From: a virus
Virus record (IMG/VR): IMGVR_UViG_3300033141_001582
Span: 1-44,377 of that record
Length of the DNA: 44,377 nucleotides
Direction: 5' to 3' (one strand)
Shown here: piece by piece, positions 1 to 44,377 of the stretch
How the letters are laid out: each line of letters starts with the position of its first letter
How positions within the stretch are numbered: position 1 is the first letter of the stretch
Program-made: the position numbers and the translations under genes
Notes under the pieces: model-generated
The model's input: only the letters and a program-made list of their open reading frames with translations
Told to the model about the DNA's origin: nothing
Database searches by the model: none

Positions 1-95
1 AGGACTGGCTGGCTGCTATTGACATGCAGCTTGGTGAACTTGGTAGGGACTTCGTTGAGCAGCAGGCTTCTGGAGTAAACCAAATGAAGGGATAA
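1..95 (+). CDS. C-terminal end of an unidentified virion-region gene (5' truncated)
   Basis: The reading frame is open from base 3 and stops at TAA 93-95. The visible 30 residues (starting DWLAAIDMQL and ending GVNQMKG) have no recognisable motif. It is codirectional with the virion genes that follow and its stop lies 2 bases before the next ATG, so it belongs to the same operon. By position after an unseen capsid region it could be a head or head-tail protein, but the fragment is too short to say. Confidence 0.6.
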   Translation, partial: DWLAAIDMQLGELGRDFVEQQASGVNQMKG

Positions 96-97
96 TC

Positions 98-598
98 ATG
101 AGCTTAATTACTATTAAGGGTGATACCGTCGAGAAGAAGTTCACTCACGTCGAGCGCATTCTTCAGCGCTTCAGTCGCAGGCTTCATAAGACTGTTATTG
201 GGCTAATTCCGGCCTCGCCGATCTTCGGCTATTGTGAGTCCTCGATCAAGGATGCTACAGTGTTAAGGGCTATCTTCCCTGCTGATGGTATTATAACTCA
301 CACCGCGATGCGTGCAGAGAAATGTAATAAGGGCTCACTTGTTACTGTGAACGTAACGTCTGGCAATGAGGAGCTTATCAAGACCTTTCCACTCAAGGCA
401 CGGGCTGTGGTACAGGAAGTTAACTTTCCTGTTGAGGCCGGAGATTCGTTGATGATTGAGGTAGTAGATGAATCCGAGGAGGGTGTTTTTGGTGTTTGGG
501 TGGGGCTGCTGTACCAAGTTGGGATGAAAGACCTGGCTAGCACCAAGTTCTTAATTGATCAGTTCGAGGCCTTAACCGAGGACAAAGATGGCAAATAA
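98..598 (+). CDS. hypothetical virion-region protein, 166 aa
   Basis: Not recognised. The product is a 166-residue soluble protein. Its middle looks beta-rich, with alternating stretches such as LVTVNVTSGNEEL and DSLMIEVVDESEEG, which suits a virion accessory or fibre-attachment fold. The ATG lies 2 bases after the preceding stop, with AAGGGATAATC as a modest ribosome binding site. The end overlaps the next gene by 11 bases, indicating translational coupling. Its place between the capsid side and the tail genes suggests a structural role; this is inference only. Confidence 0.6.
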   Translation: MSLITIKGDTVEKKFTHVERILQRFSRRLHKTVIGLIPASPIFGYCESSIKDATVLRAIFPADGIITHTAMRAEKCNKGSLVTVNVTSGNEELIKTFPLKARAVVQEVNFPVEAGDSLMIEVVDESEEGVFGVWVGLLYQVGMKDLASTKFLIDQFEALTEDKDGK

Positions 599-926
599 AA
601 TAAACGGAAGCTTCGACAAGACGACCTTTGCTCTTGCCAATACTGCCGTCGACGATCTTATCGACGCGGCCTTCTCGATTGGCACTCCAACTGAGTTGGA
701 GATCAGCTTGTCGTTTAATGTGAGAGGTGACACTGGAGCCGGTGTCGAATGGACATATGGATTCTCGTTGAGAGCTCGTAACTACCATGCCACTACGGTA
801 AACACCACGTTGAAGAATAACCTTGATCCGGTCTGGACTGAGTGGGAGGACGTGGTTACGGACTCAGGGAAGTACTCCACAGTGGAAAGGGTTTGGGGAA
901 CCGTAGTTGTCGAAGCTATTGAGTAG
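588..926 (+). CDS. hypothetical virion-region protein, 112 aa
   Basis: Not recognised. The 112-residue product starts MANKINGSFD. The ATG at 588 lies inside the 3' end of the previous gene, so it is probably translated by coupling. Predicted strands (ELEISLSFNVRG, VEWTYGFSLRARNY, VERVWGTVVVEAI) suggest a small beta-sandwich. It sits in the virion operon; no enzymatic motif is visible. Confidence 0.6.
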   Translation: MANKINGSFDKTTFALANTAVDDLIDAAFSIGTPTELEISLSFNVRGDTGAGVEWTYGFSLRARNYHATTVNTTLKNNLDPVWTEWEDVVTDSGKYSTVERVWGTVVVEAIE

Positions 927-937
927 GAGGTAACATA

Positions 938-1144
938 ATGCCGGTGCATGTGAAGAAAGTTGATGGCTTTCAGGTTTCGCATGGTGGGAAGGTTTCTGCT
1001 AAAGGCACTACCAAAGCGAAGGCTGAGGCCCAGGCTAATTTGCTGCGTGGTGTTGCTCACGGTTGGAAACCTACGGGCAAGCCAGCCAAGAAGCATCACT
1101 CAGCGCCAATGGGAGAATTTTGGGAGAAAAGGAGTGGGCTCTAA
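938..1144 (+). CDS. small basic phage protein (KxKGGY/TKAKAEAQA type)
   Basis: A 68-residue lysine-rich protein. The segment TTKAKAEAQANLLRG after a PVHVKKVDGFQVSHGGK start resembles the widespread tiny phage proteins that read roughly 'KVKGGYxxxxHGKVYPTKAKAEAQAxA'. Their function is unknown and they often lie near structural or lysis genes. A strong AGGAGGT precedes the ATG. The stop TAA overlaps the next ATG (TAATG), so the two are coupled. Confidence 0.65.
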   Translation: MPVHVKKVDGFQVSHGGKVSAKGTTKAKAEAQANLLRGVAHGWKPTGKPAKKHHSAPMGEFWEKRSGL

Positions 1145-1311
1145 TGGGACAAAATCGGAGGGGTGAGCGTAATGGAACGGGACCTTACAAAGGATCGTTT
1201 CAAAAGCAAAACGCTGGCGTTGGTCGACGACAGCAGGCAGGTGAGCCATGTCCGAAGAAGGGACCGAAGCCAACAGGCCTTGGTAAGTGGGCAGATAAAC
1301 GAAGAGGTTAG
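1144..1311 (+). CDS. small Gly/Arg/Lys-rich protein, 55 aa
   Basis: The start at 1144 overlaps the previous stop (TAATG). A longer in-frame extension to an upstream ATG would overlap the preceding gene heavily and is not favoured. The product begins MGQNRRGERNGTGPYKGS and is rich in Gly, Lys and Arg with one Cys. The NGTGPYKGS stretch loosely recalls the short 'GDGTGP.G.G' proteins of bacteria and phages (DUF5320-like), but this is only a resemblance. Likely disordered; function unknown. Confidence 0.5.
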   Translation: MGQNRRGERNGTGPYKGSFQKQNAGVGRRQQAGEPCPKKGPKPTGLGKWADKRRG

Positions 1312-1332
1312 CAACTAACAAAGGAGGTCGTT

Positions 1333-1518
1333 ATGAAACTAGAAGTGAAGTATTGGCCAGAAGGCAAGGAAACTGACATCGATGAGAAGATCGATAACGC
1401 TATCGAGGACGCTCTTGAACCGCTAGGCTTCGAGCGTTGGGCCTCTGGATTTGTAGTCGAGGGGGAGAGGTGTAGAGATCTGGCCTTTGAGCGTCCAAAT
1501 CTTCCGAGTGAGAAATAA
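1333..1518 (+). CDS. hypothetical protein, 61 aa
   Basis: A small acidic protein preceded by an excellent AAAGGAGGT site. Residues 15-40 (ETDIDEKIDNAIEDALEPLG) form a likely amphipathic helix, and the C-terminal part is mixed. The stop overlaps the next ATG by one base (TAATG). Not recognised; its position argues for a small virion or assembly factor. Confidence 0.6.
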   Translation: MKLEVKYWPEGKETDIDEKIDNAIEDALEPLGFERWASGFVVEGERCRDLAFERPNLPSEK

Positions 1519-2201
1519 TGAAGGAATTCGAATTCACATTCGACAAGGGACTTCGTGGAGGGCTACGTAAGAACACCTCCAGCCCACGCGACGAGCAGAC
1601 CCTCATCGAGTGCCACAACCTAGCACCGTCCGAGGAGGGGCTTGGACTTCACGAGGCGGTTAATAGCCTGAATGTTGCGTACGCTTGGGACGGAATGGGA
1701 ACACCTGTTGCCCTTCCAGTAGGTGTGGAGTTGTTGTTGAACACCAGTTTCGAGATTGGCAATCCGCCTACTTATTGGGTCGCCAGTAACAACGCCGATC
1801 TAGACAGACATGCTGATCCTCATACTGGTACTTACTGCTTGGAAATAAACTGCAATGGAACGAACAATCCAGTTGCTTATCAACGCTTGAGGTGTGATGT
1901 GGCAGGGGAGGCGTCCTCAGAGGAGGTGCCCATACTAGCTGAGAAGGACTATCGACTTAGTGTGTGGGTCAAGCAGGGGACGGGAACGTCGTTCAGAATC
2001 AGGGTCTATGACAACTCAAACACGACGCAGCTAGGTTACCTCGACGGCACTGCAACAGGATCGTGGGTTCAGGTGGTTCTCGATGTTACTACCAACGTAG
2101 GGACTGACGACGTCACAATAGAGTTATATCATCTTGCTACTGCTGGTGACGGGACGACGGTGCTTTTCGATGATGCTAGTTTCAGGAGGATCGAGGAGTA
2201 A
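1518..2201 (+). CDS. virion protein with carbohydrate-binding (CBM4/9-like) jelly-roll
   Basis: A 227-residue protein. Residues about 1-45 have a short N-terminal part shared in style with phage virion proteins (DKGLRGGLRKNTSSPRDEQ). From about residue 70 the pattern is that of a CBM4/9-like jelly-roll: LLLNTSFEIGNPPTYW, then HTGTYCLEINC, and near the end VQVVLDVTTN and TTVLFDDASFRRI. Such modules bind glycans and occur in phage fibres and baseplates. It is coupled to the previous gene and followed 3 bases later by the next. Host-surface recognition or virion decoration is inferred. Confidence 0.6.
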   Translation: MKEFEFTFDKGLRGGLRKNTSSPRDEQTLIECHNLAPSEEGLGLHEAVNSLNVAYAWDGMGTPVALPVGVELLLNTSFEIGNPPTYWVASNNADLDRHADPHTGTYCLEINCNGTNNPVAYQRLRCDVAGEASSEEVPILAEKDYRLSVWVKQGTGTSFRIRVYDNSNTTQLGYLDGTATGSWVQVVLDVTTNVGTDDVTIELYHLATAGDGTTVLFDDASFRRIEE

Positions 2202-2204
2202 CTA

Positions 2205-3590
2205 ATGGCAGACGCGATAAACGGTACTGGAGTTTGGTCGGTCACTTGGCCGTGGCCACAGGTTTTCTTCCTGGAGTATTACACGCTGTTCTTTGCCGAG
2301 GACGCTGTAGACACCGAGGGGCAGTTGTACTTGTATGAAGCATACTGCGACACCAGTAACGTGTGGCAGGCCGCTGAAGTCAAGCACATAGATGACATTG
2401 AGGATACTAGTTATGTTACTGTAGCTGACTTCGGGCCTTTTTATGTAGTGACCAAGATGCAGAAGGACGACAACTACATAGCCGTCAGGTCGTGGCAGAA
2501 GGTTCCTGGTAGGGCTGGCAGTGCTTCAATGACACAACTACCGAGTAGCGAGGCTCCTGTGTTCGGGTGTGCAACTAACTTTAACGGTCAGGCGGTAATA
2601 GGAGCCATAGAGTCTTCTGACGACTTTCCAGACGTGTCATGGAACAGTGTTATGTGGAGCGAGGTTGGGAAGTTTGACTTCCGCGTCGGCGAGGTTGACA
2701 TTACGGACTACGACGGACTCACGACGGGTAAGAAGTTCAACCGCACGTCAGGTTATCGTCACATGCCTTGGGGCGAGCGCGGGACTGGATTAGTTTATCA
2801 GGTTAAGAAACTCGGCAACGGAGTGATGGTTTACGGGGATGGCGGGATAGCTCTTCTGGAACCAAAGTCTCAGCCGTTCTCGACCTTTGCACTTCATCAC
2901 ATTAGTGGTGCTGGAATTCTTCAAGGCTCGGCTATAGCCGGTGATGATACTGTCCACTTTTGGTTAGACACTCAAAGTCGCCTCTGGATGTGTGGTGTCG
3001 ATTACAAGCCGCAGAAACTCGGTTATAAGGAATACTTTGAGAGCCTGAACGGAATTGTTAAACTATCTTATTGCTCAGACAGAAAACGGCTTTACATATC
3101 CGACGCTGGCACTTCCATAAGTCCAGACTACCCAGAGAGCTACGTTCTCACTGAGTACGGGCTTTATTCTACTGACCAACGTTGTACTTCTGTTGGAACT
3201 TACCACGGCACGCTGTGCGGATTCTTCAAGGATGGAGACGACAAGGAAATCAGGCTCGCTACTGATACATTAGACTTCGGCCAGCGGTCGTTGAAGACTC
3301 TGGAAACCTTGGAGTTCGGAGCTAATTACCATAACGCTGATGGAGACATCCTTCAGGCCAGAGTAGACTGGCGTTCAGATTACCAGTCCGACCGTGAATC
3401 GTTCAATGAACTTGGCTACACGCGACTGAGCCCAAAGGGAACTGTCTCGCCGATCGTTACAGCCAGCGAGTTTAGGGTGAGACTGAAGGGAGCCACTTAC
3501 GTTGACAGCACAGCGAACATCGACTACATCAAGATGCGAATCAAGCTCGTTGATAAACAGACGATCAGAGGAGTATACGGAACGACCTAA
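2205..3590 (+). CDS. large virion structural protein, possibly tail nozzle/propeller-type
   Basis: A 461-residue protein with a GAGGAG site before ATG 2205. The repeated beta-rich blocks (for example NGVMVYGDGGIALLEP and DDTVHFWLDTQSRLWMC) look like blades of a propeller-type fold. Phage short-tail nozzle or tubular proteins have such folds, but no family signature is clear enough to name it. It lies directly after the carbohydrate-binding protein and before the GNAT-like gene, in the order expected for tail completion proteins. Assigned as structural by context. Confidence 0.5.
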   Translation: MADAINGTGVWSVTWPWPQVFFLEYYTLFFAEDAVDTEGQLYLYEAYCDTSNVWQAAEVKHIDDIEDTSYVTVADFGPFYVVTKMQKDDNYIAVRSWQKVPGRAGSASMTQLPSSEAPVFGCATNFNGQAVIGAIESSDDFPDVSWNSVMWSEVGKFDFRVGEVDITDYDGLTTGKKFNRTSGYRHMPWGERGTGLVYQVKKLGNGVMVYGDGGIALLEPKSQPFSTFALHHISGAGILQGSAIAGDDTVHFWLDTQSRLWMCGVDYKPQKLGYKEYFESLNGIVKLSYCSDRKRLYISDAGTSISPDYPESYVLTEYGLYSTDQRCTSVGTYHGTLCGFFKDGDDKEIRLATDTLDFGQRSLKTLETLEFGANYHNADGDILQARVDWRSDYQSDRESFNELGYTRLSPKGTVSPIVTASEFRVRLKGATYVDSTANIDYIKMRIKLVDKQTIRGVYGTT

Positions 3591-3604
3591 AGGAGCTAAA
3601 GGAG

Positions 3605-4039
3605 ATGTTATTACTATTGTTGCCAGAACAGGTCTCGCCTTATTGGGAAGACATTAAGGAAGGGATTGAGAGAACCCTGCCGCCAGGGATGTCCGACAGG
3701 TCACAGAGAATATTAACAGCTATCCTTGACGGAACGATTCAGGTATGGATTAGTTATAGAGGTAAAGGCGAGGATAAGGTCGTTGACGGAGTTGCTCTCA
3801 CAAAGATAGAGAACGACGACGAGATTTTCGGTATTCGCGACTTGGCTCTATTCTGTCTCTGGGCGATCGAGAAGACTCATGAGAGTACTTGGAGGGAGGG
3901 CCTTAAGGCGCTATTGGACTTTGGTCGGAGTAAGGGTTGTAATAGACTCACCGGTTGGTCAGACGTGCCGCTCCTTATCAATATCATAAAGGATGCCGGT
4001 GGCGAGGCGAGGTACACCTTCTTGACTCTTCCAATTTAA
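3605..4039 (+). CDS. GNAT-fold-like virion protein
   Basis: A 144-residue protein. The N-terminal LLPEQVSPYWEDIKEGIER, the central 'ILDGTIQVWISYRG' and the C-terminal 'GLKALLDFGRSKGCNRLTGWS' follow the layout of GNAT-like proteins in phage tail/internal-protein clusters. These are thought to be structural relatives of acetyltransferases rather than proven enzymes. No clear acetyl-CoA loop (R/QxxGxG/A) is visible, so catalysis is doubtful. Two AAAGGAG runs lie just upstream; the more distal one has suitable spacing to ATG 3605. Confidence 0.5.
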   Translation: MLLLLLPEQVSPYWEDIKEGIERTLPPGMSDRSQRILTAILDGTIQVWISYRGKGEDKVVDGVALTKIENDDEIFGIRDLALFCLWAIEKTHESTWREGLKALLDFGRSKGCNRLTGWSDVPLLINIIKDAGGEARYTFLTLPI

Positions 4040-4041
4040 TC

Positions 4042-4066
4042 AACTTCGTTCATTTTATGAACATAG
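4042..4066. repeat. dispersed palindrome copy 1 (GTTCATTTTATGAAC)
   Basis: A perfect 15-bp inverted repeat at 4048-4062, in the 37-base gap between two virion genes, followed by AGAGGAAATCAA and ATG 4077. The conserved GAAG flank is on the minus strand here. One of nine copies in the window. Confidence 0.85.
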
Positions 4067-4076
4067 AGGAAATCAA

Positions 4077-5063
4077 ATGAAAGTTTACACTAAGCTCACT
4101 ATTAACATGCGAACGCTTGAGGTGGTCAACGAGGAGTCGTTTGACTACGTCGGCCCTGTTGTCGAGTGTAAGGGCGGTGGCGGTGGCGGTGGCGGTTCCG
4201 GTAAGGTCAGCTACCCAGCTTACATGGAGACAATGCACAGCACGTGGCTTGACGACGTCGACGGTTATATAGACACAGCGATTTCCAGTTCTCCTTATAC
4301 TAGTGCAACCGCCTATGTTCCTGACACCGACCTCGCTGCGATGGACACAGCGATTACAGCGTTCAGTACTATTGTCGACGCACTTGACGCCGATGCTGAT
4401 TACATTACGTTCTCGAATGCAGTCACGGCTCAGGTTGATACCAGTGTCGTCAATACTGCCCACATCGACGCCTTAGTCACTGCCCATGCTGCAGTGGTTG
4501 ATGCTGACTACGACGACACAGTGGCGAAGCTCCAAAGCGGTGCACGCGACATCGGCGTCGCGATGACTAGCTCGTTCGTCACTGCTCAAGGAGATCTATA
4601 TGCCAAGAAGGAGCGTGATCTCATTGAATTTAGTAGACGGCTCTACATCGAAGCTGAACGCCAACGTAACGAAATGATCACTATGGGTATTAAAGATATG
4701 TTCTCGGCTCACCTCCAACGTGTGCAGTTTGAGAGTGATGTAGCACGATTGACTGCCGACGCCAAGCGGATAAGAATTGTTGCGATGGGCGAGGAAACTA
4801 GGGAGAATTATGAGTACGACGATCTCGACGCCAGGTGGGATTTGGAGATGACTAACTATGGTACCCAGATGATGGCCGCGATAGGTGGTGGCGTTGCCAG
4901 CTCTCCTCGTGCCGGCATGAGCAAGACGCAGTCAATGCTTAGTGGCGCCCTATCAGGTGCAGCGATGGGAGCTAATCCGACGTTCATGGCAGCGACTGGC
5001 GGTTGGAGTGTGGCCATCGGTGCTGGCGTCGGGGCACTTGTAGGTAGTGGATTATTTGACTAG
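4077..5063 (+). CDS. internal virion / tail-associated protein with Gly-rich linker
   Basis: A 328-residue protein. Residues 1-30 (MKVYTKLTINMRTLEVVNEE, then FDYVGPVVECKGG) match the N-terminal signature of a common phage tail/ejection protein, followed by eight consecutive glycines. Residues about 60-150 are an alanine/aspartate-rich helical region. Residues 150-250 are a charged helix or coiled coil, and the C-terminus ends in a Gly/Ala hydrophobic segment (VAIGAGVGALVGSGLF) that could enter a membrane. This architecture suits a protein released at DNA entry. The dispersed palindrome and then the ribosome site lie directly upstream. Confidence 0.6.
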   Translation: MKVYTKLTINMRTLEVVNEESFDYVGPVVECKGGGGGGGGSGKVSYPAYMETMHSTWLDDVDGYIDTAISSSPYTSATAYVPDTDLAAMDTAITAFSTIVDALDADADYITFSNAVTAQVDTSVVNTAHIDALVTAHAAVVDADYDDTVAKLQSGARDIGVAMTSSFVTAQGDLYAKKERDLIEFSRRLYIEAERQRNEMITMGIKDMFSAHLQRVQFESDVARLTADAKRIRIVAMGEETRENYEYDDLDARWDLEMTNYGTQMMAAIGGGVASSPRAGMSKTQSMLSGALSGAAMGANPTFMAATGGWSVAIGAGVGALVGSGLFD

Positions 5064-5073
5064 GAGGTTTTAG

Positions 5074-5655
5074 ATGCCAGTTAACTATGACTTGATGAAT
5101 CTTATGGGAGGTCAGACGATGGGACCTGCTCCGCAAGTGACACCTGGCGGAGGTGGGGGTCCTGATTGGAACCTGATTGCGATGATGTTAGGTCAGGGAG
5201 CACAAGCCTTCTCGGCTGCCGACCCTACTTCTTGGCAGCATCAACTTGGCGGGTTAGCTAGTGGACTTGGCCAGTCACGTAAGTATGCTCAAGCCGCGAC
5301 GAAGGCCGGTGCAGAGCGCAAAGCGAACTGGGACTGGCTGAGAAGCATCATGAGTGGAACACCGACGCCGCAGGGAATGGAAGGTGTTACGAGCATGAAG
5401 GTCGGCAGGGCAGGTGAGGGAAAGCTTCCGGAGATAACTCTTGGCTTGACTCCTCCCCGTGACGTTTTCGACGAGCTGTTCAGCGGAGCTGGGGAGAGTG
5501 TGTCGCCTGGACTCACTGAGCCAATAAGCCCGAGAGGTTTATCATACTACGGAGAGACACCAGAGTCAGTAGGAATCGGAGGGCCTGGCGGGCGAAGTGC
5601 CAACGTCCCTTTTACCCAACGGCGACCGACGGACTTACTACCGCCGATTTGGTAG
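5074..5655 (+). CDS. hypothetical internal virion protein, 193 aa
   Basis: Gly/Pro-rich with a short helical middle (MMLGQGAQAFSAADP..., GLASGLGQSRKYAQAATKAGAERK). A GGAGG site precedes ATG 5074. The stop overlaps the following reading frame, which starts at a TTG six bases earlier. It has no recognisable domain. Its place between the Gly-linker protein and the giant polyvalent protein suggests an internal head/ejection component. Confidence 0.55.
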   Translation: MPVNYDLMNLMGGQTMGPAPQVTPGGGGGPDWNLIAMMLGQGAQAFSAADPTSWQHQLGGLASGLGQSRKYAQAATKAGAERKANWDWLRSIMSGTPTPQGMEGVTSMKVGRAGEGKLPEITLGLTPPRDVFDELFSGAGESVSPGLTEPISPRGLSYYGETPESVGIGGPGGRSANVPFTQRRPTDLLPPIW

Positions 5656-6404
5656 GGTTGACGCCTGAACAGATCAATTCCCTTATGAGTCAGCAGGCTG
5701 ACGTCGAGAGAATGAAGGCTGCGACTATCGGTCAGGCTTATGATATGCTCTATCGTCGGGCTGCGACTGAGAAGCTGCGGAGGGAAACAGGGCTGCTTGG
5801 GATGCCAGGAGAGCAATGGCAGATTTCCGAGCCAGACGAGTTCGGTAGGATATTCCGAACAGATCTTGTGACTGGTAAGAGGGAGCAAGTAAGTGGGCCT
5901 ACGCCTGCTCCACCGTTGACGGTGGAGGAGAGGGAAAGGCTTAAGAGAATTCCTACCGACATCTTCAGAGGGACTTGGTTTAGGAATCCAGAGACTGGAG
6001 ACATCCTTCCAGTTGAGGCAGGAACCAAACCTCCTGATGGCTACACAGAGATAGTGCCTAGCAGGGAAGTCCAGATAAGTGATCTTCCTGGAAAGAGGTT
6101 CGAGTTCACCAAAGGGAGAACCGTGGCAGACTACATCACGAAGATCAGAATGAACCTCAAGAATGAAGGTGTCAAGGGACTTGTGGACTTCGTTAACCGT
6201 AACTCTGAAGGAAACGTTGGGTTCGTCTGGATGGAAACAGCGAGGGAGTTCTGGCCTGGTAAGGTGAAAGAGACTGTTGAGGTAAAGCTGCCACTAGACA
6301 AAGACGGCAAGCAACTCACGATGGCAGATATACGAAAGGTCGCTACAGATAACGGCGTGGCGATTGAGGAAGTGCTGAGGCAGATTTACGAGCTGGAGAA
6401 GTAA
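5649..6404 (+). CDS. hypothetical internal virion protein, 251 aa (non-ATG or coupled start)
   Basis: The frame opens at TTG 5649 inside the end of the previous gene. No strong ribosome site precedes it, so translation is probably coupled. A later ATG at about residue 13 (MSQQADVERMK) is an alternative start. Residues 1-60 are helical, 60-120 contain an EFGRIFRTDLVTGKREQVSG module, and the rest is mixed, ending DNGVAIEEVLRQIYELEK. No family recognised. The product is likely part of the ejected internal complex together with the next gene. Confidence 0.55.
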   Translation: MVGLTPEQINSLMSQQADVERMKAATIGQAYDMLYRRAATEKLRRETGLLGMPGEQWQISEPDEFGRIFRTDLVTGKREQVSGPTPAPPLTVEERERLKRIPTDIFRGTWFRNPETGDILPVEAGTKPPDGYTEIVPSREVQISDLPGKRFEFTKGRTVADYITKIRMNLKNEGVKGLVDFVNRNSEGNVGFVWMETAREFWPGKVKETVEVKLPLDKDGKQLTMADIRKVATDNGVAIEEVLRQIYELEK

Positions 6405-6407
6405 TCA

Positions 6408-9400
6408 ATGCCGAACTTGTTGGAACAGCTGAATATCGGTCCCCGAAAGAAAGCACGAGGGTCTCTTTTAAGCCAGTTGGGCTTAGAGGAGAAGGTGCCT
6501 GGGAAGGTTTCGTCTCCTTTACTTCCCAGGCCGACCCTTGAAGAGATGAAGACCAGGGAGCTGTTGGGAATCCCCGTTGGGAAGCCGATAACTCCCTCTC
6601 CGTTCGTCACCGAGCCAGTCACAGGTCCTGCTGCCGTTCCGGTCGACGTAGCTGAGGCAATAGCTCACCTTGGAAAGGGTGCACTTGGGTACATCCCTTC
6701 TAAGGCTGAACAATTCGAGCGTCTGGCCGTAGGCACTGCCGCAGGCTTGTCACCTGAAGAGCTCAAGGCTGAGGCCGCGAAAGCTGGTGCTTGGTTAGGC
6801 CCGGGGCCTGAGACTACTATTGCAAAGAGTATCGGAAGAGTATTGGAGCCGATATTCAAAGCACCGCAAGACATAATCAACGTTCTTACTGAGCCCAGGA
6901 CTACTGCTGACAGAATGTTCTTGGGATTCATCACGGAGGATGAGAAGGCTGACGAGCCCCTGTTTAACATCTCCAGCGACACTGCTGAGAAGCTCGACTT
7001 GTGGGCTAAGGCAGTTCTGGGAACTGCTTTGGAGCTCGGGATGTTCAAGGTTATTGGGGAAGTCATTCGTAAGGTTGTTCCTAAGAAAGGTGCTAAGCCG
7101 ACCGTTGAGGACCTTAAGAAAGTCGCCGAGGAGATAGAGCCGAAGTTTCCTTCTGAAGCAGAAATCAGGGCTAAGAGACTCAAAGGAACGAAAGCTCCTG
7201 AGATCGTTCCGACAGCTGAAGAGCTTGCCTCATTGAGGGAGGCAGGCGTTGCTGATGCGATTCTTGAAAGGATTGGGCCGAAGCCTAAGGCTCCTGTTAA
7301 GAAGGTTGCAAGGATTCCTGCGTTCAAATCTACCGAGGAAGCCATCGCGTTTGGTGAGAAGGCAACGCCAGAGCAGGTCAAGCAGATGGAGACGCTGAGA
7401 GGAAGAAAGCTGAAGGAGGTTGAAGAGCTTCGTAAGGAGGACAAGGGCGACGAGGCTATGGTCAAGGCCACAGAGGCTCAGTTCTTGCGTGAAGCAGTTG
7501 ATGCTTCGACAGGCGACCTGGTGATAATTCGCAAGCCTACCAAGCCTGAAGTAGCTGCTGAGCCAGCTCCGCCAAAGGTTGAGCCGGTCAGCGAAGTAGT
7601 TAAGAGCTCGGAGGAAGGACTTGTTGCCCCTCCGCCTGAGGTAGCTCCACCAATTCCTAAGCCACCCAAGATCTCCGATCGAATCCGCACGCTTTTCGAC
7701 GAAGGCAAGGACGCTCCGGAGATCGCCAAGGACGTGAAGATGTCCGAGGAAGTCGTGGCAATGGCTCTTACCGAGATGAAGCTTTCCAGAGGCAAGAAGA
7801 CCGTCACGATGAAGGAGGTTGAGGCCGAGGCCAAGAAGATTCTGGAAGACTCCAAGGACCTGGACGAGGTTCATACCAAGATGCAGGAGTTGACCACGCG
7901 TTATGAGGAGAATCTTGACGCAGGTTTTGCTGACAACTTCGAGCTCAACCGCTATCGTGACTGGGGCGACGAGCTTATGAGTAAGATCGTTGACACGCGT
8001 CGAAAGGCAGGCCTCGTTCCAGAACCAGACCCTGAAGCTCCAATAAGTGTAGTGACAAAGGAAGGTGTTCGTGAGAGCTTCATCGACCCTACTGACAAGG
8101 GCGGATTCAGCACGGCGAAGGTCGCTGAGACATATAGAAAACTTAATCCTGAGGTTGGAGAAGTCGTTGAGAACCCTAACGCTCCAGGACAGTTTGTGTT
8201 CAGGGCCAGGCCTGAAGTGTCGCTTGAAATCGGAGGCTTCCAGGCGATGTACGAAGCCTTAGCCGACAGACTCAAACGGCGAGCCGGTGAGAAGCTCACC
8301 CCTGAAATCAGGGAAGTTCTTGACAAGGGCAAGATCATCAAGCAACGGAAGGTGAAGGGAAGGATCTATCCACCCGTTTACGAAGCACAGCTTGAGATTA
8401 TGAAAGGGTGTAGAAAGCTCGACCAGACGATGTTTCACCGTGGGTTCGAGAATCCAATTCGGACATTTGAGGATGCTGGCGGTCAAGCGTTTCTGGACTT
8501 GACCGTTCACGAGTATCATGCACGTGAGTTTGCCATCGCAAAGATGATCAGAAAGTTTCGAAGGGATCGGAAAGAGATCAGCAAGGGGCTAAGGCGTAAG
8601 GAACGTGAACGAATCATGATTCACGCCGTGGCCAGTGAAAAAGGCGGAATGGTCAAGCTGAAGCACATGGGATATAAAGAAGCGGACCTTCCGAAGTTGT
8701 CTCCCAAGGAGCGAGTTGCTTACGATGCACTGAGAGCTCGTTACGAAGCATGGTACACGCGGCTCAACAGGGTGCGGAAGGCCATTGGAAAAGAACCGTT
8801 TCCTTACACTGAGAACTACTTCACCTTCATCCGCGATTTGTCATGGTTGGAACGAATTGAGGCCAGGCCACTTGACATGCCTGTTGACATCCTGAACGCC
8901 CATTTCATCAAGATGGGTGCGACGCCGTTTCGCTTTGCCAAGCCGCGTTCTAATGCTCGCTATCGGTTGGAGATGGATCCTTTTCACGTGCTGGAGATTT
9001 ACGAGGACTCAGCTATCCGTCACATTCAATTATCACCTTTGATTGCTCAGATGAGGGAGCTGCAGCTTAGCATTACTGATCCAATGTCGGGAAAGCCGTT
9101 CTTGTTAAGGAACGAGAATCCAGTTCTGGCTGCAGCTCTACACTCGTGGAACAACCACATCGCAGGGATGAAGTCCCCGACGTTCAAGCTTCCTCAGGGA
9201 GTCGAAAGTGCGATGATGAGAATCAACAGCAACTTGGCTGCGTCGATTCTTGGAGCCAACGCACGATCAGCTATGATTCAGGTCTCAGCACTGCGGAATA
9301 CTGTAGCCGAGATAGGCTTTGAGTATACTGTGAGAGGAGTACTAAGTTTGCTCAGTCCGAAGAGGCGCAACTTCGCCATGAGGAAATCAAAGGTTCTGCT

Positions 9401-10247
9401 TCAAAGAACTTATGACGTCACAGTGGAAGACGCGCTGCGAGGTATTAGGGCTGGGCGTATAGGTGAAGCTAAGAAGGTGGCAGCTAAGATTGCGTTGAAG
9501 CCTCTTCAAATTCTCGACTTAGAGTGGGCCAAAGCTTCCTGGCAGGGAACTTATGATTATGCCAAAGGGCCTTTGAAGTTCAGTGAAATGAGAGCCAGAA
9601 CGTATGCTGACGACGTTGTGACCAGGACGCAAGCCTCGGCTATGCCTGGTGATATAGCACCAATTCAGAGAGCTGTAGCAGGTAAGTTCCTAACACTGTT
9701 TCAGACCTTTACGATCAACGACTGGAACTTCCTAGTCAAAGACGTCATGAGAATCGGGAGGGAAGGGCCGTTTAGCAAGCCTGCATTTAAGAACGCCATG
9801 CGTTTCGTGGCAGCCACGACGATGTTCAACATACTTATGGAAGACGTGCTGAAGATCCAATCTCCATTCCCTACTCCAATCAGAGCGTTTAGAGAGTCGT
9901 TGGAGAACGGAGACGACATTCCTTCCTTGGCATGGAACGTTGGTAAGGAGTTCATTGAGCCTATTCCGATCATTGGAGCTGCCAGGTACGGTAAAGGTCC
10001 TTTCGGTCCGGGTGGAGAGCTGCTTCAGGAGTCAGTAGAGTTTATTAGAAAGGATCCTATGGCTCGGGAGTATTGGGAACTGGGTGGAAAGTGGCTCGGC
10101 GTTCCTGGTACGGCACAGATAGCCAAAACGGTCAGGGCTCGCAAACGTGGTGAGAGTCTTTATGGCCAGGTCGTGGGAACGTACACACCAGCGGAGCCGA
10201 AGATGAAGGAGCTCAAGGGACTGGAAATGTTGGAAACGATGCCTTAA
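6408..10247 (+). CDS. giant polyvalent internal virion protein, 1279 aa
   Basis: The largest gene in the window. Residues about 1-180 are Pro/Gly-rich, and about 200-450 are low-complexity Lys/Glu/Pro helices. A small HTH-like segment (APEIAKDVKMSEEVVAMALTEM) lies near residue 430-455. The second half is a long helical body. Near residue 1070-1110 the string ADDVVTRTQASAMPGDIAPIQ followed by KFLTLFQTF matches the C-terminal signature of large phage polyvalent/ejection proteins. No lytic transglycosylase or peptidase motif was recognised. It probably enters the host with DNA. It ends the virion operon just before a strong hairpin. Confidence 0.6.
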   Translation: MPNLLEQLNIGPRKKARGSLLSQLGLEEKVPGKVSSPLLPRPTLEEMKTRELLGIPVGKPITPSPFVTEPVTGPAAVPVDVAEAIAHLGKGALGYIPSKAEQFERLAVGTAAGLSPEELKAEAAKAGAWLGPGPETTIAKSIGRVLEPIFKAPQDIINVLTEPRTTADRMFLGFITEDEKADEPLFNISSDTAEKLDLWAKAVLGTALELGMFKVIGEVIRKVVPKKGAKPTVEDLKKVAEEIEPKFPSEAEIRAKRLKGTKAPEIVPTAEELASLREAGVADAILERIGPKPKAPVKKVARIPAFKSTEEAIAFGEKATPEQVKQMETLRGRKLKEVEELRKEDKGDEAMVKATEAQFLREAVDASTGDLVIIRKPTKPEVAAEPAPPKVEPVSEVVKSSEEGLVAPPPEVAPPIPKPPKISDRIRTLFDEGKDAPEIAKDVKMSEEVVAMALTEMKLSRGKKTVTMKEVEAEAKKILEDSKDLDEVHTKMQELTTRYEENLDAGFADNFELNRYRDWGDELMSKIVDTRRKAGLVPEPDPEAPISVVTKEGVRESFIDPTDKGGFSTAKVAETYRKLNPEVGEVVENPNAPGQFVFRARPEVSLEIGGFQAMYEALADRLKRRAGEKLTPEIREVLDKGKIIKQRKVKGRIYPPVYEAQLEIMKGCRKLDQTMFHRGFENPIRTFEDAGGQAFLDLTVHEYHAREFAIAKMIRKFRRDRKEISKGLRRKERERIMIHAVASEKGGMVKLKHMGYKEADLPKLSPKERVAYDALRARYEAWYTRLNRVRKAIGKEPFPYTENYFTFIRDLSWLERIEARPLDMPVDILNAHFIKMGATPFRFAKPRSNARYRLEMDPFHVLEIYEDSAIRHIQLSPLIAQMRELQLSITDPMSGKPFLLRNENPVLAAALHSWNNHIAGMKSPTFKLPQGVESAMMRINSNLAASILGANARSAMIQVSALRNTVAEIGFEYTVRGVLSLLSPKRRNFAMRKSKVLLQRTYDVTVEDALRGIRAGRIGEAKKVAAKIALKPLQILDLEWAKASWQGTYDYAKGPLKFSEMRARTYADDVVTRTQASAMPGDIAPIQRAVAGKFLTLFQTFTINDWNFLVKDVMRIGREGPFSKPAFKNAMRFVAATTMFNILMEDVLKIQSPFPTPIRAFRESLENGDDIPSLAWNVGKEFIEPIPIIGAARYGKGPFGPGGELLQESVEFIRKDPMAREYWELGGKWLGVPGTAQIAKTVRARKRGESLYGQVVGTYTPAEPKMKELKGLEMLETMP

Positions 10248-10308
10248 GGAAAGACTGGGCAGATGATAAGGCCGGAGGTGCGAGTCTCCTTTGTCTGCCC
10301 AGTCTTCC
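10248..10308. terminator. strong hairpin between convergent operons
   Basis: Thirteen perfect base pairs (10251-10263 with 10294-10306), extended by GG/CC outside. The 30-base apex holds a smaller GGAG/CTCC stem. It fills the gap between the plus-strand virion operon and the minus-strand replication operon. There is no proper U-tract on either strand (CCAAGG on plus, TTTCC on minus), so it may be a Rho-assisted terminator, an RNase III-type site or a 3' stabiliser rather than a classic intrinsic terminator. Confidence 0.65.
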
Positions 10309-10312
10309 AAGG

Positions 10313-10540
10313 CTATGCAGCATTAAGTGGAGATGCAGGTAATTCATGCCAATAAGTTGGAGGTTTAACCTCCAGTTTGGTTCCTATACCACCTGAACTT
10401 CCATTAACAACCCAGTACTGACCCCTCTCGCAGTCGCCTCTATCTATCCAAAGGCAGATACTAAATCCTCTCCTTCCGTCCCATCCTAGGACTTCCACTA
10501 GGGTGGGAGGTAGAGTGTTCTTTGTTTTATGCCACTTCAT
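10313..10540 (-). CDS. DUF551-like small protein
   Basis: A 75-residue product with the DUF551 layout: an N-terminal W-x-LPP...VLGWDG segment, a central W (GQYWVVNG) and a C-terminal 'PTYWHELPASP'. This family is common in phages and its function is unknown. It is the last gene of the leftward operon. Its ATG lies within the final codons of the preceding gene (overlap 14 bases), so it is coupled. Confidence 0.7.
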   Translation of the reverse strand: MKWHKTKNTLPPTLVEVLGWDGRRGFSICLWIDRGDCERGQYWVVNGSSGGIGTKLEVKPPTYWHELPASPLNAA

Positions 10541-10949
10541 TTGCTATCTCTTCCAAGAGCCTGAAAGACTTCGGATACCAAGCGATCAGGTCGTTAACTG
10601 CTACTGAGACCTCGGTAAGCTTCCGCAGAAATTCTTTCATCACTTCTGGCTCAGTTATCTCTTGTTCTTTCATTACCTCTAACGTCCGCCTTAGCCAGAG
10701 ACTATGCTCAGGAGCGTCCCACGTGGCTTCCAGGCTTTCCTCTGCGTACCATAGACACTTCTCCGTCTGTTCTCGAATCAACCCATGTGCTTTCTCAGGG
10801 TTGTTCTCGTGCTCTCTGTTGCACATTAGTGTGTGAAGCGTGTAGGCGCAGGCCTGAAGAGTCTTGTCGACCTTCACTCTCGTCTGATCAACTGCTTCCT
10901 GAGTTACTTGCCCAGTTCTTATTAATTCCTTTATTATGTCTTCGCTCAT
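10527..10949 (-). CDS. hypothetical helical protein, 140 aa
   Basis: The start is placed at ATG 10949, which has AGGAGGGC at proper spacing and overlaps the previous stop as ATGA. The product is almost wholly alpha-helical (SEDIIKELIRTGQVTQEAV..., EEIANEVA). It has two cysteines and a TWDAPEHSLWLRRTL segment reminiscent of small accessory proteins. Not recognised. Confidence 0.6.
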   Translation of the reverse strand: MSEDIIKELIRTGQVTQEAVDQTRVKVDKTLQACAYTLHTLMCNREHENNPEKAHGLIREQTEKCLWYAEESLEATWDAPEHSLWLRRTLEVMKEQEITEPEVMKEFLRKLTEVSVAVNDLIAWYPKSFRLLEEIANEVA

Positions 10950-11263
10950 GATTGCCCTCCTATAGTTATTACCCTGCCGCAGTAAGCACAACGCGTTATG
11001 TCACCTTCATGTTTCGTGTGCTCTATAGTAACATGCACCAACTTGCCTGGCTTAGGATCCTGACAGTTCTTGCAGGTGGACCTGTTGTAGTTCGCCTTGA
11101 AAAGGAGATTCCACTCGGTAGGATTAGTTACATCCATAGTCGCCACCGCTGTCACTCTGTCTCCAAAGTTATCCGTCACCATGTACGAGGCGATACCGAA
11201 GATGTCACTCTTGTGCGACACGACGTCACCTTTGCTTAGTTTCCTAAAAGTTTCTTTGTCCAT
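10946..11263 (-). CDS. zinc-ribbon protein, 105 aa
   Basis: Two CxxC knuckles in the C-terminal half (CKNC and CAYC) are likely to bind zinc. The N-terminal half (GDVVSHKSDIFGIASYMVTDNFGDRVTAVAT) looks like a small beta-barrel. ATG 11263 is preferred over GTG 11266 because GAGGTGA is then correctly spaced. The stop overlaps the next gene. The role is unknown; similar ribbon proteins in phages bind nucleic acid or host proteins. Confidence 0.65.
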   Translation of the reverse strand: MDKETFRKLSKGDVVSHKSDIFGIASYMVTDNFGDRVTAVATMDVTNPTEWNLLFKANYNRSTCKNCQDPKPGKLVHVTIEHTKHEGDITRCAYCGRVITIGGQS

Positions 11264-11266
11264 CAC

Positions 11267-11506
11267 TCACCTCACAAAAAGTATTAGTGTAATCCATACT
11301 AGAACATTGATGGCCAGAATCGTTTTCAGAAAGGGAAGGCGCCACAGGAATATATCGAAGCCCCACAGGACGGTAGTCCACTGACGTGTTCCCTTGGGCC
11401 TTTCCCAGAGGGTGAGCCGCATCAGCTTCCATCCCCTTGGGTAAGGCTCGAAGCCAGTGATCTCGCCTTCCGAGGCAAGTACACTGTCACTCTCCGTCTT
11501 GTCCAT
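11267..11506 (-). CDS. single-pass membrane protein, 79 aa
   Basis: The start at ATG 11506 has GGGGAGGAG in front. A TTG start 18 bases upstream would destroy that site. Residues about 1-25 are charged, and residues about 55-78 form a hydrophobic segment (FLKTILAINVLVWITLILFV) ending at the C-terminus. It overlaps the end of the DUF3987-like gene, and a copy of the dispersed palindrome lies 23-37 bases upstream of its start. Function unknown. Confidence 0.6.
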   Translation of the reverse strand: MDKTESDSVLASEGEITGFEPYPRGWKLMRLTLWERPKGTRQWTTVLWGFDIFLWRLPFLKTILAINVLVWITLILFVR

Positions 11507-12767
11507 CGTCTTTCTCCTCCCCAACTATGTTCATTTTTTGAACGAAGTTATCCATTTCGCTCTCTATGTAAAGTGGGTTAGCTTCACCTTCCCTGAATCT
11601 TATAGTCCTCCCACCTGGTGCTACTGGAATGTCATCGATGTAGTTCATGGCACTCATCGTTTCGATGATCTTATCCATTCCCCACTTATCGACGTCATTA
11701 TAAAATCGTGATAACAACTCGTCGTATTTAATTTCCTTCTTGGTCGAGATCTCTGCCATAACTTGCGACAGCGTGTTGGCCAGTGACGATTTGCCGACGC
11801 CACTGAACGTATAGCGCATCTTGACCTCCGTCTGTCTCAGGATTTCTATCGCTCTATCGATATCCTCCTTGTCCAACATCATCGAATCACCACGCGAGGC
11901 ATTCACGATCATTGACAGTTTCATTATATGCGTCGGGCGACGCTCGAAGTATCCAGCGAACCGTGGGTCTTCGAACGGTGGACTCGCGTCTGCTTCTGAG
12001 TACCAGTCAATCCAGGTTTCCAGGAATCGCTGCGTCACCTTGAAGTCCCCTTTGAGCATTCTTATCCGCTCCAAGTCGACCATCAGCAATTCCTGGAGCT
12101 TGAGTTCTTCCGGTGTGTAGAAAGGAGTGTGGACTATTTTGCCTTTCCGTTGCTCGTAGACAAATACCATTCGACTTGTCAGGCCACCGCCTATTGCGTT
12201 CAGTGGCATAGCAGATTGAATAAGATCAGGTGTAGTCGCTCCAATCAGGTTAACCCACACTCCTTTGATGTCGTCGACACCCTCATGTTTAGTTCGATAG
12301 ACCCAATCATCATCGCAGTCATACCAGTCGGTGAGATCAGTCATGAGCTCATTGTTCTGGTAGCCAAGGAAGACCGTTAGCTCCTTGCTAAAGATGGTAA
12401 GCGACGCGTGTATATCCATCGCCCCAGTAGTAGTATCAACCTCCGTTTCGTTCGAGCGCTTCAGGTCACGGATTAGTGCTTGACGCGTCACGGAGTTTGA
12501 TGCCAGTTTCACACCCATCTCACGTAGTAGTTTGAGGCCAGGTATCATGGCAGTTCCCTTACGAGCCTTGCCAGATGGCGCAACAAGTACTACGTACATA
12601 TTAGGATAAAAGTCGAGTGACCCCCAGTGCAGAACACATTTGCGTTGGAGGCACGCGGCAACAACACTTATCGCCGTCCACAAGCGGAACATTCGCGGAG
12701 GTTCAGTGTTGTTCGTAAAGCTTAGGAATCCTTCGATCCAGTCATCGAGGCGTCGTTCGTCGGACAC
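11487..12767 (-). CDS. DUF3987-like phage ATPase / helicase-primase-related protein
   Basis: A 426-residue protein with the usual features of DUF3987-type proteins: an N-terminal LDDWIEGFLSFTNN region, a P-loop-like APSGKARKGTAM at about residues 62-73, a Walker B-like block SLTIFSKEL, and a region VWVNLIGATTPDLIQ typical of this family. The C-terminal third contains a GVGKSSLANTLS segment and an HTH-like tail. The family is associated with phage and plasmid replication. GTG 12767 is chosen because GGAAGGA precedes it by six bases. The start is uncertain because GTG 12782 is also possible. Confidence 0.65.
   Translation of the reverse strand: MSDERRLDDWIEGFLSFTNNTEPPRMFRLWTAISVVAACLQRKCVLHWGSLDFYPNMYVVLVAPSGKARKGTAMIPGLKLLREMGVKLASNSVTRQALIRDLKRSNETEVDTTTGAMDIHASLTIFSKELTVFLGYQNNELMTDLTDWYDCDDDWVYRTKHEGVDDIKGVWVNLIGATTPDLIQSAMPLNAIGGGLTSRMVFVYEQRKGKIVHTPFYTPEELKLQELLMVDLERIRMLKGDFKVTQRFLETWIDWYSEADASPPFEDPRFAGYFERRPTHIMKLSMIVNASRGDSMMLDKEDIDRAIEILRQTEVKMRYTFSGVGKSSLANTLSQVMAEISTKKEIKYDELLSRFYNDVDKWGMDKIIETMSAMNYIDDIPVAPGGRTIRFREGEANPLYIESEMDNFVQKMNIVGEEKDDGQDGE
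11525..11547. repeat. dispersed palindrome copy 2 (GTTCATTTTTTGAAC), inside a coding region
   Basis: The inverted repeat at 11529-11543 differs from the others by one centre base (TTTTTT). It is translated in the DUF3987-like gene as part of FVQKMNIV and at the same time lies immediately before the ribosome site of the next leftward gene. Confidence 0.8.
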
Positions 12768-12961
12768 GTCGTATCCTTCCACCAACCAAAGCGCGGGTCG
12801 TCCTTGTTTATAGTTTCAAGTAGAGAAGTCAGCAAAGGGTTTTTATCAGGGTAGAGATCTAGTACAGCTTTTCTCCAACCTTCCGCTGGCGGTGGAGGTC
12901 TACGTCTAAGGATTCTAACTAGCCTTCTGAGGAAGACTCTGGTGTATTGCTTGTCGGACAT
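12722..12961 (-). CDS. hypothetical protein, 79 aa
   Basis: A small product with a very basic N-terminus (VFLRRLVRILRRRPPPP) and a Trp-containing middle. GGAGAGGAA precedes ATG 12961. Both ends overlap neighbouring genes, so it lies in the coupled leftward operon. Not recognised. Confidence 0.5.
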   Translation of the reverse strand: MSDKQYTRVFLRRLVRILRRRPPPPAEGWRKAVLDLYPDKNPLLTSLLETINKDDPRFGWWKDTTCPTNDASMTGSKDS

Positions 12962-13143
12962 AGTACGTTCCTCTCCATCATCTTCAGCAGTGAGATCTCC
13001 TTATTAGCTTGCCATACACAGTTGGAACAGGATAGAACGATCCTGATGGTAGGTCCAAGGCTGTTCCAGCCTAACCTCGTCACGATTATAATAGGGTTGT
13101 CTCTACAGTTGGGACACATTAGCGTTTTGTTTCCTAGGATCAT
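12919..13143 (-). CDS. zinc-ribbon protein, 74 aa
   Basis: Start at ATG 13143 with AAAGGAG upstream; an ATG 48 bases further up lacks such a site. It contains CPNC and CSNC pairs separated by about 26 residues, a classic zinc ribbon. It overlaps the end of the DNA polymerase gene by 41 bases in another frame. Nucleic-acid binding is plausible but not shown. Confidence 0.6.
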   Translation of the reverse strand: MILGNKTLMCPNCRDNPIIIVTRLGWNSLGPTIRIVLSCSNCVWQANKEISLLKMMERNVLCPTSNTPESSSEG

Positions 13144-15652
13144 AGCAGGTTCTCCTTTGTAAAGGTTTCGTAGTTGCGATAAGTCTCCCATAAGCCTCCT
13201 CCAATGTCTGAGCGTTAACAGTTTTAATCTTAACTCCCTCCTCCTTTCGAAAGTTAAGTCCCATTACGATATCAACAGGTATCACGAACTCACGCTCGTT
13301 GTAGATGAGTGGAGTTTCAAGTGAGCGCTTGATGTCGTTGAGCATTCGTGCGTGCTCTTCCCACGTCGGCACAAGAGGAGGAGGATAGGTGATCAACTCG
13401 GCGTCGGGCACCGGAACCTGAAACGTAATCGAATCATGTACCTGAGTAAGCAACTCAATAGGATCAAACCTGTCCTGATTGTAATAGATATAATTCAACC
13501 CTCGCTCGTTAATCACGTCGCCAACCGTGCCTTGTGGGATGCAGGAGTATCCGGCCTTCCAGGTTTTATCTCCCCACTCACCGAGGAACAGCGTCTTGCG
13601 TCCCATAAGGTTCGTGAGCGTACGATTCTTGGCTAGTTGAGTTCTCACCATCATGTGGTAATTCTGTCGAACGCCAGGGTAGACAAAGTGATAACGTTCG
13701 ACGAGCCACTTGCCTTGAGTCTCTGGCAGCTCGAATTGCAAGGAGAACCTCTTGTAACCAAGATCATAATTGAGTTCATGGTCAGCCTTCTTACCCCAAT
13801 AGCGCTCTGATTGCTCTCCATTGCCGAGTGGTGAAGACCCATCCTCATCACTGATCTCGTCTACTGGCTTGCCAAGAAGCAATGACGCAGTGAGTCGATG
13901 TACATCCTTCCCAGCCTCGAATGCCTCGATCATTGGAGTAACATTTCCAACGTATGCTACGATGCGATTCTCAGCTTGAGAAAGATCAACAGTGTAAAGC
14001 ACATAACCTTCGTCAGCCAACAAGAAGCGCAACAGATCATGAGGCCAGTTCTGCATGTTCATTCCTGTTCCAAAAATATTCTCAGACGATGAAATTCTTG
14101 AGAATCGAGTGCCGGCTGGATTATAGCTGCAACGGATTCTAGCGTCTTGGTCGACCTTTTCAGCGTTGAGATAATTTCCTCTAGCTTTTGTATATTTTCT
14201 GATCTCCCCAACAAGGGAAGCTTCAGGGACTCCTTTTCTAGCAAGTCGCTTAAGCGCATCGTTATCAGTCGTAACTCCACCACCCCGCTTGCGATAAGCT
14301 GGAAGGCCCCGCTGACCGTAGAAATAGTTAGCAAGCTGCTTAGGTGAATTAGGGTTGATGTCAAATCCACAAAGTCGTTGGAGTTCACTGGTTGCTGAAT
14401 CAATCTTTCGTTCATATTCTTCTCCTCGCTCTTTCATTCCTTCGACATCCACACGGATGCCACGTTCCATCATATAAACTAATGGCTCGATGATCTTTCT
14501 TTGACGCTCGTAAGTTGCCAGGTTACCCTGTCGTTCAAGGTCGTGTACTTGTTTAGGGTGAGCTTCCGCACAGACGATGGAGTCAGTAGCATTATACTGC
14601 CATAGCGTTTCCCATGCACCGCCAGATTTGAACCACTTCTTGCCCTCGTTCTTGTAGTACGGTATATCAGTATACATCGTGCAAATGAAGTCAAGTCCCA
14701 TAGGATAATCAGGAAACAGCGTCTTCTGAGCGACCATTGTGTCGTGGAGTGAGTGTGCCTTGATTCCCAGTCTTCGTAATAGAAAGTGGGAATCGAATGC
14801 AATGTTCTGGCCTCGCTTCCATATGTCGCTATCCTCGAGTAGAACAGCGATGGCTCTCCAAATATCAGTCTCCTGCTCGATGGAGAAGTAGTCTCCTGAT
14901 GCGTCCACGAATGGAATCGACATAGCTTCCTCAGGACTGATTGCAAAGCTAATGCAAGACACCTCCTCATTGTAAATCTCGATGTCATAGTCAATTATTC
15001 CTCCTTCCTTGCTCGTCTGAAGGCACCGTTCAAGGAAATACATAACATCACCAAACGACGGGCGGATGCGTAGCTTGCGTTCCTTGCGACGGATCTCAGG
15101 GTAGGCAGATTCTTCCTTGGCTCGTTGCAGGTCAAGGATGATAAGATTTTTGTTTAAGTATACATTCTTCGGAGGTATAATAGTAGCAGGGTGTAACGTC
15201 GGCACGACCTTGAGTCCAGGAATCAAAGTAGACTCTAGCACTGACCCTCTCCACTTTGTTATTCCCGTTCGATTGCATAAGGCAAACAGTGGAATGTTCC
15301 CTGTAGCCACTACTACATTTGGCTTGCATTCTATTAGCTCCTCCTTTAGCATCTGGATATACATCTGTCCAGTCTCAGTAACAACAGGATTCTTCCTCGA
15401 GATATCCACATAGTAGTGCAGTGGATGGTCGAGATCCTTGATCACGTTTGTCAGGTAGCATGATCGTCGTGGGATGTAGGCTGAGTCCAAACACTTGTCG
15501 AGCTCTCGACCAGCAGGCCCCACGAACGGCGTTGGCATCGGACGATGGAAGATCTCCTGCTTGCCAGGTTGCTCACCGACGATGGCGATCTTTGCACCAA
15601 GGTCACCGGCAGGACCTACCCACGTCCGTACGTTCTCAGGCTTTCGGATCAT
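13103..15652 (-). CDS. DNA polymerase family A with N-terminal uracil-DNA-glycosylase-like domain
   Basis: An 849-residue fusion. Residues about 20-180 match the UDG family 4 fold: GEQPGKQE (26-33), FVGPAGREL (43-51) and LHPA (153-156). The iron-sulphur cysteines usual in family 4 are not evident. Residues about 215-370 are a DEDDy 3'-5' exonuclease: D223/E225, D287, and Y353 with D357. Residues about 390-830 are the PolA domain: motif A DLSQAENR (556-563), motif B around 617-636 (K622 to Y633) and motif C VHDS (738-741). This should be the replicative polymerase. UDG-PolA fusions are known in some phages, for example SPO1. It sits among replication genes. Confidence 0.9.
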   Translation of the reverse strand: MIRKPENVRTWVGPAGDLGAKIAIVGEQPGKQEIFHRPMPTPFVGPAGRELDKCLDSAYIPRRSCYLTNVIKDLDHPLHYYVDISRKNPVVTETGQMYIQMLKEELIECKPNVVVATGNIPLFALCNRTGITKWRGSVLESTLIPGLKVVPTLHPATIIPPKNVYLNKNLIILDLQRAKEESAYPEIRRKERKLRIRPSFGDVMYFLERCLQTSKEGGIIDYDIEIYNEEVSCISFAISPEEAMSIPFVDASGDYFSIEQETDIWRAIAVLLEDSDIWKRGQNIAFDSHFLLRRLGIKAHSLHDTMVAQKTLFPDYPMGLDFICTMYTDIPYYKNEGKKWFKSGGAWETLWQYNATDSIVCAEAHPKQVHDLERQGNLATYERQRKIIEPLVYMMERGIRVDVEGMKERGEEYERKIDSATSELQRLCGFDINPNSPKQLANYFYGQRGLPAYRKRGGGVTTDNDALKRLARKGVPEASLVGEIRKYTKARGNYLNAEKVDQDARIRCSYNPAGTRFSRISSSENIFGTGMNMQNWPHDLLRFLLADEGYVLYTVDLSQAENRIVAYVGNVTPMIEAFEAGKDVHRLTASLLLGKPVDEISDEDGSSPLGNGEQSERYWGKKADHELNYDLGYKRFSLQFELPETQGKWLVERYHFVYPGVRQNYHMMVRTQLAKNRTLTNLMGRKTLFLGEWGDKTWKAGYSCIPQGTVGDVINERGLNYIYYNQDRFDPIELLTQVHDSITFQVPVPDAELITYPPPLVPTWEEHARMLNDIKRSLETPLIYNEREFVIPVDIVMGLNFRKEEGVKIKTVNAQTLEEAYGRLIATTKPLQRRTCYDPRKQNANVSQL

Positions 15653-15968
15653 TAGCTGGCTCCATCTTGGTTATGGTTAAGCCCTTGTCGAACGCGTATT
15701 TAATCTCTGCCAGTGTCGACTTGCCTATATATCCACCCTTGTTGATTACGTGAATTCTGTCAGCCATGTCGATTCGCTTGAAGTGCATTTTTGTGAAAAG
15801 ATCCTTCAGCTCCTTTAGTTCTCCCTTTTCGTTGTCACCAAGGTGTTCCCAAGTGCTCGGCTTTAGAACAATAAATCCCTCCCTGGTGAGTCGGTCTTCC
15901 TCCTTTAGAAATTCCTTCTTGAAGCGGACTGAGCCGCAGAGGGTCACAACGTCGTTTTGTAGATTCAT
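15636..15968 (-). CDS. nucleoside 2-deoxyribosyltransferase-like protein
   Basis: 110 residues with the recurring phage pattern of this Rossmann-like family: VVTLCGSVRFKKEF at the N-terminus, EGFIVLKP, RIDMADRIHVINKGGY and the nucleotide-binding GYIGKSTLAEIKYA. Members act on nucleosides or nucleotide sugars, or are uncharacterised. Here a role in nucleotide metabolism beside the polymerase is inferred. GAAAGGAGGT precedes ATG 15968, and it overlaps the polymerase start by 17 bases. Confidence 0.75.
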   Translation of the reverse strand: MNLQNDVVTLCGSVRFKKEFLKEEDRLTREGFIVLKPSTWEHLGDNEKGELKELKDLFTKMHFKRIDMADRIHVINKGGYIGKSTLAEIKYAFDKGLTITKMEPANDPKA

Positions 15969-16189
15969 CTTGACCTCCTTTCAAATAACTTCCATGATTG
16001 AGTAGGAAAGTCGTCCCAGTGCTTGAGGGCATCGCTTAGAATACTACAAACCTTAAGAAGATCCTCCTCCTCATGCCGAAGTGTGGACAAGTCATAGGCC
16101 ATTCGGTTTAAGTTCGAAAGGGCACCGGCTAAGATCCCTTTGTTTCTGAAGCAACGCTCGAACGCCCACTTTTGCTTGAGTGTTCTCAT
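15965..16189 (-). CDS. hypothetical helical protein, 74 aa
   Basis: The start at ATG 16189 has AAAGGAG at ideal spacing; upstream in-frame ATGs do not. The protein is almost all helix (MRTLKQKWAFERCFRNKG, LLKVCSILSDALKHW). Its stop overlaps the following gene (ATGA-type junction). Not recognised. Confidence 0.6.
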   Translation of the reverse strand: MRTLKQKWAFERCFRNKGILAGALSNLNRMAYDLSTLRHEEEDLLKVCSILSDALKHWDDFPTQSWKLFERRSR

Positions 16190-16251
16190 GATAGTCTCCT
16201 TTTCTGGCGGCGACAAGGAACCAATATCCACAATTCCTCACAGACGCCTAA

Positions 16252-17586
16252 CTAAATCAGTCCTTCTTCCACCAATCGAAGTACGTACGCATCCTTGTAC
16301 TCCTGACCAACGTCACATCCAAGTGGTGACAAGTTAAGATTCATCCCTGCACGAAGCGTGTTGCCACTTCCACAGAAGGGCACGTAAAGTCGTGCGCCCT
16401 CGTAAGCGAAGGTGGACAAGATGTCTTCCATTAGTGGAACTGGTCGTTCCGTGTTATGGATCTTATATTGGGAAGGAACCACAGGATACTCAAACGCGTT
16501 CGATCTACCACGCTTGTTAATATTGATCGTTGCATCGCCTTTGTAAGCATAGAAAAACATTTCGTAAATGTTGCCAAGGTAAATGTCGGGTTGGCGAGTT
16601 TGACCACCTACACCAGACTTGAGCCAAATGCCAGGCATGCGGCGTACGTTGAAGCCCTGGCGGTGGATGATAGTGAATACCACTTCAAACCACGGCTCAG
16701 GCCCGAACCAGAAGATCAACCATGAGTGATCGTTCATTATTCGCCAACATTCTTCGACAACACGCTCCAGGAACGAAACGTATTCCGTCTCAGGGATCTC
16801 CGTGTAGCTGGTGTCAAGCCCCATCTCGATGTTGTCCTTGATGTTTGGTAGGTCAATACCGTAAGGTGGGTCAACTTCCACTATGTCCATGACACCCGCA
16901 GGCACCTTCTGAACTAGCTCGAAAAAGTCTCCAACCATGTAGAGATCAGCGAGCTTGGTGTCCTTACGCTTCGTGGCGGCTACCATACGCGTGGCGAGTT
17001 CCGCACGGATGGCGACCTCCTCGACACGGTTAAGTAGCTTCAACGCTTCCGATTTGTTCTTGCATTTGTCCAAGCCGAGCTCAGGCATCTGCGCCATCGC
17101 CTCAGCAAGTTTGATGTCTTGTGAAGTGGTGCCGACAGCCTCGCCCAGAAGGTCTGCAGTGTCTCGCATAGAATGGCCTTCACTAACCAAGGCATGCTCA
17201 AGGTCCGTGCGGTCACCTCCGAACTTTTCCCCATGTATTTGGACCTGGAGATTATGGATATCTCGTTTGAGGTTGACTTCTTCCTGATATTCGAGATCTT
17301 TGCGTCGAATGTTTTCCTCAAGTTCAATTGATTTTCGTTCCAAGGGGGAAAGACCAGGTTCGTAGACTCTAACAGGGATTGTACTGATCTCTGCCAAACG
17401 GCACGCCTCAAGGCGGCGACCTCCTGCGAGGAGAGCGTATGTTCCGTCTCCGGTGTCTTCAACGGCGATCGGTTGGATAAGTCCTTTTTCTTTGATTGAT
17501 CGTGCGAGTTCATGTAAGTCTCCTAGGTCCTTTCGATGTCGATCAGCGACGGTTATGCGATCGATGTTTGCGATTTCAACTCTCAT
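16252..17586 (-). CDS. ParB-like domain fused to a DNA N6-adenine/N4-cytosine methyltransferase
   Basis: A 444-residue fusion. Residues 1-100 form a ParB/Srx-type domain, with ELARSIKEKGLIQPI and GGRRLEACRLA (55-65). A helical segment follows (about 100-200, including an HTH-like SMRDTADLLGEAVGTTSQDI). Residues 210-440 are an amino-methyltransferase with the catalytic DPPYGI (239-244) ahead of the AdoMet-binding FCGSGNT (404-410), the order of the beta class. Such fusions are common in phages and may protect DNA from restriction. It starts inside the previous gene with GAGGAG. Confidence 0.85.
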   Translation of the reverse strand: MRVEIANIDRITVADRHRKDLGDLHELARSIKEKGLIQPIAVEDTGDGTYALLAGGRRLEACRLAEISTIPVRVYEPGLSPLERKSIELEENIRRKDLEYQEEVNLKRDIHNLQVQIHGEKFGGDRTDLEHALVSEGHSMRDTADLLGEAVGTTSQDIKLAEAMAQMPELGLDKCKNKSEALKLLNRVEEVAIRAELATRMVAATKRKDTKLADLYMVGDFFELVQKVPAGVMDIVEVDPPYGIDLPNIKDNIEMGLDTSYTEIPETEYVSFLERVVEECWRIMNDHSWLIFWFGPEPWFEVVFTIIHRQGFNVRRMPGIWLKSGVGGQTRQPDIYLGNIYEMFFYAYKGDATININKRGRSNAFEYPVVPSQYKIHNTERPVPLMEDILSTFAYEGARLYVPFCGSGNTLRAGMNLNLSPLGCDVGQEYKDAYVLRLVEEGLI

Positions 17587-17773
17587 TTTTCTCCTCGTAG
17601 TATTGGCAGTCGTTGTTCTCGTTAATTAGCCTTGGGTCTCCAAACGTTTCAGTCTGAGTTTCCGTGTACCAATCCCTATCCACACTCCAAGAGGATGCTC
17701 CTGGATAGGTGCACTCAGGATCTATCGCATCCATCTTTAGATATTTGCATTTACTACAGTATACTCTTTTCAT
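17576..17773 (-). CDS. Cys-rich small protein, paralogue A
   Basis: A 65-residue product beginning MKRVYCSKCKYL and ending NNDCQYYEEKNES. Cysteines at CSKC, C..YPG and DCQYY suggest zinc binding. The next upstream gene has the same start (VFCSKCR) and end (NNCVYYEEK), so the two are tandem paralogues. Function unknown. It is coupled to the methyltransferase gene, whose start lies in its last codons. Confidence 0.65.
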   Translation of the reverse strand: MKRVYCSKCKYLKMDAIDPECTYPGASSWSVDRDWYTETQTETFGDPRLINENNDCQYYEEKNES

Positions 17774-17988
17774 TTCATCATCTTCTCCTCGTAGTATACA
17801 CAGTTGTTAAGCACGTTTCTTTGGGAACATAGAACTCTGCCTTCAGCAGCGGTTATAGTTCTTTCTTCATACCAGTCTGAGTCACCGACTATCACTGGCG
17901 TTTCTGTGGCACAACATAGAGCTTCAGCCTTCTTTGTATAGGGAGGCCCTAAGATGTGCCTGCATTTACTACAAAACACTTTGCTCAT
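17770..17988 (-). CDS. Cys-rich small protein, paralogue B
   Basis: A 72-residue relative of the downstream gene: CSKC near the N-terminus, a central CC pair and C-terminal NNCVYYEEK, with a shared 'DWYxE' in the middle. Probably a zinc-binding protein duplicated in tandem. The ATG overlaps the stop of the preceding gene. Confidence 0.65.
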   Translation of the reverse strand: MSKVFCSKCRHILGPPYTKKAEALCCATETPVIVGDSDWYEERTITAAEGRVLCSQRNVLNNCVYYEEKMMK

Positions 17989-18203
17989 GATTTCATCATC
18001 TCCTCTAGCTCAGCTATCAAGTTCGACGCCTGGTCTTCCGTAAGACTGGCAGCTTTCAGTTCTATAGGCCTCGCGGCCTTTGCAGCCCTCTTAGCGGGAG
18101 CCCTGTGTGTGCGTCGTGAGTGTCGCATTTCCTTCAGACGTTCAAGGAGCTGCTCGTCAGTCATGTCGGAGACCGATAGGTTTAGGTCATTTATCGTGGC
18201 CAT
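17985..18203 (-). CDS. small basic/helical protein, 72 aa
   Basis: AAGGAGATAT precedes ATG 18203. The protein has an acidic helix (MTDEQLLERLKEMRHSRR), a Lys/Ala/Arg-rich linker and a second helix (TEDQASNLIAELEEMM). This layout recurs in small phage proteins of unknown role. It may bind nucleic acid through the basic linker; this is inference. Confidence 0.6.
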   Translation of the reverse strand: MATINDLNLSVSDMTDEQLLERLKEMRHSRRTHRAPAKRAAKAARPIELKAASLTEDQASNLIAELEEMMKS

Positions 18204-18378
18204 GATACCATATCTCCTTAAATCTCTCAGGGGAGTGCTTAAAACAAAAGAACTCCTGGTTCTCCTCTCCGTCCTCTTGTATTACCATCGCCTTATCCCC
18301 ACACTTTCCACACACTTTGTCAGCAAACATGAGTTGAAGTGGAGACTTGTCTCCGTGAATGTCAAGTATCTTTGCCAT
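18187..18378 (-). CDS. zinc-ribbon protein, 63 aa
   Basis: A GAGGTGG site precedes ATG 18378. A CGKCG knuckle at about residues 23-27 and FCFKH at about 44-48 give a likely C-C-C-H zinc site. It overlaps both neighbours by 17 bases. Function unknown. Confidence 0.6.
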   Translation of the reverse strand: MAKILDIHGDKSPLQLMFADKVCGKCGDKAMVIQEDGEENQEFFCFKHSPERFKEIWYHGHDK

Positions 18379-18625
18379 CTTCCACCTCGAATTTCACGTA
18401 GTCATCAAGCTCAATCTTCTGCTGAAGTACGGCAGCGATGAACATCGTTCCATGCGCCTTGAGCTTCTTAATCACGTCGTCGATGATAATTGAGAACAAA
18501 GCGTTCTTGACTCCCCAAGGGATCAAGGCCTTGAGGTCCGCGTTCTGTTCCTCGGTGATTTCGATAGAAAGGCGAGGTCGGTAAGATTTATCAAGCTTCG
18601 CTTGAGCGTCCTCTAGTATTCCCAT
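18362..18625 (-). CDS. ribbon-helix-helix-like small protein
   Basis: An 87-residue product with the segment RLSIEITEEQNADLKALIP followed by WGVKNALFSIIIDDVIKKL. This is a beta strand plus two helices, as in phage ribbon-helix-helix-like proteins, so DNA binding is possible. It is the first gene after a long hairpin and a dispersed palindrome copy, so it may start a separate transcript or ribosome-loading point. GGAGGGATCTCAA precedes ATG. Confidence 0.6.
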   Translation of the reverse strand: MGILEDAQAKLDKSYRPRLSIEITEEQNADLKALIPWGVKNALFSIIIDDVIKKLKAHGTMFIAAVLQQKIELDDYVKFEVEDGKDT

Positions 18626-18640
18626 TTGAGATCCCTCCGT

Positions 18641-18664
18641 CTTTGTTCATAAAATGAACGAAGA
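18641..18664. repeat. dispersed palindrome copy 3 (GTTCATAAAATGAAC)
   Basis: Perfect core at 18645-18659 with the conserved GAAG on its plus-strand right side. It lies between a long hairpin and the ribosome site of the leftward ribbon-helix-helix-like gene. Confidence 0.85.
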
Positions 18665-18667
18665 AGC

Positions 18668-18720
18668 AAGGCAGACCTACACCACTGTATCTCCAGCCCA
18701 TTCCCTCCTCGGTCTGCCTT
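18668..18720 (-). terminator. intergenic hairpin with long apical loop
   Basis: A ten-base-pair perfect stem (18668-18677 with 18711-18720) closes a 33-base loop. It sits just downstream of the single-strand-binding candidate in the leftward direction and just upstream of a dispersed palindrome. The trailing bases are pyrimidine-rich but not a clean U-tract, so it may be a weak terminator or a processing site. Confidence 0.5.
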
Positions 18721-18730
18721 GCGACGTCGT

Positions 18731-19132
18731 TTACTTCGGGGCTATAAATTTTTTCACGTAATTTTGTTCCCCGTATTGCTCGTTATCCTCAAGACCGAGA
18801 ATAGCCCATCCAGTCTTGCCGATCATATCCTCTATGTCGAGCTGGCCTGAAGTCGGAAGACCAAAACACTCGAGGAAGATCCGCAGGTTTGACCGAGCCC
18901 TTACGCGTTCCTTCTCATCCATCTCGTCGTGTTGCAGCCCAATGAACTTCGTGAAGTCCTTTGAAAGCGGCTGGTCTGCGATGTCGAAACGAGGCAGAAG
19001 GTAAGGGTGTTGGTTCTTGTCCATGTCCTGTGTCGCAGCAATGATTCGAAGTTTGTACTCCTCATTTGCCGGAACTGCTTTTGGCTCAGGAGCGTCAGCG
19101 ACGCCCTCGCCGATGTCTAACAATGATCCCAT
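18731..19132 (-). CDS. single-strand DNA-binding/OB-fold-like replication protein (DUF669-like)
   Basis: 133 residues. After a variable N-terminus, the pattern 'NEEYKLRIIAATQDMDKNQHPYL', then 'LRIFLECFGLP' and 'DMIGKTGWAILGLEDNEQYG' matches a common phage protein resembling an OB-fold that lies beside Sak4-like ATPases. A single-strand binding role in recombination/replication is inferred from that neighbourhood. The tail is short and not the acidic tail of classic SSB. It directly follows the ATPase gene. Confidence 0.6.
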   Translation of the reverse strand: MGSLLDIGEGVADAPEPKAVPANEEYKLRIIAATQDMDKNQHPYLLPRFDIADQPLSKDFTKFIGLQHDEMDEKERVRARSNLRIFLECFGLPTSGQLDIEDMIGKTGWAILGLEDNEQYGEQNYVKKFIAPK

Positions 19133-19148
19133 AGTTGGTTCTCCTTAG

Positions 19149-19943
19149 TTAGGTTAATAGTGGTTTGTCACTCGTGTCCATTCCTGCTTTGCGCAAGATT
19201 TCCTTTATGTCCGGCTTCTCATATGTATCCAGCAACCCTCCTTTCGATAACCGGGACCGAGCCGTGTATGTTCCGGTATTTTTAGTTAACAAACGATAGT
19301 TGACGCCTTCACTAGTTTCCTTCGGAACCAGAATGTAAATTTCATCGAACTTCGTAGGGATAATAATAGTTCCCTTACCTGTCACCATGTAGCGATAACG
19401 AATGGTCTTATCAACTGCGTCCTCGTACTGCTCAAGGTGACCAGTGAGAATGAAGTCACATGAGAGGTCAAGTGATCTCGACAGCATGTTGAAAATCTCA
19501 GTTTTCTGAGGTGTATAATCCTTGGTGAAACGTGGCGCTTGACCAGCGATGCCAGCCTTTTGTAGGATTCGGTTCATGACTGCCTCGGCCCACGATGTCG
19601 ATGAATCGATCACGTAAGTACCGATGTTGTCGAAGTAACCCATTGCGCGTCGTCTCTCGAACTCAGTCTTCCAGAGCTGGTATACAGAAGGATTGAGTCG
19701 GTCCTCGGATTCGAAGCGCGTGTCTGCAATGATTTCTCCTTTGTCAATATACTCCTGCAGACACTTGGTACCTCCGGGGTCAAACGAGTCGATATGAACA
19801 GGCTTTCGAGCGGTACGGAGTATGAACGTCTTCCCCGTGCCAAGTTCACCAAGGATTAATGCGTTGAAAGATTTTTGCTTAGTATCGTCGTTATACATTT
19901 CGCGTACGTGTCTGGCCTCGGCCAGGATTTGGTCGTCACTCAT
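19149..19943 (-). CDS. Sak4-like / AAA_24 phage ATPase (recombinase-type)
   Basis: 264 residues. Walker A GELGTGKT at 32-39 follows FNALILG, and Walker B TYVIDSST has D113. The later KFDEIYILVPKE and 'RSRLSKGG' (arginine-finger-like) fit the RecA-like AAA_24/Sak4 family. These ATPases promote single-strand annealing or strand exchange with a partner SSB, and here the next gene is an OB-like candidate. Start at ATG 19943, overlapping the preceding gene by 8 bases. Confidence 0.75.
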   Translation of the reverse strand: MSDDQILAEARHVREMYNDDTKQKSFNALILGELGTGKTFILRTARKPVHIDSFDPGGTKCLQEYIDKGEIIADTRFESEDRLNPSVYQLWKTEFERRRAMGYFDNIGTYVIDSSTSWAEAVMNRILQKAGIAGQAPRFTKDYTPQKTEIFNMLSRSLDLSCDFILTGHLEQYEDAVDKTIRYRYMVTGKGTIIIPTKFDEIYILVPKETSEGVNYRLLTKNTGTYTARSRLSKGGLLDTYEKPDIKEILRKAGMDTSDKPLLT

Positions 19944-20115
19944 AGCAGTCTTCCTCCTGACAGTGGTATGTTCTCATATCGTTGCCACTTTCACCGAACT
20001 CGTCCGCCTCAGGGGTGATTATATGACCTTCCAGTGCCGCCTTGACTGCATGAGTGAAGCACAACACCTTTCCGGTCTCATTGTCGTGGTAAATAACCTT
20101 TAGATTAAGATTCAT
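19936..20115 (-). CDS. hypothetical protein, 59 aa
   Basis: AGGAGGTA precedes two adjacent ATGs; the second (20115) has the better spacing. The small protein carries Cys/His residues (LCFTHAVKAA, YHCQEEDCYE) that could bind a metal. It lies between the nuclease and the ATPase, overlapping both. Not recognised. Confidence 0.55.
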   Translation of the reverse strand: MNLNLKVIYHDNETGKVLCFTHAVKAALEGHIITPEADEFGESGNDMRTYHCQEEDCYE

Positions 20116-21235
20116 CATTACCTCCTAGTTCTTCCAGCATCTCCTCAATCATCCGTAAGGGCTTGAACTCCATATGATGTCGCATTTCTTCGCTGCGAGG
20201 ATCCCAGAAATCTATCTTGAACCCTAACGGCGGCTCGTCGCAGTGTTGAAGTGGGTTCGGCCAGGCGAGACAAAAGTCGTGATAAGCACAGCCGAACCAG
20301 TTGCTGCAACTCGTAGGACGTGCAGGAAACGACTGCATTACAGAATCCGAATCGGACTCGTAGCTGAGAAGCGTGGTGTCTTCCTCAAGCTCGGATATGT
20401 AGTGCCGCGTGGTCTGATACCACGTCCTCATTTGATGAGGAAGTTTCCAGATCGGCAGGCGTTCGAAATCAAACAACGGTGCCTTGGTTCGTTTGAAGAA
20501 CGCTCCATTCACCTTGACACCACGAACCTCGTCCTGTGGGTATAGGCAATAAAGTGAGTGAATGTAAGTGCCAATCTGGGTACTGAGCGGCCACTGGATC
20601 TGCCATTGGTTAGTAAAACTGGTTCCGGTTTTGTGTTCGAGCGAAAAGTAATAACGCTCGGTTCTGTGTCTAAGGACATCGTCCATACGGAAGAACATAA
20701 TCTTAGTATCGGTGATTGGTACAGTTCCAGCAATCTCAGTGTATAGTACTTCGAAATCATCAAGGTCTCGTTCGTACTTGACCGAGTACTCGACCAGGGC
20801 CAGAACCGCTCGATCAGGCGTCTTAGGTGTAAAGAGTTCATCTGTCCCCTCCGGGAATTCTTTGCGATAATGAACACGCAATAGCTCCTGCGCATCACGA
20901 ATTGACTCGGCTCCGTAGCCATGAAGGAGCAAGTGCTCCATCGCGAGATGCCAGGCCTGGCCAAAGACCAAGTGGTTGTTCGGAGCTTCCGGTCTCCACC
21001 CGAGCATGTACTCGAAGAAATACTTTCGAGGACACTCGAGATAGTCGTTCAATTTACTTGGGTCGACCACGTCCCACGTAGGATGGGTAGGTATTGGGTA
21101 GTTGTTCATTTTGTTAACGTGGTTTAGACCCACAAACGGACAGGTAAAGTGCCTTCGGTACCCCGGCAGCTCCAGCCAGGTCTTGATTCTCTTTATGTGA
21201 AAGTCATGGAGCTTCACGTCCAGGTTCTTGTTCAC
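20105..21235 (-). CDS. Cas4/RecB-like PD-(D/E)XK nuclease with Fe-S-type cysteines
   Basis: 376 residues. Motifs in order: C68 in ECPRKYFF, H96 in GQAWH, D185/D186 in MDDV, E200-H-K202 in LEHKTG, and a C-terminal cysteine triplet C310, C316, C322 (SCSNWFGCAYHDFC). The four cysteines match the Fe-S cluster of the Cas4/AddB-type branch. Such nucleases process DNA ends in recombination. An extra N-terminal piece (residues 1-45, with WLELPGYRRHFTCPF) resembles the start of the gene at 21839. The start is GTG 21235 with GGAGAGCAAG. Confidence 0.85.
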   Translation of the reverse strand: MNKNLDVKLHDFHIKRIKTWLELPGYRRHFTCPFVGLNHVNKMNNYPIPTHPTWDVVDPSKLNDYLECPRKYFFEYMLGWRPEAPNNHLVFGQAWHLAMEHLLLHGYGAESIRDAQELLRVHYRKEFPEGTDELFTPKTPDRAVLALVEYSVKYERDLDDFEVLYTEIAGTVPITDTKIMFFRMDDVLRHRTERYYFSLEHKTGTSFTNQWQIQWPLSTQIGTYIHSLYCLYPQDEVRGVKVNGAFFKRTKAPLFDFERLPIWKLPHQMRTWYQTTRHYISELEEDTTLLSYESDSDSVMQSFPARPTSCSNWFGCAYHDFCLAWPNPLQHCDEPPLGFKIDFWDPRSEEMRHHMEFKPLRMIEEMLEELGGNDES

Positions 21236-21486
21236 CTTGCTCTCCTTTCCACTTCTTGTAAGATTTCTGCTTGCTCCCTCAGCAACTCCATAACGCCAGT
21301 CATGTTATAGACATCCTTAGAGAATGCGTTTAGCTTTTCCTGCTGTAGTTCCTGAAGAGCGTCGACCTTGTACTCTAAGCTGGCAAGCCGATCCCTAAGA
21401 TCTACAGTCAAGAAGCTCAGTCCTATAACTACGACAATCACCGTGAAGAAAACGACCGTGACTATGAACCCGATGATGCCTTTCAT
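21232..21486 (-). CDS. membrane-anchored coiled-coil protein, 84 aa
   Basis: ATG 21486 has GGAGGAGCG upstream. Residues 3-30 are a long hydrophobic segment (IIGFIVTVVFFTVIVVVIGLSF), followed by a charged coiled coil to the C-terminus. The shape recalls inner-membrane spanins or small anchors, but it lies in the replication operon, so a lysis role is not assumed. It overlaps both neighbours by 4 bases. Confidence 0.6.
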   Translation of the reverse strand: MKGIIGFIVTVVFFTVIVVVIGLSFLTVDLRDRLASLEYKVDALQELQQEKLNAFSKDVYNMTGVMELLREQAEILQEVERRAR

Positions 21487-21842
21487 TCGACGCTCCTCCA
21501 TCCTCGAACTTGGGAAGGTGCTAAAAGTTCGTCAATCATAACTGTTCGTTCGATGTAGCATCCGTCCGCGTCTGGCGTCCTGGATGCTTTGTAAAGAAGT
21601 AGGTTAATCCTTCCATGCATTCGAGCAAAGATCGAGCAAGCCAGTGAAGACATAACAGAGAGCCCAGTGATGAGAAGGAAATCTTCCTTATCGGACTCCT
21701 TAAGGTGTCGAACGAACTCCCGATACATATTGGCTACTGCATAACGGTTGATTGCGCCTTCAGAAAGAAACACAAGCTCACCGAAGCGTTCAGCATCCGA
21801 GTGGTCATGGCAGCCGCGGTTGACGACGAATACCTTTTTCAT
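21483..21842 (-). CDS. conserved-type hypothetical phage protein, 119 aa
   Basis: A recognisable but unnamed phage layout: VFVVNRGCHDHSDAERFGELVF, then MYREFVRHL, DFLLITGLSVMSSLACSIFARMHG and INLLLY. The alternating strand/helix pattern suggests a small Rossmann-like fold. No catalytic residues can be assigned. It overlaps both neighbours by 4 bases. Confidence 0.6.
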   Translation of the reverse strand: MKKVFVVNRGCHDHSDAERFGELVFLSEGAINRYAVANMYREFVRHLKESDKEDFLLITGLSVMSSLACSIFARMHGRINLLLYKASRTPDADGCYIERTVMIDELLAPSQVRGWRSVE

Positions 21843-22108
21843 CTTATGATCTCCTTAGCTCGTCTGATCACGTAGTTGAGGGTTAGTACCTGGCAAGGAC
21901 AATGATGAAGACCCTCCCTGACGGTACTGGGAAACATCCTTTGGCATATATCCTTGCAGGGGATGTGAGTCGCTACATCCGAGCCAGTGAAGGGACAGAC
22001 GCCCTCCTTGTAATTCATCTGCCCAAGTCCTATTTCTTTAAACGTAGGCAACGCCAGCCACGCCCTAATAGCGGCCTTGGCGCCCTTTGGTAGTCTGAAT
22101 CTTTTCAT
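21839..22108 (-). CDS. Cys-rich protein, 89 aa
   Basis: GGGAGAAG precedes ATG 22108. After a basic N-terminal helix (FRLPKGAKAAIRAWLALP) come seven cysteines (VCPFTG, PCKDICQR, HHCPCQV) that look like a zinc- or iron-binding module. Its 'WLALP...CPFTG' is echoed at the N-terminus of the Cas4-like nuclease (WLELP...CPFVG), suggesting a shared small domain. Function unknown. Confidence 0.6.
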   Translation of the reverse strand: MKRFRLPKGAKAAIRAWLALPTFKEIGLGQMNYKEGVCPFTGSDVATHIPCKDICQRMFPSTVREGLHHCPCQVLTLNYVIRRAKEIIR

Positions 22109-22265
22109 TTTTCTTCTCCCTTCTTGTCCTTATTACGTTGTTTACTGTCCACACTGGAAGTCCAAGTCGACGAGAAACGACAGCAGTGCTCAGGCCTTGT
22201 TTCTTGAGCTTTAGAATCCTCGCAACTTGCTCGTCCGTGGTGCGTGACTGATAAGGGCCTTTCAT
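22065..22265 (-). CDS. helix-turn-helix protein, 66 aa
   Basis: The start at ATG 22265 overlaps the upstream stop (ATGA), so it is coupled. Residues about 10-40 (DEQVARILKLKKQGLSTAVV followed by SRRLGLPVWTVNNVIRTRR) form a clear helix-turn-helix of the homeodomain-like/resolvase type. The C-terminus is basic. It could bind one of the repeated DNA motifs in this genome; this is a hypothesis only. Confidence 0.7.
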   Translation of the reverse strand: MKGPYQSRTTDEQVARILKLKKQGLSTAVVSRRLGLPVWTVNNVIRTRREKKNEKIQTTKGRQGRY

Positions 22266-22477
22266 CGCAGCGCCGTGAGGTTGTGGAAGATGTCCCACAC
22301 CACTTCCGGAACGTCCTCCTTCTTGAACACAAGTGAGTTCCAGTAAGTCTCGGAGCTCTCTATAGGACCTACCTCTGAGGCACCGTGACAGAAGGAGACG
22401 AAAACGTACTTCTCCTCAATGTCAATGTTAGTCACATTGTCAAGGTTGATTATGAAGTCGTTAATCCTTATCCACAT
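22262..22477 (-). CDS. small conserved-type phage protein (MWIRI...INLDNV)
   Basis: A 71-residue protein beginning MWIRINDFIINLDNVTNIDIEE and then YVFVSFCHGA. This strand-turn-strand layout is common in bacteria and phages, with unknown function. AAGGAGAACTACC precedes the ATG. It is coupled with the following HTH gene. Confidence 0.6.
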   Translation of the reverse strand: MWIRINDFIINLDNVTNIDIEEKYVFVSFCHGASEVGPIESSETYWNSLVFKKEDVPEVVWDIFHNLTALR

Positions 22478-23339
22478 GGTAGTTCTCCTTATCTTCTATC
22501 GGTTTATCTACAACACCAACGAACACCGGAAAACGAGGGACGCCCTTTCCCACTGTGAGATGTTGATACTGGACATGGCATAGTCTTCCTGCAAGAACTT
22601 CTCGGGTATCCCACAAGCTTGCTCGATCTTCATCCGTAAGTCCTGAACCAACACTAAAAGTTGTTTCGTCGGAGCCTCGACAAACAAGGGCTCCAAGGCG
22701 ACCTTTGGCGTTACCGTTCTTGTCGATCTCTTCCTTATAGTCAATGATTTCATAGAAGTCGTCCTTCTTAGGTTTGAACTTCATCATCATTGGTGAGCGA
22801 CGGCGAACGTACTCGTTGTCGATGTGTCGTACGACGATGCCCTCATAACCTTGCTCAATTAACTGATCGTAGGTCTTCATGATGTCGTCAAGTGTCCAAC
22901 ATGGAACAGTTGGTACTGAGAACAATGGAGGCTTGAGGTCCAGTTCTGGAACCACCCTTGAACGTACATGCTGCGGGCCACTAACGACGACATCAAATAC
23001 ATGGAAGTTTATCGCCTGGTAGTCAGGATGGAGATTCTTGGTGCGACTGACGACAGAGTGAATTTCCTCGAACGTCCAGCCGTGAGCGTAGAGCTCGCCG
23101 TCAAGCTCATGAGAGGTTAGTAACTTGTCCGCTGCCTCGTTGATGTGAGGTACGGACACGATTACGTTCTCCTCGCTTGAGAGAAGAAGATAAGCTCCGC
23201 CTACGGGCACTGCCCTACATCGTTCGCCGTCGAACTTCGGCTGAACCAAATAGGGTGGATTCCATCGAGCAAGACGCTTCTCCTCAAAAGGGTAACATAA
23301 CATTATTCCGGAGCGTTTAGTCCACTGATGGTTGTTCAT
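22461..23339 (-). CDS. ATP-dependent DNA ligase
   Basis: 292 residues with the ligase motifs in order: motif I KFDGER with nucleophile K35, motif III ELDGELYA (78-85), motif IV EGIVVR (166-171) and motif V MMMKFKP (184-190). An OB-fold C-terminal part follows (about 200-285). The compact size is typical of phage ligases. It should seal nicks in replication and recombination. GGAAGGTGCAAC precedes ATG 23339, and it overlaps both neighbours. Confidence 0.9.
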   Translation of the reverse strand: MNNHQWTKRSGIMLCYPFEEKRLARWNPPYLVQPKFDGERCRAVPVGGAYLLLSSEENVIVSVPHINEAADKLLTSHELDGELYAHGWTFEEIHSVVSRTKNLHPDYQAINFHVFDVVVSGPQHVRSRVVPELDLKPPLFSVPTVPCWTLDDIMKTYDQLIEQGYEGIVVRHIDNEYVRRRSPMMMKFKPKKDDFYEIIDYKEEIDKNGNAKGRLGALVCRGSDETTFSVGSGLTDEDRASLWDTREVLAGRLCHVQYQHLTVGKGVPRFPVFVGVVDKPIEDKENYHVDKD

Positions 23340-23574
23340 GTTGCACCTTCCTTGTTTCTTCCTCTATCTTCCGAAACGCCTCGTCCCAGGTTTTAGCTCT
23401 CCCAGAGACGCCATATCCCTGTGGCTGTTTAGGTAAGCTACTGTACACTTGCCTCTGAGCTTCAGTTTTTCCGTTTGAGTATCTGATCAGTTCGGTTTTG
23501 GCTGTTACGTACGCCTCAGGATAATCTTTCGCCATTTTGGCGAGTGCTTGTCGTATGCTTTTTACTTTACTCAT
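23317..23574 (-). CDS. hypothetical protein, 85 aa
   Basis: AAAGGAGAATAAG precedes ATG 23574. The product is a basic, mainly helical protein (SKVKSIRQALAKMAKDYPEAYVTAKTELIRY, then AWDEAF-like KTWDEAFRKIEEET). No family recognised. Located just before the ligase. Confidence 0.55.
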   Translation of the reverse strand: MSKVKSIRQALAKMAKDYPEAYVTAKTELIRYSNGKTEAQRQVYSSLPKQPQGYGVSGRAKTWDEAFRKIEEETRKVQHEQPSVD

Positions 23575-23575
23575 C

Positions 23576-23779
23576 TTATTCTCCTTTCTTACAATCTGGA
23601 CAAACAGGCGGCGGCATCTTCCGGCTGAAGTTCACCATCTTGATCTCCTCAACGAATTGCTCACCACAAACGGAACAAATAGAATGACTCGACCAGGTTT
23701 CCTTTACGTCCGCAAAGGCCACGTCAAGGTTCAGTGGACCGCCTTTGGCTCGTCGTTGTTTCACGTCCCTCGCCCTCAT
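23576..23779 (-). CDS. zinc-ribbon protein, about 67 aa
   Basis: It contains CSVCG and CPDCK separated by about 25 residues. The start is uncertain: ATG 23779 is used, but a GTG slightly inside (before KQRRAKGG) has a better GAGGGCGAGG site. It is the first gene downstream of the strong terminator at 23806-23838, so it needs its own promoter or read-through. Confidence 0.5.
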   Translation of the reverse strand: MRARDVKQRRAKGGPLNLDVAFADVKETWSSHSICSVCGEQFVEEIKMVNFSRKMPPPVCPDCKKGE

Positions 23780-23805
23780 GTATTTTGTTGTGGAAATTAG
23801 AAGCA

Positions 23806-23838
23806 ATTTAAAAGGGCAAGGGAGTTACCCCTCACCCT
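23806..23838 (-). terminator. intrinsic terminator of the 23860-24240 unit
   Basis: On the minus strand a ten-pair stem (23829-23838 with 23813-23822, two G-U pairs in the centre) and a six-base loop are followed by TTTTAAATT. A second small hairpin (23848-23853 with 23860-23865) lies between it and the stop codon. Confidence 0.75.
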
Positions 23839-23859
23839 CTATAAGCCGGCTAGCGAGCC

Positions 23860-24240
23860 CTAGCCAGAAGCTTTCTCGGTCCCGGCAGTCTTGATGTCTT
23901 TCTTCAAGTCTGCCAAAGCGGCAATCTGCTCTTCCGGTGACATGCCAGCAAACTTGGCCTTGAAGGCGGCGACTGGATCACTTACACGCTCGATGGCAAC
24001 GCCTGGCTTCCAGGCAGCCATAAGTTTGACGATTTCCTCGGCTGACTTCTTGGCCTCAAGGTAGCGCCGCATAGCAGCCTGAGCAGTGATCTTCGCACTG
24101 GCTTTAAAGTTCGAAAACACCACGGCTTCGCCAAACTTGGTGATGGCATCTTCCAGACCCTCACCGAAGTCTACATAAATCGTAGCTTCTCTGTCTTCGT
24201 CACCGACCTTTTTCTTGGCCTTAATTTCTACGTCCGCCAT
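23860..24240 (-). CDS. predicted highly expressed protein, paralogue of 30826-31167 product
   Basis: A 126-residue charged protein. A beta-like N-terminus (ADVEIKAKKKVGDEDREATIYVDFG) is followed by helices and a C-terminal DPVAAFKAKFAGMSPEEQIAAL. The last block is nearly repeated in the gene at 30826 (DPTKAYAALFAGLSPEQQ). It has its own consensus promoter, a structured leader and an intrinsic terminator, so it is a single-gene unit. AAGGAGAACG precedes the ATG. Function unknown; strong expression among replication genes suggests a stoichiometric nucleoid or replication protein (inference). Confidence 0.7.
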   Translation of the reverse strand: MADVEIKAKKKVGDEDREATIYVDFGEGLEDAITKFGEAVVFSNFKASAKITAQAAMRRYLEAKKSAEEIVKLMAAWKPGVAIERVSDPVAAFKAKFAGMSPEEQIAALADLKKDIKTAGTEKASG

Positions 24241-24302
24241 GATTCGTTCTCCTTGTTAAAGTTCTTGTTGATAGGTTTTAGTTTTTGGTAGGAACAATTA
24301 GG

Positions 24303-24343
24303 CTAGATCATATTACGCCTCCTTTCGCTTTCTCATGATATGA
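24303..24343 (-). promoter_or_regulatory. structured leader with a two-codon mini-ORF
   Basis: The predicted transcript starts near 24344 and immediately forms a TCATAT/ATATGA stem (24338-24343 with 24308-24313). Its loop carries AAAGGAGG, a strong ribosome site, which is followed by ATG ATC TAG (24303-24311), a Met-Ile-stop mini-ORF. The real gene starts 60 bases further on with its own site. Confidence 0.5.
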
Positions 24344-24350
24344 CAAAAGC

Positions 24351-24379
24351 ATCATAACATAATGTTGGTTAGTTGTCAA
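24351..24379 (-). promoter_or_regulatory. sigma-70 promoter TTGACA-17-TATGAT
   Basis: On the minus strand the -35 is at 24374-24379 and the -10 at 24351-24356, with a 17-base spacer. A 7+6+7 inverted repeat (24374-24393) overlaps the -35 and could be an operator. It drives the 23860-24240 gene. Confidence 0.8.
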
Positions 24380-24393
24380 TGTAATAATTGACA
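24374..24393. promoter_or_regulatory. inverted repeat TGTCAAT-N6-ATTGACA over the -35 (candidate operator)
   Basis: Seven-base arms separated by six bases, placed so that one arm supplies the -35 hexamer. The symmetry and position fit a repressor site, but no other copy was found, so function is unproven. Confidence 0.5.
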
Positions 24394-24430
24394 TTTTTAG
24401 GCCTAGGATCACAGATTGACTCCAATGCTT

Positions 24431-24454
24431 CTCTGTTCATAAAATGAACGAAGT
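24431..24454. repeat. dispersed palindrome copy 4 (GTTCATAAAATGAAC)
   Basis: Core at 24435-24449 with the GAAG flank on the right. It lies immediately after the stop of the leftward gene at 24458 and about 55 bases upstream of the strong promoter. This copy is not next to a ribosome site. Confidence 0.85.
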
Positions 24455-24457
24455 TGA

Positions 24458-24667
24458 TCAATCGAGCTCCTTTTCATACTTCCATGCCACAGCCTTCAGC
24501 AAGGCCAGAGCCTTCCCAGGCCTGCGTTTGGCTATTCGCTCGATCTTCGGGATGAAGCCAGCATCGAGGAAGTAGCGATACTTCACGTTGTTGATAAGGA
24601 CGCCGATTTCACCACAAGCAAGAGTGTAGCGGATGGCGAAGTTAAGCTTTTTCAACTCAGTATCCAT
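24458..24667 (-). CDS. hypothetical protein, 69 aa
   Basis: The start at ATG 24667 lies inside the end of the preceding tiny membrane gene and relies on coupling; no clear ribosome site is seen. The protein is basic and helical (MDTELKKLNFAIRYTLACGE, IPKIERIAKRRPGKALALLKAVAWKYEKEL). Not recognised. Confidence 0.5.
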   Translation of the reverse strand: MDTELKKLNFAIRYTLACGEIGVLINNVKYRYFLDAGFIPKIERIAKRRPGKALALLKAVAWKYEKELD

Positions 24668-24762
24668 GTCCAGAACTTGGCTATGTAGAATCCCTCGGTC
24701 ACCAAGTAGGCGACGCCCACGAGGAACAACACGTAGCACGACCATAACATGATTCTTCTCAT
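24652..24762 (-). CDS. tiny membrane protein, 36 aa
   Basis: Begins MRRIMLWSCYVLFLVGVAY and is one transmembrane helix with a basic N-terminus. Its ATG overlaps the stop of the preceding 28-residue gene (ATGA). Too short for usual gene calling, but the chain of overlaps and hydrophobicity support it. Confidence 0.5.
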   Translation of the reverse strand: MRRIMLWSCYVLFLVGVAYLVTEGFYIAKFWTWILS

Positions 24763-24845
24763 GCGTAAGCGTTTAGGACGACCGCGGACGCGATGAAAAG
24801 TCCTAACAAAAACATCGCCAGTTGTAGTGCATACTTGTGTCTCAT
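24759..24845 (-). CDS. tiny membrane protein, 28 aa
   Basis: Begins MRHKYALQLAMFLLGLF with one hydrophobic helix, and is preceded by an outstanding GGAGGAGAGGAG ribosome site. It is the first of three overlapping small leftward genes. The same site argues against a longer reading frame in another phase that spans it. Function unknown. Confidence 0.55.
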   Translation of the reverse strand: MRHKYALQLAMFLLGLFIASAVVLNAYA

Positions 24846-24863
24846 CTCCTCTCCTCCTTCTGT

Positions 24864-25085
24864 TCAAGTTTTCTGTTGACAACGTTCCAACACCTCCTTG
24901 CTCTTAGAGGTCTTCTCGAACTCCAACAGTGCTCGAAACACATCAGGTTCGAGATACACTCTGTCAGTTGGCACCTCGTGATCGTTGGCGTGGAGCCAGA
25001 TGCCGAAGCCATCAAAGATGGCATAAACGCCGTCTCCTAAATACGAAGCTGGTGCCCTTCCACCTTCGAAGTTTATTATTTCCAT
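24864..25085 (-). CDS. small conserved-type phage protein (WLHANDHExPTD), 73 aa
   Basis: AAGGAGGTGATAAAG precedes ATG 25085. The central segment GVYAIFDGFGIWLHANDHEV, continuing PTDRVYLEPDVFRAL, belongs to a recurring phage protein type of unknown function. Likely a small alpha/beta fold. Confidence 0.6.
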   Translation of the reverse strand: MEIINFEGGRAPASYLGDGVYAIFDGFGIWLHANDHEVPTDRVYLEPDVFRALLEFEKTSKSKEVLERCQQKT

Positions 25086-25119
25086 CTTTATCACCTCCTT
25101 TCCATCTTATTGCAGAAGC

Positions 25120-25139
25120 CCTCACACCGAAGCATGAGG
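25120..25139 (-). terminator. UUCG-capped hairpin after the secreted-protein cassette
   Basis: On the minus strand eight pairs (two of them G-U) close a UUCG tetraloop. It lies between the end of the gene at 25152 and the next leftward gene. The tail is GCTTCTGC, without a long U-tract, so it may terminate weakly or protect the 3' end. Confidence 0.55.
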
Positions 25140-25151
25140 ACAACTGTAATA

Positions 25152-25844
25152 CTACGGAAGCGGTTCAAGTGCTATACCTTGAATCCAAGGATCCTTGTTA
25201 GCACCTGATTTGCCACTGGAGTAACCAAGCATACCAGTAGCAACCTGGCCACCGTCCTGTGTGGCGTTTAAACTGCCACTAACGCCACCAAGTCCGATGC
25301 CCCAACCAGTTGCGTACATTGAGAAGTCCACGCCCTGACGGGTAATGTGTACTGTGTTAGAACCCATCTTGTTCGCAATGAGTAGCGTCAACTGAAGGGC
25401 ATCCAGGGACGTGAAGTCCTTACCTGCCTTAGCCATGACATAACCCCGGCGTTGGTAACGCTTGTCAGCCACATTCTTTTTGCCAGTGTAGATGACCGTC
25501 ACGACCTGCTTCAGAGCCTCGACGTTGGTGACACGCTCAAGCCCGTTCGCTTCCAACATTTCGTTGGAAAGACTTGCCTGCAGAGATCCAATGGTGAATG
25601 CGTTTCCATAAAGCAGGATGTCTGCAAGTGGCCGAAACCTGAAGCCAGGGTTGTCAGGACCGAAGTAGGGAATCAACTGAGGGAATTTCAGGTCCTGAGG
25701 CACGACGTTCATAGGGATCTTGGAACCCTGGTGAGTCGTGTTGATAACCGCCAAGGACTCCGCCGTGGAACCTGCCAAGGCGACGCCAGCAAGAAATAGA
25801 AAGCTTACTGCGAAAACCAGCAGTGAGATCATTATGCTTTTCAT
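25152..25844 (-). CDS. secreted protein with Sec signal peptide, 230 aa
   Basis: Residues 1-24 are a clear signal peptide (MKSIMISLLVFAVSFLFLAG, then VALAG) with a likely cut near ALA-G. The mature part is mixed alpha/beta and ends in a Gly/Ser-rich segment (GLGGVSGSLNATQDGGQVAT). No enzyme motif recognised. It follows another signal-peptide gene in a two-gene leftward cassette with hairpins at both ends, so it may be a lysogenic-conversion-type or infection-time surface/periplasmic factor (inference). Confidence 0.65.
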   Translation of the reverse strand: MKSIMISLLVFAVSFLFLAGVALAGSTAESLAVINTTHQGSKIPMNVVPQDLKFPQLIPYFGPDNPGFRFRPLADILLYGNAFTIGSLQASLSNEMLEANGLERVTNVEALKQVVTVIYTGKKNVADKRYQRRGYVMAKAGKDFTSLDALQLTLLIANKMGSNTVHITRQGVDFSMYATGWGIGLGGVSGSLNATQDGGQVATGMLGYSSGKSGANKDPWIQGIALEPLP

Positions 25845-25868
25845 GCTTATTCTCCTTTGAGGTTAGGA

Positions 25869-25886
25869 CTGGCCAGGATCGGCCAG
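25869..25886 (-). terminator. hairpin between the two secreted-protein genes
   Basis: CTGGCC-N6-GGCCAG, perfect, in the 54-base gap. Without a U-tract it may act as a processing or mRNA-stability element. The gap also holds AAAGGAGAATAAGC for the next gene. Confidence 0.45.
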
Positions 25887-25898
25887 CCCAGTTAAGGT

Positions 25899-26702
25899 TT
25901 ACAGTGAACCTAAACCAACGTGACTCTCGGAATGTGTAGGACCACCTGTGGATGAATAGGAGGTATGGGTAGCGTTGGCACTGCTACCGCTAACTGCAGA
26001 TGTACCACACGTATGAGCATACCCGCCATCAGCAATATACCTGTCACCTCTGCCACCGGAGTCGTAACTGTAGTCAGCATATCCACCAGTCCATGCCTCT
26101 CCACTACCCTTTTGAGCATAAGAACTGGCCTCAACTCCTCCACTGCCTGATACGTTAGCATAGCGACGATCTGCACTACCGTATCTATCGGCATTCGCTT
26201 CTCCATAACTTCCTACAGCACCCCAAGCCGTACCAGTATTCTGCCATCCAGTAGTCTCGCTGAGTCCGCCGATAGCGCCACCAGTGGTTTTAGAAAAACC
26301 ATGAATCTCAAGGTCAGGTCCTTTCTCATAGGCCCAATAACTGGCATCACTACCTTGATCCCCTTGAACCCACTGATTTCCATAGGACAGTTCGCCTCCT
26401 GTGTACTGATAGCCATATCCCTCTATCTCGACTTCTGCTCCTTTGCCAACTGCCCACGCTCCAGACCGCTCAAGGGATTGTGAAGAATAGACACCACCCA
26501 AAACTCCATCTGAAGTAAGGCTACGGAAATGGCCTTCTTTTGTGTATCCTGGATAACCAAAGACTCTGGCTCTGGTGTAAGTGTCACCCACTGCATCAGC
26601 AATAGCCCAACCACCTGTACCACTGTTGTAGCTATCTGCCAACGCAGGGCCGGCCACAAACAACACTCCAAGGACAATAAGCAAGCTTATTAGCTTTCTC
26701 AT
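25899..26702 (-). CDS. secreted Gly/Ser/Tyr-rich protein, 267 aa
   Basis: Residues 1-22 are a signal peptide (MRKLISLLIVLGVLFVAGPA, then LAD). The mature protein is low in Lys and hydrophobics and very rich in Gly, Ser, Tyr and Ala, with loosely repeating GxWA/GxxG blocks. This looks like a beta-solenoid, adhesive or surface-layer type protein. AAAGGAG precedes the ATG. An unusual cargo for a phage replication operon; it may coat or alter the infected cell (inference). Confidence 0.65.
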   Translation of the reverse strand: MRKLISLLIVLGVLFVAGPALADSYNSGTGGWAIADAVGDTYTRARVFGYPGYTKEGHFRSLTSDGVLGGVYSSQSLERSGAWAVGKGAEVEIEGYGYQYTGGELSYGNQWVQGDQGSDASYWAYEKGPDLEIHGFSKTTGGAIGGLSETTGWQNTGTAWGAVGSYGEANADRYGSADRRYANVSGSGGVEASSYAQKGSGEAWTGGYADYSYDSGGRGDRYIADGGYAHTCGTSAVSGSSANATHTSYSSTGGPTHSESHVGLGSL

Positions 26703-26735
26703 TTTTGTCTCCTTTCAAATTTTCAAAGAACAAAT

Positions 26736-26771
26736 AAGTTAATGAACATCTACAAGTTAATGAACATCTAC
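26736..26771. repeat. two exact tandem copies of an 18-bp unit
   Basis: AAGTTAATGAACATCTAC occurs twice back to back, 34-69 bases upstream of the leftward secreted-protein gene, in the likely promoter/leader zone. It may be a regulatory iteron pair. Confidence 0.7.
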
Positions 26772-26809
26772 AGGTTTCGCCTTGGGTTGACTATCCAACC
26801 AACACTCAA

Positions 26810-26889
26810 GGAGCGTCCAAGGTCTCGAGAAGGTGACCTGGTCCTTGCCCAGAGGTCCAGACCCGCAGGAGGTAGATCCTTGGACGTCC
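26810..26889 (-). terminator. long-loop hairpin upstream of the secreted-protein cassette
   Basis: Arms 26810-26822 and 26878-26889 pair over 12 bases with one bulged G. The 55-base loop has further pairing potential (GACC/GGTC). It lies right after the stop of the leftward gene at 26898 and separates it from the cassette. No U-tract. Confidence 0.5.
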
Positions 26890-26897
26890 GTTCAATG

Positions 26898-27089
26898 TTA
26901 GTCAGGTGGTTCGGTGCTAATTGTAATCCACAGATTGTTGGCAGGGATACCACCAGAACGTGAGATGGACTGATTCACGTAGGTGATGTCCATCATCGTG
27001 TCCTCGCCCTGTACGAGCTCTTCTTGATAACGATCTCCACCAGCCTTGCGTGCTGGTCGTTCAAGTGTGAACTTGCGAGTTAGTTTCAT
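26898..27089 (-). CDS. small protein, 63 aa (MKLTRKFTLERPARKAGG type)
   Basis: AAAGGAGAACAAC precedes the ATG. The product has a strand-rich pattern: basic MKLTRKFTL, then GGDRYQEELVQGED and DITYVNQSISRSGG. Similar small phage proteins lie beside replication genes, but no function is known. Confidence 0.6.
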   Translation of the reverse strand: MKLTRKFTLERPARKAGGDRYQEELVQGEDTMMDITYVNQSISRSGGIPANNLWITISTEPPD

Positions 27090-27110
27090 GTTGTTCTCCT
27101 TTCGTTTAGG

Positions 27111-27308
27111 TTAACCAAAGGTCTCGTCCTGACACTTTTGACATAGGTGACTAATGTTAAACTCTTCCCAGCTTAACTTGTCTTTGAAGTCTTCTTTCTT
27201 CACGTTGAGCGACCCACAAGAGACGCAGCCGAGATCCTGGGTGGTTCTGCCGAATATTCTCTTTGCGACGCCGTCAACGAACTCCTGCATTTCCTTACTT
27301 CTTTCCAT
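27111..27308 (-). CDS. conserved-type zinc-ribbon phage protein (EFVDG...CVSCG...CQKCQDE)
   Basis: 65 residues: an N-terminal helix (MQEFVDGVAKRIFGR), CVSCGSLNVKKEDFKD, and the C-terminal ISHLCQKCQDETFG. This exact order is a frequently met small phage protein. Two CxxC pairs make a zinc ribbon. Role unknown. Confidence 0.7.
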   Translation of the reverse strand: MERSKEMQEFVDGVAKRIFGRTTQDLGCVSCGSLNVKKEDFKDKLSWEEFNISHLCQKCQDETFG

Positions 27309-27323
27309 ATCGAAAGTCTCCCT

Positions 27324-27614
27324 TCATCTCATAAGGTCCGCGATCAGCTTGTCTTGCTGATCTCTGGACATCTTCTCGAACATATTTCTGAACTTCTCCT
27401 TTGCCCTTTCAAGACTATCCTTTGTCTCGTCCTTGGGCACGTGAGTGATTTTTCCTTCTTCTTCTTTTGCCTTGCGTTCTGCCTCCAACGCACGATTCGC
27501 CCAGTAGGTGCAGCAGCGATCGAGTCGTTCGTATCGCTGCCGTGCCTTGACGAACTCGGGGTAGATCACTGCGTGACGCCGTTGGCAGTCCGTGGCTCGT
27601 TGACGGTGGTTCAT
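27324..27614 (-). CDS. coiled-coil protein, 96 aa
   Basis: Mostly charged helix (residues 20-60 and 70-96, for example ERAKEKFRNMFEKMSRDQQ), likely coiled coil. GGAGGAAGGAG precedes ATG 27614 and a dispersed palindrome copy lies just upstream of that site. Not recognised. Confidence 0.6.
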   Translation of the reverse strand: MNHRQRATDCQRRHAVIYPEFVKARQRYERLDRCCTYWANRALEAERKAKEEEGKITHVPKDETKDSLERAKEKFRNMFEKMSRDQQDKLIADLMR

Positions 27615-27629
27615 AGACTCCTTCCTCCA

Positions 27630-27653
27630 CTATGTTCATAAAATGAACGAAGT
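27630..27653. repeat. dispersed palindrome copy 5 (GTTCATAAAATGAAC)
   Basis: Core 27634-27648, GAAG flank on the right. Between the stop of the leftward gene at 27657 and the ribosome site of the gene starting at 27614. Confidence 0.85.
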
Positions 27654-27656
27654 TGT

Positions 27657-27890
27657 TCAAAATCCATCGAAGCGAACCTTGAACGGCAGTGCTCCAAGCG
27701 CTGCAAGCAAGTGCGCCGTCTTTCGCTCGCTGGCCAGAATGCACTCAACGATTGAGACGTTGTGGATGGGAAACTGCCTACGCAAGTCCGCGTGGCTCAT
27801 TCCGGAAGGAAAGCCAGTGATGTTAGACAGTGGCAGCTTGGGCTTGCGTGGTGCTGGTCGGTGTCGGCGTCGTAGTTTAGCTTTGGTCAT
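27657..27890 (-). CDS. basic protein, 77 aa
   Basis: The N-terminus is strongly basic (MTKAKLRRRHRPAPRKPKLP) and a helical part follows (SHADLRRQFPIHNVSIVECILASERK). The combination suggests nucleic-acid binding. GGAAGGAGGAG precedes the ATG, which overlaps the stop of the previous gene. Not recognised. Confidence 0.55.
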   Translation of the reverse strand: MTKAKLRRRHRPAPRKPKLPLSNITGFPSGMSHADLRRQFPIHNVSIVECILASERKTAHLLAALGALPFKVRFDGF

Positions 27891-28024
27891 ACTTCTCCTC
27901 CTTCCATTATAGGATCTAATACATCAAGTATCTCTTTGACGTCTTGCTTAGTAAGTTCGAACCCCTCCTCGTGGATAAGAGCTATTTGTAGGTCTTGATA
28001 AATTCTTTCTAATTCCTCAGTCAC
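27887..28024 (-). CDS. small acidic protein, 45 aa (GTG start)
   Basis: The GTG at 28024 follows an excellent GGGAGGTGA. The product is helical and acidic (TEELERIYQDLQIALIHEEG, then KQDVKEILDVLDPIMEGGE). The stop TGA overlaps the next ATG. Too short for most gene callers; the ribosome site and coupling support it. Confidence 0.6.
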   Translation of the reverse strand: MTEELERIYQDLQIALIHEEGFELTKQDVKEILDVLDPIMEGGEV

Positions 28025-28045
28025 TTTGGTTCACCTCCCTTCTTG

Positions 28046-28119
28046 AGCTAATGTTCAAAGAACGCTCGGGCGGAGGAAAGAGTCAATAAAGTTCCCGAGC
28101 GCCCCTTCAACATTAGGCT
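28046..28119 (-). terminator. composite hairpin
   Basis: An inner perfect stem of eight (28063-28070 with 28094-28101) sits inside an outer stem (28046-28055 with 28109-28119, one bulge). The outer arm starts within the end of the gene at 28113. The minus-strand trailing bases TTCTTTG follow the inner stem. Likely terminator or attenuator between the two genes. Confidence 0.6.
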
Positions 28120-28757
28120 ATTAACTTCTCCAACTCGGCCAGAACATCAGCGGCCGTTTCAGGCTTGGGTTCGGCCTTGGGCTCGTCCACGTGACTCAGC
28201 ATCTCTTCTGCTTGCTCTGCTATCATTGGAATCTCACTTGTAGGGCCTGTCTCATAGTCAACCAGTGGAGCCTCGTTCTTGCCGAGTCCAGGACCTTCGT
28301 ACTCTGGCTCGGGAGCCGGAACCTCTTCGACCATCTCCGGTTCCTCACCTGACTCGTACTGCTGTAGGTGTCTACTGGCCAGCTCCTCACGACCAGGGCC
28401 TGATGTCGGAACCTCCTCGTCAACCGTCTCCTGTGGTGCTGGCGTTGGAGAAGGCTCCGGCCCATAGTTCTTCTCATGAACTTCCTTCATGCCTGCGTGC
28501 CTTTCGATCGGCTTTACCTTTATGCGTGGCAGCTTGACTACCCTCGTACCCGTCACGACGTAAGGCTCGAGACGAGAGTATTGCTCCTCGTCATAGACCT
28601 TTCTGTATTTCGTCTTCGAGAACAACGTTCTCACTACCACCGTCTTCTTATTGCTCTTGACTACCTCCGCGTCGAACCAGTCGTGGCCAAGCATGACCTT
28701 GACCTTTTGGTTCGGCTTGTAGTCGATGCGGAGTCCTTTGTAACTTGTCTTACCCAT
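28113..28757 (-). CDS. acidic Pro/Glu-rich protein with N-terminal SH3/KOW-like part, 214 aa
   Basis: The start at ATG 28757 has AAGGAGGTG. Residues 1-85 are strand-rich (YKPNQKVKVMLGHDWFDAEV, TVVVRTLFSKTKYRKVY), like a small barrel. Residues 95-214 are disordered, Pro- and Glu-rich. Function unknown; such layouts occur in phage scaffolding and host-takeover proteins. Confidence 0.55.
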   Translation of the reverse strand: MGKTSYKGLRIDYKPNQKVKVMLGHDWFDAEVVKSNKKTVVVRTLFSKTKYRKVYDEEQYSRLEPYVVTGTRVVKLPRIKVKPIERHAGMKEVHEKNYGPEPSPTPAPQETVDEEVPTSGPGREELASRHLQQYESGEEPEMVEEVPAPEPEYEGPGLGKNEAPLVDYETGPTSEIPMIAEQAEEMLSHVDEPKAEPKPETAADVLAELEKLIA

Positions 28758-28767
28758 TAGCACCTCC

Positions 28768-28959
28768 TTAAGTTGATACCCAGTCGTGGAACGTGTCAGG
28801 CAGTTGGCCCTCAACTATACACTCATCTACGTAGATTGTGTAGTCTAAGTACACACCATTGAGTGAGACAGACCTTTTGCCTATCATCAACCTGATTTCT
28901 TCATACTCCCTACCATTTATAGTAATGGTCGCGAGTACATCCTTAATTTCTTTCGCCAT
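28768..28959 (-). CDS. hypothetical protein, 63 aa
   Basis: The start at ATG 28959 has GGAGGGAAGG upstream. A beta-rich small protein (VLATITINGREYEEIRLMIG, VYLDYTIYVDECIV). Not recognised. Confidence 0.55.
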   Translation of the reverse strand: MAKEIKDVLATITINGREYEEIRLMIGKRSVSLNGVYLDYTIYVDECIVEGQLPDTFHDWVST

Positions 28960-28973
28960 TGTCCTTCCCTCCA

Positions 28974-29111
28974 TTAAAGGTTGCCTATTAGGAACACTAA
29001 GTCTCCCATCCCTGTCAAAAACGCCACGAGCATCGTGAACAACGATGGCTTCTCAATAAGGTAACTGATGGCAACGGCAGTGCTTAGCAGAACCATGATT
29101 GAGTCTAGCAT
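28974..29111 (-). CDS. small membrane protein, 45 aa
   Basis: Starts at ATG 29111 with GAAGGAG. Two hydrophobic stretches (MVLLSTAVAISYLIEK and FTMLVAFLTGMGDLVFLIG) suggest two short helices across the membrane. It starts just past the stop of the previous gene, with a one-base gap between them. Function unknown. Confidence 0.55.
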   Translation of the reverse strand: MLDSIMVLLSTAVAISYLIEKPSLFTMLVAFLTGMGDLVFLIGNL

Positions 29112-29112
29112 T

Positions 29113-29280
29113 CTACTCCTTCGGAAGGTGTACGTTGATGAAGTGCCCGCCGACAAAGTCGATGCTCATTAAAACAGGCATCTCGCCCTCGTCGTTTTCG
29201 CTTTTGACTAGTGAGACAAGAATTTCATCACCAGGCTCGATCTGTTCCGTGAGTTTCTTTATTAGTTCTAGCCCTGTCAT
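29113..29280 (-). CDS. hypothetical protein, 55 aa
   Basis: Begins MTGLELIKKLTEQIEPGDEI and ends GGHFINVHLPKE; a small alpha/beta protein. It is the first gene after a consensus promoter (-10 at 29312-29317), about 25 bases from the predicted start of transcription, with a weak GAGAAAAG site. Not recognised. Confidence 0.6.
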   Translation of the reverse strand: MTGLELIKKLTEQIEPGDEILVSLVKSENDEGEMPVLMSIDFVGGHFINVHLPKE

Positions 29281-29311
29281 AACTTTTCTCTATTCTTAAT
29301 TGTTTAAAATC

Positions 29312-29340
29312 AGTATACCATAATCAAACGCAGATGTCAA
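29312..29340 (-). promoter_or_regulatory. sigma-70 promoter TTGACA-17-TATACT
   Basis: Minus-strand -35 at 29335-29340 and -10 at 29312-29317, spacer 17. The -35 region TTGACATCT and the GGTAT before the -10 are shared with two other promoters in this window. Confidence 0.8.
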
Positions 29341-29381
29341 GGCTCTATTGGTGTTTTTTTTTGTTCTACGTCATTTTGAGG

Positions 29382-29900
29382 TCAGGAAGTTTCAGGCTCT
29401 TCTACGACCGGAACGCCATTGACGTTGCCAAGCTCGTCATGCTCAGACTTGGAGCGTGCGGCTTGCTTAGCAGTGGCTATCCGCTGCGCGTCGGTGATAA
29501 CCTGCCCCATCTGAACAGGGTCGCTCGTTATCTTCTTAAGCTCTCCCTCTACATCTGCCTTGGTCCTTCTCGACTTCAGCTCTTTCACGTCCCATCCCTC
29601 GTAGTCATAAACTTCACGTTGCATCTCCTCCATGTAGTTCCTACCGCCGCGTCCGCTTGGGTTCAGGTCGCCAAGCCCGAGCCTTGTTAGAATCTCCCTT
29701 GCGTCGGTGATGCTCGTCACGCGCTCTGCATGGCCGCCCTTTATCAATATTCCCTCAAACTCCTCAAGCACCAGGCGCATTAGGAAACTCCTGCTCGGAA
29801 GCATTTGGCCCTTTATTGCGAAGAATCGTGCTACGGTAGCCAATGTAGTGCTCTTCACTCTCGCTTGCACGAGTGCGTCGCTCTTCTCTTGTCGATACAT
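29382..29900 (-). CDS. DNA-binding-like protein next to the candidate origin, 172 aa
   Basis: The N-terminal 50 residues (ARVKSTTLATVARFFAIKG followed by SRSFLMRLVLEEF) resemble a ribbon-helix-helix unit. The rest is charged and helical. It has its own consensus promoter and AAAGGAGTAAACG before ATG 29900. It directly borders the iteron-bearing inverted repeat, so an initiator or origin-regulating role is an attractive but unproven idea. Confidence 0.55.
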   Translation of the reverse strand: MYRQEKSDALVQARVKSTTLATVARFFAIKGQMLPSRSFLMRLVLEEFEGILIKGGHAERVTSITDAREILTRLGLGDLNPSGRGGRNYMEEMQREVYDYEGWDVKELKSRRTKADVEGELKKITSDPVQMGQVITDAQRIATAKQAARSKSEHDELGNVNGVPVVEEPETS

Positions 29901-29928
29901 CGTTTACTCCTTTCCCATTGTTCAGACT

Positions 29929-29957
29929 ATCATACCACATTCAAGCGTAGATGTCAA
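29929..29957 (-). promoter_or_regulatory. sigma-70 promoter TTGACA-17-TATGAT
   Basis: Minus-strand -35 at 29952-29957 and -10 at 29929-29934, spacer 17, ending in TGTGG before the -10 like its sister promoters. It drives the 29382-29900 gene and leads straight out of the candidate origin. Confidence 0.8.
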
Positions 29958-29977
29958 TTTAATATTTGGTGGAATTG

Positions 29978-30320
29978 TATGCGGTGACGCGATTGACTTG
30001 CGTGACTCGACTGAGTGTATGTTGTATGCCACCCCCCCATGCCTTCCTGCCAATGGTCGAACGAAGATGACTTGTTGTCCAACTACGTTCATATTATGAA
30101 CGAAGTAGCCGAGAGAGAGAGAGAGAGAGAGAACAATTCTTCTTTCTCTTTCCTTCTTTCTTTCTATATTTTTTTTTAAATGTTGTGGGTTTGAGGCCCT
30201 AAGCCTTAGTTCTGGCGGTAGGTGAAGCCTTCATCTTCGTTCATGGATTTGGCGGAAGGGCCTACCCCCCCGCATACAACATACAGTCACGCAAGTCACG
30301 CGAGTCACGCGAGTCATTGT
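29978..30320. other. candidate replication origin: inverted repeat with 9-bp iterons
   Basis: This is the main part of the gene-free stretch 29901-30376. Long imperfect inverted arms lie at 29995-30070 and 30230-30297. They contain 13-bp perfect blocks (29995-30007 with 30285-30297, and 30017-30029 with 30272-30284) and a 12-bp block (30059-30070 with 30230-30241). The right arm holds three tandem AGTCACGCR units at 30285-30311 plus a partial one; the left arm carries degenerate units on the minus strand. Between the arms are a dispersed palindrome, eleven GA units (30111-30132), a pyrimidine tract and nine T's (30169-30177). Iterons plus an easily melted tract fit an origin. Confidence 0.55.
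30083..30106. repeat. dispersed palindrome copy 6 (GTTCATATTATGAAC)
   Basis: Core 30087-30101; outer bases CTAC/GAAGTAG extend the symmetry. The only copy inside the candidate origin. Confidence 0.85.
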
Positions 30321-30332
30321 ATACATTCAAAC

Positions 30333-30366
30333 GAACGAAAGCCCAGGCAGTTCTCACTACCCAGGC
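30333..30366 (-). terminator. intrinsic terminator with GAGA loop
   Basis: On the minus strand an 11-pair stem (30356-30366 with 30341-30351, three G-U pairs) closes a GAGA tetraloop and is followed by TTTCGTTC. It ends leftward transcription from the gene at 30377 before the candidate origin. Confidence 0.6.
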
Positions 30367-30376
30367 CCTTGTGGCG

Positions 30377-30550
30377 TTAGTTGAGATCAGGTTCGATGAT
30401 GTACCACGCCTCTCGATACCAGTCAGTGTCTTCGTCTTTGCAACGCTTGTCGATGTGATCGACTGCCTTCTGCTTGGAATCGTACGCAGCCACGAAGTGA
30501 CTGCCACAATAAGGGTCATCGTCGTGCTCCATGATGATGTAGATCTTCAC
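30377..30550 (-). CDS. small acidic protein, 57 aa (GTG start)
   Basis: GTG 30550 follows GGGAGGTGAGAAC, a much better start than ATGs upstream. Product: VKIYIIMEHDDDPYCGSHFV, then SKQKAVDHIDKRCKDEDTDW and YIIEPDLN. It resembles small phage proteins that report 'DTDWYxExWxI' near the C-terminus. Function unknown. It shares a 16-bp leader with the next upstream gene. Confidence 0.65.
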   Translation of the reverse strand: MKIYIIMEHDDDPYCGSHFVAAYDSKQKAVDHIDKRCKDEDTDWYREAWYIIEPDLN

Positions 30551-30576
30551 GTTCTCACCTCCCTTCATTGCTTGCC

Positions 30577-30738
30577 TTACTTCATCCAGAAGTATAACAC
30601 TGCCATCGCTTCCTTGTAACTCCAAAACGGTCCTACTGCTGACCTCGGTGGGTCTTGCAAACTTCCACCGAACATTAGAATCGGTCTTGTTGCCACGACT
30701 GGCTCACCATACTCTTTAACTATCCACCATGTTCTCAT
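30577..30738 (-). CDS. small Trp-rich protein, 53 aa
   Basis: Begins MRTWWIVKEYGEPVVATRPI and ends FWSYKEAMAVLYFWMK. GGGAGGTGAAACAGA precedes ATG 30738. It is not recognised, but the ribosome site, tight spacing and a leader identical to that of the next gene (CAATGAAGGGAGGTGA) support it. Confidence 0.6.
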   Translation of the reverse strand: MRTWWIVKEYGEPVVATRPILMFGGSLQDPPRSAVGPFWSYKEAMAVLYFWMK

Positions 30739-30784
30739 TCTGTTTCACCTCCCTTCATTGTGTAGTTGCTTACCATTAGGTGAT

Positions 30785-30808
30785 CTGGTGGTTCTAATGC
30801 GACCTGCT
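30785..30808. repeat. 3' arm of an RNA panhandle around 30826-31167
   Basis: 24 bases downstream of the leftward gene that can pair with 31186-31209 in the minus-strand RNA: 20 Watson-Crick and four G-U pairs, no mismatches. Confidence 0.7.
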
Positions 30809-30825
30809 TGTTTTAGGTTCTGTCC

Positions 30826-31167
30826 TTACTTGGTCTTTCGTAATGCTTCTAACCCTGCGAGGTGCTCTGCTTGCTGCTCAGGACTCAGTCCTGCAAACAA
30901 GGCCGCGTAAGCCTTCGTCGGGTCTGTTGCTTGCTTCCCAGCGTCCAATGCACGTACGGAGTAACCGGTTTTTTCCAACTCATCTAAGTCCTTGGTCTTC
31001 ATCTTTTTTAAAACGCGCTGGATTGAGATGATTAGATGTGATACTGCCCATGACCGTTCAGTCGCTTTATCAACGCCATCAAAGTCGATGGTGACGTCGA
31101 TAACTGCTTTGTAACCTTCAGGCAAGTCACCGCCTGATACTGAACATGCTTTAGTTGTTGTGTCCAT
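30826..31167 (-). CDS. predicted highly expressed protein, paralogue of 23860-24240 product
   Basis: The start at ATG 31167 has AAAGGGG. The 113-residue product begins MDTTTKACSVSGGDLPEGYK, and its C-terminal DPTKAYAALFAGLSPEQQ is very like the end of the 23860 gene product. It is the first gene of the leftward transcript from a promoter at 31267-31295. Both flanks of the gene carry complementary arms. Function unknown. Confidence 0.7.
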   Translation of the reverse strand: MDTTTKACSVSGGDLPEGYKAVIDVTIDFDGVDKATERSWAVSHLIISIQRVLKKMKTKDLDELEKTGYSVRALDAGKQATDPTKAYAALFAGLSPEQQAEHLAGLEALRKTK

Positions 31168-31185
31168 AGTGTTTCCCCTTTCATT

Positions 31186-31209
31186 AGCAGGCCACACCAG
31201 AACCACCAG
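31186..31209. repeat. 5' arm of an RNA panhandle around 30826-31167
   Basis: 24 bases in the 5' leader of the leftward gene, complementary in RNA to 30785-30808. It ends 11 bases before the GGGG ribosome site. Confidence 0.7.
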
Positions 31210-31266
31210 TCATATTCTATTGTCAATGAACGTGTTGTTCCCATGCCCTTTCGCATGGTTGATTCC

Positions 31267-31295
31267 ATTAAAACATAGAACACCATGAATGTCAA
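31267..31295 (-). promoter_or_regulatory. sigma-70 promoter TTGACA-17-TTTAAT
   Basis: Minus-strand -35 31290-31295 and -10 31267-31272. It would start the leftward operon about 93 bases before ATG 31167, with a CCATGC/GCATGG hairpin at the very 5' end. Confidence 0.65.
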
Positions 31296-31424
31296 GGAAA
31301 TAATTCAATCCACGTTTTGCTATCACAAAATTCAAAGGGGGAAAATAGGTTTCAAAACGCGCGGGAAGGCTTCTGCAGAAAATGTATGAGGTATTAAATA
31401 CCCACAAAATTGTGATAAAAGTCA

Positions 31425-31455
31425 ACTACGTTCATAAGCTGGCGAGGCCAGCGAA
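31425..31455. repeat. degenerate palindrome copy interrupted by a hairpin
   Basis: AACTACGTTCAT (31425-31436) and CGAAGTG (31452-31458) match the two flanks of the dispersed element, but the right half of the core is replaced by CTGGC-N3-GCCAG. Confidence 0.5.
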
Positions 31456-31469
31456 GTGACAATGGATTA

Positions 31470-31492
31470 CTTTGTTCATTTTATGAACGAAG
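31470..31492. repeat. dispersed palindrome copy 7 (GTTCATTTTATGAAC)
   Basis: Core 31474-31488, GAAG on the right. It lies about 120 bases upstream of the rightward promoter and beside the disrupted copy. Confidence 0.85.
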
Positions 31493-31605
31493 AAGAGGTT
31501 GACCTTGGGTTAGTTTGCGAGGCGGCGACAGGTTTGCGAGCGTGCAACGCCTCCCCACAAATGGTTGGAAATGAAGAACGAGGCCAGTTTCCACCCAATA
31601 ATAAC

Positions 31606-31635
31606 TTGACATCTGATGTGGAATTGTGGTATAGT
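31606..31635 (+). promoter_or_regulatory. sigma-70 promoter TTGACA-18-TATAGT
   Basis: -35 31606-31611 and -10 31630-31635, followed by a second TATAAT at 31642-31647. TTGACATCT and TGTGGTAT match two leftward promoters. It drives the rightward operon from 31674. Confidence 0.75.
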
Positions 31636-31673
31636 GAATGATATAATGAAAGAGGTTTAAAGGGAGACAGATT

Positions 31674-31946
31674 ATGGCGTGGAAGATGTCAAGGAGAGCG
31701 TTTCTGCTCTTGAATACTGAGGTTGCTTCGTTTACCTTGGATGAAGGAGGGGAGTTTCAGGCAATAAGAACTTGGCCTGGCTATTCAGTAACAGTGAAGG
31801 ACATAGTCTTGTGTGAGAAGACAGTCAACACTTGGAATCGTGAGATCTGGAGAAGGGTTAAAGCGTTAAGGGGCCTCGACTGTCACTCCTTCATGACAGC
31901 AGATGGAAAGCGATATGATGCACGAAATGATTTTAGGATTTATTAA
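31674..31946 (+). CDS. hypothetical protein, 90 aa
   Basis: First gene of the rightward operon, with AAAGGGAGACAG before the ATG. The basic start (MAWKMSRRAFLLLNTEVAS) is followed by mixed structure including RREIW-like NREIWRRVKALRG. Not recognised. Leader-proximal small genes like this often act early. Confidence 0.6.
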   Translation: MAWKMSRRAFLLLNTEVASFTLDEGGEFQAIRTWPGYSVTVKDIVLCEKTVNTWNREIWRRVKALRGLDCHSFMTADGKRYDARNDFRIY

Positions 31947-31958
31947 GGGAGACGGGTT

Positions 31959-32162
31959 ATGGAAGACAACTGGAAGCACAGAAGTATGAAGATGAGATGT
32001 GGGACGTGTATGTACTTCGTTGAGAAGCTTACAAAGTCTCCACAGCAGGAAGGGCACATTATTGGTCGCTGCAGGCGGCATGCTCCGACAATGAAGGGCT
32101 GGCCAGTGTTGTTCTCTGACGATTGGTGCGGAGAGCATAAGATTGACGAGGAGAAGGTTTAA
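31959..32162 (+). CDS. Cys-rich zinc-binding-like protein, 67 aa
   Basis: CGTC (residues 14-17), GRCRRHAP and DDWCGEHK follow a widespread small phage/prophage layout with a C-C-C-C metal site. AAGGGAGACGGG precedes the ATG. Function unknown. Confidence 0.65.
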   Translation: MEDNWKHRSMKMRCGTCMYFVEKLTKSPQQEGHIIGRCRRHAPTMKGWPVLFSDDWCGEHKIDEEKV

Positions 32163-32173
32163 AGGAGAGCAAA

Positions 32174-32383
32174 GTGATTCAAGAGGCAGAAACTAAAGCT
32201 TTGATGGACAAGTTATTAGACCATCTATTCACGTCGTGGCTCAAGGAGCACGCCAGACGCTGCCCGAACTGTGACGAGGGCATAGAGGAAGCTGTTTGCA
32301 TTTGCTCCGAGTCTGTGCTGAAGATGAAGGAGATCCAAGGCAAGATAAAGGAGGTTCTGAATGGCTCAGGACGCGGAACCTAA
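32174..32383 (+). CDS. small Cys-containing protein, 69 aa (GTG start)
   Basis: AAAGGAGAGCAAA precedes GTG 32174. Two helices flank a cysteine cluster (RCPNCDEGIEEAVCICSES). It overlaps the small terminase gene by 23 bases. A zinc site is likely, role unknown. Confidence 0.55.
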   Translation: MIQEAETKALMDKLLDHLFTSWLKEHARRCPNCDEGIEEAVCICSESVLKMKEIQGKIKEVLNGSGRGT

Positions 32384-33041
32384 AACCGTAATGGATGAGA
32401 TACTGAACTTGCTTAGTGAGAATCCCGAGTTCAAGCCCAAGCTTGTGTCCAACCCCAGGCACGAACCTAAGCTTATCCACGCGCCGAAGCCACCGAAGGA
32501 GAAGTATCACAACGGCAACCGTGGGCCGGACGAGCGCAGAGTAGCTCCCGACAAAAAGCGTACGTTCGAAGTCAGTGAGATGTGGGACGTGCATCACGAG
32601 ATCGTGCGGCGACTTCTAATTGGACAAAAAGTAGTCAACATTGCTAGGGATCTCGGTGTAAGTGAAGCAATGGTTTCTTACACTCGTAACTCTCCGATCG
32701 TGCGTGAGAAGCTCGAGATTATGAAGGGTGCACGCGACGCTGAGACACTTGACTTGGCCAAGCGTATCCGTGAGAATGCTCCACAGTCGTTAAAGCTACT
32801 TGAAGACATAATTAGCGGCGAGGTTGACGGAGTACCTATTGGAGTTGGGCTAAGGGCGAAAGAGGCCAACACTATGCTTGCTCGTTCCGGATTCGGCCCA
32901 GTTCAGAATATCAAGGGAGCGATCGTTCATGGACACTACACGAGCGACGAAATCGACGAGATTAAGCGGCGTGCTGTTGAGGATGGATTGAAGTCTGGCC
33001 TCGTTGTTGAAGGTGAGGTCGTAGAGATGGAAGCCGAGTAA
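32361..33041 (+). CDS. terS: terminase small subunit-like protein
   Basis: 226 residues. After a Pro/Lys-rich N-terminus, residues about 75-120 hold a helix-turn-helix (IVRRLLIGQKVVNIARDLGV, then SEAMVSYTRNSPIVREKL). An oligomerisation-type helix follows (MKGARDAETLDLAKRI, ENAPQSLKLLEDII). This is the layout of phage small terminases, which mark the packaging site. The large subunit is 3 kb downstream, with lysis and fibre genes between. Assignment is from motif order and context. Confidence 0.65.
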   Translation: MAQDAEPKTVMDEILNLLSENPEFKPKLVSNPRHEPKLIHAPKPPKEKYHNGNRGPDERRVAPDKKRTFEVSEMWDVHHEIVRRLLIGQKVVNIARDLGVSEAMVSYTRNSPIVREKLEIMKGARDAETLDLAKRIRENAPQSLKLLEDIISGEVDGVPIGVGLRAKEANTMLARSGFGPVQNIKGAIVHGHYTSDEIDEIKRRAVEDGLKSGLVVEGEVVEMEAE

Positions 33042-33475
33042 TGGATTACGTGCCAAAGTACTTTCAGCCTTATGAACTAGTGCCGAGAAGCACCTATGAT
33101 CTTTATAAGAGGAGTGGGAAGCTCGATCAAATCTGGTGGCTCTTTGATCCCAGGACTTTGCAAGTTGGCGATCTGATAAGAGAGCGTTATGGTAAGATGA
33201 TTGCCAACACTTGGTGGTGGGGTGGAGTTCATGAGTTTCGTGGATGGCGTCCTACTCGGTGTTCTGTCGGGGCGAAGCGATCTCAGCATCGTTTTGGTCG
33301 TGCAGAGGACTTGGTTCCTGTCGAGGTCGCGGTCGAAGAGATTTGGGCAGATATCGAAGCCGGAAACGATTTTCATTGGATTACTTGTATTGAGAAATCC
33401 AGCCACAGGAAGAAGATCACCTGGCTTCACCATGATGAACGAAACTACCGCGGGCTTTTGATCGCTTATCCGTAA
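33041..33475 (+). CDS. M15-type zinc peptidase-like endolysin candidate
   Basis: 144 residues containing SQHRFGRAED (81-90), i.e. SxHxxGxAxD with H83 and D90, and WLHHDER (128-134) as the third ligand region. This is the pattern of M15 peptidoglycan peptidases. With holin-like genes directly downstream it is a likely endolysin. No signal peptide. Its first codon overlaps the previous stop. Confidence 0.65.
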   Translation: MDYVPKYFQPYELVPRSTYDLYKRSGKLDQIWWLFDPRTLQVGDLIRERYGKMIANTWWWGGVHEFRGWRPTRCSVGAKRSQHRFGRAEDLVPVEVAVEEIWADIEAGNDFHWITCIEKSSHRKKITWLHHDERNYRGLLIAYP

Positions 33476-33486
33476 GGAGGCAAACT

Positions 33487-33582
33487 ATGAAAGGAAGACC
33501 TTTAGCAGCACTAGGAACCGCATTGTGCATAGTTTTGTCTGCTGTGGTGCTGACCATAGTGGTGTCTCTATTAGGAGGCTAA
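33487..33582 (+). CDS. tiny membrane protein, 31 aa (lysis-associated?)
   Basis: AAGGAGGCAAACT precedes the ATG. The product is a single hydrophobic helix after a basic start (MKGRPLAALGTALCIVLSAV, then VLTIVVSLLGG). It lies between the lysin and the larger holin candidate, so it may be an accessory holin or antiholin; this is inference. Confidence 0.55.
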   Translation: MKGRPLAALGTALCIVLSAVVLTIVVSLLGG

Positions 33583-33583
33583 A

Positions 33584-33997
33584 ATGATTCTCGACATCAT
33601 AGCTTCAATCGGAGGGTTGATTATTCCTCCGGCGTTCAACTTTATCAAGAAAAAGTTTATAAAATCGGAGAATGACACCCCGGAGCGGACGATAGGTGAT
33701 TTAGCAACGACAAAACCAGAAGTCGTGTCGGATTACGTCCAGGCCTTGTCAACTTTATTGGATGCAAAGGTGAAGTTCTTCAATCGCGACGTGATTGGTT
33801 CGCCAAGTCAGTGGGTCGTTGATCTTCGCGCCGCCATTAGGCCGTGTGGAGTGGTTATGGCCTTTATAATCTTAGGCTACATGGTTTATGAGCAAGATGT
33901 GACTGTGACCGCGACCGATACCTGGATTGGAATTAGGCTCTCGTGTGAGACTATGATCACCTCCTGGTTCGGGAGTCGGTTCACAATTTCAAAATAA
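33584..33997 (+). CDS. holin-like membrane protein, 137 aa
   Basis: Hydrophobic segments at about residues 4-18 (DIIASIGGLIIPPAF) and 90-106 (CGVVMAFIILGYMVY), with a third weaker one near the C-terminus (MITSWFGS). The 'LRAAIRPCGVV...TMITSWFGSRF' part recalls three-helix phage holins. TTAGGAGG precedes the ATG. The position next to the lysin supports a holin. Confidence 0.6.
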   Translation: MILDIIASIGGLIIPPAFNFIKKKFIKSENDTPERTIGDLATTKPEVVSDYVQALSTLLDAKVKFFNRDVIGSPSQWVVDLRAAIRPCGVVMAFIILGYMVYEQDVTVTATDTWIGIRLSCETMITSWFGSRFTISK

Positions 33998-34021
33998 CTA
34001 TGTTCATTTTATGAACGAAGT
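33998..34021. repeat. dispersed palindrome copy 8 (GTTCATTTTATGAAC)
   Basis: Core 34002-34016 with GAAGTGGAGG following; the GAAG flank runs into the ribosome site of the gene at 34033. Confidence 0.85.
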
Positions 34022-34032
34022 GGAGGAACAAA

Positions 34033-34368
34033 ATGAGATTCGCTACGCAAACTTCAGGGAAGGCCAAGATTACTTGGAAACAAACTTCCACGAACACTGC
34101 AGCAGGTCTGACCGCGGCGAATATAGTTGGGACTGCAGGCCAGAACGCCGTTGGAGCGTTGATTACTAACGAAACGAACGACATCCGTTACACACTTGAT
34201 GGAACTGATCCTGAAAGTTCCGCTGATGATAACTTTGGTCACGTCATGCCTGCAGGTGGTGGGATTATTCTTGATGACCCTGGCCAGGTGCAGAACTTCC
34301 TATTCATCAGCAAGACTGCTGGTAGTCATGGAGTTCTCCATATAACCAGTTTCTTTGCCAAGTTATAA
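34033..34368 (+). CDS. virion protein candidate, 111 aa
   Basis: TGGAGGAAC precedes the ATG. A beta-rich small protein (AVGALITNETNDIRYTLDGT, then GHVMPAGGGIILDDPGQ and FLFISKTAGSHGVLHITSFF) resembling head-decoration or fibre-cap proteins of phages. No firm family. Confidence 0.5.
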   Translation: MRFATQTSGKAKITWKQTSTNTAAGLTAANIVGTAGQNAVGALITNETNDIRYTLDGTDPESSADDNFGHVMPAGGGIILDDPGQVQNFLFISKTAGSHGVLHITSFFAKL

Positions 34369-34379
34369 GGAGGTGCGAG

Positions 34380-34877
34380 ATGCAGATTATTGCTAAACCT
34401 TATACTGATGCAACTGACGTTGCGGCAAACACTGCAGCGCGGCATACGCAGGGAACTGATACTACGCTTGGCACGATGACTGGCAACATCGTTATGGGAG
34501 GCCATAACCTGACTGGCGCTGGAATTATAAGCGGCGGACTTGATGTCATCAATGTCAGTGAGAACACCGAGCTCACTGCAGCTCAGTGCCTTGGATCGAT
34601 TTGTTTCGTTTCCGGCGCTTATACAGTAACACTACCTGCGGTCTCCACCGTCAATGAAGGAGGTCATGTTTCGGTCTACTCCACTGGGGCGAACCTTGTG
34701 AAGCTGGATCTTGATTCCAGTGATCGTTTCGTGCTTGATGGAACTGCCCTTACTGACGATCACATGCTTGACTCCGAGGGCGCTGCTGGTGACTACATTA
34801 CTGTGGTTAAGGATTCCGCTGCCGGTTGGACAGTTGTAGGGCGTGCAGGAGCATGGTCTGATGGAGGTACTTCGTAA
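34380..34877 (+). CDS. tail fibre-type protein, 165 aa
   Basis: AAGGAGGTGCGAG precedes the ATG. The N-terminus (AARHTQGTDTTLGTMTGNIV) continues MGGHNLTGAG, a motif found in phage tail fibres. The C-terminal half is a beta-rich knob. The stop overlaps the next ATG (TAATG). Confidence 0.6.
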   Translation: MQIIAKPYTDATDVAANTAARHTQGTDTTLGTMTGNIVMGGHNLTGAGIISGGLDVINVSENTELTAAQCLGSICFVSGAYTVTLPAVSTVNEGGHVSVYSTGANLVKLDLDSSDRFVLDGTALTDDHMLDSEGAAGDYITVVKDSAAGWTVVGRAGAWSDGGTS

Positions 34878-35566
34878 TGGCACCAAGTCTGATAGGCTTC
34901 ACAGGTACGATTGACTCCGGTTTTACCCCCTCTGGCTCTCCCGTAGGCCATTGGTCTGCTGATACCATAACTGGGCTTGAAGATGGTGACCCCGTTGGGA
35001 CTTGGCCTGACCAAGCTAATAGTAATGATTTAACTCAAGGAACAGCAGGTAAGAAACCTATCTATAAAACAAATATTCAAAACGGTTTACCGTGCGTGCA
35101 GTTTGATGGCGCTGATGATTACATGGTGACAGCAGCTTGGACTGAGATAACTCAACCCAACACAATTTTTACCGTGCATGATTATACGATGGGTGCTACG
35201 GATTATATTTTTGATAGTATAAATGGCCTTTCTGAACAATCCTTATATTGCCAAACTGGTCAGATGCATTCTAGGTTGGATGCTGGTACAGCAGTGTTAG
35301 TTGATCCATATATGTTGCAGACTGGAAATCCTGAATTGGATGTTGTTTTGTTTAATGGAGCATCTTCTTGGTTTAGACAAAATGGAGTTCAATCAAACAA
35401 TATAAATCCTGGGGCAGAAGGAATGATAGGCTTAACTCTCGGATCTTATTTTGGCGTTAATACTGGATTCGCACAAGTAGATATTTTTGAGTTTATTCTT
35501 TACGATGGTAATGAAGATCCCACAGACAATGAAACTGGCCTTAACACAAAATGGGTACTTTATTAA
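34877..35566 (+). CDS. LamG/concanavalin-like fibre adhesin, 229 aa
   Basis: The pattern GHWSADTITGLEDGDPVGTW, DLTQGTAGKKPIY and NGLPCVQFDGADDYM is that of phage concanavalin-A-like receptor-binding modules. The end (FEFILYDGNEDP) fits. Base composition turns markedly AT-rich within the gene, unlike its neighbours, suggesting exchange of the receptor-binding part. Confidence 0.65.
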   Translation: MAPSLIGFTGTIDSGFTPSGSPVGHWSADTITGLEDGDPVGTWPDQANSNDLTQGTAGKKPIYKTNIQNGLPCVQFDGADDYMVTAAWTEITQPNTIFTVHDYTMGATDYIFDSINGLSEQSLYCQTGQMHSRLDAGTAVLVDPYMLQTGNPELDVVLFNGASSWFRQNGVQSNNINPGAEGMIGLTLGSYFGVNTGFAQVDIFEFILYDGNEDPTDNETGLNTKWVLY

Positions 35567-35575
35567 GGAGGCAGA

Positions 35576-36124
35576 ATGAGATTTTCAGTTGAAAACGAAG
35601 CTCTTGATTATTTAGTTGGGAAAGAAGTTAAGGATGCTGCTAATCCAGCGATTTCTTATATATCCAAAAGCAGAAAAGAATCTAAAGAAAAGTATGCTAA
35701 GTGGATTGAACGAAAACGGTTTATGTTTTCTCCACAGGAGTTTGAAGCGTTACAAGGTAAGATTCAGAATCAGTCTGTTAGAGATCATTATGGAAACGTA
35801 TTTGTGGATTGGACAGAGGGCAAACCAAGGCGTCAGGCTATTATTATTGTTGAAGCTGATCAGAAGGACAATGCAAATACTATTGCTAAACAGATCGACA
35901 GTATAGGAGGAGACCAGACGTTCTCAGGACTGGGTTTGTCTCCATCTGGTGAGGGTTCAGCTACGCATTACGGCTGTAGCTGGAACTGCTCCTCTAGCGA
36001 GTATGATTTCTTAGTCGAGAACTTCATTGTTCATGATGGTGAGAAGATATCTTTCAATGACGTCTTAGATCAACTTGGATTAAGGCGAGTCCAGGAACTT
36101 GAGATGACTTCGGAGAAGTTATAA
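35576..36124 (+). CDS. hypothetical protein, 182 aa
   Basis: AAGGAGGCAG precedes the ATG. The first part is a charged helix (SVENEALDYLVGKEVKD, SRKESKEKYAKWIERKR), the rest mixed. It is AT-rich at its start, like the preceding adhesin gene. Possibly an adhesin-linked chaperone or moron; unknown. Confidence 0.5.
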   Translation: MRFSVENEALDYLVGKEVKDAANPAISYISKSRKESKEKYAKWIERKRFMFSPQEFEALQGKIQNQSVRDHYGNVFVDWTEGKPRRQAIIIVEADQKDNANTIAKQIDSIGGDQTFSGLGLSPSGEGSATHYGCSWNCSSSEYDFLVENFIVHDGEKISFNDVLDQLGLRRVQELEMTSEKL

Positions 36125-36372
36125 TGTGGACGGAGATAGGAGGAGCAGCACTCGTGATAGGATTAGGGATTCCAGCATTTAGATTTCTCAACGGTCGTAT
36201 CACGCGGACTGAAGACAAAGCTGGTGAGACATCAAGCAAGATATTTGACAAACTGGACGCCCAGAATCGAGAAATCGGGGAGGTCAGAACTAGTTTGAAG
36301 GCTGTGAAAGAAACGATGCAAGAAGGCTTCAAGAGGATCGAACGGAAGATCGACAATGGAAATAAACGTTAG
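36124..36372 (+). CDS. membrane-anchored coiled-coil protein, 82 aa (holin/XhlA-like?)
   Basis: One N-terminal hydrophobic helix (EIGGAALVIGLGIPAFRFL) is followed by a charged coiled coil (IFDKLDAQNREIGEVRTSL, KAVKETMQEGFKRIERKI). This is the reverse order of XhlA haemolysins. It overlaps the terminase gene by 17 bases. May aid lysis. Confidence 0.5.
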   Translation: MWTEIGGAALVIGLGIPAFRFLNGRITRTEDKAGETSSKIFDKLDAQNREIGEVRTSLKAVKETMQEGFKRIERKIDNGNKR

Positions 36373-37867
36373 GTTGAAGGACGATCCAGAAATCAAGAAC
36401 ATCATGGCGAAGTGCTACGCAAGCACTCGCATCAGCTCCAAGGTGTTGTTTCCTGAACGCTTCTGGCTTCCGTTCTCTGATTTGCATGAAGAGATTTTCA
36501 AGGTTCTGGACGATGATTCGATTCAACAGGCTGCTATCGCTGCGCCACGTGGCTTTGGAAAGACCACGATTGACACGATTGCTCATCCCGCTAAGCGGAT
36601 TCTGTTCCGAGAGAAGAAGTTCATTGTTCCTATTAGCGCGACGGCAACTAAAGCAGTAATGGACGGTGAAAACCTCAAGCGAGAGCTCGCGACCAATTCG
36701 GTTGTTAAAGAACTGTTTGGCCCGATAAAGAGTGACTCGTTCTCTAAGGAACAGTGGATAACGCAATCTGGTACGATGGTCATGCCGCGTGGTGCAGGCC
36801 AGCAGATTCGTGGAATCCTGTTTGACAAGTATCGACCTGACTTAATCATTGGTGACGACATCGAAGATCCTGAAGCCGTACGAAACGAGGAGCTTCGAGC
36901 GAATCTCAAGGAGTGGTGGTTCTCAGATGTTTGCAACTCGATTAACCGCGCCCGGAAAGATTGGAAGATTGTTGTCGTCGGGACTATACTCCACGAAGAC
37001 TCTTTACTCCAGAACTTGCTTGATGATCCTGATTGGTATAGCGTTCGGCTTGAACTTTGTGACGACAATCTTAGGTCTAATTGGCCTGGCTTTATGTCAG
37101 ATGCTGAGGTTAAGAAACTTTATGAATCACATAAGAGACGCGGTCAGCTCGATGTCTTTTACCGTGAGTATCGCAACTTACCCGTATCTACTGAGGATGC
37201 TACATTTAAGCAAGAGTATTTCAAGTCTTACTCGGAAACGGATAAAGAGTTTTCTGAGATCAAACACCAGCTTGAAAATGTGGTGATCGTTGATCCAGCT
37301 AAGACAGTCAAGTTGCACTCGGCCGAAAGTGCTGTTGTTTGTATCGGGATTGATCGCCAGAGTGCCAGGCTTTACGTTCGGGATATTGTGTCAAGGAGGA
37401 TGTATCCTGACGAGCTTTACAACGAGATGTTCCAGATGTGCTCTCGTCACAAGGTTCGTGTGTTCGGCGTTGAAGTTACATCACTTAATGAGTTCGTTAC
37501 TCAGCCAATCAGAAACGAAATGATGAAGCGTGGTCAGATGATGGAGCTCATAGAGCTTAAGGCACGTGGCGGAGTTAAGGGTACTAAGGGGGAAGGCAAG
37601 GAGAAACGTGTCGCGGCGTTGGTTCCTTATTATCGCCAAGGCTACGTTTATCATAACGAGGCGTGTTGTACTGGACTTGAAGCACAATTGTTGAGCTTTC
37701 CGCGTTCTAAGCTCTGGGACATCATGGATGCAACAGCTTACATTGTGGAGATGCTCGAGCTTGGTGGACGTTATTTCGAGCCACCGGCGTTTGAAGACCC
37801 AGAAGATGAGTATAAGGAACTTTACGAGGAAGCTGAACCATTAGTGGAGGGTTGGAGATATGCCTAA
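36356..37867 (+). CDS. terL: terminase large subunit
   Basis: 503 residues. ATPase: Walker A APRGFGKTT (63-71) and Walker B LIIGDD (163-168), with a coupling-motif-like VVVGT (207-211). Nuclease: D313 in VIVDPAKT and a final D in LWDIMDATAY. These define the DNA-packaging motor. The start at ATG 36356 lies inside the previous gene. It is followed by a Pro/Thr-rich protein and tail fibre, then the portal. Confidence 0.92.
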   Translation: MEINVRLKDDPEIKNIMAKCYASTRISSKVLFPERFWLPFSDLHEEIFKVLDDDSIQQAAIAAPRGFGKTTIDTIAHPAKRILFREKKFIVPISATATKAVMDGENLKRELATNSVVKELFGPIKSDSFSKEQWITQSGTMVMPRGAGQQIRGILFDKYRPDLIIGDDIEDPEAVRNEELRANLKEWWFSDVCNSINRARKDWKIVVVGTILHEDSLLQNLLDDPDWYSVRLELCDDNLRSNWPGFMSDAEVKKLYESHKRRGQLDVFYREYRNLPVSTEDATFKQEYFKSYSETDKEFSEIKHQLENVVIVDPAKTVKLHSAESAVVCIGIDRQSARLYVRDIVSRRMYPDELYNEMFQMCSRHKVRVFGVEVTSLNEFVTQPIRNEMMKRGQMMELIELKARGGVKGTKGEGKEKRVAALVPYYRQGYVYHNEACCTGLEAQLLSFPRSKLWDIMDATAYIVEMLELGGRYFEPPAFEDPEDEYKELYEEAEPLVEGWRYA

Positions 37868-38201
37868 GGTAGTCGGAATGTATGAAAAGAGCAGGAAGGG
37901 TCTGGCTCATAACATGGGTGGGATCTTTGGAAAGCCGAAGAAGAAAGAGGTTGCGCCTGCACCTAAGCCTAAGGGACAAATTAAGGACGTAGGTACTGAG
38001 ACCAAGTCTGCTATTGAGAGTAAAAACGAAGCTCTTCGAGAGGCAACGAAGGAACCTGAGCCTACTCCTACACCTACACCTGCACCTACTCCAACAACAC
38101 CCGAGCCTGAGGCTGATATCTCCAACAGAACGGCCACGATGGCTATGAGGAAGCGTAGGTTGGCATTTGAGAAGGCGGAGAGGGAGAAGAAAAAGAAGTA
38201 A
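37860..38201 (+). CDS. Lys/Pro/Thr-rich low-complexity protein, 113 aa
   Basis: A basic N-terminus, then a helix, a run of Thr-Pro repeats (EPTPTPTPAPTP), and a Lys/Arg/Glu-rich end. Probably disordered. It overlaps the terminase stop by 8 bases and ends one base before the fibre gene. It may be a packaging or structural linker; unknown. Confidence 0.55.
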   Translation: MPKVVGMYEKSRKGLAHNMGGIFGKPKKKEVAPAPKPKGQIKDVGTETKSAIESKNEALREATKEPEPTPTPTPAPTPTTPEPEADISNRTATMAMRKRRLAFEKAEREKKKK

Positions 38202-40385
38202 ATGGCCGACAAGAAACTATATGGAGTGTTCTTTGGTCCTTATCTTTATGAGGACGACGCTGCGCTAGATGATCCCGACGGTGACTTCTCAGGCATGACT
38301 TGGGATGCATCCGTTACAGATGGGCTTCATCTTTGTGCTGGCGTTAGATTCCTCGACTCAGATCAATCACACCACCTGACGCTTACGTGGAACGAGAATG
38401 ACTCCGGGAATCGTACGCTTCAGTTCCTTGTCGCTGGTGGAAATCGTTCTTTGACATTAAATGAGAATTTCACGGTCGCCGATGGTTATGACGTCACGCT
38501 CCAGGCTCTTGGTCAAGCTAATCAACTGACGTTGAACGAAGGTCTTACTATCGGTGACGGTCACAGTGGAACGCTTACGTTCTCTGCTGCGTCCAAGGTT
38601 ATCACGGTCGAGGACACTACCATCGCAAATAACCCTGCTTACGTGGACGGTCCGCTCTCGCCACAAGTTCTGTCCGGTTGTACTATTTCTGTTGGAACGA
38701 ATGCAGGCACTGCGAAGGTAGCTGCCGGTACTGTTTTGCTTAGAACTACGGCTTCTGATTCTGGTGTGCTTCGAAAGTATTCTGTCAGTGAGACGGACAA
38801 CATAACGCTTGCCAGTGCGGACACTTCCTATTTTGTACAGATTCAGTGGAATAGCGGCTCTCCCATTGCTGCCGTTTCTGCCTCTTCTGCCAACGGCCAG
38901 ACGGATATCAACATTGGTAAAGTATTGAAAGAATCGGATGATACTTTTCATTACACTAATGGCGGGTACAGACTTTTTGATGGTGTAGCAAAACTGCACC
39001 ACAGAGCAGGACACCTTAGGGAATGGGAGATGTGTTCTGAGGTAAACATCAGTGATAATGGAGATAAAACCTTTGTTATTAGTTCAGGACACTTCTTTAG
39101 GGGAATCAATAAGACAAGTTTTTCTACCTGGGATAGCTCAGGAGCAGACCGATTTACTTATGCACTTTATTATGACGGTGCTTGGCATTACATTGCCGAT
39201 CAACAGTACATAGATGTAGACAACTACAACGATGTAACTGATGCTGTTGACGGACTCAAAACGTGCAACAGATATAAGTGTGACTGGGTGTTCGTACATC
39301 CTGATGATGGAGACGTTTTTGTAGTCTATGGTCAGGACGACGATAATGTTGGGAACATCGAGGACTCCACGGTTCCTTCTCTTCCTGATCTGGTAGACAC
39401 GTTTGGTGCGTTGATCGGAAGAATTATTATCGACGGCGGTACGACAGCATTTCATCGAATCGAGATGATTAACCAGACGCCGCTTATTCCTTCTCCAGTT
39501 ATCGACCACAACGATTTGTCAAGCATTCAGGGCGGGACTACGAGCGAGTACTATCATCTTACTTCTGCCCAACATACGGTAGCGACTCAGGCGGCAACAG
39601 ATGCGTTGGATGGATACATGACATCGACCTATGCTGGGAAGCTAGACGGCATTGAGTCCGGGGCTGATGTTACTGACTTTGCCAATGTCCAGGCAGCTCT
39701 TGCGGCAGCTTCGGGGGCAGTTGATTTCAACTCCCAGAATTTGACGAGTGTGGGAACGATAAGTTCGGCTGGATTATTGGCTCTGGATGGTGCGAGCGGC
39801 ACTCAAGTTAATCGTAATACCATTTCATTTATAGATTTGAAAACACCAAGTGGCGGAAGCTCTACCAATAGATTTCGTATTTCATGGAATGGAGCCGAAG
39901 CTAGATATGAAAACATTGATGGCAGCACAATAACGCACTATTTTGAGGGAAAAATTCTAGGGCCAATTACTTATTCTGGTGGCGCAGTTAACTTTGAGAG
40001 AAATTCATTTGTATATTTTGATCTTAAAGTGCCAGCCAGTGGGACTTCTACCGATAGACTTCGTATAAGATGGGATGGAGCACTAGCTAGATACGAAAAT
40101 ATTGATACTGCCGATGGAATAACGCATTTTTTTGATGGAAAGATGGGTGTTAATATAGGTACTCCGTCAGCTCAGCTCCACGTAGATCAATCTTCAACCA
40201 CTGCTGCGATTCCGGTTTTAATGCTTGATCAGGCTGACGTAAGTGAACAGTGTATTAAATTCACTTCCGATTCTGCAGATAGAGATATTAACCTTTTCAC
40301 CGTAGATGTTACTGGTACACCTACACTGAAGTGGGATGAGTCACTCAGATCGTGTTTGATAATGCTGATAATCAGTTGGAGATAA
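38202..40385 (+). CDS. long tail fibre (5' part; frame broken near the end)
   Basis: 727 residues. The N-terminal region (GVFFGPYLYEDDA...) is followed by repeated beta modules with TLNEN/TLTEG-type strands. Two near repeats (NRFRISWNGAEARYENID and DRLRIRWDGALARYENID) lie before the shared LHVDQSSTTAAIPVLMLDQ block. The frame then runs out after KWDES into an unrelated tail and stops, while the expected continuation is in the -1 frame (next entry). This looks like a single tail-fibre gene split by one base. Confidence 0.75.
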   Translation: MADKKLYGVFFGPYLYEDDAALDDPDGDFSGMTWDASVTDGLHLCAGVRFLDSDQSHHLTLTWNENDSGNRTLQFLVAGGNRSLTLNENFTVADGYDVTLQALGQANQLTLNEGLTIGDGHSGTLTFSAASKVITVEDTTIANNPAYVDGPLSPQVLSGCTISVGTNAGTAKVAAGTVLLRTTASDSGVLRKYSVSETDNITLASADTSYFVQIQWNSGSPIAAVSASSANGQTDINIGKVLKESDDTFHYTNGGYRLFDGVAKLHHRAGHLREWEMCSEVNISDNGDKTFVISSGHFFRGINKTSFSTWDSSGADRFTYALYYDGAWHYIADQQYIDVDNYNDVTDAVDGLKTCNRYKCDWVFVHPDDGDVFVVYGQDDDNVGNIEDSTVPSLPDLVDTFGALIGRIIIDGGTTAFHRIEMINQTPLIPSPVIDHNDLSSIQGGTTSEYYHLTSAQHTVATQAATDALDGYMTSTYAGKLDGIESGADVTDFANVQAALAAASGAVDFNSQNLTSVGTISSAGLLALDGASGTQVNRNTISFIDLKTPSGGSSTNRFRISWNGAEARYENIDGSTITHYFEGKILGPITYSGGAVNFERNSFVYFDLKVPASGTSTDRLRIRWDGALARYENIDTADGITHFFDGKMGVNIGTPSAQLHVDQSSTTAAIPVLMLDQADVSEQCIKFTSDSADRDINLFTVDVTGTPTLKWDESLRSCLIMLIISWR

Positions 40386-41074
40386 CTGGTTGGGTTGGAC
40401 TTGGAGTAACACCCGCATATAGATTTTCAATAGGCTCAACCGATGGTTCTGATCAGATTGGGCTTTATCACGATAATACACATGCTGTAATGCAGTGGAC
40501 TGATGGCCGTTTATATTTTAAGACTGATGAGGGAGTCAACACAGATACGGTATTGTCTATCCTGGGAAAAGGGACAGGTCGTGGAAGACTGGATATTGGT
40601 GATGGCGGTCTTGCATCGGGTGTAGCTTTGGCGCTATATTACAAGGGGGGAAGTTCAATACTGAAATTGGGAAATGATAATACAGGAATGACTGCTACAG
40701 ATGGCTTCGATTTAATTATGGATGGTACTGGAATTGATGTCTATGTATGGAATAGAGAAGCTGGAGCTATGGTTTTTGGAGCTAGCAATGCAGAAAAAAT
40801 GCGTGTCGGAGCAAATGGCAATGTCAGCGTCGGGGGGGTGGTAACTCCGCTTGCAAAATTTCACGCAGACCAGTCTTCAACCACTGCTGCAATCCCAGTT
40901 CTCTACCTTGATCAAGCAGACGTGAGCGAAGAAATGATTGAGTTTAACACCACGATAGGTGAAGGAAATGCAATAGAAGCTGTGGGAAGCAAAACACTAA
41001 CAACAACGCACTTCATAAAGGTAACGTTACCAGGCCCTCTGACTAGGTATATCCCAGTAGGGACGATAGCATAA
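40352..41074 (+). CDS. tail fibre (3' part, in a shifted frame)
   Basis: Continues in the -1 frame as (E)VTQIVFDNADNQLEITGW with a second FHADQSSTTAAIPVLYLDQ block matching the one in the upstream part. GTG 40352 is only a nominal start, without a ribosome site. A single missing base at about 40342-40350, or frameshifting, would join both parts into one fibre of about 970 residues. The tail end (PGPLTRYIPVGTIA) is a typical fibre end. Confidence 0.65.
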   Translation: MFDNADNQLEITGWVGLGVTPAYRFSIGSTDGSDQIGLYHDNTHAVMQWTDGRLYFKTDEGVNTDTVLSILGKGTGRGRLDIGDGGLASGVALALYYKGGSSILKLGNDNTGMTATDGFDLIMDGTGIDVYVWNREAGAMVFGASNAEKMRVGANGNVSVGGVVTPLAKFHADQSSTTAAIPVLYLDQADVSEEMIEFNTTIGEGNAIEAVGSKTLTTTHFIKVTLPGPLTRYIPVGTIA

Positions 41075-41085
41075 CGGAGGCTTAG

Positions 41086-43098
41086 ATGCCTAATATTGTT
41101 TACGGAGATGTTGGTAAGACCAACAGAACGCTAATAACGAACGCGGACGAGAGCTACGATTACGATTATCCAAACGGGCTTAATCTCGACCCGAAGTCTG
41201 ACCTTCATCGTTTTATTATAAACGAAGTTCTCCAACGTGCGCTCGTCAGCCATCGCGTGATGCAGAGCCGTTTCGATTCGTGGAACGAGATCGATCGTTG
41301 TCTCACAAGCTACATGGAACCAGACGCTGGTGGGCTAGGAGAGCTTGACGAAGAAAGGGACATTAAGAGGGATAAAGGAAGTAAGAAGAAGCCTGTTAGC
41401 ATAGTGTTTCCGTACTCTTATGCAATCCTGGAAACGGTGCTTACGTACCTTGTGATGGCGTTCCTGGAAGAGCCGATCTTCCGTTATGAGGGCGTTTCAC
41501 CTGACGATGTAATCGGCGCGATTCTGATGGAGTTGATGGTCAACCTTCAATGTAACAAGACGAAGGTTGCTCTGGCCTTGCATACGATGTTTCGTGATTC
41601 ACTTGCTTACGGAATCGGCATTGGTGCTCCAGGTTGGCATAAGCATCATGGTGCAAGGGTTGTTGAGGGAGCACAGGGCTTCCTGGGTTCACTTGGAGCT
41701 TTCATCGGCACGCGGCGTGAGAAGACTACCACCGAACGAGAGCTGTTGTTTGAGGGTAACAAACTCGATAACGTTGACCCGTACTTATGGCTGCCCGACC
41801 CGAACGTTCCATGTCAGAAGGTGCAAGATGGTGAGTATGCTGGATGGGTAGATCGCACGAGTTATGTAAAGCTGCTGAACGAGGAAGCCTCAGGTCCAGA
41901 CCTTTTTAACGTTCGTTACTTGAAGTTGTTGATTAACAAGAAGTCCTCGTTGTATGGTGAGGACGCTTCCAAGCGAACTGAGAAAACAGGAATGTCGATT
42001 CGCGAGGCTGGTGGCAGACACGAGGCTACCGATCCTGTTGATGTCGTTAACATGTACGTCGACTTGATTCCGAAGGACTGGAATGACGGCGGGGACAATG
42101 GTCTTGGAACGTCAGAGTATCCTGAGAAGTGGTTGTTCAGCGTCGCCAGTGATTCATTGGTAATTCGTGCTAAGCCGCTTGGTTTGACTCATAACCTGTA
42201 TCCGATCGCGGTCGCTGCACCAGATGCTGATGGTTACACCTCGACTCCAGTTTCAAGAATCGAGACGTTGAACGGACTTCAAGGCACACTTGACTGGTTG
42301 TTCAATTCTCATATCGCGAACGTGCGTAAGGCCATCAACGACATGATCGTTTATGATCCTTATCTTGTTAACGCTAAAGACCTGGAGGATCCGAAACCTG
42401 GTAAGCTAATCAGGATGCGACGTCCTGCGTGGGGACGTGGAGTTGAACATGCGGTTATGCAACTTCAGGTCAACGACATCACACGGCAGAACATTGGTGA
42501 TTCGTCGTTCATCGTTCAGTGGATGCAGAAGATCGGTGCTGCTGATGATCCTATGATGGGTTCGTTGCGCCAAGGCGGGCCGGAGCGTTTGACTGGCCAG
42601 GAGTTTCAGGGTACGCAAACGGGAGCCATTCGTCGATTGGAGCGAATTGCCAAACTTATTGGTCTGCAAGCGATGCAAGACCTTGGCTATATGTTCGCCT
42701 CACATGCTCAGCAGTTGAGCTCAATGGATAACTTTGTGAAGTGTACTGGTCGCTGGCAGGCTGAGTTGATTGCGGAGTATGGTGAGAAGATGCAGCGTGG
42801 TAGGGTTGCTGTTACGCCGTTTGACATTCTCGTTGATTACGATGTGATGGTCAGAGATGGGAGCGTGCCAGGCGGTAACTTCTCAGACGTGTGGATGAGG
42901 ATGTTTGAGGTTCTTGCCGAGCATCCAGAGCTTGATAAGCAGTTCGACATCGTTCGGATCTTCAAGCATATCGCTCGTAACGCTGGAGCCAAGAACGTAA
43001 CCGACTTTGAGCGCACGACGCCGCCAGCCAGGATCGTTCCTGACGAAGTAGCCCTTCGCGGGGTTGAGGCTGGAAATCTTATACCAAGGGGAGTATAA
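41086..43098 (+). CDS. portal protein
   Basis: 670 residues. It follows terminase and fibre genes and precedes the scaffold. Features fit phage portals: an early ALVSHRVMQSRFDSWNEIDR block, RFIINEVLQR, long helical stem regions (AIRRLERIAKLIGLQAMQDL) and a YPIAVAAPDADGYTS crown-like part. ACGGAGGC precedes the ATG. The portal forms the dodecameric DNA gate. Confidence 0.7.
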   Translation: MPNIVYGDVGKTNRTLITNADESYDYDYPNGLNLDPKSDLHRFIINEVLQRALVSHRVMQSRFDSWNEIDRCLTSYMEPDAGGLGELDEERDIKRDKGSKKKPVSIVFPYSYAILETVLTYLVMAFLEEPIFRYEGVSPDDVIGAILMELMVNLQCNKTKVALALHTMFRDSLAYGIGIGAPGWHKHHGARVVEGAQGFLGSLGAFIGTRREKTTTERELLFEGNKLDNVDPYLWLPDPNVPCQKVQDGEYAGWVDRTSYVKLLNEEASGPDLFNVRYLKLLINKKSSLYGEDASKRTEKTGMSIREAGGRHEATDPVDVVNMYVDLIPKDWNDGGDNGLGTSEYPEKWLFSVASDSLVIRAKPLGLTHNLYPIAVAAPDADGYTSTPVSRIETLNGLQGTLDWLFNSHIANVRKAINDMIVYDPYLVNAKDLEDPKPGKLIRMRRPAWGRGVEHAVMQLQVNDITRQNIGDSSFIVQWMQKIGAADDPMMGSLRQGGPERLTGQEFQGTQTGAIRRLERIAKLIGLQAMQDLGYMFASHAQQLSSMDNFVKCTGRWQAELIAEYGEKMQRGRVAVTPFDILVDYDVMVRDGSVPGGNFSDVWMRMFEVLAEHPELDKQFDIVRIFKHIARNAGAKNVTDFERTTPPARIVPDEVALRGVEAGNLIPRGV

Positions 43099-43379
43099 TG
43101 CCAGACAAAAAGGAGACCTTGTTTGACAAAGTTCAGGTAGAGTTAGTCAGTTCCCCGAATGAGTTTAAAGAATGGCTGGAAGCGCCAGCTTGTCAGGATT
43201 ACAAGAACCAACTTGTGGCCTGGCTTAAGGACATCCAGCTTACTTTGGAGGATGCTGATAACATTCTACTTGACAAAACCCTCCATCGTTTAGGAGGGAA
43301 CGCAGAGGCGCTGCGTTATGCTTTGGCCTTGCTTGACATAACGTTGGCAAACTTAGAGGACGACATACGTGATATTTGA
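43098..43379 (+). CDS. hypothetical protein, 93 aa
   Basis: AGGGGAG precedes the ATG, which overlaps the portal stop. An acidic helical protein (LVAWLKDIQLTLEDADNILL). By position between portal and scaffold it may assist head assembly. Confidence 0.6.
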   Translation: MPDKKETLFDKVQVELVSSPNEFKEWLEAPACQDYKNQLVAWLKDIQLTLEDADNILLDKTLHRLGGNAEALRYALALLDITLANLEDDIRDI

Positions 43380-43383
43380 TCAA

Positions 43384-43408
43384 CTGTGTTCATTTTATGA
43401 ACGAAGTT
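43384..43408. repeat. dispersed palindrome copy 9 (GTTCATTTTATGAAC)
   Basis: Core 43388-43402, GAAG on the right, then AAAGGAGAACTATT before ATG 43427. Confidence 0.85.
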
Positions 43409-43426
43409 TAACAAAGGAGAACTATT

Positions 43427-44377
43427 ATGGCAGACAAAGTTGTAAAACAAGACGTTGAGGAAATGCTCAATTCGTTTCTGGAAACGCCTGGGGAGCCTCC
43501 AGCAGAGCCATCGGTAGAACCGCCAGCACCGCCGGCTGAGCCACCTGCTGAACCTCCGGTAGAGCCGTCAGTCGAGCCACCCGTGGAACCACCTGCGGAA
43601 CCGCCAGTGGAACCACCGGCCGAGCCTCCAGCTGAACCGCTTGCGGAGCCACCTGATCCTAGGTTGGCGGAGCCACCTGCTGAACCTGCTGAACCTGCGG
43701 TTGAGCCAACTGAGATGGAGTTGTTGCAGCGGCAGAACAAGCTTCTGCTTGAGCGAATTGAGAAGATTTCTGGTGGTGAGTCAGTGGCAGCAGTGCCGAC
43801 TCCTCCAGCTGTAGAACCGAAACCAGAGGAGCCTACACCTGCGGCACCTCCTGCTGAGCCAGCTCCTGTCACTCCATCGGCCGAGATCAAGGTCGACGAG
43901 ATTAACTTCTTGGAGGGTCGAACGCAGGAGGACATTGAACGGATAATCGAGAGCCCTACTGAGCTTAACAAGGTGCTTAATCAGGTTTACTTAAAGGCCA
44001 TTGAACGGTCTATCCCTTTGGCTCAGGAACGATCACTACTGGCTATCCCACAGGTCGTGGTTGCTCAGTTACAACGCTACAATACGATGAAGGGATTGGT
44101 CGACGACTTTTACAAGGAGAACGAGGATTTGAAGATTGTGCAGAAGACCGTCGGGATGATTGCTAATGAGGTTCATTCTGAGCACACTGACTGGACGGCG
44201 AAGCAGGTTTTTGACGAGGCCGCGGTACGCACGCGTAAGGCTCTTGGATTGCCGGAGCCTCCACCAAAGCCTGCAAGCGATCCTAGCAGGCCTGTAGTTA
44301 CTCCACAAGGAGCACCGCCTGATCCTGCTTTCGCAAATCCTACAGGTTCCCGTCGGCGCGGGCCAGCAAGAGCGAAG
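43427..44377 (+). CDS. scaffold-like protein with Pro-Glu-Pro repeats (3' end outside window)
   Basis: The frame is open from ATG 43427 to the window end (317 codons). Residues about 20-95 are near-perfect EPPAEPPVEP-type repeats. A coiled coil (ELLQRQNKLLLERIEKI) and a helical body follow (INFLEGRTQEDIERIIESPT, KVLNQVYLKAIERS). The last part ends in a basic SRRRGPARAK. Position after the portal and helical/acidic composition fit a capsid scaffold. Confidence 0.6.
   Translation, partial: MADKVVKQDVEEMLNSFLETPGEPPAEPSVEPPAPPAEPPAEPPVEPSVEPPVEPPAEPPVEPPAEPPAEPLAEPPDPRLAEPPAEPAEPAVEPTEMELLQRQNKLLLERIEKISGGESVAAVPTPPAVEPKPEEPTPAAPPAEPAPVTPSAEIKVDEINFLEGRTQEDIERIIESPTELNKVLNQVYLKAIERSIPLAQERSLLAIPQVVVAQLQRYNTMKGLVDDFYKENEDLKIVQKTVGMIANEVHSEHTDWTAKQVFDEAAVRTRKALGLPEPPPKPASDPSRPVVTPQGAPPDPAFANPTGSRRRGPARAK

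Follow-up and report, generated by a model that had tools for sequence, protein, structure and literature searches.

Complementary Arms after boxA Bracket Single Phage Cistrons in a Layout Like That of rRNA Operons

Introduction

In about 29 viral contigs, a boxA element is followed by one arm of a helix, by an open reading frame (ORF) with its own Shine-Dalgarno sequence (SD) and stop codon, and then by the complementary arm, so that a coding cistron, and sometimes a series of them in tandem, lies between strands that can pair in the mRNA; the proteins encoded are mostly unrelated. The analyses described below establish this layout, its pairing on the coding strand, its generality and its likeness to the rRNA operon downstream of boxA. 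What the arrangement does is less certain. The best reading is that it represents an rRNA-type leader-trailer helix placed on a single phage mRNA cistron, probably assisted by boxA and the Nus factors and cut by RNase III, and we give this reading a modest edge over its rivals taken together (a probability of roughly 0.55), with both formation of the helix and its cleavage being inferred.

BoxA and leader-trailer helices are generally regarded as rRNA machinery, the exceptions being the lambdoid nut sites, suhB and a few others (PMC5725501). The open-access full-text literature that was searched, which leaves subscription papers and preprints outside, contained no account of phage genes bracketed by stems downstream of boxA; since the parts are known and their combination is undescribed in that literature, the combination on coding cistrons appears to be new. 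That this machinery recurs on phage coding cistrons in some 29 contigs suggests that viruses use the transcription apparatus of rRNA for their messages, and a system this small makes an old question testable, namely whether the boxA tether brings distant RNA strands together during transcription. A boxA followed by gene-bracketing arms is also a practical sign of transcription units in uncultured phages, where most of the genes enclosed by such arms encode proteins of unknown function.

The Helix and Its Transcription Unit

The locus lies on the minus strand of a 44,377-nucleotide stretch of viral DNA (IMG/VR record IMGVR_UViG_3300033141_001582, positions 1–44,377), referred to here as the window. 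In the minus-strand RNA, positions 31209–31186 (CUGGUGGUUCUGGUGUGGCCUGCU) and 30808–30785 (AGCAGGUCGCAUUAGAACCACCAG) pair at 24 of 24 consecutive positions, through 20 Watson-Crick and 4 G-U pairs. When all gapless helices with G-U permitted and a span of up to 3 kb were ranked on both strands, this one was the longest in the window, the runner-up having 18 pairs. The 435-nt stretch containing both arms has a predicted folding energy of −143.1 kcal/mol (z = −4.74), a value reached by none of 100 shuffles, and every one of the 24 arm pairs is present, at a mean pair probability of 0.996, when a predicted transcript of about 940 nt is folded. The original prediction, made from the sequence alone, had described 24-bp arms at 30785–30808 and 31186–31209 that flank the whole leftward gene at 30826–31167 and pair throughout with four G-U pairs, and in this it was exactly right. 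A known Rfam RNA was considered and rejected, as a search of positions 29800–31800 returned no family near its gathering score.

Read 5′ to 3′ on the minus strand, the unit consists of a promoter-like sequence, a hairpin, boxA, arm 1, the SD, the enclosed ORF, arm 2, two further ORFs and a terminator. The promoter-like sequence (31267–31295) is composed of TTGACA (31295–31290), a 17-nt spacer and TTTAAT (31272–31267); it is omitted by a simple promoter scan because its −10 hexamer is weak, and the promoter is therefore inferred. Sites aligned with it exist in the related contigs L004 (TTGACA-16-TATGAT, with a better −10) and L014. The small hairpin that follows (31241–31258; CCAUGC-GAAAGG-GCAUGG, six pairs) occupies the boxB position of an rrn leader, any function being inferred, and hairpins occur in the equivalent position in L004 (CAAUGC..GCAUUG) and L014 (AUGCG..CGCAU). 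BoxA itself (GTTCATTGACAATAGAATA, 31213–31231) is the sole match in the window even when two mismatches are allowed, where shuffled sequence gives an expectation of 0.00. Arm 1, the 5′ leader strand (31186–31209), begins 3 nt past boxA, and 4 nt beyond its end lies the SD (AAAGGGG, 31175–31181), just inside the loop, outside the helix and unpaired by the arms, a spacing rule that recurs in relatives.

The enclosed cistron (30826–31167) encodes a 113-aa protein of unknown function, termed family A, with both SD and stop inside the loop, and arm 2, the 3′ trailer strand (30785–30808), begins about 18 nt past the stop codon. The second cistron (30577–30738, 53 aa) has no enclosing arms, nor has the third (30377–30550, start at 30550), whose L004 homolog is first in its operon and armed; the intrinsic terminator of the unit spans 30338–30369, all on the minus strand. 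Given the promoter-like sequence, hairpin and boxA upstream and the two ORFs and terminator downstream, the helix forms a loop around one cistron and does not join the message ends. The proposal that the arms bring together the 5′ and 3′ ends of the message thus failed, since what they surround is the first cistron of a longer transcript; also missed at the time were the boxA starting 22 nt upstream of arm 1 and the recurrence of the arrangement in many phages. As a separate observation, a conserved non-coding stretch of unknown function (CACAATTTTGTGGGTATTTAATACC...TTCTGCAGAAGCC, 31359–31414, minus strand) lies upstream of the promoter and recurs beside the boxA unit in L004, L014, L009, L016 and L031.

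Pairing Is Conserved in Relatives and Arm Sequence Is Not

A terminase search identified 20 related viral loci. Family A homologs are present in L004, L014, L009 and L031, and more distant ones in L210, L228, L275 and L285. Around the family A gene, L004 carries the arms GGTTAGGGTTGCC/GGCAACCCTAACC, L014 carries TCGTGGTCCGCCC/GGGCGGGCCACGA with an outer extension, and L009 and L031 have TCCTTGCCGTCCGGG/TTCGGACGGCAAGGA in common, all of them unrelated to the window arms; in L009 and L031 the arms are kept, yet the leader fails the boxA pattern. Because these four relatives keep the helix in place with unrelated arms, it is the pairing that is conserved and not the sequence. Selection on pairing of the minus-strand RNA had been part of the original prediction, with covariation in homologues named as its check; that check was passed, the arms of relatives having been fully replaced and the pairing retained. 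Across 12 family A genes, the matched 5′ and 3′ flanks gave a mean of −45.1 kcal/mol as compared with −27.9 kcal/mol for permuted flanks, and none of 20,000 permutations was as low. The mismatches are equally telling: taking the window helix together with the first stem of L004, 10 of 10 are G-U on the coding strand. L004 has an additional 26-pair helix around the gene preceding its family A gene, the homolog of the third cistron of the window operon, and both stems are found in a single fold (z = −10.4), the second stem having no boxA of its own.

The enclosed protein itself remains obscure. Family A has no informative match in Pfam, PHROG, PDB-fold or BFVD searches. Considered as a possible N-like arginine-rich boxB binder, it has a predicted structure of two strands and four helices, and no fold match. 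No relative of the window region, of the window protein or of three other enclosed proteins was found among named phages, and a collection with a single genome for each bacterial species gave no family A relative. The minus strand of the window encodes, at 23860–24240, a C-terminal paralog of the enclosed family A protein, with a DP..A.KAxFxGMSPEEQ-like motif in common; it has counterparts in several relatives and its own promoter-like sequence, without bracketing arms.

BoxA and the Likeness to rRNA Operons

The 19-mer adjoining arm 1 is common to the window, L004 and L014 (GTTCNTTGAYAATNGAATA), and its GACAAT form was used to search a genome collection. The matches include rRNA leaders, where the motif lies 76–323 nt before the 16S start, and 16S–23S spacers, where it lies 467–600 nt past the 16S end; an rRNA landmark was inside the fetched stretch in 12 of 80 loci, and many of the others sit at contig ends. 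Leaders and spacers with this same boxA pattern belong to Nitrospirae, Alphaproteobacteria, Streptococcus and Deltaproteobacteria. By sequence criterion, the window 19-mer is the boxA of the Nus antitermination system, while binding of NusB/S10 and an effect on termination are inferred. The 19-mer was also seen in bacterial contigs without rRNA landmarks nearby (L092, L121, L123, L128–L130 and L134, from Streptococcus, Aminicenantes and others), and these are perhaps other Nus targets such as CRISPR leaders.

In three rRNA spacers, the sequence immediately following boxA is complementary to sequence beyond the 23S gene, namely GAATATTGACGGGTAT/GTACCCGTCAATATTC in L064, GAATAGCTAAACCC/GGGTTTAGCTGTTC in L066 and GAATAGCGC/GCGCTATTC in L073; no such pairing across the 23S was found in the spacer of L122. 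These comparisons cover the 23S only, since the sequence available for the 16S stopped short of its 3′ end, and they leave out L110, whose sequence does not extend far enough. Since post-boxA bases pair across the 23S, the phage units follow the layout of rRNA operons, except that a coding gene stands where the rRNA would be. An rRNA-type helix would be expected to show gene-flanking complementarity that is variable in sequence and conserved in pairing, and to have its 5′ strand directly downstream of boxA, and both expectations are met, the latter at a distance of 3 nt in the window. It would also be expected to enclose a ribosomal RNA, and this is not met; because a 113-aa ORF with an SD is enclosed instead, the unit can be said to work like an rRNA unit and not to be one. 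Downstream of the gamma-type boxA (GYTCTTTAACAATT), only one usable SD-ORF was available, and this single case was without arms.

The Same Architecture in Other Viral Contigs

It is important to stress that the query of the wider survey was boxA and not the arms, that bracketing of an SD-ORF was checked afterwards, and that G-U and A-C were scored equally in the arm search, so that neither strand was favoured. Outside a Firmicutes-type class described below, one tightly bracketed ORF was found at 31 of 185 boxA-motif matches, and as most matches in viral contigs have none, the boxA motif alone is insufficient. In 29 of these 31 loci, arm 1 starts between 5 nt before and 7 nt after the motif end; arm 2 usually starts within about 20 nt of the stop, and the enclosed ORFs encode 34–231 aa. 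Over all loci the enclosed ORFs range from 34 to 295 aa, with a span of about 0.2–1 kb and arms mostly 13–39 long, and intrinsic terminators often come right after arm 2. The enclosed proteins mostly lack mutual similarity, a good part of them being diverged family A members with an invariant Gln, and family searches gave at best weak matches to families of unknown function.

The strand on which the arms pair can be read from their mismatches. In the 31 loci, 53 coding-strand mismatches are G-U versus 18 A-C (p = 2e-5), against 27:28 in boxA loci without a bracketed ORF and 145:128 in weak helices. A comparison within contigs, covering 2342 ORFs, found strong arms (score of at least 16) at 39 of 639 ORFs near boxA (within 4 kb downstream) and at 8 of 1703 elsewhere (p = 1.3e-15), with a mispaired-flank control giving 9 of 2089. 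The 39 ORFs with strong arms near boxA have 81 G-U and 25 A-C mismatches (p = 4.5e-8), and in the weaker bins the ratio is about 1:1. That mismatches are so much more often G-U than A-C on the coding strand indicates that selection acts on the mRNA; the lean to G-U over A-C, originally noted for the window alone, extends to relatives and look-alikes (53:18 and 81:25). Some of the surveyed loci are mutually related, so these p-values count partly dependent cases as independent.

Tandem Units

Several contigs repeat the unit. There are four enclosed ORFs in L391 and four or more in L196, and two each in L380, L383, L377, L393, L282, L248 and L004. In predicted folds, all or most pairs are kept in the four stems of L391 and in both stems of L380, L282 and L004. 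L196 is ambiguous because adjacent arms there could also form local hairpins between cistrons, and its minimum free energy structure lacks two of the four long-range stems. As regions to be noted in their own right, L196 4235–8005 and L391 5425–8475 (reverse-complement coordinates) are operons of short genes, each gene between its own complementary arms.

A Firmicutes-Type Class

In sixteen boxA-motif loci, apparently of Firmicutes type, the same conserved arm recurs (GAATATTGATAGTTGG). Its partner, CCAACTATCAATATTC, makes up the 5′ half of an intrinsic terminator that follows the enclosed gene, and between arm 1 and the ORF there is a promoter-like −10 box. This class was excluded from the survey statistics. 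Were the pairing to form in read-through RNA, it would be expected to open the terminator. Single-gene cassettes that carry boxA and GAATATTGATAGTTGG as a fixed combination were observed in L183, L180, L220, L247, L190, L199 and L226, and further ones in L235, L265, L270, L276, L290 and L357; where the 3′ side was read, the partner is the first half of the cassette terminator, making these cassettes a possible long-range antiterminator in phage accessory genes.

Comparison with Known Systems

The closest parallel is the rRNA operon leader (boxB-boxA-boxC, with 16S and 23S helices cut by RNase III), which has the same order of promoter (inferred in the phage unit), hairpin, boxA and arm with trailer, places the bases right after boxA in a helix, combines variable arms with kept pairing and occurs as tandem units; the phage units differ in enclosing a translated cistron with its own SD, and their processing is inferred. 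The lambda pL leader (nutL boxA-boxB, an RNase III site, gene N) likewise has boxA before an early phage gene and a duplex beside the SD, and translation of its first gene responds to the Nus complex (PMC5725501). However, the RNase III stem of lambda is a local one, confined to the interval between nut and the SD, whereas the window stem is long-range and would close only after the gene is transcribed, and no N homolog was recognised.

Other well-known RNAs share single features. The hok/sok-type mRNAs are short bacterial messages with long-range 5′–3′ pairing, but they have no boxA, encode small toxins and use pairing to occlude the translation start, whereas the phage units keep the SD outside the helix and have ORFs of 34–295 aa with no toxin signature seen; a hok-like type I toxin mRNA was rejected for the window, as the occluded start is not met and arm 1 ends 4 nt before the SD. 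The T7-type early mRNA is a polycistronic phage message split at duplex RNA by RNase III. Its hairpins are local and intercistronic, in contrast to helix strands that flank a whole cistron, and L196 may combine both. HEARO is a case of an ORF inside a larger structured RNA, with a conserved structured core and an HNH ORF, while in the phage units conservation is limited to the pairing, around ORFs that are mostly unrelated.

Proposed Mechanism and Competing Explanations

In pre-16S RNA, the helix between leader and trailer is indispensable and has to be longer than 17 bp; boxA makes a 2- to 3-fold contribution (PMC10250234). A boxA near the SD represses translation of suhB, for which a Nus loop hiding the SD has been proposed with lambda N as a parallel (PMC5725501), and in lambda the repression of N is relieved by RNase III cleavage between nut and the SD. 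By analogy, host NusB/S10 (with NusA, NusG and SuhB) would bind boxA of the phage transcript and tether the leader to RNA polymerase, such that the tethered arm 1 would meet arm 2 once this is transcribed, despite translating ribosomes, and the stem would close only after the cistron has been transcribed in full. RNase III could plausibly act on the duplex, which has 24 positions here and reaches 39 elsewhere, and the duplex may either be cut or be kept as a clamp, which in either case would release or insulate one cistron as a stable single-gene message. Cutting would also sever the boxA tether, freeing the ribosome site beside boxA, which is predicted from the examples of suhB and lambda N to respond to the Nus loop, and allowing the terminators right after arm 2 to act. 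This mechanism rests on sequence, there being no expression, probing or RNase III data for any phage concerned, and the host is unknown. A bolder reading would be that of an undescribed and widespread phage class with early operons built like rRNA operons, in which a boxA/Nus-modified polymerase would give every cistron its own leader-trailer stem, with up to four or more stems in a row, and RNase III would release single-gene messages, with translation starting only after the full cistron has been transcribed; we rate it clearly below even odds.

Two rivals remain live possibilities. One is a clamp without rRNA-type processing, in which the stem stays uncut and closes the cistron into a loop, shielding it from exonucleases on either side and allowing ribosomes that terminate to load again at the same SD, with boxA serving transcription only, as an anti-polarity element. 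It can be supported by arms that lie tightly outside the SD and stop with the SD left free, by stems that bracket single cistrons and not operons, and by the terminators that often follow arm 2; yet it gives no reason for the rRNA-like placement of arm 1, which begins only a few nt from boxA, and RNase III should be drawn to many of the helices, which are longer than 22 bp. The other rival, a conditional antitermination or timing switch in which arm 1 blocks a terminator at the cistron end, so that upstream read-through would be treated differently from the gene's own transcript, fits the overlap of GAATATTGATAGTTGG/CCAACTATCAATATTC with the terminator and the internal −10 of the Firmicutes-type loci. 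It is the less probable of the two and seems unlikely as a general account, for arm 2 of the window coincides with no terminator, and L185, L210, L228, L275 and L284 have theirs apart from arm 2, where the helix would leave it intact.

Still less can be said for the arms acting as DNA, whether as inverted repeats at the ends of a mobile cassette, as part of an invertible segment or as operators, with incidental RNA pairing. Inverted repeats around single accessory genes do suggest this, and the arms of the Firmicutes-type class are perfectly conserved and resemble shared DNA sites; however, a DNA element predicts equal numbers of G-U and A-C, whereas the lean on the coding strand is to G-U (10 of 10; 81:25), and the arms are nearly fixed in their distance to boxA, SD and stop. 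Because arms differ between lineages there is no shared recombinase site, and a mobile cassette with terminal inverted repeats is disfavoured, neither strand-symmetric mismatches nor a shared repeat being seen (81:25; unrelated arms). Chance or a low-complexity artefact can be all but dismissed as the source of the arms: helices of 15–18 pairs do arise randomly in long genomes, but here there are 24 pairs exactly at gene borders, a placement repeated in four relatives, and a survey p of about 1e-15. The rRNA-type helix thus remains the reading that we prefer.

Other Repeats in the Window

About nine sites in the window (4044–4066, 11530–11547, 18641–18663, 24431–24453, 27630–27652, 30083–30105, 31470–31492, 34003–34020 and 43389–43406) carry a palindromic repeat built around TTCATTTTATGAACGAAG, with 15 matches on both strands where 0.1 are expected, and these sites resemble operators of a phage-wide regulator. 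There is also a second long pair of inverted repeats at 29976–30029 and 30272–30325 (54 nt, 80%), with a nearly perfect 25-nt counterpart in L031 (1161–1185 and 1527–1551); it surrounds a non-coding stretch that is AT-rich or of low complexity, lies immediately downstream of the operon and may be a replication origin or a structured RNA.
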